Positions 1 to 36,209 of a stretch of 36,209 nt of DNA are shown here, in pieces; the first letter of the stretch is position 1, and each line of letters starts with the position of its first letter. Position numbers and translations under genes: made by a program. The notes below the pieces were generated by a model. The model was given only the letters and a program-made list of their open reading frames with translations, was not told the DNA's origin and did no database searches. The DNA comes from a virus. The stretch spans positions 1 to 36,209 of IMG/VR virus record IMGVR_UViG_3300027847_000728; one strand, 5' to 3'.

Positions 1-278
1 CTGCTCCTGATAGGCCATCTGAAGCATCTGGTCTCTGCGCTGGTTGTCCTGCATCCTCGCGGCATACTCGCCTGGGTTCTGGACCCTCAGTGCCTCAAGC
101 TCTCGCGGGTCTTCTTTGTGGTTCGCTAGTTCCGCCTGAAGTTGCTGCGCCACGGCGTTCATCCGCTCTGCGGCAGCGGCCTGATCCTGCGTGACACTCT
201 GCGCGTAAGCCTCGACCTTGCGCCGGTCCTCGCCCAACTCCTGAGCCTTCCGGGTGTAGTCGGACTCGCGGTGATAGC
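1..278. repeat. Left copy of the terminal overlap (circular joint)
   Basis: Bases 1-278 match 35932-36209 with no gaps and six mismatches (window positions 127, 154, 155, 163, 168 and 190). The scaffold-like gene read through either copy stays in frame. This shows a circular, circularly permuted or terminally redundant genome whose contig ran past its start. Because the copies differ, two population variants were probably joined. A physical direct terminal repeat is possible but normally has identical copies. Confidence 0.93.
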
Positions 279-579
279 CCGCGATCAGTTCATTGAGCGG
301 GACTTCGGTGGCCCTGCCATCGACCATCACCTCGACAAAGGATTGCTCTTCACCCTCACCCGCCGCAACCTCTTCCGCCTCGGGCCCGGGCTCCTGCTGC
401 TCTACCACCTCATCGGCCTGGGCCTCTGCTACTGGCTCGGACTCTTCAGCGGCCTGTGGCTCGGGGGTGGCAATCGCGGCTGGCTCACCCTTAGCGAGGT
501 TGAAAAATCCCTGTGCCGCATCATCCAGCGCGCCATCGAATGACTTCTGTGAAACGAACTCCGACTCTGCTTCTGCCAT
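1..579 (-). CDS. Capsid scaffolding-like protein, N-terminal part (cut by window edge)
   Basis: This is the first 193 codons of a gene that continues across the circular joint into 35931-35503; joined, it is 335 aa. ATG at 579 overlaps the upstream stop by one base (TGATG). The N-terminal hundred residues are very acidic and rich in Ala, Glu and Pro. A motif-like stretch follows with VDGRATEVPLNELIAGYHRE at about residues 87-106, then Gln/Ala/Glu-rich helical sequence likely to form coiled coil. Composition, length and position between portal and major capsid genes are typical of podovirus scaffolds, which assemble inside the procapsid and leave before or during packaging. The role is inferred from context; no catalytic motif is visible. 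Confidence 0.75.
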   Translation of the reverse strand, partial: MAEAESEFVSQKSFDGALDDAAQGFFNLAKGEPAAIATPEPQAAEESEPVAEAQADEVVEQQEPGPEAEEVAAGEGEEQSFVEVMVDGRATEVPLNELIAGYHRESDYTRKAQELGEDRRKVEAYAQSVTQDQAAAAERMNAVAQQLQAELANHKEDPRELEALRVQNPGEYAARMQDNQRRDQMLQMAYQEQ

Positions 580-1040
580 CATTGCCTCCCGTTCGTGTAT
601 TGACCGTCAGCTTCTTCACGCGCTGCCGCAGCGGCCATCTGGTAGCTGCGGAACATCTGATCCTCTTCGCTCGACTGCTTCACTGATTCGCGTGCCTTGG
701 AGGCCCGGTCTGCCTCGGCCTCTCCCTGGGCGATATATGCGTGGAGCGTTGCGCGAATGTCCTGTACCGCTTGACTCTTGAGTGTCCCCCGGAACGCTTC
801 CTCTGCGTTGGTCGCTACCCGGCACTCCGAGAGGGCGCGGCTTTCGACATAGTTCAGGGCCAGCACGAAGGTCTCGTTTTCGAGGAGAGCCTTGGCCTCA
901 CGCCCCAGCGACTCAGGAGTGAAATCTGTGGGTTGCTTTGGTGGCGCGGCTTGGACTACCTCGGGCTCGGGTTCTTCCGCTCTGCGGTTCACTTTTGCCC
1001 TTGCCGCCTTCTTCTTCTGTGCGCTCTTCTTCACTGCCAT
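579..1040 (-). CDS. Hypothetical protein between portal and scaffold, 153 aa
   Basis: ATG at 1040 overlaps the portal stop (TGATG), and its own stop overlaps the scaffold start the same way, so the three genes look translationally coupled. The first 20 residues are strongly basic (KKSAQKKKAARAKVNRR), followed by an acidic/proline linker and then a predicted all-helical region (about residues 45-140) rich in Ala and Glu. I do not recognise a family. A small virion or assembly protein that binds DNA or portal through its basic N-terminus fits the position, but that is inference. Confidence 0.7.
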   Translation of the reverse strand: MAVKKSAQKKKAARAKVNRRAEEPEPEVVQAAPPKQPTDFTPESLGREAKALLENETFVLALNYVESRALSECRVATNAEEAFRGTLKSQAVQDIRATLHAYIAQGEAEADRASKARESVKQSSEEDQMFRSYQMAAAAAREEADGQYTNGRQ

Positions 1041-3304
1041 CAGATGCCTCCCTCAAGTGCGCCTAGGATTGCCGGGTCGATTTCTTCCATCGGTGCTGCG
1101 CCTGCCGGTGGCCCCTGCGGAGGCATTCCGGGTGGTGGTCCCTGGGGTGGCATCTGCGGTGGCATACCCATCGGTGGCATGGGAGGCGGGGGAGGCATGG
1201 AGGGTGGTGGGGGCGGTGGGAAGTTGAAGCTCGGATCATCCATCGGGATACGCGCACCTTCCATCCGCAGCTTCGCCACATCCAGTTCGTGCCCAACCTC
1301 TTTGCTCTTCGCGTCCGCGAGTGCCTTGAAGCGGTCCACTTCCATCTTCTGACGGTCCAGTTCTACGCGCATGATCTCGATCTGCTGCTGGGCCTCGATC
1401 GCCTCCTGGGCCGGGTCTGGCTTCGGCTCCTGTGGCGGGGACATAGCGGGATCGGTCACGAACCGGGACGAATCCTTGAATCCAAGTGCTTCGACCAAAG
1501 CGGTCGCGGTCTCGTATGCGTTCTGTGGGGTCACCATATTGGAGAGGCCAACCGATGTGAGTTTCTCCTGAAGCGATGCGATCGTCTGGAGGTTGCTGAT
1601 CCGCTCCATCCTCGATCCATGACCCAGGCCCACATTGATCCGGCAGTCGAGGTTGGTCGCCCAGTCGCTCGGGTTGACTGGAGTCCACTCCCCTCGGAGC
1701 TTGATCATAAATTCCTTGCCGACATGGAGCAGCAAGGCCCGGTAGATCAACTCAAACATCCTCTTGATGCCGGTGTCGGCGAAGATCCTCGCGTACATCG
1801 TGATTCTCTGGGCAGCGGCAGAACTCTCGACCATCACGCCCAGTGCGGTCTTGTTCACTGCGTTGGGGGATATGCCCGCGCCCTCGGGTGAGATCCCGGT
1901 GCGGCTCTTCAGCATCTGCTGGTGGAGGCTCAGTGCCGGGATCATGTCCTGCCCGTTGCTGGGCGTTTGCAGGGTGCGGATTGCTCCGGGTGCGTACTCC
2001 TCGACATATCCACCGGGTCGCGCATCCAGCAACTGGTCGAGGTTCGCCATCGGGAGCGCGGTATCACCACTCCCCTGCGATAGGACGATCGTGCGGGGGT
2101 CGGTATTCAGGTAGAGGCTATCGAGGTACTGCCGCCAGAGAGTGGTGTTGATGTTCTGAATGTCCGAGACCGTGTCGGCAATCGAGAGGCCGGACCAACG
2201 GTGGGGGACGGGAATCGGAGTGATTGAGGCGAAGGGGTGACCCTCTACCGTGTCCTCAGCGAGAATTGTCGATGCGTAATCGCCTCCGACACAGACCCGC
2301 CACCACTCCGAAATCCCATCCCCGTCCCGATCAACCAAGACGAAGCACTCGTAGATCGTTACGGGGCGCTCACTGTCGCTCCGGTCGCCTGTGGAGAACG
2401 GGGAAGCGTCATCCTGCGATGCGCGGACGTTGTACTCGCCCAGGCTCCCGCCTGAAGCATTCGATGAGGGGAGCGACTTCACCTGCTGAGGGTCGAACCC
2501 CCAGGCCAGAAGTTGGGATATGGTGGTCTCGATGCGCTGGGCAGCGAAGCGGCACGATGTATCGGTCAGGGACTTAGCGTCCCGGTTAATCAGGAAGTTC
2601 TCCGGGGCCACGTTCTCGATCTTCACGCGCCCATCATTGGGGCGGCGTACACCCTTGATCGTGAAGCGGAGCAGATTGGGGTCGATGCTCTCCGGGTCCA
2701 CATCCTCCGGCAGATCCACCAGTTCCTCGCCCTGCCAGACTTGCTCGGTGGCCTCTTTGAAGTCGAAGTCGGTGTCGCTTTCGAGGAGGATCACCTCCTC
2801 CAGGGTCTTCCCCTCGTAGGTCTCAAAGAACCCCTCGCTCGACGTGTCCCAGTAGACCTTGACGATGCCGTTCCGCTGAATCAGCGAGTCCTTCATCATC
2901 GTGTAGAGGGCCATGAAACCCTCGTTCTCGTTGAAGACGTAGTTCACCGCATCGGTCGCCTGCTGGGCAACCTCTTCGTCCTCCGGGTTCCGGGCAGTGA
3001 ACCGTGCCGTCTCGGCACCGCTCGTAAAGATCTCCATCAGGCTGGGCAGCAACTGCTCGACCTGCTCAAATGTGACCCGGCTGATGACCTGGGAGCGTCC
3101 CGCACGTTCGTCGCCCCGCGCATTGCCAAAATACTCGTTCAGCGTCTGCCTGCGGGCCTTGGAGAGCTTTGAACCCGTCCACCCTGCACTGCTGTCGATC
3201 TCGGATCGGATCACGCCCAGGAGCCTCTGGCTGCCCAGGTAGTCCGGGCGCTCCTCGGCCACCTCTTGCTCGCTTTTCACATCTCCACCGTATCCGACAC
3301 CCAT
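1040..3304 (-). CDS. Portal protein, 754 aa
   Basis: The dodecameric portal is the DNA channel at the capsid vertex and the docking point for terminase and tail. The segment GRSQVISRVTFEQVEQLLPS near residues 65-84 is typical of large podovirus portals (P22/N4-like), as are the size, the position directly after large terminase and the helical second half (residues 560-690) matching the crown/barrel region. The best start is ATG at 3304, which overlaps the terminase stop as TGATG; an in-frame ATG at 3316 is four codons longer. The last 65 residues are an unusual low-complexity tail of Pro, Met, Gly and Gln with PPPPPP runs, ending in a short acidic segment. Family assignment is from overall pattern and context. 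Confidence 0.88.
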   Translation of the reverse strand: MGVGYGGDVKSEQEVAEERPDYLGSQRLLGVIRSEIDSSAGWTGSKLSKARRQTLNEYFGNARGDERAGRSQVISRVTFEQVEQLLPSLMEIFTSGAETARFTARNPEDEEVAQQATDAVNYVFNENEGFMALYTMMKDSLIQRNGIVKVYWDTSSEGFFETYEGKTLEEVILLESDTDFDFKEATEQVWQGEELVDLPEDVDPESIDPNLLRFTIKGVRRPNDGRVKIENVAPENFLINRDAKSLTDTSCRFAAQRIETTISQLLAWGFDPQQVKSLPSSNASGGSLGEYNVRASQDDASPFSTGDRSDSERPVTIYECFVLVDRDGDGISEWWRVCVGGDYASTILAEDTVEGHPFASITPIPVPHRWSGLSIADTVSDIQNINTTLWRQYLDSLYLNTDPRTIVLSQGSGDTALPMANLDQLLDARPGGYVEEYAPGAIRTLQTPSNGQDMIPALSLHQQMLKSRTGISPEGAGISPNAVNKTALGVMVESSAAAQRITMYARIFADTGIKRMFELIYRALLLHVGKEFMIKLRGEWTPVNPSDWATNLDCRINVGLGHGSRMERISNLQTIASLQEKLTSVGLSNMVTPQNAYETATALVEALGFKDSSRFVTDPAMSPPQEPKPDPAQEAIEAQQQIEIMRVELDRQKMEVDRFKALADAKSKEVGHELDVAKLRMEGARIPMDDPSFNFPPPPPPSMPPPPPMPPMGMPPQMPPQGPPPGMPPQGPPAGAAPMEEIDPAILGALEGGI

Positions 3305-4593
3305 CAGGTCACCCATCCAGAGGCCACCTTGGGCCGGTTAACTGTTCTCTGCTCTCGCAGTCCCATCGCGAGATAGGTGAAGGCATCCGCCCCATGACTC
3401 GCCCAATCGTGGACCGGGGTCGGATGAAGCTCTCCGGTGCGGACGTTCTCTGCCCGGTGCCATGAGCGGAGAGCCTCAAGACCCTTCGCGCACTTCTCTT
3501 CGTCGATCCAGCACCGGGGGAGCAGCCTGCGCCCCGCATCAATCCGTTCGTCGATCTCACTGCGCCCGCTCTGCGATACCCGCGGCAGTACCCGGAAGTT
3601 GATCCCCAACTCCTGGGCCACCTCCAGCCGGGATCGCCCGGTGCCGAGTTCTCGGACACCGATATCGTGGGGGGCTATATGCTCGCCATACACATACGGC
3701 TTGTTCTGAAGCTCGCGGGCGTAGTAGGCGAGACCCTCGCCGCTGTTCTCCAGATAGTCGATGAGGCGGACCTCCATCCCTACCTGCTGGTAGAACCAGA
3801 CCGATGTGCTGTCACCTACGCCAAGATCCCAGGAGGTTCCCACCTTCACTGCCGGGTCGTATGGAACCTTGCCCACCCGCTTCTCTTCCTCAATCTCGCG
3901 CAGCACCTTCCCGAAGATCGCACCCCTGACTGCGGCCACCCGGATGCACTCAAACTCGCGGGCGTACTCCTCGGTTGAGAGGATCGACTCGTTGGAGCGA
4001 AGCTCATCCGCGTCGAGGTATCCCGTCTCGCTCGCCTTGTAGATCCTGCGGAACCAGTCATCGCTGGTGCCTGCCGTATCGAAGACCTGACCCAGCGGGC
4101 CCGAGACCGCTTTGAATGTCCCGATGAAGTAGGCATCCCCTCGACGGTCGGAGATGGCGGGCCGCACAGCCTCGGTCCATGTCCGCATCGAGCAGAGATC
4201 GAACTCATCGAAAATCACAGTGTCGAAGTAGAGCCCGCGCAGATCGTCGCCCTTGCGGTCATTGGAAAACAATCTGATCCGAGACCCGTTCGCGAAGTCG
4301 ATGCGTAGCTCCGACTCATTGAACTTCAGAAACTCGCGGGGCAGCGTGTTCGTGTACCGCTTCAGTTCATCCCAGAGGATGCTCTTGGCCTGGGAGTAGG
4401 TGGGACCGATGAAGGCCCCGCGCCAGTCCGACTTATCAGTTGCCAGCGCCCTGCGTATCAGTTCGTTGGCAAAGCACACAGACTTGCCGAACCGACGATG
4501 GCAGACCGCGACCCCAAAGCGATGCGTATCGCAGAGGTCATGGATCGCCTGCTGGGCGGGCCTGGGCTCGTATGGAATTTGGATGGCGGTCAT
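3304..4593 (-). CDS. terL: Terminase large subunit, 429 aa
   Basis: This is the packaging motor ATPase and nuclease. Walker A is CHRRFGKS at residues 31-38, Walker B is DTVIFDE at 124-130 (Asp129/Glu130), and the coupling motif is GTF at 158-160. The RNase H-like nuclease domain has Asp256 (SWDLG), Asp261 (DST) and late acidic residues Asp396/Asp403 in HDWASHGADA. Length is usual for a complete TerL. The start forms an ATGA overlap with the 625-aa gene upstream, and the stop overlaps the portal start. No separate small-subunit gene is adjacent; the 133-aa protein at 9089-9490 is the best candidate. Headful versus cos packaging cannot be decided here, although a circular assembly fits headful packaging. 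Confidence 0.95.
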   Translation of the reverse strand: MTAIQIPYEPRPAQQAIHDLCDTHRFGVAVCHRRFGKSVCFANELIRRALATDKSDWRGAFIGPTYSQAKSILWDELKRYTNTLPREFLKFNESELRIDFANGSRIRLFSNDRKGDDLRGLYFDTVIFDEFDLCSMRTWTEAVRPAISDRRGDAYFIGTFKAVSGPLGQVFDTAGTSDDWFRRIYKASETGYLDADELRSNESILSTEEYAREFECIRVAAVRGAIFGKVLREIEEEKRVGKVPYDPAVKVGTSWDLGVGDSTSVWFYQQVGMEVRLIDYLENSGEGLAYYARELQNKPYVYGEHIAPHDIGVRELGTGRSRLEVAQELGINFRVLPRVSQSGRSEIDERIDAGRRLLPRCWIDEEKCAKGLEALRSWHRAENVRTGELHPTPVHDWASHGADAFTYLAMGLREQRTVNRPKVASGWVT

Positions 4594-6467
4594 TTCAAGC
4601 CACCTAGGGGCTGTTTCTTTCCGCGCTTCCAGATTTCCATCATTTCCACAGACGGATTACCGTATCTCTTGTAGTCCCAATCTTTTGGCACTTGCTTCGG
4701 GTCGAAGGAAAACCGATCCACTGTAACCGCTCCATGTCTCCGATACTTCTCGGTCAATGGGTCTTTCGATTTCAAGACGTTGAATGCGTCTAGCTTCGTG
4801 GCTCCCCTGTCTATGGCGTCCTCCATCGCAGACATTCCCAGGCCGCTTACCTTCTTGTCTGTGTGAAGAGAGAACAGGCCACCGAAGTCGCCGTCAGTCG
4901 CCAGCGTGTACCCAATCTTCCCATCGTCTGACAGGAATGTTCTTGCCCCACTTGCCGTTAGTTCGTCGGCTGAGTAAGGGGTGAGCATCTGAGCCCTGTC
5001 CATATTTCCTTGTGCCTTCACATAGTCTTCAGGCGATACCTCTTGGTATTTGATTGAGTCCCAAGCCTTGCGGAGTTCCTTCGTTACCTTCTGGCCCCCG
5101 GTCGGCAAATCCCTGGCGTAACCAACGGGCAAGTTCCCCTGCAAGATGTCTCTGAACGTCTCCAGTTCAGTCTTCCCTTGCGCCGAAGCGAGACGCTTCA
5201 CTACATCGTTGATCTGCTCCATCATGCCGCGTGCATCGGTCACGTTTGTGTCCGCAGCACCGCCCACCCACTGCGAGGCCATCGTTTGCGAGGGAAGCAA
5301 GTCATAGGACGGGGCAAGCACATCCTGATGGAATTTCTCGTATGCCTCGGCCTGTGAGTGTGTCGGTGCATCTATGTCCCAAATCGGACGCACCGCGTGC
5401 CGATCGGCTGGAGCCGCTGACCAATTGCCCAGAATTGCGTCAGCGAACCTAGGCACCTTGGCGGTCTTCGTGGGATCCAGGGCACCGCCGACTGAGCGCA
5501 GACCCACCACTGGGTCTCCGGCCATAACCGCGCTCTGGACCCGCGCCGCCATCGGCATATGGGACTGATACCCAGCCAGGGCACCGATGGGGGAATAAGG
5601 TTTAACTCTGTTCGCCCCGCTGCCCGGAAGCGTCAAATTCCCAACCCCGTAGCGGCCTTGGTGTGCGTTCAGCCAGTAAAGGGCGCGCTCCACATTCTTT
5701 TCTACATCGCTGACTGGAGAGCCAGCGCCCATGAATCCACCGAATAGCTGGAATACCGTTTCGGCCTGATCTGCTGGGAGTTCGTCATATAGGGCATCAC
5801 GCAGTGGTGATACGTCATACCAATTCTCCCCCACCTCCCTCGCCCCCGGCTTGTCGATGAGTTCGCGTAGCCTCGCCTCTTTCCCTTCGATCTGGGCACG
5901 CGCAACGTCATACCCCTTGCCGGGTGGCCGATCGGTTGCCCTGAAGGGCAGAGGTTTGTTCGTCAGGTACTTGCCCATGCCCTTGTTTTTCGCCAGTTCC
6001 CAGGGCGTTGCCAAGAACAGACCCGCTTCCTTCCAAGGTAAGGCGGCGGCACCTTTCAGGACCTTGGCACCACTTCCGAACGGGAGGTCGAGCAACGTGG
6101 GCGCAGTAGCCTCGGCCATGAAAGCGCCGCCCGCACTGCCCCCGCCCTCCATGTACTTTTCACGGGCCTGCTCTAGCTTCTGGTTGGATGCTGCTATGCC
6201 CGGGGCCCGTGCGTGCCCTCGCGCAAAAGTCGCCTCCGGGTCTGACGCCATACCTCGGCCAGCCATCAACTCGCGGCGCTGCATCTCGCCATGTCCCAGG
6301 CCCGCAAGTCCGCCACTAATGCCATACGCGAGTCCTCCGAGTTGCTCGGTCCCCTCCTCGATCTGTCTGCGCCAGTAGTCGAGCCAGTTCTTGGACGGTA
6401 TGGAACTCGCCCTGCCCTGGGGACCGGAGCCACCCACAAAGTTTCCGAATCCAAACGGTGCCGTCAT
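4590..6467 (-). CDS. Polyvalent/ejection-type protein with C-terminal GNAT-like domain, 625 aa
   Basis: Large multidomain protein directly upstream of terminase, with ATGA overlaps at both ends. Residues 26-150 form a Gly/Ala-rich module resembling the N-terminus of its upstream neighbour: both have a Gly-rich hydrophobic patch, a tyrosine helix (EKYMEGGGSAGG, 103-114) and APTLLDLPFGSGAK (122-135). Residues 335-365 contain PRFADAILGNWS followed by DRHAVR, a pattern I associate with helical domains of phage polyvalent proteins. Residues 508-588 look like a compact GNAT acetyltransferase: a DDGKIGY strand, SGLGMSAMEDAIDRGATKLD (541-560) in place of the acetyl-CoA loop and helix, and YRRHGAVTVDRFSFD (575-589) in place of the last strand. 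It is probably packaged and delivered with the DNA. The substrate is unknown. Confidence 0.6.
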   Translation of the reverse strand: MTAPFGFGNFVGGSGPQGRASSIPSKNWLDYWRRQIEEGTEQLGGLAYGISGGLAGLGHGEMQRRELMAGRGMASDPEATFARGHARAPGIAASNQKLEQAREKYMEGGGSAGGAFMAEATAPTLLDLPFGSGAKVLKGAAALPWKEAGLFLATPWELAKNKGMGKYLTNKPLPFRATDRPPGKGYDVARAQIEGKEARLRELIDKPGAREVGENWYDVSPLRDALYDELPADQAETVFQLFGGFMGAGSPVSDVEKNVERALYWLNAHQGRYGVGNLTLPGSGANRVKPYSPIGALAGYQSHMPMAARVQSAVMAGDPVVGLRSVGGALDPTKTAKVPRFADAILGNWSAAPADRHAVRPIWDIDAPTHSQAEAYEKFHQDVLAPSYDLLPSQTMASQWVGGAADTNVTDARGMMEQINDVVKRLASAQGKTELETFRDILQGNLPVGYARDLPTGGQKVTKELRKAWDSIKYQEVSPEDYVKAQGNMDRAQMLTPYSADELTASGARTFLSDDGKIGYTLATDGDFGGLFSLHTDKKVSGLGMSAMEDAIDRGATKLDAFNVLKSKDPLTEKYRRHGAVTVDRFSFDPKQVPKDWDYKRYGNPSVEMMEIWKRGKKQPLGGLK

Positions 6468-8539
6468 TGCATCAGCCCGCCCATCGGTTGCTCTTGCTGA
6501 CTCAGAGCGCCCGCTGCGGCACCGCCACCGATCAGTCCACCGCCCACTTGGAAGAGCGGGAGGCCACGGTTGGCGGGTGGAGCCACGGCGCGCTTCGTCA
6601 GGGGGTCTAAAATCTGCCGGGTGATATCCCCGTGTATCCCGTTGCCCATAACAATCTTGGCAGGGCCAAACCCGCCCCGCTTCCCTGGCTCGGGGAGTTT
6701 GAACTCATCGGGGAGTCCCATCAGTCGCGCCATCATCCTGGGCGTGACCTTCTTCGTTGTCCCGTCAGGCAACAGTATCCGGGGGGTCGCGTGATCTGAG
6801 GCGAGCAGGGTCGGGGAAGGCCCGCCCGCGTTCGCCGCATACGGAACATCTTTCGACGCCGACTCGCCCATCGTGATGATCGGCTTGGACGGGTCTAGGC
6901 GTCCGTTGTCCACATACCTCTGAATCCGCCTCAACTCATCCGGCCCGATCTGGCTATCCGGGGCCTCATCGAGGAGGTCCGCGACCGACTCAAACCAGTC
7001 CGCTGGCCCGGTCTTCTCGGGCAGGGGCGGGAGTTCGCCGTCCCTCACCGCTCGGAGAATCATCCTGGGTCGGGTCTGCGCCCCACCGTAGTCTGCGGGG
7101 TCGATCACATCGACCGAATAGGTGTAGCCCGCATCGTCGAGGGACTTCGTGATCTTGTCCATCATGGGCGTCCCGATGTAGCCGGGCACGTTCTCGACCG
7201 TCACCACGGGGGGGCGCGCCTTCTCGACCACAGAGGCAACAGATTCTGCACTCCGCATATCGTCTACTGTCGGCTTCGCTCCCCGCTTGATCTTGGAGAG
7301 GTTCTTACAAACGGGGCTGGCGTGGAATAGGTGCGGGTTGGCTTTCGCAACCTCTTCCGGGTCAACGTCGAAGACGCTCCTGGGCTTGTAGTTCGTGCCG
7401 TGCGCCTTGTTAAAACTCTCCACGATGGCTGGCATGAACTCAACCGCATGGACGCTCTCCGCGTCTGGCATCGCTCCCTCGACCGTGCCCGTGCCGCTGA
7501 AGAAAGACGCGACTCTGGTCTTCTCTGCGCTGGCTTCGGCGCGGGGGGTGGCTTCGACCAGTTTGTCGGCATTGAATACGGCAACCTCTCCCGTGTCTTT
7601 CGCGTAGACACCATCTATGCCTGCCGCTCTGGCCTTCGCGTTGAACTCGTCAGCCCATGCGCGATTAGTCTGCACCTCACCGTTCCACGTCGGCACCTCT
7701 TCCACGCCCAACTCTTCGGCCAACCTCTGACCACCAGCACGTCGCTCGTCAACCACCCGAATGTTCATTTCACCAAGTCCGAGGCGGAGAACATTGGACT
7801 CAGTTCCTGGGCGCATATTCGCGTACTCGCCCGCAATCCTCGGGTCGATGGTCACATAGAGCCCGCGACCAAGTGCCCCAGCATCTCCGTGCCTGCCACC
7901 CACGTCCGCAGACAACTCTGCGAGCGAAACCTTTGACCCGGTGCCGTGATAGAACACGAAGCCCTCGGGAGATTGGGGTCGCTCCCCTGGGTTTGCTTCT
8001 AGCAAGGCAGTGGGGGCTTCGGCGCGGGGGGTGGGGGCGGGGGTGCGCTTGCCTCCACGCGGGATTGCTCCCAGCGGAATCGATGCCAACGCGCCACCCA
8101 CCTTCGGTGCCACTCCAGCGACAAATCCAGCCGCCTTGCCGAACGGGATAAAATCGAGGATATCGGGGGCAAGTAACTCACCGATCCGCGCACCCCCCCA
8201 TGAGCCGCCCCTGTCGATGTATTCCTGCTCCCATGCTGCTAGGCGTGCATCGGATTCGGGGACGCCCTCCACGGCGTTCCTGCCGCCTGTGAACGAGTAT
8301 TCCGGGGGGATCGGCGGCTCTTCCCTAGAAGGCGCATTCGCACTCAACGCTCCGAGACGCTGACTCTGGAGTCCGATCCGGTTCGCGAGTCCTGACAGAC
8401 CACCCGCAAGTCCGCGCCACTGGGGCACACCCTCCCCGGTGTTGCGACCAACCCACTGCGGGAAGTTCGTCAACTGATCGAGGGTCGGCTTCTGAACGCT
8501 CAAACCGCGAGCGTGTCTCAGGGCGTCTTCAAGGCTCAT
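6464..8539 (-). CDS. Polyvalent protein: ART-like domain fused to C5-cytosine DNA methyltransferase, 691 aa
   Basis: Three parts are visible. Residues 1-160 are an internal-virion-type Gly/Ala-rich module with IDRGGSWGGARIGELLAPDI at 108-127, similar to the next gene. Residues 193-330 fit an ADP-ribosyltransferase fold with an H-Y-E triad: FYHGT (His198), GRGLYVT (Tyr228) and GEVAVF (Glu318). Residues 342-650 are a complete C5-MTase: motif I FFSGTGTVEGA (346-356), motif IV SPVCKNLS with nucleophile Cys411, motif VI ENV (449-451), motif VIII QTRPR (488-492), a target-recognition region (about 500-580), motif IX-like RMMARLMGLPDEF and motif X GNG (632-634). The C-terminus is Gly-rich. ATG 8539 overlaps the upstream gene by 11 nt and is preferred over 8587. 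It may protect phage DNA and ADP-ribosylate a host target after delivery; activities are inferred. Confidence 0.82.
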   Translation of the reverse strand: MSLEDALRHARGLSVQKPTLDQLTNFPQWVGRNTGEGVPQWRGLAGGLSGLANRIGLQSQRLGALSANAPSREEPPIPPEYSFTGGRNAVEGVPESDARLAAWEQEYIDRGGSWGGARIGELLAPDILDFIPFGKAAGFVAGVAPKVGGALASIPLGAIPRGGKRTPAPTPRAEAPTALLEANPGERPQSPEGFVFYHGTGSKVSLAELSADVGGRHGDAGALGRGLYVTIDPRIAGEYANMRPGTESNVLRLGLGEMNIRVVDERRAGGQRLAEELGVEEVPTWNGEVQTNRAWADEFNAKARAAGIDGVYAKDTGEVAVFNADKLVEATPRAEASAEKTRVASFFSGTGTVEGAMPDAESVHAVEFMPAIVESFNKAHGTNYKPRSVFDVDPEEVAKANPHLFHASPVCKNLSKIKRGAKPTVDDMRSAESVASVVEKARPPVVTVENVPGYIGTPMMDKITKSLDDAGYTYSVDVIDPADYGGAQTRPRMILRAVRDGELPPLPEKTGPADWFESVADLLDEAPDSQIGPDELRRIQRYVDNGRLDPSKPIITMGESASKDVPYAANAGGPSPTLLASDHATPRILLPDGTTKKVTPRMMARLMGLPDEFKLPEPGKRGGFGPAKIVMGNGIHGDITRQILDPLTKRAVAPPANRGLPLFQVGGGLIGGGAAAGALSQQEQPMGGLMQ

Positions 8540-8915
8540 ACGAAAGCCCCCCGGCGACCTTTGGGGCAAGCCCTCCGGGTCCACCATCGGGCGACCATCT
8601 CCCGTTCTGATCGATCAGGTGGTGGTTGGCCTCTGCCCAGGCACTCGCCTCACCCGGCTCCGCAAATGACGGGTAACGATCGAGCCCGTGCTGTTCTGCG
8701 ACGGCGATGGCCTCATCGTCGCTGAGTTGCTTCCCGCCCACCATCGTGGGGATTAGATACTCGCGCACAATTCCATCCTCTAGCTCGAAAGTGAAGCCAG
8801 ACAGGACAACATTGCTACCCCCCGGCGCACCATCGAGCCTCGGAACAATCGGGTGGCGCGTGGGAAACTGCCCGCTCCATCCGATCGGACCTTCTCTGCT
8901 CTGTGTCAGCGGCAA
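8529..8915 (-). CDS. Conserved-looking phage protein upstream of the ART-MTase gene, 128 aa
   Basis: TTG at 8915 is the only upstream start giving this frame and has a good leader (AGGTAAC). The core, residues 34-105, reads as one compact domain: GFTFELEDGIVREYLIPTMV, then a DDEAIAVAEQHGLDRYPSF helix region and a Trp/Ala helix ending near HHLIDQNGRW. I recall this kind of sequence from podovirus virion-associated genes but cannot name a family. It overlaps the ART-MTase gene by 11 nt, so the two are probably coupled, and may be a partner or packaged protein. A Pro/Gly-rich C-terminus follows the domain. Confidence 0.65.
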   Translation of the reverse strand: MPLTQSREGPIGWSGQFPTRHPIVPRLDGAPGGSNVVLSGFTFELEDGIVREYLIPTMVGGKQLSDDEAIAVAEQHGLDRYPSFAEPGEASAWAEANHHLIDQNGRWSPDGGPGGLAPKVAGGLSYEP

Positions 8916-8922
8916 GCGTTAC

Positions 8923-9114
8923 CTATTTCGGGTTCTGCGAGGGATAGGGAACCTTGGCCCAGTCGCCGCCCAAGTCGGTCGGCATACGGTTGCCCAGGAT
9001 GCCCCCATTGCCCGAACGAACGGCACCGCCGCTGCCCTTCAGGTGGCCCGGCATCTTGTTGCTGGGCGTCTTGTACGCCTTCGCGACCTTAGTCTTGCTC
9101 TTGAACGGAATCAT
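8923..9114 (-). CDS. Small basic protein, 63 aa
   Basis: ATG at 9114 is preceded by GAGGACAGTG, a clear ribosome-binding site, and lies 26 nt inside the upstream gene; a longer in-frame ATG at 9183 is less likely. The product is basic, with SKTKVAKAYKTPSNK near the N-terminus and a Gly-rich middle (KGSGGAVRSGNGGILGNR), and has no predicted membrane segment. Small Lys/Gly-rich proteins like this occur beside packaging and internal virion genes. No function can be assigned. Confidence 0.6.
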   Translation of the reverse strand: MIPFKSKTKVAKAYKTPSNKMPGHLKGSGGAVRSGNGGILGNRMPTDLGGDWAKVPYPSQNPK

Positions 9115-9490
9115 CACTGTCCTCGCTGGTGGTTTTCTTCCATGAAAATTCGATGTGGCTGTCCTGCTCTCCGGTGAGTTCATGTTTCGAGATCACCGGG
9201 AAGATGCGCGCAAGCAATTCCTTGCGGGTCGGGAGCCGGACGGTAGGATCATCCGACTGAGCATCCGCGATCAGATCCGCGACCAGATGGTCGTACAGAT
9301 CCTTGCTGCCCACGGTCTCATCGAGCTTCGCCAGAAGCTTTGCCCCAAACGATTTCGGCCTGCCGCCTGGGTTTCCAGACTGCCCAGGCTTGAACCCCGT
9401 CGTATTTCCGGCAGCGAACTTGCCGTTTTCGTCTCTGCCCTCGGCCAAATCACTCCCCGTTATTTGCCGCTCAGGTGAGCGACCCTCCAC
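9089..9490 (-). CDS. Putative terminase small subunit (DUF5681-like), 133 aa
   Basis: First gene after the long intergenic gap and first gene of the packaging/virion block. The N-terminal part contains FKPGQSGNPGGRPKSFGAK (about residues 33-51), matching the 'G-x-SGNPxGRPK' signature seen in DUF5681 proteins and some small terminases. A helical region follows (LLAKLDETVG... LPTRKELLARIFPVI) and then an acidic tail, where small terminases carry oligomerisation and TerL-binding parts. The start is GTG at 9490 with only a weak leader. No other gene near terL is a better candidate. The role rests on one motif and position. Confidence 0.5.
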   Translation of the reverse strand: MEGRSPERQITGSDLAEGRDENGKFAAGNTTGFKPGQSGNPGGRPKSFGAKLLAKLDETVGSKDLYDHLVADLIADAQSDDPTVRLPTRKELLARIFPVISKHELTGEQDSHIEFSWKKTTSEDSDDSVQEQD

Positions 9491-9558
9491 TCAGCGTTTC
9501 CGCGAGTGCCCCCCGGAGATTCCTTACGAGTCTCTCCGACTGCTTCCCCATGTAAACC

Positions 9559-9587
9559 GCCATGCCTCAGATCCAGGGGCGTGTCAA
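9559..9587 (-). promoter_or_regulatory. Weak promoter candidate with exact TTGACA box
   Basis: Leftward TTGACA at 9587-9582 is a perfect sigma70 -35 hexamer, but 17 bp downstream the -10 position reads CATGGC, a poor match. A TTTACAT further on is too far away. It may be an activated late promoter or chance. Confidence 0.22.
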
Positions 9588-9676
9588 GTGCATTCGGTGG
9601 TGAGAGAAATACATTTGGGGGGGGGATAGACCCACTCAAATAGGGGTCGCAATAGCGCCGGAGACTGAGCGTTATT

Positions 9677-9707
9677 CCCCTTTACAGACACTGGGCGGTC
9701 CTGTAGG
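9677..9707 (-). other. Stem-loop after the 93-aa gene
   Basis: On the leftward strand CCCTACAG (9707-9700) pairs with CTGTAAAGGG (9686-9677) with a two-base bulge and a 13-nt loop, six bases after the stop codon of the upstream gene. No U-run follows, so it is not a classical intrinsic terminator. It could be a weak terminator or processing site. Confidence 0.3.
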
Positions 9708-9712
9708 GCGAC

Positions 9713-9994
9713 TCAGTCCTGTCGGAACAGGCTTTTCAGGGTGCGCCTAACCGGGGGGCGCACGGGGGCCGCATCAGGGATAGAGCCACCGTTTCGGAGT
9801 CGCATCCAGTCGTAGGAGTTGTGCGATCGAGCCTTGCCCCCTTTGCAGGGCGTTGGGTCTTTTTGGAACTCATGCCATGACACCCGGCACCCGGCGTAGT
9901 TGCACCGCAGATCCTCCCAGAATTGGTGGAGTCCTGAGTACGGGTGGCAGTCGCACTTGAGGTAGTCCGCGTGGACGTTCTTCTCGCGTGCCAT
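9713..9994 (-). CDS. Cys/His-rich small protein, 93 aa
   Basis: Starts at ATG 9994, directly adjacent to the upstream TAA. Residues 14-50 contain Cys14, Cys16, His17, Cys31, Cys36 and Cys50 in KCDCHPYSG, RCNYAGC and PTPCKGG, suggesting a zinc-binding fold. The C-terminus is basic and proline-rich (PVRPPVRRTLKSLFRQD). It is the last gene before the long intergenic gap. A DNA- or protein-binding regulatory role is plausible but unproven. Confidence 0.6.
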   Translation of the reverse strand: MAREKNVHADYLKCDCHPYSGLHQFWEDLRCNYAGCRVSWHEFQKDPTPCKGGKARSHNSYDWMRLRNGGSIPDAAPVRPPVRRTLKSLFRQD

Positions 9995-10303
9995 TTAATC
10001 TCTGAACCTCCGAATCAGTGCAGGCAGCACCGGATTGTCTCTGCGGAGTTGCTTTGGCCTCCGCTTCCCCCCCTTCCCCGCGTGCCTGATTTCTAGGATC
10101 GCAGTCGCATCGGCGTGAACCTTGGAGACCGGATCTTCTCGGAGCCGCTCAAAAAACCATTGCGCGCACGCCTCCCAACCCTCCTGCCAATGTTTCTGCC
10201 CAGCCCATCCGCGATTGGGCACCAGCGGGTTCGCCTTGTGTCCTCGACTGTCCCCGGTTTGCTCAGACAAATTTGAGCGGCTCCCACCGGTGTGAGCGGT
10301 CAT
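9995..10303 (-). CDS. Hypothetical protein, about 102 aa (start uncertain)
   Basis: The frame is open from 10348, but the upstream gene ends at 10263. ATG 10303 overlaps it by 41 nt; a TTG at 10270 would give a shorter protein closer to the usual spacing here. The conserved-looking part is GWAGQKHWQEGWEACAQWFF followed by a helix and a basic segment (GKGGKRRPKQLRR). The C-terminal end is basic and arginine-rich. I do not recognise it. Its place among small replication-block genes suggests an early accessory protein. Confidence 0.5.
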   Translation of the reverse strand: MTAHTGGSRSNLSEQTGDSRGHKANPLVPNRGWAGQKHWQEGWEACAQWFFERLREDPVSKVHADATAILEIRHAGKGGKRRPKQLRRDNPVLPALIRRFRD

Positions 10304-10586
10304 CGTCCAGAATTGCTGATAGCAGTCCCAACCCGGTGTACGTTTCACGCAGGTTTCCCAACAACTGGTCGATCACCCGGAGCGTCTTATCGTCTCTCAC
10401 CGACAGGTCATCTCCATTCGGGTCTCGGCCTCGCAGTAGGCAAGCCCTCTCCAGCGAGATGTAGGTGAACGCATCCTCGATCTCCTCCCTGGCCTCCGCG
10501 CAGCCTCGCTCCCCTCGCCACTCCTGACCCCCATATTCCTTGCGACCACGCCGGTACCTCTCGCTACTTGCCTGCTCCAGTGTCAC
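10263..10586 (-). CDS. Possible MazG-like/all-alpha NTP pyrophosphohydrolase, 107 aa
   Basis: GTG at 10586 forms a GTGA overlap with the RusA stop and is preferred over the longer frame from 10652. The sequence YRRGRKEYGGQEW followed by REEIEDAFTYISLERACLLR (about residues 33-52) resembles the E-E-x-x-D helix of phage MazG-like proteins, where acidic side chains bind magnesium. The remainder is helical and acidic and lacks a second clear EExxE helix, so catalytic function is uncertain. Such enzymes shape nucleotide pools or alarmones in infected cells. Confidence 0.5.
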   Translation of the reverse strand: MTLEQASSERYRRGRKEYGGQEWRGERGCAEAREEIEDAFTYISLERACLLRGRDPNGDDLSVRDDKTLRVIDQLLGNLRETYTGLGLLSAILDDDRSHRWEPLKFV

Positions 10587-10942
10587 TTCAACTCCCCCCA
10601 AATCTGAACCGTTACTTTCCCGTGTTTCGGACGTGCTTTTTCCCATCGCCACTCCGGTGTGAACTGGTTGGGCTTATCGTCGAACTTCAACGCATCGCAG
10701 AGCCCGTCCTGAATCGCCTTCGTTGCTGCGTGCAGGTTGTCCGTATCAGGCTCACTGGTTGAGTGCCGCGTGTAACGCACCCGCACGCTCTTGAGTTCAC
10801 CGTCTGGCAACCCCGCCGCACGCATTGCGATGTAGGCATCGTGCCGCCACCGCTTGTTGAGTTTGCCCAGAACAGCCCAGTGTTTGTGCTGCCGGTTCAT
10901 TGGCGGCAGTCCCGCGAGTTCAAACTGTGCCTCGAAAGTCAC
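10583..10942 (-). CDS. rusA: RusA-like Holliday junction resolvase, 119 aa
   Basis: RusA is a dimeric nuclease that cuts four-way junctions before packaging. The family signature is clear: an N-terminal GLPPMNRQHKHW, then EPDTDNLHAATKAIQDGLCD (residues 64-83) with metal-binding Asp66 and Asp68 and basic Lys75, then Asp88/Asp89 in KFDDK. Length matches the family. The start is GTG in a GTGA overlap with the oxygenase-fusion gene, and the stop overlaps the next start the same way. It probably works with the Sak3-type annealing protein encoded on the other strand. Confidence 0.92.
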   Translation of the reverse strand: MTFEAQFELAGLPPMNRQHKHWAVLGKLNKRWRHDAYIAMRAAGLPDGELKSVRVRYTRHSTSEPDTDNLHAATKAIQDGLCDALKFDDKPNQFTPEWRWEKARPKHGKVTVQIWGELK

Positions 10943-11685
10943 TCCTCGATCTCCCGTTTCAGTTGCGCGAAGTTGAGAGTGTCTTTGTCCTCATCAAACT
11001 CGATGGAGAACACGAATCGGTTGCCCTCGTAATTGACCACCGTATGCTCGACCTGATTGTTGAAGAGGTAGAATCGGTTGGGCTCGTAGTGGAGTTCAAA
11101 GAACCGGCCCTGCGAGCGGGATTGATCCCTGGGCAGCGCGAACATCGAGGAGTGTCGGCCGTGAGTGAAGTCGGTCAGCATATTGATCGAGACCCCTCTG
11201 CGACCATCGGTGTGCCAGCCGTAGAACGAGAACGGGTCCATCGAGAGAACCCCGCAACGGAACGGGTGCCGGGCGTGGAGCCACTCCAGAAACGGGTCGC
11301 CCGCGATGATCGATGTGTCCAGTTTGAGGGCCAGCCAGCCCCAGTAGTTTTCCCACTCCTCGGGCCCGGATTGCAGCATCGCCTCGCGAATCTTCTCGGT
11401 GATCGTGGGGAGGTGCGGCAGTTTCCAAAACGCACCCTCCTCGTAGCCTGTTGGCGTGGGCGATGGCCGGGTCGCCGGAACGTCACCCTGGAACCCCAGG
11501 AGCCAGAGCGAGAGGGTGCGGTGAACCCCATCCTCGATGCGACCGTAGGGGTCGAGGCGGATCGGTTCTTGCAGACCGTTCTCGCAAATGTCCATCGCGA
11601 GAGCGTGGAGCCCAGGCGCATCGGCGCGCACCCGTTCCCAATCTATCTCTGCTGGCCCCCCCGCCAGAAGCTCGATCACCCTCAC
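10939..11685 (-). CDS. ParB-like domain fused to a 2OG-Fe(II) oxygenase, about 248 aa
   Basis: Residues 1-75 (counted from GTG 11685) resemble the ParB/sulfiredoxin fold: MDICENGLQEPIRLDPYGRI then EDGVHR (51-56) and LLGFQGDVPA. Residues 95-230 look like a double-stranded beta-helix dioxygenase: FYGWHTDGRRGVSINMLTDF carries the H-x-D iron pair (His158, Asp160), YLFNNQVEHTVVNYEGNRF supplies the distal His214, and Arg223 is placed to bind 2-oxoglutarate. The start is uncertain: the frame is open to 11760 but overlaps the upstream gene, and only GTG or CTG starts lie near its end. It may oxidise DNA, a nucleotide or a protein side chain; the ParB-like part may bind the substrate. I am not aware of a described protein with this pairing. 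Confidence 0.72.
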   Translation of the reverse strand: MRVIELLAGGPAEIDWERVRADAPGLHALAMDICENGLQEPIRLDPYGRIEDGVHRTLSLWLLGFQGDVPATRPSPTPTGYEEGAFWKLPHLPTITEKIREAMLQSGPEEWENYWGWLALKLDTSIIAGDPFLEWLHARHPFRCGVLSMDPFSFYGWHTDGRRGVSINMLTDFTHGRHSSMFALPRDQSRSQGRFFELHYEPNRFYLFNNQVEHTVVNYEGNRFVFSIEFDEDKDTLNFAQLKREIEE

Positions 11686-11696
11686 TGGTAGCTCAA

Positions 11697-12122
11697 TCAG
11701 AACTCCAAGTCTGGAATCGACGGCGCGTGCCCAAACCGCTCTTTGCAGTCCTTCTGCCAACTCACCAGTTTCTCGTAATCCTGAAACGCGCTCTTGATTC
11801 TGGACTCGATGATGAACGTGTAATCATTGAAAACGAGTTGCTCGTACCGCTTGTAGATAGGGTCTTGCCCATCGGTCACCGGGACCATCTGAGGGAATCC
11901 ATTTGAGGCCAGCACCCCGAACGCCCGTTTGACCTGATGGCGTGCCCACTTGTACTTCAGGCCCTCCAGATTCATTTCCTTCTCGGTGAAGAAGCCGCTC
12001 TCCAGCAACTCGTTCGCCGCTTCTCGGATGGTGAACGCCTTGCGCTGTTTCGACACCCATTCGAGAATTGCCGCACCCAGATTACGCTCTTCGTCGCCGT
12101 CGATTGTGATTTGATCGTCCAT
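11697..12122 (-). CDS. Putative winged-helix protein, 141 aa
   Basis: ATG 12122 follows AGAGGGG and starts just after the ParB-like stop. Residues 12-35 (AAILEWVSKQRKAFTIREAA) and the following NLEGLKYKWARHQVKRAFGV read like a winged helix-turn-helix with a recognition helix around 60-72. The C-terminal half is charged and helical, with a Trp and Cys near the end. It lies between two ParB-like genes in a replication/regulation block. DNA binding is probable; the target is unknown. Confidence 0.6.
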   Translation of the reverse strand: MDDQITIDGDEERNLGAAILEWVSKQRKAFTIREAANELLESGFFTEKEMNLEGLKYKWARHQVKRAFGVLASNGFPQMVPVTDGQDPIYKRYEQLVFNDYTFIIESRIKSAFQDYEKLVSWQKDCKERFGHAPSIPDLEF

Positions 12123-12123
12123 A

Positions 12124-13056
12124 TCAAAACCCCTCTGCTTTTTTAATCTTCTGGTATTCGGTTTTCGCCATGCGGTCCAACAATTGGGCCGCGTGGATAA
12201 CATCCTTGAAGAAACGCTTTGCGCCCTTGGGCATTCCCGAACTACCCGCACGCTTCTCGGCCTGCTCGCACTTCACGCGGATCTCGGAAGCGATAGACAC
12301 CCACGCCGGGAGGGCGGGCGGGATGTTGTGAAGCCGACTCGCTCCGATAAACCTCTCATCGTCTGATTCCGAGAGGCACAGTTTGGCGATCTTCTTCTGC
12401 TCGCTGCGCGGTTTCGCTGCGAGGTTGGTCATCGCCGCCAAGGTTTCGGCAGGTCGCACCCGGTGCCCGGACAGGTCTGCCTTGAAGACCTCCTCGGCCT
12501 CGGGAACCAGAGCCGCCATGTACTCCTCGGCGGCAAGAACCAGCCCCTGGTTCCAGTCCTTATGCTTCATGGACGGGAAACGGTCGGCCATCGCAACGTG
12601 CTTCTTGGTGCGGCGAACGGTCTTAGGGTCCACCCCCAGACGGCTCGCCACTTCCCTGTTCCCCCCTTTTCGCCCTCGGCCACCCGGAGAAACCGAGGCA
12701 TCGTGCCTCAGTTTATCTTCGATCACCCCGATCTCTTTCATGCGCTGGGCGCTGGCCTCGTAAGAGTCGAGCCCCTCCCGGCGGATGTTTTCTTCCAGTT
12801 CGATCTCCCGCAGTTGCTCATCGGAGAGCTTTGAGATCGGCGTGGCTGGGATCGACTTCCAGCCCAGTTTCTTAGCGGCCTCCAGCCTGCGACCCCCGGC
12901 CACCAGCATCCCATCGTCGCGGACCACAATCGGATGGATCAGCCCGTAGGTGTCCATGCTCTTGGCGAGCGCCGCAATCGAGCCCATTTTCACTCGCCTC
13001 CGCTCGCCCGTTTGGACTAAGCTGATATTGAGCCTCCCGCTGTCTCCGATTTTCAC
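12124..13056 (-). CDS. ParB-like DNA-binding protein, 310 aa
   Basis: GTG 13056 makes a GTGA overlap with the upstream stop, which fixes the start; the frame's upstream extension is a shadow. Residues 22-75 are a ParB N-terminal domain: IAALAKSMDTYGLIHPIVVR, a GGRRLEAAKKLGW motif and ENIRREGLDSYEAS, equivalent to the ParB boxes. Residues 130-155 are a helix-turn-helix (REVASRLGVDPKTVRRTKKH). The last third is basic and helical. No ParA partner is visible, so plasmid-like partition is unlikely from this region alone. A transcriptional, replication or anti-restriction role is possible. Confidence 0.8.
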   Translation of the reverse strand: MKIGDSGRLNISLVQTGERRRVKMGSIAALAKSMDTYGLIHPIVVRDDGMLVAGGRRLEAAKKLGWKSIPATPISKLSDEQLREIELEENIRREGLDSYEASAQRMKEIGVIEDKLRHDASVSPGGRGRKGGNREVASRLGVDPKTVRRTKKHVAMADRFPSMKHKDWNQGLVLAAEEYMAALVPEAEEVFKADLSGHRVRPAETLAAMTNLAAKPRSEQKKIAKLCLSESDDERFIGASRLHNIPPALPAWVSIASEIRVKCEQAEKRAGSSGMPKGAKRFFKDVIHAAQLLDRMAKTEYQKIKKAEGF

Positions 13057-13433
13057 TTCCCTACCTCCCCTGCAATCTCCAGAAAACTCGCCTCGCCACC
13101 CCGTGACCCTTGCACTTGGGGACGTTCGTCCACTCCTCCGCGAATCTTGAACGTGGCCTGCTGGTGCCACCTCGGCTTGGACATACCTTGGCCCGGTGTG
13201 TATCCGCCGGGTGCAAGCTCCAGGGCCGCAGCGACCACATCGCCCACCCCTGGCGGAAACCCGCCGCGAGTGTTGATGCAGGCGAGTTGGCACGCCTCCC
13301 TGAAAATTGCCGCTGGGACGTGTTTTGTCAGATTGCCCATCAAGCGCAGTTGGGCCTCTCCCAGATCCCGGCCAAAGGTCTGGTACATCTCCTCTAGCGA
13401 TCCTGCGCGCAGAGCCCGCTCTCGTTTGTCCAT
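13053..13433 (-). CDS. Possible replicative helicase loader, 126 aa
   Basis: Starts at ATG 13433 in a TGATG overlap with the initiator gene. Residues 12-70 (LEEMYQTFGRDLGEAQLRLM ... FREACQLACINTRGGFPPGVGDV) form a helical bundle ending in a PP-x-x-x-D/E helix, recalling the N-terminal part of phage helicase loaders of the G39P type. The C-terminal half is flexible and basic with Gly and Gln. Being the gene after an O-like initiator, as lambda P follows O, strengthens the idea. Sequence evidence alone is thin. Confidence 0.5.
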   Translation of the reverse strand: MDKRERALRAGSLEEMYQTFGRDLGEAQLRLMGNLTKHVPAAIFREACQLACINTRGGFPPGVGDVVAAALELAPGGYTPGQGMSKPRWHQQATFKIRGGVDERPQVQGSRGGEASFLEIAGEVGK

Positions 13434-14212
13434 CAGTCACCCCCCAAAATTCGTGCGGTCACAGGAAAGCTCACCACGTTGTCGGTTCGCGAGAGCAACC
13501 TCTCGGTGACCGGGAACCGTGACCCACTCACGCCGCCACCCTGAGCTTTGGCGTGCTGCCCCGCGAGTTGGTCCCAGTTTTTCCGCAGCTTCGGCACGCT
13601 CTGAAGCACACCCTGCCCGCAACCCGTACCCCAGAAATCTGATTCGGTGATCGCCCAGATCAGCACCTCCTCGACCACACTCGCCTCAATGCCGTCGAGC
13701 CTCAGAAGCCGATCCATCTCGACAAACCAAGCCCTGGGCGGCCGGGCCTGCTTTCGACGCGAGATGCCATAGGCCGCTGCCGATGAGTACAACGTGTCAG
13801 CGAAGAGGATTGTCAGGCGCTCTGCGTCTGGACTCTTATCTCTTTCTGTTTCTGTTTCTGTACTAGATAGAAGGCTCCGGTCGTTTACCCGCCATTTACC
13901 CGCCATTTGCCCGTCGCTTTCGCCGCAACTGTCCGCGGTGGCAGTGGAAACGTCCGCTCCAGATCCGGTTGAGATCCGGTTGAGATCCGGTTGGGCCATT
14001 TCGCGCTGCCAAATTTCGAGGAGGTTGGCAACGCGTCGGTGACCCATCTTCAGGATCTGGCAGTAGGCGGTGGCACTCTTGAGCCCGCCGAAAAACGTGT
14101 CCCCCTCAAAACGCAGAAACGCATACAGCGCGTCCCTATCGTTCAGGTTCGCGAGATAGAGCGCGTTGGGCACCCCGGTGAACCCGCTCCGAAAACGCTT
14201 CTCCTCTCTCAT
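13433..14212 (-). CDS. Lambda O-like replication initiator, 259 aa
   Basis: ATG 14212 overlaps the repressor stop (ATGA). Residues 8-75 (FTGVPNALYLANLNDRDALY through HRRVANLLEIWQREMA) look like an N-terminal winged-helix origin-binding domain. Residues 77-125 are low complexity, and their DNA carries three sets of tandem repeats, as lambda ori lies within O. The C-terminal domain (about 130-230) is helical with several Trp residues and would bind the loader or host helicase. No ATPase or primase motif is present, so it is an adaptor-type initiator. The function is inferred from architecture, internal iterons and neighbouring loader-like gene. Confidence 0.7.
   Translation of the reverse strand: MREEKRFRSGFTGVPNALYLANLNDRDALYAFLRFEGDTFFGGLKSATAYCQILKMGHRRVANLLEIWQREMAQPDLNRISTGSGADVSTATADSCGESDGQMAGKWRVNDRSLLSSTETETERDKSPDAERLTILFADTLYSSAAAYGISRRKQARPPRAWFVEMDRLLRLDGIEASVVEEVLIWAITESDFWGTGCGQGVLQSVPKLRKNWDQLAGQHAKAQGGGVSGSRFPVTERLLSRTDNVVSFPVTARILGGD
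13843..13860. repeat. Three tandem TTTCTG hexamers in a low-GC patch
   Basis: TTTCTG occurs three times head to tail, flanked by pyrimidine-rich sequence (13831-13870) that is much poorer in G+C than its surroundings. On the coding strand it encodes a Thr-Glu repeat. Being next to the 11-bp iterons, it may be the DNA unwinding element of the origin. Confidence 0.6.
13884..13916. repeat. Iteron set A: 11-bp repeats TTTACCCGCCA
   Basis: Two perfect copies (13884-13894 and 13895-13905) are followed by a degenerate third, TTTGCCCGTCG (13906-13916). The 11-bp period is about one helical turn and not a multiple of three, so the repeat is not an amino-acid repeat. Likely initiator or regulator binding sites. 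Confidence 0.7.
13961..13993. repeat. Iteron set B: three exact 11-bp repeats AGATCCGGTTG
   Basis: Copies lie at 13961-13971, 13972-13982 and 13983-13993 without mismatch. As with set A, each copy is read in a different codon phase, so conservation is at DNA level. Placement inside an O-like initiator gene strongly suggests a replication origin. Confidence 0.8.
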
Positions 14213-14427
14213 TCTGTGACCTCCTCGGGTTGCCAATTGGCTATATCGGCCAGGGAGATCTCGCCTCCGGTGAGCCGGACGATCCTCATCGCGAGCTTCA
14301 TCGACATTCTGGAGCGCCCTGAAACGATCTCGGAGATGTGAGCGCGGCCAACCCCCAGATCCCTAGCTAGAGAAGCCTGGGTCTGGCGAGGTCTTTCCGC
14401 GAGAAAAGTCTGGATGGGGTGGGCCAT
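14209..14427 (-). CDS. Cro/CI-type helix-turn-helix regulator, 72 aa
   Basis: Residues 15-45 (QTQASLARDLGVGRAHISEI then SGRSRMSMKLAMRI) are a classical XRE-family HTH; the whole protein is just this domain plus a short C-terminus. It lacks a dimerisation or cleavage domain, so it resembles Cro more than CI. It lies at the divergence point between the long leftward and short rightward operons and probably binds operators between 14,430 and 14,535. The predicted transcription start coincides with its ATG, so the mRNA may be leaderless. Its stop overlaps the initiator start. Confidence 0.88.
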   Translation of the reverse strand: MAHPIQTFLAERPRQTQASLARDLGVGRAHISEIVSGRSRMSMKLAMRIVRLTGGEISLADIANWQPEEVTE

Positions 14428-14433
14428 GTCCAG

Positions 14434-14462
14434 TTTTTACTGAACGGATTAAGCTTTGTCAA
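14434..14462 (-). promoter_or_regulatory. Leftward sigma70-type promoter
   Basis: TTGACA (14462-14457), a 17-bp spacer, and TAAAAA (14439-14434). The usual start 7 bp downstream is 14427, the A of the regulator ATG, predicting a leaderless transcript. It should drive the regulator, initiator and following leftward genes. A CTGAACG element, repeated at 14504-14510, lies in the spacer and may be an operator half. Confidence 0.72.
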
Positions 14463-14471
14463 GCGGAGGGG

Positions 14472-14499
14472 TTGCGGTTCTCCCCGCGTACTGTACATT
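14472..14499 (+). promoter_or_regulatory. Rightward promoter candidate
   Basis: TTGCGG (14472-14477), a 16-bp spacer and TACATT (14494-14499) give a moderate sigma70 match upstream of the rightward operon. The predicted start near 14506 leaves a 30-nt leader with AAGGAG before ATG 14536. The near-palindrome GTACTGTAC (14488-14496) overlaps the -10 and could be an operator. Confidence 0.45.
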
Positions 14500-14535
14500 C
14501 CTTCTGAACGAGCCACCCACCGCAAGGAGAACAAC

Positions 14536-14757
14536 ATGACCACACGATTCCTAAGCACCGATGGCAACACCACCGCCACCATCGTAAGCACGCCGACCTT
14601 CGACGTGGAGCGCGCAGGCGAGTTCGTCTTCATTGTGTCCCAGCGCGACACAACTACGGGTCGCATTTACACCAAGCCCTGGACTCGGGAGTTTGACACT
14701 GCCGCAGCCGCAGCGGGTTTCCTGCGCAGGGAAGATTGGACCCCCATCAACGATTGA
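14536..14757 (+). CDS. Small early protein, 73 aa
   Basis: First gene of the rightward operon. ATG 14536 is preceded by AAGGAGAACAAC; the longer frame from 14419 runs through the promoter region and is rejected. The product is a compact soluble protein with a beta-rich middle (TATIVSTPTFDVERAGEFVF) and an Ala-rich helix near the C-terminus (DTAAAAAGFLRRE). No family recognised. Position as the first early gene suggests a host-takeover or regulatory role, which is only inference. Confidence 0.75.
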   Translation: MTTRFLSTDGNTTATIVSTPTFDVERAGEFVFIVSQRDTTTGRIYTKPWTREFDTAAAAAGFLRREDWTPIND

Positions 14758-14770
14758 TAAGGAGAGCGAA

Positions 14771-14941
14771 ATGGCCAAGAGACCACAGCGATGGACGAGG
14801 GATGGCGACGATTGGACACGCGGAATGTACCGCTTGATTGAGATGACAGGCGGAGGCTGGGGGGTGTTTGTCGGCGACTCCTACCACGCGCTTCTGGACA
14901 CACTGGAACAGGCTAAGGCCTGGACACGAGGAGAAAACTGA
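14771..14941 (+). CDS. Small early protein, 56 aa
   Basis: ATG 14771 follows AAGGAGAGCGAA. The protein is rich in Trp, Gly and Asp (RWTRDGDDWTRGMYRLIE, then GGGWGVFVGD) and ends RGEN. Its stop overlaps the next start as TGATG within a 15-bp element repeated at 15299. The pattern looks like a small beta-sheet protein. It is not recognised. Confidence 0.72.
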   Translation: MAKRPQRWTRDGDDWTRGMYRLIEMTGGGWGVFVGDSYHALLDTLEQAKAWTRGEN

Positions 14942-15135
14942 TGACCATCACTTTCGAGACAGAAAACTACGGGCCGGTAGCGGTCACCCATGCGCCGGAA
15001 GAGGGGATCGACCCCAACGGGCGGGCGTTCTGGCGGATCTCCGGTTCCGGCTTGGTCGCTTGTTCCTTTGGCGATCTGCCGGTAGTGGTGGAGGGCCTCT
15101 GCGGCCCCATCACCGGAGAGGGGGTGATCCGATGA
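14941..15135 (+). CDS. Small early protein, 64 aa
   Basis: Coupled to its neighbours by TGATG at the start and ATGA at the end. It is acidic and Gly/Val-rich without Cys clusters or membrane segments (for example SGLVACSFGDLPVVVEGLCG in the second half). Codon use matches the neighbouring genes. No function can be proposed beyond membership of the early operon. Confidence 0.7.
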   Translation: MTITFETENYGPVAVTHAPEEGIDPNGRAFWRISGSGLVACSFGDLPVVVEGLCGPITGEGVIR

Positions 15136-15311
15136 GCGCAATCAAGGCCATCACCTTCAAGCCCGCCACTCCCACCTTCCGCATCACCTGCTGCGAGTGT
15201 GGCGGCACGGTTGGCGAAACCGACTGCGAGATCACTGCCACCTCGTTTCACCATTGCGACAGATGCCACACCGAATACCTCGCGGAAGTTGCCGCACAAG
15301 GAGAAAACTGA
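15132..15311 (+). CDS. Zinc-ribbon-like small protein, 59 aa
   Basis: ATG 15132 overlaps the upstream stop (ATGA). CCECGG at residues 20-25 and CDRCH at about 42-46 form a two-CxxC zinc ribbon, with TCCEC giving an extra cysteine. It ends QGEN, resembling the RGEN end of the 56-aa protein, because the same 15-bp coupling element encodes both ends. Probably a small nucleic-acid- or protein-binding protein. Confidence 0.72.
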   Translation: MSAIKAITFKPATPTFRITCCECGGTVGETDCEITATSFHHCDRCHTEYLAEVAAQGEN

Positions 15312-15616
15312 TGGCACTTTACGATGATTTAGGAATAGGGATAGATTGGGTTCAGCGTGGCCTCGACGAATTGAGAGAGGAGTTCTACGTCCTCACGATC
15401 AACTTCGACCATGTCCGCGATCACCATCGGACGGGAGAGCAGATCTCCCCGGCGCACGCTTGTATCTGTCCAAATTGCTCAAACAAAACGGACGCTTTGC
15501 TGTATTCTCAGCAAAATTTCGAGGCTGCTTTTTTCTGCGATCAATGCTTCGACGCCGCTCACGAAGATGAGATCCGCGAGAAGCTCACCGAAGAATTTGC
15601 GTGGGACTACTCATGA
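15311..15616 (+). CDS. Zinc-ribbon protein, 101 aa
   Basis: Starts in a TGATG overlap. Residues 10-40 are an amphipathic helical region (WVQRGLDELREEFYVLTINF). CPNC (about 53-56) and CDQC (about 76-79) would bind zinc. The C-terminus is acidic and helical (DEIREKLTEEFAWDYS). It resembles small phage zinc-ribbon proteins of early operons and is perhaps a regulator. No further assignment is possible. Confidence 0.72.
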   Translation: MALYDDLGIGIDWVQRGLDELREEFYVLTINFDHVRDHHRTGEQISPAHACICPNCSNKTDALLYSQQNFEAAFFCDQCFDAAHEDEIREKLTEEFAWDYS

Positions 15617-15699
15617 AGCTGACCCCTACCGGCGAGTTCGCTGCCGCCCTTCTAGTTTTCTGCGTGGGTCTTTTGACTTGCGCTCTTTGGCCTCTTTGA
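15613..15699 (+). CDS. 28-aa single-span membrane microprotein
   Basis: ATG 15613 overlaps the upstream stop as ATGA and the frame runs to TGA at 15697-15699. Residues 9-28 (FAAALLVFCVGLLTCALWPL) form one hydrophobic helix with two Cys; the first eight residues carry a Lys. Seamless coupling on the left and a new AAGGAG leader directly after it support a real gene. Function unknown; small early inner-membrane proteins of phages often act in superinfection exclusion or lysis timing. Confidence 0.55.
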   Translation: MKLTPTGEFAAALLVFCVGLLTCALWPL

Positions 15700-15713
15700 A
15701 AGGAGATCATGCA

Positions 15714-16097
15714 ATGCCTGAACTGACACGAATCGACGGCACCATTAACCACATCGGCGACACCCAGGAGGTGGGCCAGAACGCATTCAAGAAGCGGGAA
15801 CTCTGGCTTTGTCTGGACCCGGATTCTGAGCGACCTCAGTACGTCTGCCTAGACGCCACTTTCGAGATGATCGACGTTCTCGATGGGGGGTTCTCGGTGG
15901 GCGATGCGGTGGTCGCGCATTGCACCCTGGGAGGCCGGATCTGGGACGGTGGGCAGGAGCCCCGTTGCTTCAACTCCCTCTCACTGAAGAAGCTCCAGAC
16001 CCTCGCCGACAGTGACACACACCAAGACGAGTCCAAGAGCAAAAATACCGAGAACGAAAACGCCGAGAATGACCTCGGCGACGATCTGTTTTTCTAG
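15714..16097 (+). CDS. DUF3127/SSB-like OB-fold protein, 127 aa
   Basis: The start is the second of two nearby ATGs; the first opens a frame that stops after five codons. Residues 5-95 follow the DUF3127 pattern: DGTINHIGDTQEVGQNAFKK, KRELWLCLDPD, VGDAVVAHCTLGGRIW and CFNSLSLKKLQ, consistent with an OB fold. The tail is acidic and ends DLGDDLFF, the acidic-hydrophobic tip of single-stranded DNA-binding proteins used to recruit partners. It lies directly upstream of the annealing protein, so it probably coats ssDNA during replication and recombination. Confidence 0.75.
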   Translation: MPELTRIDGTINHIGDTQEVGQNAFKKRELWLCLDPDSERPQYVCLDATFEMIDVLDGGFSVGDAVVAHCTLGGRIWDGGQEPRCFNSLSLKKLQTLADSDTHQDESKSKNTENENAENDLGDDLFF

Positions 16098-16105
16098 GAG
16101 ATACC

Positions 16106-16789
16106 ATGCCCGCGAAATCCACTGCACTGACGAAGAAGAATATCTGGGAAACCCTCACGGCAATCGACGTGAAGGGCCGCCTGAAACAGAGGGGGCAGTT
16201 CTCGTACCTACCCTGGGCGGATGCTTGGGGGCTCCTGATGAGTGCGTTTCCAGAGGCTGAGTTCCGTGAGGGTGAGTTCACTCACGCCAACGGGACACTG
16301 CTCGACGCCCAATTCTATCCCGATGAGACTGCCAGGGTGACGGTCGCGGTGACCATTGGCGAGCATACGCTCTCGATGTGGCTCCCAGTCATGGACTACA
16401 ACAACAACGCCATCAAGAACCCAGGAGCCCGCGACATTTCGGATGCCAAAGCGCGCTGCCTTGTCAAAGCCCTCGCCATGTTTGGACTGGGCCATTCGGT
16501 GTACACGGGGGCGGTCGATGAGGTGCATGACGCCAAGCCTGCCCCCCAGAAAGCCGCGCCCAAGGCCAACGGCAAGCTGACGAAAGAGGAACGCTCTCGG
16601 GTTTCCGCTGCCGCGATAGACCGGGCCATCGAACTCAAACTCAAGCCTTCGGAGGCGGCGACGATAGGCCGGGATTCGGTGAAGGCGATGGGCTTCAACC
16701 AGAGTTCTGAGATTCCGAGCGACAAGCTCAGTGTGCTGCTGAAGGGCATTCAAAGCTGGAAGGCCAGCGCAGAGGAGGTGCCGTTCTAA
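16106..16789 (+). CDS. Sak3-type (DUF1071) single-strand annealing protein, 227 aa
   Basis: Residues 24-140 match the Rad52-like Sak3/DUF1071 pattern: KQRGQFSYLPWADAWGLLMS, a beta region with MWLPVMDYNNNAIKNP, then RDISDAKARCLVKALAMFGL and GHSVYTG. Such proteins form rings that anneal complementary strands in phage recombination. The C-terminal third is a Lys/Ala/Pro linker plus a helical domain ending EEVPF, which may bind the SSB-like partner. A good leader (AGGAGATACC) precedes ATG 16106, and the stop overlaps the next start (position 16789 shared). Confidence 0.85.
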   Translation: MPAKSTALTKKNIWETLTAIDVKGRLKQRGQFSYLPWADAWGLLMSAFPEAEFREGEFTHANGTLLDAQFYPDETARVTVAVTIGEHTLSMWLPVMDYNNNAIKNPGARDISDAKARCLVKALAMFGLGHSVYTGAVDEVHDAKPAPQKAAPKANGKLTKEERSRVSAAAIDRAIELKLKPSEAATIGRDSVKAMGFNQSSEIPSDKLSVLLKGIQSWKASAEEVPF

Positions 16790-17280
16790 TGAGACTATTT
16801 GAGATCGTGGATGGGGTGGGGGATCTGCTGGAACTCTCGGTGTCTAGGGAGACGGGTGAGATCAGCGAGGAGGGTCTGGCTGCACTTTCAGCCCTGGAGA
16901 TGGATCTCGCAGAGAAGCTGGTCAACACGGCCCTCTACCTGAAAGGGGTCGAGGCCGAACGGGATGCGGTTGCCAAGGCCGCGAAGGAACTCGCTGACCG
17001 GGCCAAGATCCACACCCGGCAGGCCGACAGGCTACGCAAGTACCTGTCCGACAACATGGAGAGGGTGGGCCATGAGGGGCTGTCTGATCCGAGAGTGAAG
17101 TTGTCATGGCGCACTTCAACCGCAGTGGTCTGTGATGAGGATGCGAGATTCTTCCTGCCCGTCGAACTCCTCGCGGTGAAGACCTCGCCGGATAAGAAAG
17201 CCATTGGCGACCTGCTGAAGGCTGGCACCGAGGTCGCAGGGTGCCGCCTCGAAACCCGCAAGAACCTCCAGGTGAAGTGA
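16789..17280 (+). CDS. Gp157-like protein, 163 aa
   Basis: Matches the Siphovirus Gp157 family pattern: LFEIVDGVGDLLEL at the start, a long central coiled coil (residues 45-98, VEAERDAVAKAAKELADRAK and RQADRLRKYLSDNM), and a C-terminal beta region (LPVELLAVKTSPDKKAIGDL, then CRLETRKNLQVK). The family commonly sits next to annealing proteins and ssDNA-binding proteins, as here, and was linked to phage resistance in Streptococcus thermophilus. The biochemical role is not known. Confidence 0.85.
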   Translation: MRLFEIVDGVGDLLELSVSRETGEISEEGLAALSALEMDLAEKLVNTALYLKGVEAERDAVAKAAKELADRAKIHTRQADRLRKYLSDNMERVGHEGLSDPRVKLSWRTSTAVVCDEDARFFLPVELLAVKTSPDKKAIGDLLKAGTEVAGCRLETRKNLQVK

Positions 17281-17304
17281 TTAACCACAACGAAGGGACA
17301 TAGA

Positions 17305-17526
17305 ATGCTGAAGTTTGAACTCAAGATCGATTCCGCGAATGCGGAGTTTGCGACCGCCCAGGATAGCCTCGACGCGCTTGCGCGGATCACCAAAAAGATA
17401 TCGGAGTACAGCGCCAGACTGGTCGCGGCGGATGCCGATCCTTTGGTGTGGACCGAAACAGTAAAGGATATAAACGGGCACCGGGTTGGCTTCTTCTCTT
17501 TCCTCTGGGAAGGTGATGAAGGGTGA
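17305..17526 (+). CDS. Small protein, 73 aa
   Basis: ATG 17305 follows a 24-nt gap with a GAAGGGAC leader. The sequence is an amphipathic helix (EFATAQDSLDALARITKKIS) followed by a short beta segment near GFFSFLWEGDEG. It ends just before the start of the last rightward gene. Not recognised. Confidence 0.65.
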   Translation: MLKFELKIDSANAEFATAQDSLDALARITKKISEYSARLVAADADPLVWTETVKDINGHRVGFFSFLWEGDEG

Positions 17527-17530
17527 AGTG

Positions 17531-17800
17531 ATGGAGCAACTTGAACTCTCCACCTCAGCCGAAGCCTTCTCGACCCTCAAGGAGAGTGGCAAGCTTGGCC
17601 GACTGCACCGGGCAGTCCTCAAGGGCCTGGGCGAGTCCAAGCGGCCGGTGACGGGTCGGGAGTTGGGGGCGCACCTCGGCATGGAAGCGTGGCGGCGTCT
17701 GCCAGAATTGGAGCGCCTGGGACGGGTTGTGCGCGATGGCACGCGGACGTGCAGCGTGACCGGCCGAAGGGCCACCTCCTGGCGTCTGAGCGTCCTCTGA
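17531..17800 (+). CDS. Putative winged-helix DNA-binding protein, 89 aa
   Basis: ATG 17531 has AAGGG seven bases upstream; an in-frame ATG at 17516 would add five residues. Residues 28-88 (LHRAVLKGLGESKRPVTGRE, MEAWRRLPELERLGRVVRDG, then CSVTGRRATSWRL) have the helix-helix-helix-wing layout of a winged helix. Last gene of the rightward operon, facing the SprT-like gene. It may regulate the operon or phage switch. Confidence 0.65.
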   Translation: MEQLELSTSAEAFSTLKESGKLGRLHRAVLKGLGESKRPVTGRELGAHLGMEAWRRLPELERLGRVVRDGTRTCSVTGRRATSWRLSVL

Positions 17801-17851
17801 CGGGGCTTTCTCCTGCCGGGTGGATGGTGGGAGGGGCTGGGAGATCGGGGC
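17801..17851. other. Convergent intergenic spacer, 51 bp
   Basis: Both long transcription units end here. I see no clean stem-loop with a U-run on either strand, only short GC-rich inverted pieces. A bidirectional terminator is expected from layout but not demonstrated. Confidence 0.4.
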
Positions 17852-18226
17852 TTAGAAGTCCATGCTCTCGGCCTCGCCGCCCTCGTAGACGAAACGGACC
17901 AGCACTTCGTGGGCCACGTTGCGGAAAGCTGCATCGTGGCCTTCATGCTTTCGGGTTTCGCTGAACCCGTTTCGGTGGGCATCGACAACGTGGGCAAACT
18001 CATGGAGATAGGTGTCGGCGCTCTGGGAGCGGTTAGTTTGCAGGACGCGGATCAGCGGGGGCAGACCTTTCGGGAACTCATCGGGAAACTCGCAACAGCC
18101 CAGGCACCCGGCAAAATATTTGGGCAGACGTTTCTCGACCCGGAGCCTCGCCTCGGTGTCCCAGGTGTGGCAGGCCCAGCGGTGAATCTGGTGGAGGCGG
18201 GCGCGGGTGGGGAGGCGATTCGGCAT
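17852..18226 (-). CDS. SprT-like zinc metalloprotease-fold protein, 124 aa
   Basis: YLHEFAHVVDAH contains the HExxH zinc motif (His75, Glu76, His79), and the downstream RKHEGHDAAF supplies a third ligand (probably His97), as in SprT/Spartan-like proteins. A CLGCC cluster at 41-45 may add a structural metal site. Length is shorter than cellular SprT. ATG 18226 overlaps the phosphoesterase stop (TGATG). It is the last gene of the leftward unit; a DNA-protein-crosslink or host-protein protease role is inferred. Confidence 0.8.
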   Translation of the reverse strand: MPNRLPTRARLHQIHRWACHTWDTEARLRVEKRLPKYFAGCLGCCEFPDEFPKGLPPLIRVLQTNRSQSADTYLHEFAHVVDAHRNGFSETRKHEGHDAAFRNVAHEVLVRFVYEGGEAESMDF

Positions 18227-19311
18227 CAGTCCACCCAGACCGGGAGGATGCGGCCAACCTGTTGGCGTTCAACGTCCACCAGAAAGCACCACTGCTGCGG
18301 CCGGTGGTTGTCCATGCCCTGGGAGTAGGGTGTCGGTCCCACCAGCGAACCGTTTGCAAACCCGGCAGGGTGACCGCTCACGATTGTCGGAGTGTGGAAG
18401 TGGCCGATCAGGGCCACGCCAATCCCGCCCTCATTCGCATTCCACCGGGCGATGGCTTTCTTGAATGGGATGGTCAGTCCGCCCACTCCCCCACCGTAGC
18501 CGCCCATGCCGCTGGTGCGGTCGCCGTGGGTGATCAGGATCTTGAAACCCTCGACCTCCAGGGTCTTGATGATCTGGGGGCGAACGTCCCAGGTCACCCT
18601 CTTGTTCCTCACGGTAGACGCCAGCATCTCGTAGACCAAATGTTCTGCCGAGACTGATGCCGCACGCGAGTGGTACTGCTTGGGCGTGATCCGCCCGTGA
18701 TTCCCGAATACCGTGGGGATCAGTAGGTCGGCCTCGGTGTTTTCGAGGAGGTACTCGATCCCCTCGCGCAGCATATCGAAGACGTAGGTCACCTCTTCCA
18801 TCGGAGCCATCGCGGTCGCCGAATCGTCGTGCATCAAAGAGTTGACCATGAAGTCGCCCATCAGCGCGAGGACTATGGTGGGGATCTCAAAGGACGCGCT
18901 CTGCTCCCGCCAGAGCATCGCCACAGACCGGAAGTACGCTCGCATCCGGGCCTCGCCGATCTCCGCGTTGTGACCGTCTGGTGCGGCCAGGGGGCACTCC
19001 ACGGGATCAACCACCTCGGAGGAGTGGGTGTCGGAGAGCATCGCCACAAAGAGGTGCCGCTTCTTCTGGCCCTTCTTCTGGCGGCGCTTCGGAACCCGGA
19101 TCGGTTTCTGTGCGTGCCGAGACAGGGCCTCGAAAATAGCAACGGCGTGCTCTAGCTCGACCACCCTGCTCTCGGAAATTCTCAGGAGTCCAGTGGTCTC
19201 GCGAAGCCGGGTGTTGGCCCGCGAGATGAGGCGCAACCCAGCGAGCGCACCCGCGTCGATCTCGCTGTCTGCCGCCTCGGCTAGTCGCTCACGGGGCGTT
19301 TTCGCTTGCAT
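18226..19311 (-). CDS. Calcineurin-like metallophosphoesterase, 361 aa
   Basis: All metal-binding motifs are present: LSDTHSSE (Asp94, His96), MGDF (Asp153), GNHG (Asn204, His205), THGD (His262) and GHFH (His304, His306). Residues 1-85 form a separate helical, then very basic region (KRRQKKGQKKR, 76-86) that could bind nucleic acid. This suggests a nuclease or nucleotide phosphatase acting on DNA/RNA. It follows a 92-aa helical protein by overlap and precedes the SprT-like gene. Phage metallophosphoesterases vary in substrate, so the exact reaction is unknown. Confidence 0.88.
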   Translation of the reverse strand: MQAKTPRERLAEAADSEIDAGALAGLRLISRANTRLRETTGLLRISESRVVELEHAVAIFEALSRHAQKPIRVPKRRQKKGQKKRHLFVAMLSDTHSSEVVDPVECPLAAPDGHNAEIGEARMRAYFRSVAMLWREQSASFEIPTIVLALMGDFMVNSLMHDDSATAMAPMEEVTYVFDMLREGIEYLLENTEADLLIPTVFGNHGRITPKQYHSRAASVSAEHLVYEMLASTVRNKRVTWDVRPQIIKTLEVEGFKILITHGDRTSGMGGYGGGVGGLTIPFKKAIARWNANEGGIGVALIGHFHTPTIVSGHPAGFANGSLVGPTPYSQGMDNHRPQQWCFLVDVERQQVGRILPVWVD

Positions 19312-19567
19312 TCAATCTCGAAATCCACTTGCTGATGGATTCGTTGGACAGGGTCACGGGCCAAGTCGGGCCCAGGGTCGGGTCGGCCTTGATCGCTGCG
19401 GCCAGGGTTGGAACGGATATCGCGGGCTGCATCTCGCGGAACCCCTCGACGTACTCGTTCCAGAGCTTTCGCTCCTTCGCACCCAGCGAAGAAACCCAGC
19501 CCCCGATGATGGTTCTGTCCACCAGCCTCTGGTTGTGGATCGCGAGCAAATTGTCGCGTGCGCTCAT
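19289..19567 (-). CDS. Hypothetical helical protein, 92 aa
   Basis: ATGA overlap with the lipoprotein gene and a 23-nt overlap with the phosphoesterase gene. It is all-helical by eye, with GAKERKLWNEYVEGFREM in the middle and SNESISKWISRLNASE near the C-terminus, which may be a helix-turn-helix. It could be a partner of the phosphoesterase or an accessory terminase-like protein. No family recognised. Confidence 0.62.
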   Translation of the reverse strand: MSARDNLLAIHNQRLVDRTIIGGWVSSLGAKERKLWNEYVEGFREMQPAISVPTLAAAIKADPTLGPTWPVTLSNESISKWISRLNASENAP

Positions 19568-19824
19568 TGGTTCATCGCCCCGATCCCCTCGCAGTATAGT
19601 TCCACCTCTCCGAGATACCGAGAAATTGCGGGCATTCGGTAGAGTTCCTGCGCCTCGAAAATCATGGCGGCAGTCGGTGACGGGCAGGGGGGGATTGTCG
19701 GACTACCGTTCATCGTCTGGCAACCGGCGCAGCCACCGATCAACCAGAGCGCGGCCCACGGGAACCCTACGCCGAGTCGCGGCAATGAATCGAGCCAGCC
19801 CACCAGCAACTGCCTCGGCATCAT
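19564..19824 (-). CDS. Outer-membrane spanin (Rz1-like) lipoprotein candidate, 86 aa
   Basis: A hydrophobic stretch (GVGFPWAALWLIG) ends in the lipobox-like IGGC (Cys32), followed by a second Cys (CAGC) and a Pro/Ser linker (SPTIPPCPSPT). The gene overlaps the membrane-anchored 76-aa gene in another frame by 122 nt, as Rz1 overlaps Rz. After processing, the lipoprotein would sit in the outer membrane and, with the inner-membrane partner, disrupt it at lysis. This implies a Gram-negative host. Confidence 0.68.
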   Translation of the reverse strand: MMPRQLLVGWLDSLPRLGVGFPWAALWLIGGCAGCQTMNGSPTIPPCPSPTAAMIFEAQELYRMPAISRYLGEVELYCEGIGAMNQ

Positions 19825-19933
19825 CGGCCCGATGCTCTGAGGAGCCGCGCCGTCGCTCCGCTCTCAATACAAACCAGAGTGCGGCGGATGAGAGCGCAGC
19901 GGATGCGAGAACTGTCGCAATCCATGCAGTCAC
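19703..19933 (-). CDS. Inner-membrane spanin (Rz-like) candidate, 76 aa
   Basis: The GTG start makes a GTGA overlap with the upstream gene. Residues 4-24 are one hydrophobic span (IATVLASAALSSAALWFVLR) followed by a charged helical, arginine-rich periplasmic part (ERRRGSSEHRADDAEAVA). It is shorter than typical Rz and has little coiled-coil regularity, so a small membrane protein of another role is possible. The overlapping lipoprotein gene is the main support. Confidence 0.55.
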   Translation of the reverse strand: MTAWIATVLASAALSSAALWFVLRAERRRGSSEHRADDAEAVAGGLARFIAATRRRVPVGRALVDRWLRRLPDDER

Positions 19934-20127
19934 TGCGATCCGGTGGCATTCCGGTTATTGCCGCCGATCGCATCGATCAGTGGCTGAAGCTTCCCAAGTT
20001 TGGAGTTGGGAATCATCTCGGCTGTAGTGGCCGCGAGACCCCTAATCGCTGCCAAAAAGAATGTGAACCAAAGGACCGCGCTGTCGCCCATGCCCATCGA
20101 GTAAAGAAAGTTACTGATCGTGTCCAT
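19930..20127 (-). CDS. Small membrane protein, holin candidate, 65 aa
   Basis: ATG 20127 has GGGAG at good spacing; ATG 20142 would add five residues. One hydrophobic helix (SAVLWFTFFLAAIRGLAATT) is followed by a polar Lys/Asn C-terminus. It lies directly after the endolysin gene and before the spanin pair, as lysis membrane proteins often do. A second candidate holin is the 79-aa protein upstream. Confidence 0.6.
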   Translation of the reverse strand: MDTISNFLYSMGMGDSAVLWFTFFLAAIRGLAATTAEMIPNSKLGKLQPLIDAIGGNNRNATGSQ

Positions 20128-20467
20128 CGTTGCCGCTCCCATATTTGCCCCGCCAGTCGATTGATATATCCTCGATCGAGCCAGGGGGTAGTCCTTGAAT
20201 GTGAAGGTGCGAGGGTTCGCCGTGTATCGCTGTCCAGAATCCAAGCCCCCTCGCCGTTTCGTTGGCCTGCTCTAGACCGTAGTCGCTCGAAATAAAATCG
20301 ATCGCCATCCCCACCCGGTGCTTCGATTGCGGCGAGCCACCCACCTCTGCGTTGTGTTCCTCGCTGCGCCATCCAGAGGTCTGACTCAGCCAGGGGCAGA
20401 TGTGGAGGAGCCTGCGGATCTTCCAATCGAATTCGGTGGGGGTCATCGGTTGCCTATCGTCGCTCAT
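20111..20467 (-). CDS. M15-family peptidase endolysin, 118 aa
   Basis: The M15 signature is complete: SGWRSEEHNAEVGGSPQSKH with His50, GMAIDF with Asp57, and the late SHLHIQG with His87/His89; Zn ligands are His50, Asp57 and probably His89. These enzymes cut peptide links in peptidoglycan (D,D-carboxypeptidase or L-Ala-D-Glu endopeptidase type). No signal peptide is seen, so it needs a holin to reach the wall. ATGA overlap with the coiled-coil membrane protein upstream. Confidence 0.9.
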   Translation of the reverse strand: MSDDRQPMTPTEFDWKIRRLLHICPWLSQTSGWRSEEHNAEVGGSPQSKHRVGMAIDFISSDYGLEQANETARGLGFWTAIHGEPSHLHIQGLPPGSIEDISIDWRGKYGSGNDGHDQ

Positions 20468-20787
20468 CGTTTGAACTCCGAAGTGATCTCTGTCAACGTG
20501 GAATTGATCTCATCCAGGGAGGCAGCGTTGGCCTGCATCGTCCTGCTGAACGCCTCCGATGAGTTTCTCAGATCCGACTCCAAGAGTTTCACTGACCCCT
20601 CAAGTTTCAGAACCGCATCATGGGTTTCATCGAGGAGTTCGCCCTTCGACTCAATGAACTGGCTCTTGACCTCTAGCCGGGAGACCCGGTCCTTGGTACG
20701 CAAGTGCGAGCCGACAAATATCCCCATCGACGAAGCACCCGCGAGTAGGTACTGCCAAATATCAGCGAGTGAATCATGGGAAGCCAA
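20464..20787 (-). CDS. Membrane-anchored coiled-coil protein, 107 aa
   Basis: TTG 20787 has AGGGA at good spacing and lies 14 nt inside the upstream gene. A short hydrophobic segment near residues 10-28 (IWQYLLAGASSMGIFVGSHL) precedes a long coiled coil (about 35-105). The layout, cytoplasmic or periplasmic helix plus one anchor, occurs in phage lysis modules as holin-associated or spanin-like proteins. A minor virion role is also possible. Confidence 0.6.
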   Translation of the reverse strand: MASHDSLADIWQYLLAGASSMGIFVGSHLRTKDRVSRLEVKSQFIESKGELLDETHDAVLKLEGSVKLLESDLRNSSEAFSRTMQANAASLDEINSTLTEITSEFKR

Positions 20788-21013
20788 AACAATCCCTAGC
20801 CATGCACAGGGTTTCTATCAAAACGCAGGCAGCAACGGGCCACCAGAAACCTCTGTGGTCGAAGTGTCCCAGCTTCTCCCAATCGCGGATTTCCCTTCCC
20901 GCGTAGAACGAAGCGCCGACAAACATATTCTGGAACAGGAGTCCGATAGCGATCCCGATCAGTGCGTGATTGATATAGTACGGAAGCCCCGTGTCCAGCT
21001 TGAAGAGGTTCAC
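20774..21013 (-). CDS. Two-span membrane protein, holin candidate, 79 aa
   Basis: GTG 21013 follows the fibre stop directly. Two hydrophobic helices (INHALIGIAIGLLFQNMFVG at 14-33 and WWPVAACVLIETLCMA at 57-72) flank a conserved-looking loop, FYAGREIRDWEKLGHFDHRG. Size and topology fit a class II/III holin encoded upstream of the endolysin. The loop motif recurs in membrane proteins of podovirus lysis regions as I recall, but I cannot name the family. Confidence 0.65.
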   Translation of the reverse strand: MNLFKLDTGLPYYINHALIGIAIGLLFQNMFVGASFYAGREIRDWEKLGHFDHRGFWWPVAACVLIETLCMARDCFGFP

Positions 21014-22393
21014 TTACCACCACATCCGAATCACAAACTCCCAGTCACCGAAATCTGTTGGATCTACAAACATCCACTCACCATTATCGGCTCTTATTCC
21101 AGTAAGCCGTTTATCAGAATCGGCAGGACTTACAAGCCCACATTGAGTTGAGGACAACCAGTAGCTTGTCCCGTACAACTTAGTGTTGTTACTATTCCAA
21201 TAATTAATAAGAACAAGCTCATCCCCTGTAACATAACCAGCGTGGCCTGTACCTGTATATCGTTGTTTAGCGTAAGCAAGTTTGGGTTTAATAGTTGCCC
21301 CATGATTGATACCCCCCCAACGTCCTGCGCCAGCACCGGAGGCGGATATTACACGCTCGACATACTGGGTGAGCGGGGGACCAAGGGCACCTGTCGTATC
21401 AGCGGTTGCGACATAGCTCGCGTTCTGGATTCCGCCTCCCAGGAATTCGGCCTCCAGCCCTTGGTCCGGGCCGGGTGTGAGGCTTAGTGCGGTGGCGGTT
21501 ACGGCAGCACTCTTGGTCTGGTGGTAGAGCTTTCCATCTGCATCATCGATGTAGACGCGACCGTGATCTCCGGTGCCGCTAGCCCAGTCGCCATTCTCCA
21601 GGGTGAGCTTGTTACCCGCCAGATCGTGATACAGTTTGGAGGTCTGTGTCCCTGCCTCTTGCAGCGATAGAGTGGGGTCGCCCGCTGGACTGTCGAGCGT
21701 TAAACCGCCACCGTTGTCAGAGAAGTCACCACCCGCATCGACCCACGCGCCGCCACTACTTGCCTCCAATAGGTCTGTGGTGGTGTTGTACCAGAGAATC
21801 CCATCGGGAAGATTAGCCACCACCGGGAACTTCGCGTCTCGGATTGTGGTGGCCCCGCCTCCGCTCAGAATTGTCGGACCAACCAGTTGACCACCCAGAA
21901 CCTCGGTCGCCTTGGAGTAGTGCCCGCTGTTTGCGGACTCGCCCGTGACTGCGAAGAGAACGTCATCCTCATTGACTACCCCCACCGTTGGTCCCGCAGT
22001 GAGCCAGTTCACCGTTGCATCTATCTGTCCACCCAGCGTCCCAGAATTCCACACAGTGGAAACGATAAAACCCGGATGAGTAGCGCCCCCAGAGTCGATC
22101 ACTTTGATAAGCCTACCCTGCGGGAAATGTTCTGTGGGGTCACTGCCGCCCAGAGCGTTGACAAGCAGATGCAGGGTGGCGTCGATGCTCGCATTCTTGG
22201 TCGAGTTTTTGGTGCCTACCCCGTCGAAGAGCGGAGCGGTCCAGAGCGCGTCCTGATACCAGCGCGCTACGCCGCCCATCGTTTCCCTGGCCCAGGGTCC
22301 AACATCGCTGCCGGTCCAACCTGACTGCGCCCCAGCGGGCGACACGTCCTGATTGTTTGCCGCCGTCGTAGACCACTTCGATACGTTTGACAT
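21014..22393 (-). CDS. Tail fibre / receptor-binding protein, 459 aa
   Basis: Low-Cys, Gly/Thr/Ser-rich beta-structured protein with fibre-like blocks such as GGGLTLDSPAGDPTLSLQEA, HGRVYIDDADGKLYH and a C-terminal globular part (about 370-459) containing SSTQCGLVSPADSDKRLTGI. Its neighbours are the large internal protein and the lysis cluster. The DNA encoding the last 90 or so residues (21014-21300) is visibly A+T-richer than the rest, which suggests exchange of the receptor-binding tip. No chaperone or enzymatic domain is visible. Confidence 0.75.
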   Translation of the reverse strand: MSNVSKWSTTAANNQDVSPAGAQSGWTGSDVGPWARETMGGVARWYQDALWTAPLFDGVGTKNSTKNASIDATLHLLVNALGGSDPTEHFPQGRLIKVIDSGGATHPGFIVSTVWNSGTLGGQIDATVNWLTAGPTVGVVNEDDVLFAVTGESANSGHYSKATEVLGGQLVGPTILSGGGATTIRDAKFPVVANLPDGILWYNTTTDLLEASSGGAWVDAGGDFSDNGGGLTLDSPAGDPTLSLQEAGTQTSKLYHDLAGNKLTLENGDWASGTGDHGRVYIDDADGKLYHQTKSAAVTATALSLTPGPDQGLEAEFLGGGIQNASYVATADTTGALGPPLTQYVERVISASGAGAGRWGGINHGATIKPKLAYAKQRYTGTGHAGYVTGDELVLINYWNSNNTKLYGTSYWLSSTQCGLVSPADSDKRLTGIRADNGEWMFVDPTDFGDWEFVIRMWW

Positions 22394-22395
22394 TG

Positions 22396-24669
22396 CTATT
22401 CCCTACCCCTTCGTCCGATGCCGGGTGCGGACCTAGCCGCAGCGCGCATCGCATTAATTCCACCCTCGCTGGTCACGAAACTCTCCAACTCTTCTGCCGT
22501 GAGACTCAACAGGAAGTGAGCAATCTGTGGATCGGCGAGTGCTTCAGCCGTGAGCCTGTCCGCTGCACTTGGTGGAAGGCCACTTGTCACCTTGTTTAGG
22601 ACTGCGGCCACCCTTCCAACATTGCCACCACCACCTGTCACGCTGTCCGCTATGCCCTCGCGAACTCTCCCGCTACCTGTCTCGGAGGCTTGCTTCATCT
22701 GCCCAGACGAGGAGTAGGTCGCGGCGCGCTTCAACTGCATCGCATCGAGAATCTCCTCATACTCGTTGTCTCCGAGTATTTGCCGGTAGGCTCTTCCCTC
22801 AGAGTTGCCAACCTGTCGCAGAGTTTTCAAGCGTCGAGTCAAGCCTGAAGAGTTGTCAATGAGGCTGGAGTTCTTTTCGAGGTGTCTCACCGCAGCGGAT
22901 CGGATGAGTTCCCACTCCTCACTGCCCTCTCCAACAATTTCCTTCACCCGGTTGATTACGTCCTCAGAGCGCGCCTTGTGCTGCGGGCTCATCATGCTCT
23001 TGATTATTGAGTCACCGTTCTTTCCACGCAGCGCCGCCCTGGCCGCATACGCCGCCTTGGCCGCTGGAGTTGCAACGGTCCCAGGCTTGGGCGGGTCCAA
23101 TTCGTTGATCGCCTTTTTGAATGCGGCCCGCGCCTCCATCAGTTGCGGGGCATCATCCATCCCAACCGTCTTGGCGATAGACCCGTCGATCGCATCCTCG
23201 ACCTCCGAAATTATTTTACCGAGCGCGTGGGCGAGTTTTCCGTTTGGTTCTGCACCGGAGAGAGCCTCCCTCTGGGCAGCCTTGAGATCCATAGCCATCT
23301 CATCAACGTCCTGTAACGAGATGAACCTCCCCTGCTTTTCCATCGCACGCTCTACTATCGAAAGTTCAAACGGGTCCAGGGCCAACTGCTTACCAGCGGA
23401 CAGACTGCCGTAGGCCGCTTCAACCTTGGCCCTCAGAGCGATCCCGTCAATGGGAGGAGCGTTCTGGTATGCCGCAGTGCTTTGGTATGGGGTTCGCGCA
23501 TCTCGCAGGCGTCCGACCAGCGTCTCATCAATCGCTGCCGCAGCGTCATCGCTGACCCCTGCCCCCCTGCGGGCGTTGAGCCGAATGTCTGCCGCTTCCT
23601 TGGCCTGATCGCTTGCCGATGCAAGCCTCTGCTGGAATACCGGGGCTTCGCCGAACTCCTTTTCGAGGTTTGCTATGCGGAACCCGCCGGTCCCATAGTC
23701 CCCGCTTGTACCGAGAACCCCAACCGTAGTCGGCACTACCTCACCAGCGGCTTGGCGCGCCCCTGCCTCTCCAAGTTGCTCGACCGCCTCATCCCACTTT
23801 TTCTGCTGGTGGAGCAAAGCCTCTAGCAAGGAATCGTCACCCGCTGCCCTCGCCCTTTCAAACTCAATCGCCGGGACTTCCCTGCCCAGCAATCCACCGG
23901 CCAGTCGCTCGCGGGCCTTCACAATGTCCTGGGGATTAACTCCAGGGTCACCGGGTCGCGTGGGTAGGTCACCTCCCACAGACTGCAACCTAGAGCGCAG
24001 CGGACCACCGGGTCGGACTGATGGGGGTAGCTGCGCCTCTGCTATACGACTCGCTGCGGCAGCATTGGCGTCCAGCCCACCGGCCAATTTGCCAGCACCT
24101 CCACCGCCAACCACCGCAGCCCCCAGAGCAAGACCGCCCAGAGCCAAAGGATTCTCTACGCCCATAGACTGGGCACCCTCGATGGCAGCGTTCCCTCCCA
24201 AAGTGCTAGCAATGGTCGCTGCGGCTAGGGGGATACCCTTCGCGGCCCCTTTAATGAGAGGCACGGCCCCACCCCCAGGAGAGAAGATGCTGGCCGCACC
24301 CTCGGTGCCCCATGACACTCCCTTGCCTAGTCCAGTCTTCGGGACGTAGGTAGCATGGTCGCCGAAGAGCGATTGCATATCACCGGCCATGTTTGTTGGC
24401 GCGTCAAGTTCGTTGCCCTGAGCGAAGTTGTAGGCGGCACCCAAGCCCTTGAAGTATGGGGCTTCTGCGTTAACTGCCAAGTCGGCGAGTGCAGCAAGGC
24501 CAACGGGGACGTTGGTCAAGCCCCTTAGCGCGCTGCGTCCTATATCCTCGGGATCGATATCTACGCCTTGGATAGACATTTCAGGGGAGCGTGGGGAACC
24601 TTGTGGCTCCCAAACGGGTTCAGTCCATCCCTTCTCTTTTGGGAAAGACTCGCCGGTATGCGGAATCAT
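22396..24669 (-). CDS. Large internal virion / ejection protein, 757 aa
   Basis: ATG 24669 forms an ATGA overlap; an ATG at 24678 is three codons longer. The N-terminal 200 residues are Gly/Ala-rich with hydrophobic stretches (LALGGLALGAAVVGGGGAGK), resembling pore-forming ejection proteins. The rest is mostly long helices (for example DEMAMDLKAAQREALSGAEP). No enzymatic motif seen. It lies between the 394-aa internal protein and the fibre gene. By position and composition it should be packed in the head and cross the envelope during DNA delivery. Confidence 0.65.
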   Translation of the reverse strand: MIPHTGESFPKEKGWTEPVWEPQGSPRSPEMSIQGVDIDPEDIGRSALRGLTNVPVGLAALADLAVNAEAPYFKGLGAAYNFAQGNELDAPTNMAGDMQSLFGDHATYVPKTGLGKGVSWGTEGAASIFSPGGGAVPLIKGAAKGIPLAAATIASTLGGNAAIEGAQSMGVENPLALGGLALGAAVVGGGGAGKLAGGLDANAAAASRIAEAQLPPSVRPGGPLRSRLQSVGGDLPTRPGDPGVNPQDIVKARERLAGGLLGREVPAIEFERARAAGDDSLLEALLHQQKKWDEAVEQLGEAGARQAAGEVVPTTVGVLGTSGDYGTGGFRIANLEKEFGEAPVFQQRLASASDQAKEAADIRLNARRGAGVSDDAAAAIDETLVGRLRDARTPYQSTAAYQNAPPIDGIALRAKVEAAYGSLSAGKQLALDPFELSIVERAMEKQGRFISLQDVDEMAMDLKAAQREALSGAEPNGKLAHALGKIISEVEDAIDGSIAKTVGMDDAPQLMEARAAFKKAINELDPPKPGTVATPAAKAAYAARAALRGKNGDSIIKSMMSPQHKARSEDVINRVKEIVGEGSEEWELIRSAAVRHLEKNSSLIDNSSGLTRRLKTLRQVGNSEGRAYRQILGDNEYEEILDAMQLKRAATYSSSGQMKQASETGSGRVREGIADSVTGGGGNVGRVAAVLNKVTSGLPPSAADRLTAEALADPQIAHFLLSLTAEELESFVTSEGGINAMRAAARSAPGIGRRGRE

Positions 24670-25850
24670 TCTCCCCATATCATCTCCCGCCCATCGGGCA
24701 TCCTGTAAATATCATTCCCTGCGCTGTCCACGCGCCCTGTTGGGGTTGCCCCGGAATCAGCGGGCGGGCCGGAAGTCTGGCCGGAGCCAATTTCTGGTTC
24801 GGCCCCTGGCATTTCGACCGCGAGGTCGTACAGAAGTATTTGCCCTTCTGGTTGGTTCGCCGCGACCTGTGCCGCACGCTTGTTGTGAGCAGAGATGACG
24901 TTCCTGAAAGCCCGCTCGTTTATTTCCATGAGTTTGCGAATAGCGCCCTCGCTTACGGTGATGTTGCCTCCGACTATCTTCTCCGCATATTCCCTATCCG
25001 CATCTGATAGACCAGTCCCAGCACCAAATTGCTTGATAATTTGCCCAACTTGGATTCCCATCGTCGCCGCGAACGCTTGGGTATTTGCGACAGCATTCCC
25101 CTTATCCTCCATGCCAAGCCTGCTGACCACTAGGTTGCCGAAGTCGGTAATGAAGTTGGCCCCGGTGCCGGTGACTATCCCAGAGTCAATGATCTTCCTA
25201 GCCTCCAGTAGGCCCCGAAGACCAGTCTGGGCACCCACTGCATCAGCACGCCCCTCAAGTACAGCCTTCGCCATCTCATCGCCGAGTTTCGCATACGCGC
25301 CAGCGCCCGTGCTTACGTTTACGCTGGTGCCCGGTGAAGTGGGGGCCGGGGTCATGCCGAAGGAATCCTCGCGGCTGACGTAGATCGGGTTCCCCTGAGC
25401 GTCGAGGGCCTTGACGGGTGGGTGGGACTGCTGCTGCTGGAATTGCGTGTAGAGGCCGATCAGTTCCTTCGCCTTAGCGTATCCCTGCCCCGGATAATTC
25501 CGGTGGGCGATGGTCACCAGTTGCGCCATGTGCTGCCGGTTCATTGGGTCGAACCCGTTGTTGGGGAAAGCGTTGCTGAAATCCTTCTGCATCTGCATCC
25601 CGCGCCGCTGCTGATCCTCTTGCTGCTGCCGCTGGTACTGCTGGGCCTGCATCATCGCAGCGCCCTCGTAGTTTCCTCGGCCCGCCGCATAGGCGGCAGG
25701 CAGTGCGGCGAAGAGGTTCCGCATCCCAGACCCCCCGCCCTGCTGACCACCTCCGAGACTTCCCGCGATCGGGCGAGCCACTGAGCCCAGTATCTTCCCA
25801 GGGATCGCGGCTACGTCTCCAAGACCTCGCTCTATGTCACCCCATGCCAT
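24666..25850 (-). CDS. Internal virion protein, 394 aa
   Basis: ATG 25850 lies 14 nt inside the previous gene and is favoured over 25883. Features: a Gly/Ala-rich N-terminus, a Gln-rich helix (QAQQYQRQQQEDQQRRGMQM near 70-89), a central beta/helical region and a Pro-rich C-terminus (EIGSGQTSGPPADSGATPTG). Helical Gln-rich internal proteins are typical of podovirus ejection complexes. No family named. Confidence 0.6.
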   Translation of the reverse strand: MAWGDIERGLGDVAAIPGKILGSVARPIAGSLGGGQQGGGSGMRNLFAALPAAYAAGRGNYEGAAMMQAQQYQRQQQEDQQRRGMQMQKDFSNAFPNNGFDPMNRQHMAQLVTIAHRNYPGQGYAKAKELIGLYTQFQQQQSHPPVKALDAQGNPIYVSREDSFGMTPAPTSPGTSVNVSTGAGAYAKLGDEMAKAVLEGRADAVGAQTGLRGLLEARKIIDSGIVTGTGANFITDFGNLVVSRLGMEDKGNAVANTQAFAATMGIQVGQIIKQFGAGTGLSDADREYAEKIVGGNITVSEGAIRKLMEINERAFRNVISAHNKRAAQVAANQPEGQILLYDLAVEMPGAEPEIGSGQTSGPPADSGATPTGRVDSAGNDIYRMPDGREMIWGE

Positions 25851-26409
25851 AACCAGTACCCCCCTGTAGCCCGTGAAACGCATACGGGTTTATCATCTTC
25901 TGCTGTGGCATTTGAAACTGGGGCTGGGGCGGGGTGGGGCTTCGCTCCACGCCCTTGTCGAAGAGGCGACTATGCATCCGCGCCTTTGAGAGACCGCCTA
26001 GCTGACCATCCTCCATGAGCGTTTCGTCCAGATCGTCCTCGGGGATTCCCATCGCCCCCCGGAACTGCTCACCGGCACCGCCCAGAGCTTCCTGTATCGG
26101 GGCAAAAGTTCTGCTCAGACCCCCCAGGATCGGCTGTACGCCGCGTTCCATGATCGGGTTGACTGCGTTGTCTACAGCGAAGCCCACCGCCTGCCCAGGC
26201 AACTCAAGGGCCTCACCTAGGAACCCTGCGGTTTGCTGACCTCGCTGCTCCCAGGGGCCTACCTCTTTCTGCAATTCCTGCTCCCGGCGAAGGTCAGCCC
26301 AAGATTGGCCTTGGCCGGGGTAACTGTGTAGAGGAGCGGGTTCGTTCCCGTCTCCGAATAGGCCACGTCCGAAATCCGCAGCACCACCTAGAAAATCTCC
26401 GAAGCCCAT
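25837..26409 (-). CDS. Small internal virion protein, 190 aa
   Basis: ATG 26409 has a GAGAT leader nine bases after the S74 gene. Gly/Phe-rich N-terminus (GFGDFLGGAADFGRGLFGDG), amphipathic middle (LELPGQAVGFAVDNAVN) and Pro/Gln-rich end. The N-terminal pattern resembles those of the two polyvalent proteins and the next gene. Probably virion-internal; no recognised domain. Confidence 0.6.
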   Translation of the reverse strand: MGFGDFLGGAADFGRGLFGDGNEPAPLHSYPGQGQSWADLRREQELQKEVGPWEQRGQQTAGFLGEALELPGQAVGFAVDNAVNPIMERGVQPILGGLSRTFAPIQEALGGAGEQFRGAMGIPEDDLDETLMEDGQLGGLSKARMHSRLFDKGVERSPTPPQPQFQMPQQKMINPYAFHGLQGGTGYGMG

Positions 26410-26418
26410 CAGTATCTC

Positions 26419-27405
26419 CTATCGCACCCTGTAGAAGTCAGTATCCAACAGCGTGTAGTTCACTGTGAAGTACCCGCTTGGATGCTCTCCAACTGCCGCC
26501 GGGTGAGTGTCCAGAAGATCCTGGGCCATCACGCCGTGCCATACGCCGGGAGTATCCGCGTCGATGTACTCAAACGTGTATTCGGGGATTCCCGATTTCG
26601 ACTCCCCTACCTGGGTGATGTTTTTCTTCAGTGCCCGATCTGATCCCATCATGGCAGCACCGCCTAGACTGGTCATCGCACCGCCCCAGTCGAATTCTTT
26701 TGTCTGGATTACGGTTCCCGCCCGGTTCAGCGGGTTAGAGGCCAGCGAACCTTCAAACATCTGTTGCTGCATGTAGGGGTTCATGTACTGGCGCATCTCT
26801 TCCTGGGCCAGGGAGAGTTCATCCTGCTCGTACTGCTGGCCGACTCCCTGCATCCTCTCCGCATCCGAATACAATCGGTTGCGCTCACCGATCTGCCTGT
26901 TGCGGTCTGCAAACTGGAGTTGATCCATCGCCCCGGTCTGGCCGAGAGCCGTCATCATGCGGTTCCGCTCGTTCTGGTAGTTGGCCCCGTAGAGGTTCGA
27001 TGCGGTCGCCATCGTGCTGTCCGCAATCGCGTTCGCCATCGCACCGGAACCGAACCGGCCACCCGTGGCGAAGCCGCCCACCTGGGAGGCACCCGCCTGC
27101 TGCGCGGAGCGGCCCACAATGTCATCGATGTACGGGTTGGCATTCAGATACCCACCGCTCAAAGTCTTCTGCCACTCAGGGAGTGCCGAACCGTATGCAA
27201 CGCCCTGCTGTAGCGGGTCCATCCTCTGGCCCGCGACACCCATGATCTGGTTCATGCCCTGCTGCCGGGGATCGGAGATGCCGACATACTGGGACGGCAT
27301 TGCGTCCGTGCGGTCGTACAACTCGCGGGCTCCTGCCAGACCGTATTTCGATTGCTTATCTAGAGCCGGGTTTAGTTTGTTCTCGGTCTTGGTTTCGGTA
27401 CTCAT
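26419..27405 (-). CDS. Tail protein with C-terminal S74 chaperone/autoprotease domain, 328 aa
   Basis: ATG 27405 overlaps the upstream TAA. Residues 1-240 are Gln/Ala/Met-rich and helical. Residues 254-328 are an intramolecular chaperone of the endosialidase type: SDRALKKNI with Ser255 and Lys260 at the +5 spacing of the S/K catalytic dyad, YTFEYIDAD, WHGVMAQDLLDTHPAAV and a final YTLLD. The domain should fold the trimer and cleave itself off before Ser255. Unusually, no beta-helical spike precedes it, so it may mature an internal or needle-like protein. Confidence 0.82.
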   Translation of the reverse strand: MSTETKTENKLNPALDKQSKYGLAGARELYDRTDAMPSQYVGISDPRQQGMNQIMGVAGQRMDPLQQGVAYGSALPEWQKTLSGGYLNANPYIDDIVGRSAQQAGASQVGGFATGGRFGSGAMANAIADSTMATASNLYGANYQNERNRMMTALGQTGAMDQLQFADRNRQIGERNRLYSDAERMQGVGQQYEQDELSLAQEEMRQYMNPYMQQQMFEGSLASNPLNRAGTVIQTKEFDWGGAMTSLGGAAMMGSDRALKKNITQVGESKSGIPEYTFEYIDADTPGVWHGVMAQDLLDTHPAAVGEHPSGYFTVNYTLLDTDFYRVR

Positions 27406-27896
27406 TACGTCAACTCCTCGACGAAGGTACGACTCACTTCCTTCGCTCCAATGAACTTGGCCCAACCCGGCCTGCCGGTGATCTGTATCTGGTCAAAGTC
27501 CAGTTCCGATGCCATGTCCCTGAACTGCGGGTACAGGTGCCCCCACTCCGATATGTCTGAACCGCCGCAGAGAGATATGCTGAAGACCTTCTTACCAGAC
27601 GGGTATCCATCTCCCTCGACCATGAATGCCGCATGGATGACGGGAGCCATCGGGTCCGGGTTCCACGCGATGACCACCAGTCCCTTGCCCTCTTCCACGT
27701 TGGCCTTGAGGGTATCCAGGGTCACCCTTCCCAGTGTCCTGGGGATCGCAATGTTGAACATCTTAGAAAGAACATCCCACTCCGCGAGTGCTTGGTCTTT
27801 GCTGAGTAGAGTGAGGCGCGTGGCACCCTCTTCCGGGGCCAGCCCATTGACTGCGGGGACCACCGTACTCTGCTCTGCCTCCTGCACCTCGTTCAT
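27405..27896 (-). CDS. GNAT-like small virion protein, 163 aa
   Basis: ATG 27896 forms an ATGA overlap; the frame's upstream extension is a shadow. Residues 27-160 fit a GNAT-like alpha/beta layout: KDQALAEWDVLSKMF helix, EEGKGLVVIAW strand, HAAFMVEGDGYPSGKKVFSI and the terminal ITGRPGWAKFIGAKEVSRTF. The same arrangement is seen in small virion proteins near tail genes in podoviruses (the T7 gp13 position). The acetyl-CoA loop is not clearly conserved, so catalytic activity is doubtful. Confidence 0.6.
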   Translation of the reverse strand: MNEVQEAEQSTVVPAVNGLAPEEGATRLTLLSKDQALAEWDVLSKMFNIAIPRTLGRVTLDTLKANVEEGKGLVVIAWNPDPMAPVIHAAFMVEGDGYPSGKKVFSISLCGGSDISEWGHLYPQFRDMASELDFDQIQITGRPGWAKFIGAKEVSRTFVEELT

Positions 27897-28141
27897 GGCT
27901 CGATCTCCCCAAAACCTTTCCACGCACCGGGCGAGCCCGATGTGACGCAGACCCAACCGATGTACCCACTCGCTGCGGGTGCGCTATTCATCACCCGGTC
28001 GCCCTGGACGTGCGTACCCGCTGTTGGGAACGCCGCCATGTAGGGCAGATCCTCCTGTCGGAGGTACTCCGCGATCATAATCCGGTGTTCACGTTCGTCA
28101 GGGTAGTCTGCGGGCGGCTTCTCTACGATCCCCCGGCTCAT
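27893..28141 (-). CDS. Small tail-associated protein, 82 aa
   Basis: ATG 28141 overlaps the nozzle stop (ATGA). Residues 1-45 are acidic and helical; the last 30 (AASGYIGWVCVTSGSPGAWK ending in GFGEIEP) resemble the short beta domain often found at the end of phage tail or receptor-binding proteins ('GWVCVTSGxPGxW'). It probably forms part of the tail tip. The longer frame to 28300 is rejected because it runs inside the nozzle gene. Confidence 0.6.
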   Translation of the reverse strand: MSRGIVEKPPADYPDEREHRIMIAEYLRQEDLPYMAAFPTAGTHVQGDRVMNSAPAASGYIGWVCVTSGSPGAWKGFGEIEP

Positions 28142-29829
28142 CGGGTTGTCCTCGATGGTGCCGAAGGTGAGCGGACCTCGAAATCGAATCCCGTGAACTT
28201 GGACATTGCCGAGTTGCTCACGAAATGGGCCCGTATGTACCTCCCGCCCACCCGGCGCACTTGGTCGTACCATGTCCCGCTCGGAAACCCGATACCCCAC
28301 TCGTCTGGAATGCCAAAACTTTCAAAGACTGTTTCTGATGACTGAGAGGAAAGAACCCGCGTCGAGTCCATCCAAGTCAGTGGCTGCATCGGCGGGTACT
28401 CGTTTGAGTTCAGGCTGCCGGAAGCACTGCCAGAGAACGTGCCACCCCCGGCAAAGATTGGCCGAATCCAGCGGAGCATCGCCCGCTGTCCCCCAGGCAT
28501 CTCAAAGTCGCCGGTAGTCAGTTCTGCGGTCAGCGTGTCCACCGTATCGTTGTAGATTTGGAGAACCCCACTGCTATCGATTGCGGCCAGGGAGCGGTCC
28601 CCAGACCGGACACCCAGACCGTCGAGGTTCGCGTCCTGTAGGATTGTCGGATCTGGGCCTGTAGCGTTGTCCATCTTGTACGCTGCGTAGGGTGCCGCGT
28701 CGAGGTTGCCGCCAATCACACTGCTCACACTGTCGAGTATCGCCTCACAGGCCAAGCCCGTCAGTTGGAACCACTTCCCCACGTTGGGCCGATAGGCGAG
28801 TACCGTTGTGGGCGTGTTCCCGCCCTGCGCCATCGTCCAGTAGATCGATTCGGTTTCAGCGTTGTATACTGCGGTCGATAGGTCTTTTGATGCGCTCGAC
28901 GTTCCCTCTCGCCAGTAACGATCAACCTTGGACTCGCCTACCGGACTCAATGTACTCCCGTTGCAGGCTAGGAACCCCTCGGAGCTTGGGAAGTAGACCA
29001 CTCCACCCACCGCAATGGCCGCGTTGGGTATGTTGCAGCCGCGATTGGAGTCGAGCTTCCTGAAGGAGAAGAAGTTGGAGCCACCGACATAGTCCATCCG
29101 CCAAACCTGACGCTCGCGGAAGATCGCACACCACTCCCCTGCCGGTACGATTGCAGTGATCTCGCCCCCATCACCGTCAAGCACCTGAAAATCAGACTGT
29201 GCATTGATCGCTGCGGCACTGCCTATCCCAGGCCAAGAGGCAGGTTGACCTATAGCTGACCAGTGAAGGCCCGCACGCTGAGTCCCGATGATAGGCCCGT
29301 TTGTCGAGCCCGTGTTATGGATATTGCCAAGGATTAGGAACTCTTTGAAGGTCGCGCACACATCCGCCTGAGACGCTTCGGATGAGAGGGTAGCCATCAC
29401 GTTGGTTGATGCGTTGGGCGCGTTGCCTTCCGTATCGATTGAGCAGGGCACGATGTTGCGTCCAACCATGATGATCCGGTCACCGTAGACAACGAAGTTC
29501 ATCCTCGATTCGGAATCCATGCTAGTGAGTTGGGTGCCGGTCGGTTTGATCTCGATCCACTGCCCCGTACTCCATAGGATGTTCACCCCTCGACCAGCAC
29601 CGCCATCCTCTGCGCTGCCCACGATGGTGAACTTTGTGCCGCCCTGAGTGTCCCCTGACATTGCCCCACGCGCCCTGAACGGGATCGCAGATACTCCCGG
29701 CACCGGGTTCCGGCCATTGAATGATCGGTAGCCTGTAAGCGTGGGGTACACGTTGTCGGCCTGCGAAAGCCCAGGCAAGGCAATGGGGTTCTGGTCTGGT
29801 AGCCACTCTCCGAGTTCCATCATCGGCAT
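28138..29829 (-). CDS. Tail nozzle/stabiliser protein (gp12/gp10-like), 563 aa
   Basis: Follows the adaptor gene directly (TAGATG). N-terminal PDQNPIALPGLSQADNVYPT is typical of podovirus tail tubular B or P22 gp10-like proteins. Repeated beta-propeller-like segments follow (for example CATFKEFLILGNIHN, AGEWCAIFRERQVWRMDYVG, IAVGGVVYFPSSEGFLACNG). C-terminal part is beta-rich. This forms the hub or nozzle of the short tail. Family inferred from pattern, size and gene order. Confidence 0.8.
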   Translation of the reverse strand: MPMMELGEWLPDQNPIALPGLSQADNVYPTLTGYRSFNGRNPVPGVSAIPFRARGAMSGDTQGGTKFTIVGSAEDGGAGRGVNILWSTGQWIEIKPTGTQLTSMDSESRMNFVVYGDRIIMVGRNIVPCSIDTEGNAPNASTNVMATLSSEASQADVCATFKEFLILGNIHNTGSTNGPIIGTQRAGLHWSAIGQPASWPGIGSAAAINAQSDFQVLDGDGGEITAIVPAGEWCAIFRERQVWRMDYVGGSNFFSFRKLDSNRGCNIPNAAIAVGGVVYFPSSEGFLACNGSTLSPVGESKVDRYWREGTSSASKDLSTAVYNAETESIYWTMAQGGNTPTTVLAYRPNVGKWFQLTGLACEAILDSVSSVIGGNLDAAPYAAYKMDNATGPDPTILQDANLDGLGVRSGDRSLAAIDSSGVLQIYNDTVDTLTAELTTGDFEMPGGQRAMLRWIRPIFAGGGTFSGSASGSLNSNEYPPMQPLTWMDSTRVLSSQSSETVFESFGIPDEWGIGFPSGTWYDQVRRVGGRYIRAHFVSNSAMSKFTGFDFEVRSPSAPSRTTR

Positions 29830-30477
29830 CTAGATACGAAACGCTCCATCCGAAGTAACGCCCTCCGCGTACATACGCCCACGCGGTCGATGCCGCGCCC
29901 TAACGTCCGCAGCGTGAAGGCCATCAATAGCTTTGCGATACAGTCCCTCAAATTCCGCAGAGCGCGCAGCATCTGCTAGATACGGTTGAGCCTCAAACAG
30001 AACCCCGTACAAGTACACGTCCGGGGCTATAGTGAGCAGGGTGTTTGTCTGGGACGCAGATGCTAGACCGTCGAACTCTTTGAAGTAGTTCATCGTGTAG
30101 GTCCGAGTGGCCGAGTCGGTCAGGGGGGCGAACTTCAGGTCTGTGCCCAGCACCGTGTAAAATCCCGGCTGCCCGGTGCCGCTCCTAGAACTTTCGAGCG
30201 ACCAGAACTTCTGCGGTGGCAGATACTCAAGCGTGCCGCCCGTCGATCCCGTCTCATAGAGGTCTATGATCTCAAGGAACCCGGTAGGCAGCGCCTGGGA
30301 GGAACTGGCAGCGAGTGTGAAGTCCTCCTGGGCCTCCATCTCTCGGATGCGGATATCGCGCCGGAACTTCGACTCCGCAAGGCCCAGCCATGTGTCGAAC
30401 ATATTCCCGATATCGTCGTAGGCCATGTAGGTCTGGACGTTTGTCTTGAGGGTCGAGTAGTTCGTGATCTGAGCCAT
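29830..30477 (-). CDS. Head-tail adaptor (tail tubular A / SU10-adaptor-like), 215 aa
   Basis: TGATG start at 30477. Starts with TNYSTLKTNVQTYMAYDDIG, helical AESKFRRDIRIREMEAQEDF and beta segments LPTGFLEIIDLYETG and PGFYTVLGTDLKFAPLTDSA. This is the pattern of adaptor proteins under the portal in short-tailed phages. Length is usual. It links portal to nozzle and lies directly upstream of the nozzle gene. Confidence 0.82.
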   Translation of the reverse strand: MAQITNYSTLKTNVQTYMAYDDIGNMFDTWLGLAESKFRRDIRIREMEAQEDFTLAASSSQALPTGFLEIIDLYETGSTGGTLEYLPPQKFWSLESSRSGTGQPGFYTVLGTDLKFAPLTDSATRTYTMNYFKEFDGLASASQTNTLLTIAPDVYLYGVLFEAQPYLADAARSAEFEGLYRKAIDGLHAADVRARHRPRGRMYAEGVTSDGAFRI

Positions 30478-30824
30478 CAGATTTTCCCTGGAGCCGTGCG
30501 TAGGTTGGAGTAGTCGCCATCGTTCAGCTTACGGGCGATCGCGGCCTTGTCCTCATCGTTCCCTCGCCAGATGTTGATGTTCTCCTCGATCGACCACTTT
30601 TCGAGGATCTCGTAAGGGATCTCGGCGACCTTCACATACTCGCCACCGTTCCAGAGTGCGGTGGACTTCCTCTCCGCGTTTAGGAAAGCCTTGTTCATGG
30701 TCAAGATCTCGCCGATGTTGTCCTGCTCGGAAACGATGGTCAGCGTCTTGTCCATATCATCGAACTTCATCTTGCGCTTCATCGGATCGCCCGGATCGTC
30801 CTTGAGCGTCTGCCACTGGCTCAT
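30477..30824 (-). CDS. Hypothetical head-tail region protein, 115 aa
   Basis: ATG 30824 has a GAGGTGGGGAC leader and overlaps the signal-peptide gene stop (ATGA). The protein is mixed alpha/beta, rich in Lys, Asp and Asn (KMKFDDMDKTLTIVSEQDNI, NAERKSTALWNGGEYVKVAE). Similar small proteins lie beside adaptor genes in marine podoviruses as I recall. It is the first non-secreted gene after the sulfatase cassette. Probably structural or an assembly factor. Confidence 0.62.
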   Translation of the reverse strand: MSQWQTLKDDPGDPMKRKMKFDDMDKTLTIVSEQDNIGEILTMNKAFLNAERKSTALWNGGEYVKVAEIPYEILEKWSIEENINIWRGNDEDKAAIARKLNDGDYSNLRTAPGKI

Positions 30825-31132
30825 GTCCCCACCTCACAAATCATCCCCGGGCTCACCCAGGGCATCTGATCTGCCTCTACACGATTGTCAGGCACTCCAA
30901 GCAGGCTGAAGCACGCCTCATGCCATGTCTCCAGAACCACACTCACCAGCCTGTCCCACTCTTCTTCGTTGCGTGTTAGGGGCTTGAAGCGTTCGTTGAG
31001 GGCCTGTGCGGGGCCTTCTCTCATCATCGCCATGCAGAACTGGTGGGCCTTAGATGACTCACTGGCCGAGACTGTTGCTGGGAGTATGAGCATTATAAGT
31101 GTCAACACCGCCGGAAGATTGATCACGGGCAT
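30821..31132 (-). CDS. Secreted small protein of the sulfatase cassette, 103 aa
   Basis: ATG 31132 overlaps the sulfatase stop by 10 nt; a GTGA start at 31126 is equally possible. Residues 1-23 are a signal peptide (INLPAVLTLIMLILPATVSA with cleavage after VSA). The mature part is helical with three Cys (FCMAMM, EACFSLL, GMICEVG). It may stay in the periplasm with the sulfatase. No family recognised. It resembles in layout a small periplasmic accessory protein. Confidence 0.65.
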   Translation of the reverse strand: MPVINLPAVLTLIMLILPATVSASESSKAHQFCMAMMREGPAQALNERFKPLTRNEEEWDRLVSVVLETWHEACFSLLGVPDNRVEADQMPWVSPGMICEVGT

Positions 31133-33042
31133 AGACTCGCATACGTTGGTAAGCAAGTAGCAGGCTCCTGATACGAAACAGTGGGGTTGGCAACGGTAGC
31201 GGGCCAAGCCTCTTCTATTGCTGACTGCATCGCGCAGACGGCTGCCAATAACTCAGCGTTAGATCCAATATCGCCTCTCAGATTATCGGAGTAGTTTGCC
31301 GCAGAGAAGTTTTGGACGTAATCGCAGCTAATGGGTCTTTGGGGAGACGATGGGTTGCCAGAAATGGTCTGACCGGAGTTTGGGTTCTTAGACAAGATGT
31401 AGATATCACCAGATGCGTCTGGGTCCATGCTCGCCTGCGCCTGCCACGGGCGACCTTCATCTGGGCAGAAGACCAAAGAGGCATCGCAACCGTAAATGTT
31501 CAAATCGCCTACGATGGTTATCCCGAACAAACTATCCTGATCAGATGCCGTGCCGTATATGAGTGGAGTGAAGTTTCTCCCTGAACCGTCGTGGGTGCCG
31601 GGGTTCACCGTGTTTGGGAAGTATTGTGCAGCCCGAGGGGCGACCAATTGGACGATAGTTTCCGCTACGTCTGCAAAGTTCAACCTTGCCGCCGAAGACG
31701 TATTCCTGAGTCTCTTGGGTATGCTTCCGTAAGCCACCACAAACGGGACATTGTATCCGGTCCCTGTGTTGGCATTTTTACCAAAACCTGATCTGGAATT
31801 AGCCGGGGCTGATGCTCCGATTAAAGTTGTCGCTGGAGTAGGCTGCACTGTGGGCGCATTGGGAATAAATGCCCCCGTGCGGTTGGAATAAAGATCGCCC
31901 GCAGAACCGTTGTCCCCTGTGAATATAATCAGGGTGTTTTCCAGACCGTGCGGGCCTAGCCATCCAATGAGCGTTCCCAAGTAATCGTCTAGCCACTTTA
32001 GCTGAGTCATTTGGCAGTCAAACCATGGCTTGTATGCTGGGATACTGTCCGCCCCGCCCGCATACAATATAGCAAACTCGGCGGCATCGTAGTTTGGGGT
32101 AGGCCCCTTAAGGGCTGAGTTGCCAGTGGGGAATGGAAGAGTCGTGAATGCGGCTTCCTGACCGGAAGTGGGATAGACGTACTTCCTACCGGTAGCATTG
32201 GCGGTTCTTTCTTGGGTGCAGTTGTACGAACCACCATTGTGGATAGAGTGCGGACTCAATGCAAGGATGAATGGATTCCCGGTTTGGTTTTCAAACCAGT
32301 TTGACTGAGCGGGGGTTTTAGAGTCATACAGACTCTCTATGTACTGTTCTATCTGGACAAAAGCTGCCTCATCCCGCCACATAATCTGTGTACCACCGAT
32401 TGTCCAAAGGGCAGTCTCATTGACAGGGACGGGGCCGGGACTGGCTAGCCCAGACCATTGGGGAAGGGTATCAACCCAACCGAATCCATTCCCGCCTGCA
32501 CTTGGTATGCTCGGGAAACACCCGGGCATGGTGCAGTCATTAGCCGGGCTACTTGACCCAAGTAAACCCTTTCCCCAGTGAGCGATAGCGTAAGCGTCCC
32601 CAGTTATGTCTTGTATTTGCCGCATGGGCGCGGCTTGGCCCAAGTTAGGACCGGATTCAGAAACATTTAGGGTAAAGTTGTTCCCTCTCTGGAGCATCTC
32701 GCGGGTCGCGGCACAGAACGAGCCTGACCACATCCCCGTGAAATTGATGCCGTTGAGCAACAGCTTGTTGAGGTTAGGCCAATGCGAACTAGGTCGAACC
32801 TCATAACTTTGCCCTAGTGGAGCCGCAGTAGCATCGAAACTCACATCACCAACGGAATTCGCGTAAGGGGACAACAACTGCTGGTACTGTTCCCGCCCAA
32901 GCTCATCAACCATGATGAATATTATGTTGGGGTGTCGGGATGCCTTGGTAACAAAACTTGCCGAACCACCTGAGAATGAGGAAGTCATCCCCACGCAAGG
33001 GATGAAGACCGTCAAGAATAACGCTATGAACCCCCTAATCAT
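31123..33042 (-). CDS. Secreted formylglycine-type sulfatase, 639 aa
   Basis: ATG 33042 makes an ATGA overlap, preceded by GAGGT. Residues 1-28 are a signal peptide (IRGFIALFLTVFIPCVG). Sulfatase landmarks follow in order: HPNIIFIMVDELGR (Asp46/Glu47), SGSFCAATREMLQRG with C-x-A-x-R formylglycine site Cys110-Arg114, HWGKGLLG (156-162), SPHSIH (His268), IIFTGDNGSAG (Asp377, Asn378) and SGFGKNANTGTGYNVPFVV with Lys422. The usual metal Asp pair is Asp-Glu here. The C-terminal part has many Cys, suggesting disulfides. It would hydrolyse sulfate esters, likely on a polysaccharide, in the periplasm or outside. DNA G+C appears lower than in flanking phage genes. Phage sulfatases are rare. Confidence 0.88.
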   Translation of the reverse strand: MIRGFIALFLTVFIPCVGMTSSFSGGSASFVTKASRHPNIIFIMVDELGREQYQQLLSPYANSVGDVSFDATAAPLGQSYEVRPSSHWPNLNKLLLNGINFTGMWSGSFCAATREMLQRGNNFTLNVSESGPNLGQAAPMRQIQDITGDAYAIAHWGKGLLGSSSPANDCTMPGCFPSIPSAGGNGFGWVDTLPQWSGLASPGPVPVNETALWTIGGTQIMWRDEAAFVQIEQYIESLYDSKTPAQSNWFENQTGNPFILALSPHSIHNGGSYNCTQERTANATGRKYVYPTSGQEAAFTTLPFPTGNSALKGPTPNYDAAEFAILYAGGADSIPAYKPWFDCQMTQLKWLDDYLGTLIGWLGPHGLENTLIIFTGDNGSAGDLYSNRTGAFIPNAPTVQPTPATTLIGASAPANSRSGFGKNANTGTGYNVPFVVAYGSIPKRLRNTSSAARLNFADVAETIVQLVAPRAAQYFPNTVNPGTHDGSGRNFTPLIYGTASDQDSLFGITIVGDLNIYGCDASLVFCPDEGRPWQAQASMDPDASGDIYILSKNPNSGQTISGNPSSPQRPISCDYVQNFSAANYSDNLRGDIGSNAELLAAVCAMQSAIEEAWPATVANPTVSYQEPATCLPTYASLCP

Positions 33043-33956
33043 GGAATTACCTCGGCAGTGAAGGTCACATCCATTGCTGTGATCCCGGCACAAGTGTTGC
33101 CTCCTCTGAAGAGACCAAAGTAGTCGTAGTTGGAGCCACCACCTGTGGCCGTTGTGGTTACAATGACAGTCAGTGTCTCTTCAGCATCGACAGTGGACGA
33201 GAGGGGGAAAATAAGCTGACGATCAGGCGTGCCGTCATCGGCGTTACCCTCCCACATAGTAATGATGCAACCAGTCCCGGTGCCAGGTGAAGTCCCTGCT
33301 GTAATTGTGGCAGTCATAGTTAGACTCCAGTCCGTAGATGCCCCTACCCCCACATGGGAGATTCCTATCGGGCCGCTACAACCGGCTGTCGGAGGGGTTA
33401 TGCCTGCCGCAGTACAAGTATTTAAAACTGGGGGGTCGTAGATGACCTCGGCTCCGGGCGCGTAAGTCAGCACCTCGCCGAAGGCGAGATACCCGGAATT
33501 CCCAGCGCTTCCTGAAAGTCGGTAGGGACTCGTTTCTACTATCCAGTCTCCACCGGGGTCTTGCGCAGTGACGATATTCCTCAAAGAAGTCCGAATTTTG
33601 AAGGCATTGTTGAAGATGGGGCAAAACGTGTTGATTGAACCATCTGCCCCAATAGTGCAAATCACGGAGCGGTCTAGGCTCGTTCCACCAAGGCCCAACG
33701 TGAATGCATCTGGTCCTAAGCTAGAACCCTCCGAGAGTACGATATTAGACCCAGTGGCCGCTGCCGGGGTGGCTATGATCCCCGCCCCTGCATCATTCAA
33801 TACTAGGTTCCCAGTGGCGTCTTCGCAGATGCCGGATGCGGCGGGGCAAGTGCCAAGGCCACCACCACCCCCACCGAACGCATTACCCTGCGCCAGGGAA
33901 ACGGATGGCAGGCAAAGCAGAACCGCCGCGAAGAGTACGCTCATCAACCGACTCAT
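33039..33956 (-). CDS. Secreted beta-rich protein of the sulfatase cassette, 305 aa
   Basis: ATG 33956 forms an ATGA overlap with the 154-aa gene and has a GGGGAG leader. Signal peptide at residues 1-22 (SRLMSVLFAAVLLCLPSVSLA, cleavage after SLA). The mature protein starts GNAFGGGGGGLGTCPAASG, is poor in charge and rich in Gly, Thr and Ala, and has paired Cys (for example TCPAASGIC, NTCTAAG...AGCSG). Beta-sandwich or adhesin-like folds fit. It resembles fibre-like virion decoration sequence but carries an export signal. Confidence 0.7.
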   Translation of the reverse strand: MSRLMSVLFAAVLLCLPSVSLAQGNAFGGGGGGLGTCPAASGICEDATGNLVLNDAGAGIIATPAAATGSNIVLSEGSSLGPDAFTLGLGGTSLDRSVICTIGADGSINTFCPIFNNAFKIRTSLRNIVTAQDPGGDWIVETSPYRLSGSAGNSGYLAFGEVLTYAPGAEVIYDPPVLNTCTAAGITPPTAGCSGPIGISHVGVGASTDWSLTMTATITAGTSPGTGTGCIITMWEGNADDGTPDRQLIFPLSSTVDAEETLTVIVTTTATGGGSNYDYFGLFRGGNTCAGITAMDVTFTAEVIP

Positions 33957-34417
33957 TGAGATCCACTCCCCGTGATTGTTACGAGAGAAACTTCTGCGCC
34001 TGCCGGTGCGGTGGATACTTCGATCCACCATGAGCCGGTGAGCATCACAAAGCAGTCGGTCGGGATACCGGACAGTGTCGAGGTGCTAGCCGCTGAAGGG
34101 ATAAAACTCCCAACCTTCAGGCCACTGGAGGAGACCCTCCAGAACTTCACCACCGCAGCACCCGCAGACGCGCTACCCGTATCGGAGTCGAAGCAGGCGA
34201 TCGCGTTGTAGCTCGGCACGCTGAAGGTCATTGAGTTACCGGTATTTGCCGCGTTGCTGCCGAAGTAGCAAGTATCGCCGGAGTCGATCGAGCAGGACCG
34301 GGTGCTTGTCGGAGACTGCTCTCTTGTGAGTTGCTTGGTTCCTGAGTTGGCGTATGCCGTGCCCGCAACCATTGAGGCAAGGAGCCCGAACATTGGGACA
34401 AGTGTGACGAACTTCAT
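33953..34417 (-). CDS. Secreted Cys-containing protein of the sulfatase cassette, 154 aa
   Basis: First gene after the capsid gene, with its own GGGAG leader. Signal peptide at 1-23 (FVTLVPMFGLLASMVAGTAYA). Mature part is Ser/Thr-rich with RSCSIDSGDTCYFG, IACFDSD and TDCFVML (four Cys), beta-rich, ending near WWIEVSTAPAGAEVS. Similar in style to the next gene, so perhaps related by function. Not recognised. Confidence 0.68.
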   Translation of the reverse strand: MKFVTLVPMFGLLASMVAGTAYANSGTKQLTREQSPTSTRSCSIDSGDTCYFGSNAANTGNSMTFSVPSYNAIACFDSDTGSASAGAAVVKFWRVSSSGLKVGSFIPSAASTSTLSGIPTDCFVMLTGSWWIEVSTAPAGAEVSLVTITGSGSQ

Positions 34418-34433
34418 GGATTTGCTCCCTACC

Positions 34434-34490
34434 TAAAAAACAGAGTGGGCGACTGGGGCAGGGATGGAGGCATCCAAAGCCCCACCCCAG
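34434..34490 (-). terminator. Nested stem-loop with downstream U-run after the capsid gene
   Basis: Reading leftward, CTGGGG (34490-34485) pairs with CCCCAG (34458-34453), and an inner GGATG-CCTC-CATCC hairpin lies inside (34475-34462). A run of six T follows at 34439-34434, 14 bases downstream. It may attenuate transcription or process mRNA between the highly expressed capsid gene and the secreted cassette. The T-run is too far for a textbook intrinsic terminator. Confidence 0.42.
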
Positions 34491-34506
34491 CCACCCGGTG
34501 AACTTG

Positions 34507-35496
34507 CTAGTTGAGGTCTGCGATGAGACCGTGGGCGTAGGTGTTAGACACCTGAAGCGTCCACTCGACAGTCATCATCCGATCCTGACCGTCTCCGACC
34601 ACCGCGAGATCCTGCTCTTCCCAGGGTCGCAGGTACGCGACACCGATCTGCTCGGGGTCGATCAGCCAAACATCCCGATCCACTGTCGTAACCTTCCGAA
34701 GGTGACGCGATGCCACTACGGAAAGTTGCCCGTAGTTGCTGACGTAGACTTCGGCGGTGCCCATGATCGTGCGACTTGACCGATCGGAGCGGGTTACATT
34801 GTTGCCGCCCGTTGCCGTGTTTGCGAGACCATCGAACCCGCTGAAAACTCCGCGCTGCTTCGCGCCAGCCACGATCAGGCTCGGCTTGCCGCCATCAGTC
34901 CAGCAATCCTCGATCACATCGGTCAACAAACCTTCAGTAAACGCTCGTTGCTTCGTTGTGGCCGCTTCCGTATCCACTGCGGCCCCGTCGAAAGTGCCAG
35001 GGTCCGCACCAGATGTACCCGTACCTACCGTCCCTCGGCTGGCGTTTCGTACCCAACTGTCGAGGCTCGCGGAACGCCTCGTTGCGGACGAAGACTTGGC
35101 GATGTGGGAGGTCGTAATTGCCATATCCACATCGGTCTTCAGTTCGCGTGCCGCCTTTGCTGCCGCGTATGCGATAGCCGAGTCGAATCCGGCATTGTTG
35201 ACCGACTGCATCGTGTTCGACACCCCGTAGACCTTCTTGCTGATCTGGGTGTAGTTACCCAAGCGTGTCTGGGTCAGGTTGTCGGTCACAGTGCCCGAAG
35301 CCGCGCCTTCCGCTGCCGCGTTGCTGGCACTGGGTGCGATGAGCGTGTCTTCCAGCCATTCGTGGAGGGTTGACGTTGCGGTGAGCGTTTTCGCTGCTGA
35401 GAGTACCGGAGTCTCGCTCGGACTCAGGTTCTCGATGATAGAGCCGAGATCCTCGCGAATCCCTGCCATAGGTGCAGTTGTTACTGATTGTCCCAT
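34507..35496 (-). CDS. Major capsid protein, SU10 (DUF5309) type, 329 aa
   Basis: ATG 35496 with GAGGT eight bases upstream. The pattern is that of the SU10 major capsid family: APMAGIREDLGSIIENLSPS and ETPVLSAAKTLTATSTLHEW at the N-terminus, NLTQTRLGNYTQISKKVYGV, a central RELKTDVDMAITTS helix, GKPSLIVAGAKQRGVFSGF, and LIDPEQIGVAYLRPWEEQDL with a final LQVSNTYAHGLIADLN. HK97-like fold expected. It follows the scaffold gene, as usual. High confidence from family pattern and gene order. Confidence 0.92.
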   Translation of the reverse strand: MGQSVTTAPMAGIREDLGSIIENLSPSETPVLSAAKTLTATSTLHEWLEDTLIAPSASNAAAEGAASGTVTDNLTQTRLGNYTQISKKVYGVSNTMQSVNNAGFDSAIAYAAAKAARELKTDVDMAITTSHIAKSSSATRRSASLDSWVRNASRGTVGTGTSGADPGTFDGAAVDTEAATTKQRAFTEGLLTDVIEDCWTDGGKPSLIVAGAKQRGVFSGFDGLANTATGGNNVTRSDRSSRTIMGTAEVYVSNYGQLSVVASRHLRKVTTVDRDVWLIDPEQIGVAYLRPWEEQDLAVVGDGQDRMMTVEWTLQVSNTYAHGLIADLN

Positions 35497-35502
35497 CTTG
35501 AA

Positions 35503-36209
35503 TTACCTCGTTTTATTGAGTTGCTCTCGGCGCAGGAACGCATTCGCGATTGCGTCGAGAGAACTATCCGTTTTCATTGCGCTGACACTCTCATTGAAAA
35601 CCGACTGTTCGCGTTGCCCGGGGTCAACAGGAACCCCGGCCCGGACATTGGGCATCGTTGAGAGTTTCTTACGGATTCGAGGAGTCGCTTCCCTTACCGT
35701 CATGCCTTGCTCATCGGCCAGCATTGCTTTGTAGGCGATGAGGACTTGACGGGGATCTACTACCTGATTCCAATTCTCCGCTGAGAGACCTCCTCCCGTT
35801 GGAGACGTGATCCACCGTCCGACCTGCTCGTAGGTGGCATCAAAGTCTTTCGCGAACGCTGGCTCCATCGACTGAAGCTCTGAAATCGCTCGCGGTATCT
35901 GTTCCTGTCTGGCCTGCTGGTTCAGCGCGTTCTGCTCCTGATAGGCCATCTGAAGCATCTGGTCTCTGCGCTGGTTGTCCTGCATCCTCGCGGCATACTC
36001 GCCTGGGTTCTGGACCCTCAGTGCCTCAAGCTCTCGCGGGTCTTCTTTGTGGTTCGCGAGTTCCGCCTGAAGTTGCTGCGCCACTTCGTTCATACGCTGT
36101 GCGGCAGCGGCCTGATCCTGTGTGACACTCTGCGCGTAAGCCTCGACCTTGCGCCGGTCCTCGCCCAACTCCTGAGCCTTCCGGGTGTAGTCGGACTCGC
36201 GGTGATAGC
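35503..36209 (-). CDS. Capsid scaffolding-like protein, C-terminal part (cut by window edge)
   Basis: Continuation of the gene at 579-1. Without the duplicate terminal overlap its unique portion is 35931-35503, ending with TAA six bases before the capsid start. The region is Gln/Ala/Glu-rich helix (MLQMAYQEQNALNQQARQEQ) and ends with a basic helix, FLRREQLNKTR, as expected for a coat-binding C-terminus of a scaffold. The overlap differs from the left copy by two amino-acid changes (Gln/Glu and Glu/Ala). Confidence 0.75.
   Translation of the reverse strand, partial: YHRESDYTRKAQELGEDRRKVEAYAQSVTQDQAAAAQRMNEVAQQLQAELANHKEDPRELEALRVQNPGEYAARMQDNQRRDQMLQMAYQEQNALNQQARQEQIPRAISELQSMEPAFAKDFDATYEQVGRWITSPTGGGLSAENWNQVVDPRQVLIAYKAMLADEQGMTVREATPRIRKKLSTMPNVRAGVPVDPGQREQSVFNESVSAMKTDSSLDAIANAFLRREQLNKTR
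35932..36209. repeat. Right copy of the terminal overlap
   Basis: Matches bases 1-278. Differences from the left copy lie at 36058, 36085, 36086, 36094, 36099 and 36121; all fall in 64 bases, three of the five affected codons are synonymous. This pattern suggests real strain variation rather than random sequencing error. Confidence 0.93.

Follow-up and report, generated by a model that had tools for sequence, protein, structure and literature searches.

Why would a phage carry four genes for proteins with signal peptides, one of them sulfatase-like, in the middle of its virion genes? The question is raised by the IMG/VR virus record IMGVR_UViG_3300027847_000728, whose 36,209 bases are the whole stretch analyzed here (the window). 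The sequence is that of a phage with SU10-type head genes, and we take its genome of ~36 kb to be essentially complete because the terminal 278 bases (1 to 278 versus 35932 to 36209) are near-identical and a scaffold gene spans the window's end join in a related contig. The end repeat has 6 mismatches; it could reflect terminal redundancy or a circular assembly of mixed strains.

A sequence-only reading had reported four consecutive overlapping genes for proteins of 154, 305, 639, and 103 aa among the virion genes. We find them (g1 to g4) in that place, all on the minus strand, flanked by the major capsid gene on one side and a further head gene on the other, with overlaps of 4 nt (g1/g2), 4 nt (g2/g3), 10 nt (g3/g4), and 4 nt (g4/next head gene). 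The features of the locus are as follows.

34507 to 35496, minus strand: major capsid protein (SU10_MCP by Pfam), upstream neighbor of the cassette; context, not part of the module.
34420 to 34510, minus strand: gap between the capsid gene and g1, containing a strong hairpin and then six U.
33953 to 34417, minus strand: g1, 154 aa, signal peptide (MKFVTLVPMFGLLASMVAGTAYA, then cleavage, then NSG...), Cys-containing.
33039 to 33956, minus strand: g2, 305 aa, signal peptide, Gly-rich mature N terminus, conserved core, variable C-terminal part.
31123 to 33042, minus strand: g3, 639 aa, predicted exported S1-type sulfatase (Pfam, profile, AlphaFold2 model); candidate catalytic residues D46, E47, C110, R114, K158, H268, D377, N378, and K422.
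30821 to 31132, minus strand: g4, 103 aa, predicted to be exported, the most conserved cassette member.
31092 to 33664, minus strand: exchanged segment in the comparison with contig 3300024520_000226; it runs from a point within g2, across g3, as far as the g4 signal peptide.
30477 to 30824, minus strand: phrog_3982 head gene directly downstream of the cassette; context, not part of the module.

The surroundings of the cassette are those of virion genes, as had been claimed: an SU10-type major capsid gene lies upstream, and phrog_3982 and an SU10 adaptor lie downstream. The g4 start is the ATG at 31132, and a longer TTG reading to 31207 is not required. The hairpin between the capsid gene and g1 (MFE −45.5 kcal/mol, z −3.66) was not listed by a simple terminator scan; it is possibly a partial terminator ahead of the cassette.

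We rejected an assembly chimera on three grounds: the same junctions are present in a 100% identical contig (L002), they recur in a contig whose dataset number is different and whose flanks are 89 to 99% identical, and cassette-free relatives display the empty site. In two such relatives, MW202462 and Methylophilales phage Venkman, the capsid gene directly adjoins a phrog_3982 homolog, so the cassette looks, from sequence comparison, like an insertion between these two genes.

When 2.9 million IMG/VR contigs were scanned with each cassette member as query (sulfatase, g4, g2, and g1), the results converged on 13 public contigs besides the window, or ~10 further viruses after identical contigs were merged. 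The gene order proposed for a virome search thus recurs in an independent contig, there in the same place as well, and in other phage lineages. Wherever the contig continues, g4 lies directly 3′ of the sulfatase (11/11, with one g4 cut by the contig end); a signal-peptide g2 with a common 80-aa core lies 5′ of the sulfatase in all seven distinct viruses with that side, and g1 lies upstream of g2 in five of seven (homologs in L003, L004, L013, and L015). The backbones comprise SU10-type capsid phages (the window and L003), phages with a T7-like terminase (L014, L015/L070, and L017, search-tested for L070 only, the others being judged from their sequences), and relatives of Roseobacter CRP-901 and Pelagibacter HTVC023P (L012/L013, by adaptor search; L005, L016, L018, and L020 are placed here by similar neighboring genes only); L004 is listed separately as a further backbone. 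The cassette is, on this comparison, a conserved module carried by at least three unrelated podovirus (short-tailed) backbones.

The module appears to be confined to a small set of viruses. A peptide-pattern scan found no g4 in 84,980 prokaryotic genomes, and neither the window and L004 sulfatases nor g4 nor two g2 proteins had a match among 50,697 phage records, in which tblastn found no relative even at an E value of 1. The L015 sulfatase matches only two of these records, both from the INPHARED entry “Acinetobacter phage MD-2021a” (CAKLQH020000010.1, our L074, and CAKLQF020000014.1) and both apparently misfiled. We rejected them as genuine phage genes: in the region examined of CAKLQH020000010.1, the sulfatase is surrounded by metH, pitA, fepA, and other chromosomal genes, so the records look like bacterial contigs. 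Among PHROG families, g3 has only a weak match, to phrog_19870, which has no named function and is weakly matched by seven of eight cassette sulfatases in all (best E value, 1.8e-9); sulfatase-like proteins therefore exist elsewhere in prokaryotic viruses. The open-licence papers searched describe no phage-exported sulfatase module. The enzyme family is already known, and the earlier statement that no phage module of this makeup has been described holds for that literature and for the 50,697 phage records.

Is g3 a sulfatase? It matches Pfam Sulfatase PF00884 with 47.8 bits (curated cutoff, 25), the sulfatases of seven relatives also exceed 25 bits, and all full-length members scanned pass the cutoff. 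A profile of the cassette family finds solved sulfatases in the PDB (E value, 3.4e-14). An AlphaFold2 model built on 46 sequences, cellular sulfatases included, reached a pTM of 0.82 and a mean pLDDT of 70.5, superseding a model from 8 sequences that was too poor (pLDDT 46.5). Foldseek with this model returned S1 glycan sulfatases from the PDB (E value, 4.9e-14), and all 50 listed matches are sulfatases. The structure prediction called for by the sequence-only reading thus indicates that g3 has the alkaline-phosphatase-type S1 sulfatase fold.

The nearest known enzymes are S1 (formylglycine) sulfatases, for instance those of Bacteroidota that act on carrageenan, porphyran, and gut glycans (PDB 7stt, 6bia, 6psm, 9fo1, and 7oz9). 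With these enzymes g3 shares the fold, the Pfam family, the catalytic Asp/Cys/Arg/Lys/His/Asp-Asn/Lys set, and a signal peptide. Unlike them, it is phage-encoded, ~100 aa longer, and always accompanied by g4 and g2; it is only 12 to 16% identical to its best structural matches, has a relaxed CxPxR motif, and falls in a separate clade. In a maximum-likelihood tree against 38 cellular sequences, all returned by a single motif scan, the nine phage sulfatases form one clade (support 100/99), within which the long-branched L015 protein is less surely placed. In a viral structure library, the sulfatase-named matches to the g3 model come from giant viruses (Terrestrivirus, Yasminevirus, and Tetraselmis virus 1); these are also viral proteins of the same fold, but they belong to viruses of eukaryotes and are 10 to 13% identical to g3. 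To our knowledge, no cassette surrounds them.

The claim that all core motifs are present was slightly too strong. Nine of ten usual active-site positions are filled in the window g3, and one of these holds a conservative change, with Glu (E47) as the second metal-binding Asp in the window and L003. Every member that covers these positions retains D46, C110, R114, K158, H268, D377, N378, and K422. The window has CAATR in place of CxPSR; across the family the Cys and Arg of CxPxR are invariant, and Pro occurs in 36/36 aligned cellular relatives but in only two of nine phage members (L012 and L017), the others having A, V, M, or T. No phage member has the His of GKWHLG. With CxPxR relaxed and this His missing, it is uncertain whether formylglycine forms and whether the protein is catalytic. 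A search of eight phage contigs for an FGE was negative, and maturation of the sulfatase would therefore rest on the host.

These same departures (the relaxed CxPxR, E47, the absent His, and the lack of FGE in the phage contigs searched) would suit a protein that retains the sulfatase fold to bind a sulfated glycan and no longer catalyzes. That the lost His alone marks a dead enzyme is an argument we consider weakened: most sampled cellular relatives also lack His at this position, carrying mostly Gln, and in some cases Gly or Arg, so that it is not strictly defining. Moreover, the catalytic residues from C110 to K422 are kept despite identity down to ~25%. A purely binding role seems quite improbable, and g3 is, on its residues, probably an active, divergent S1-type enzyme; sulfatase-type catalysis is fairly likely.

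All four N termini have a short n-region, a hydrophobic core, and an AxA-like end, in line with the Sec signal peptides first proposed. A heuristic rule (hydrophobic core plus the −3/−1 rule, not SignalP) passes 30/30 cassette proteins from ten phages and 0/34 other window genes. Export is strongly supported because the signal peptides are retained in homologs down to ~25% identity, and the cassette proteins very probably leave by the Sec pathway. The cysteine patterns of g2 and g4 fit an oxidizing compartment: g2 has an invariant pair (C100 and C112), and two g4 Cys are jointly absent in the related L004 and L018.

Could the proteins nevertheless be parts of the particle? Exported g2 or g3 might attach to virions, for instance once the cell has lysed, and then serve at entry as a depolymerase does. 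The cassette does sit among virion genes in the window and L013, and in one phage pair its variation is matched by that of a putative tail protein. However, the phage proteins of this kind (depolymerases, tailspikes, and glycan deacetylases) belong to the virion and lack a signal peptide. All cassette members tested carry one by the heuristic, which runs counter to assembly of virions in the cytoplasm and therefore disfavors ordinary tail assembly. We also rejected g2 as a tail-fiber relative, which an apparent fiber-like motif had suggested: its conserved core has no match to a PHROG, Pfam family, or solved structure or to any other ORF in the fetched loci, and two g2 proteins match no phage record. 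We consider a particle component unlikely.

The partners of the sulfatase offer few clues from known families. Neither g1, g2, nor g4 belongs to a PHROG or contains a recognizable tail or spike domain, and sequence searches found no convincing structural relative of g4. For g1, a single weak 22-residue match to a designed trefoil in the PDB was taken as chance. A separate observation concerns a motif common to g2 and the sulfatase: [FY]x0-3GG occurs at most 20 residues after the predicted cleavage site in 13/15 proteins, against a background of 2.7%, the 15 being related rather than independent (g2 and g3 of the window and homologs in L003, L004, L005, L013, L014, L015, and L017). The motif may serve both proteins for docking or processing.

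Sequence change in the sulfatase outpaces that of the genes around it. Most virion proteins of the window are 92 to 98% identical to those of contig 3300024520_000226; between these two close phages, the one pair from which the exchange is known, the ~2.6-kb segment at 31092 to 33664 has been replaced, with mostly 33 to 57% nucleotide identity inside and 89 to 99% in the flanks. GC3 is lower in g2 and g3 (0.55 to 0.56) than in neighboring genes (0.65 to 0.82). The same pair differs elsewhere: a putative tail protein at 22396 to 24678, without a family match, is 27% identical and is a candidate receptor-binding protein varying in parallel with the sulfatase segment; divergence is moderate for the products of 24666 to 25883 (78%) and 25837 to 26409 (62%); and there are differences in the methyltransferase region as well. 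The major capsid protein, too, is only 71% identical between the two phages.

Changes within the enzyme are similarly uneven. In the one related sulfatase pair compared (L004 5608 to 6635 versus L018 1 to 1013), 39/55 codons differ in two loops, 35 of them changing the amino acid (dN 0.56, dS 0.50), versus 38/281 codons in the core (dN 0.04, dS 0.10), with the loops defined after seeing where the changes lie. The first variable loop sits between the catalytic Asp-Asn and Lys. By this sequence comparison the loops show strong relaxation or diversification; positive selection is not proven, because the loops were chosen post hoc and their dN/dS is ~1.

When would such proteins act? The cassette follows the capsid or another head-region gene in the window, L003, and L013 and follows the terminase in L014, L015, and L017. 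In L004 and L015 the genes directly 3′ of it are a small membrane gene and one for an M15 endolysin, which a Pfam match identifies in L004 and which is probable in L015, where it is judged from the sequence without a Pfam match. The L014 cassette adjoins a similar small membrane gene, and small membrane coiled-coil genes lie 3′ of g4 in most relatives; no lysis genes adjoin the cassette in the window or L003. This late, partly lysis-linked position favors action around lysis over early exclusion or nutrition.

Exclusion of rival phages deserves consideration, since exported proteins could alter or mask a sulfated receptor so that rivals cannot adsorb, and both the export of the cassette proteins and their diversification are expected of a receptor-linked function. 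Exclusion genes, however, are usually expressed early or from prophages, and a place in the late operon, next to lysis genes in some relatives, leaves little time to protect the cell; such a role is improbable.

A nutritional role fares worse. Sulfate is not limiting in seawater, and exported partners, a late position, and rapid exchange are atypical of metabolic genes; all three are found here, the sulfatase having three more exported partners. Its cellular matches are partial and mostly 22 to 30% identical, higher only over short stretches, rather than the close homologs expected of a host-acquired auxiliary metabolic gene. It is thus very unlikely that the exported sulfatase feeds the infected host by releasing sulfate or desulfated sugars, even though named relatives of the cassette backbones include marine phages and precedents exist: Pseudoalteromonas phage-encoded FGE genes have been interpreted as auxiliary metabolic (PMC10232697), and a list of viral AMGs from deep groundwater includes a sulfatase (PMC10029852).

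Taken together, export, the partners, the late region, and a turnover faster than that of the neighbors point to a variable sulfated glycan outside the cell, and the cassette's target is reasonably likely to be a glycan. The explanation that we favor, tentatively, is an exported late sulfatase module acting around lysis. The four genes would be expressed late in infection as a conserved module able to move between phages, and the host Sec pathway would export all four products. Outside the cell, g3 would take sulfate esters off a sulfated polysaccharide of the host envelope or the surrounding matrix; g1 and g2 would probably bind glycan or keep the enzyme at the surface, with g4 as a conserved partner; and the sulfatase loops, with the linked C-terminal part of g2, would be exchanged or diversified as host glycans vary. 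With sulfated glycan stripped around lysis, progeny could leave the debris or matrix and would not readsorb. We infer this lysis-stage benefit with something short of even confidence, and we favor it on account of the late-operon position of the cassette and, in some relatives, the lysis genes right beside it. The late remodeling of a sulfated surface suggested by the sequence-only reading thus gains partial support: lysis-gene adjacency in some relatives and the swapping and diversification of the enzyme fit a host-glycan target.

The proposed role resembles known ones only in part. Like phage depolymerases, tailspikes, and glycan deacetylases, the cassette would act on host surface polysaccharides and is variable between close phages; unlike them, its proteins carry signal peptides, and the chemistry would be desulfation. 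Like viral receptor-destroying enzymes such as influenza neuraminidase, it would strip a surface glycan, and progeny would be freed without rebinding, but there is no homology, and the analogy is functional only, the cassette's role being itself inferred. The cassette may, at a little below an even prospect, be a self-contained, extravirion system for desulfating glycans (an exported enzyme, a variable g2, and two conserved accessories) that moves among unrelated lytic podoviruses and diversifies with the sulfated glycans of their hosts.

Attack on host polysaccharides by enzymes that the virion carries is known in phages. The module suggests that these rare environmental phages remove sulfate from the outer sugars of their hosts as infection ends, and if this is true, a dedicated exported sulfatase operon would represent a different strategy. 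It would also offer a genetic way to ask whether environmental bacteria, marine ones included, use sulfated surface glycans as a shield and whether phages have a counter to it. As a simple marker, and the best one, for finding more such modules, g4 stands out, and the concentration of loop changes beside catalytic residues hints at what may set substrate specificity.
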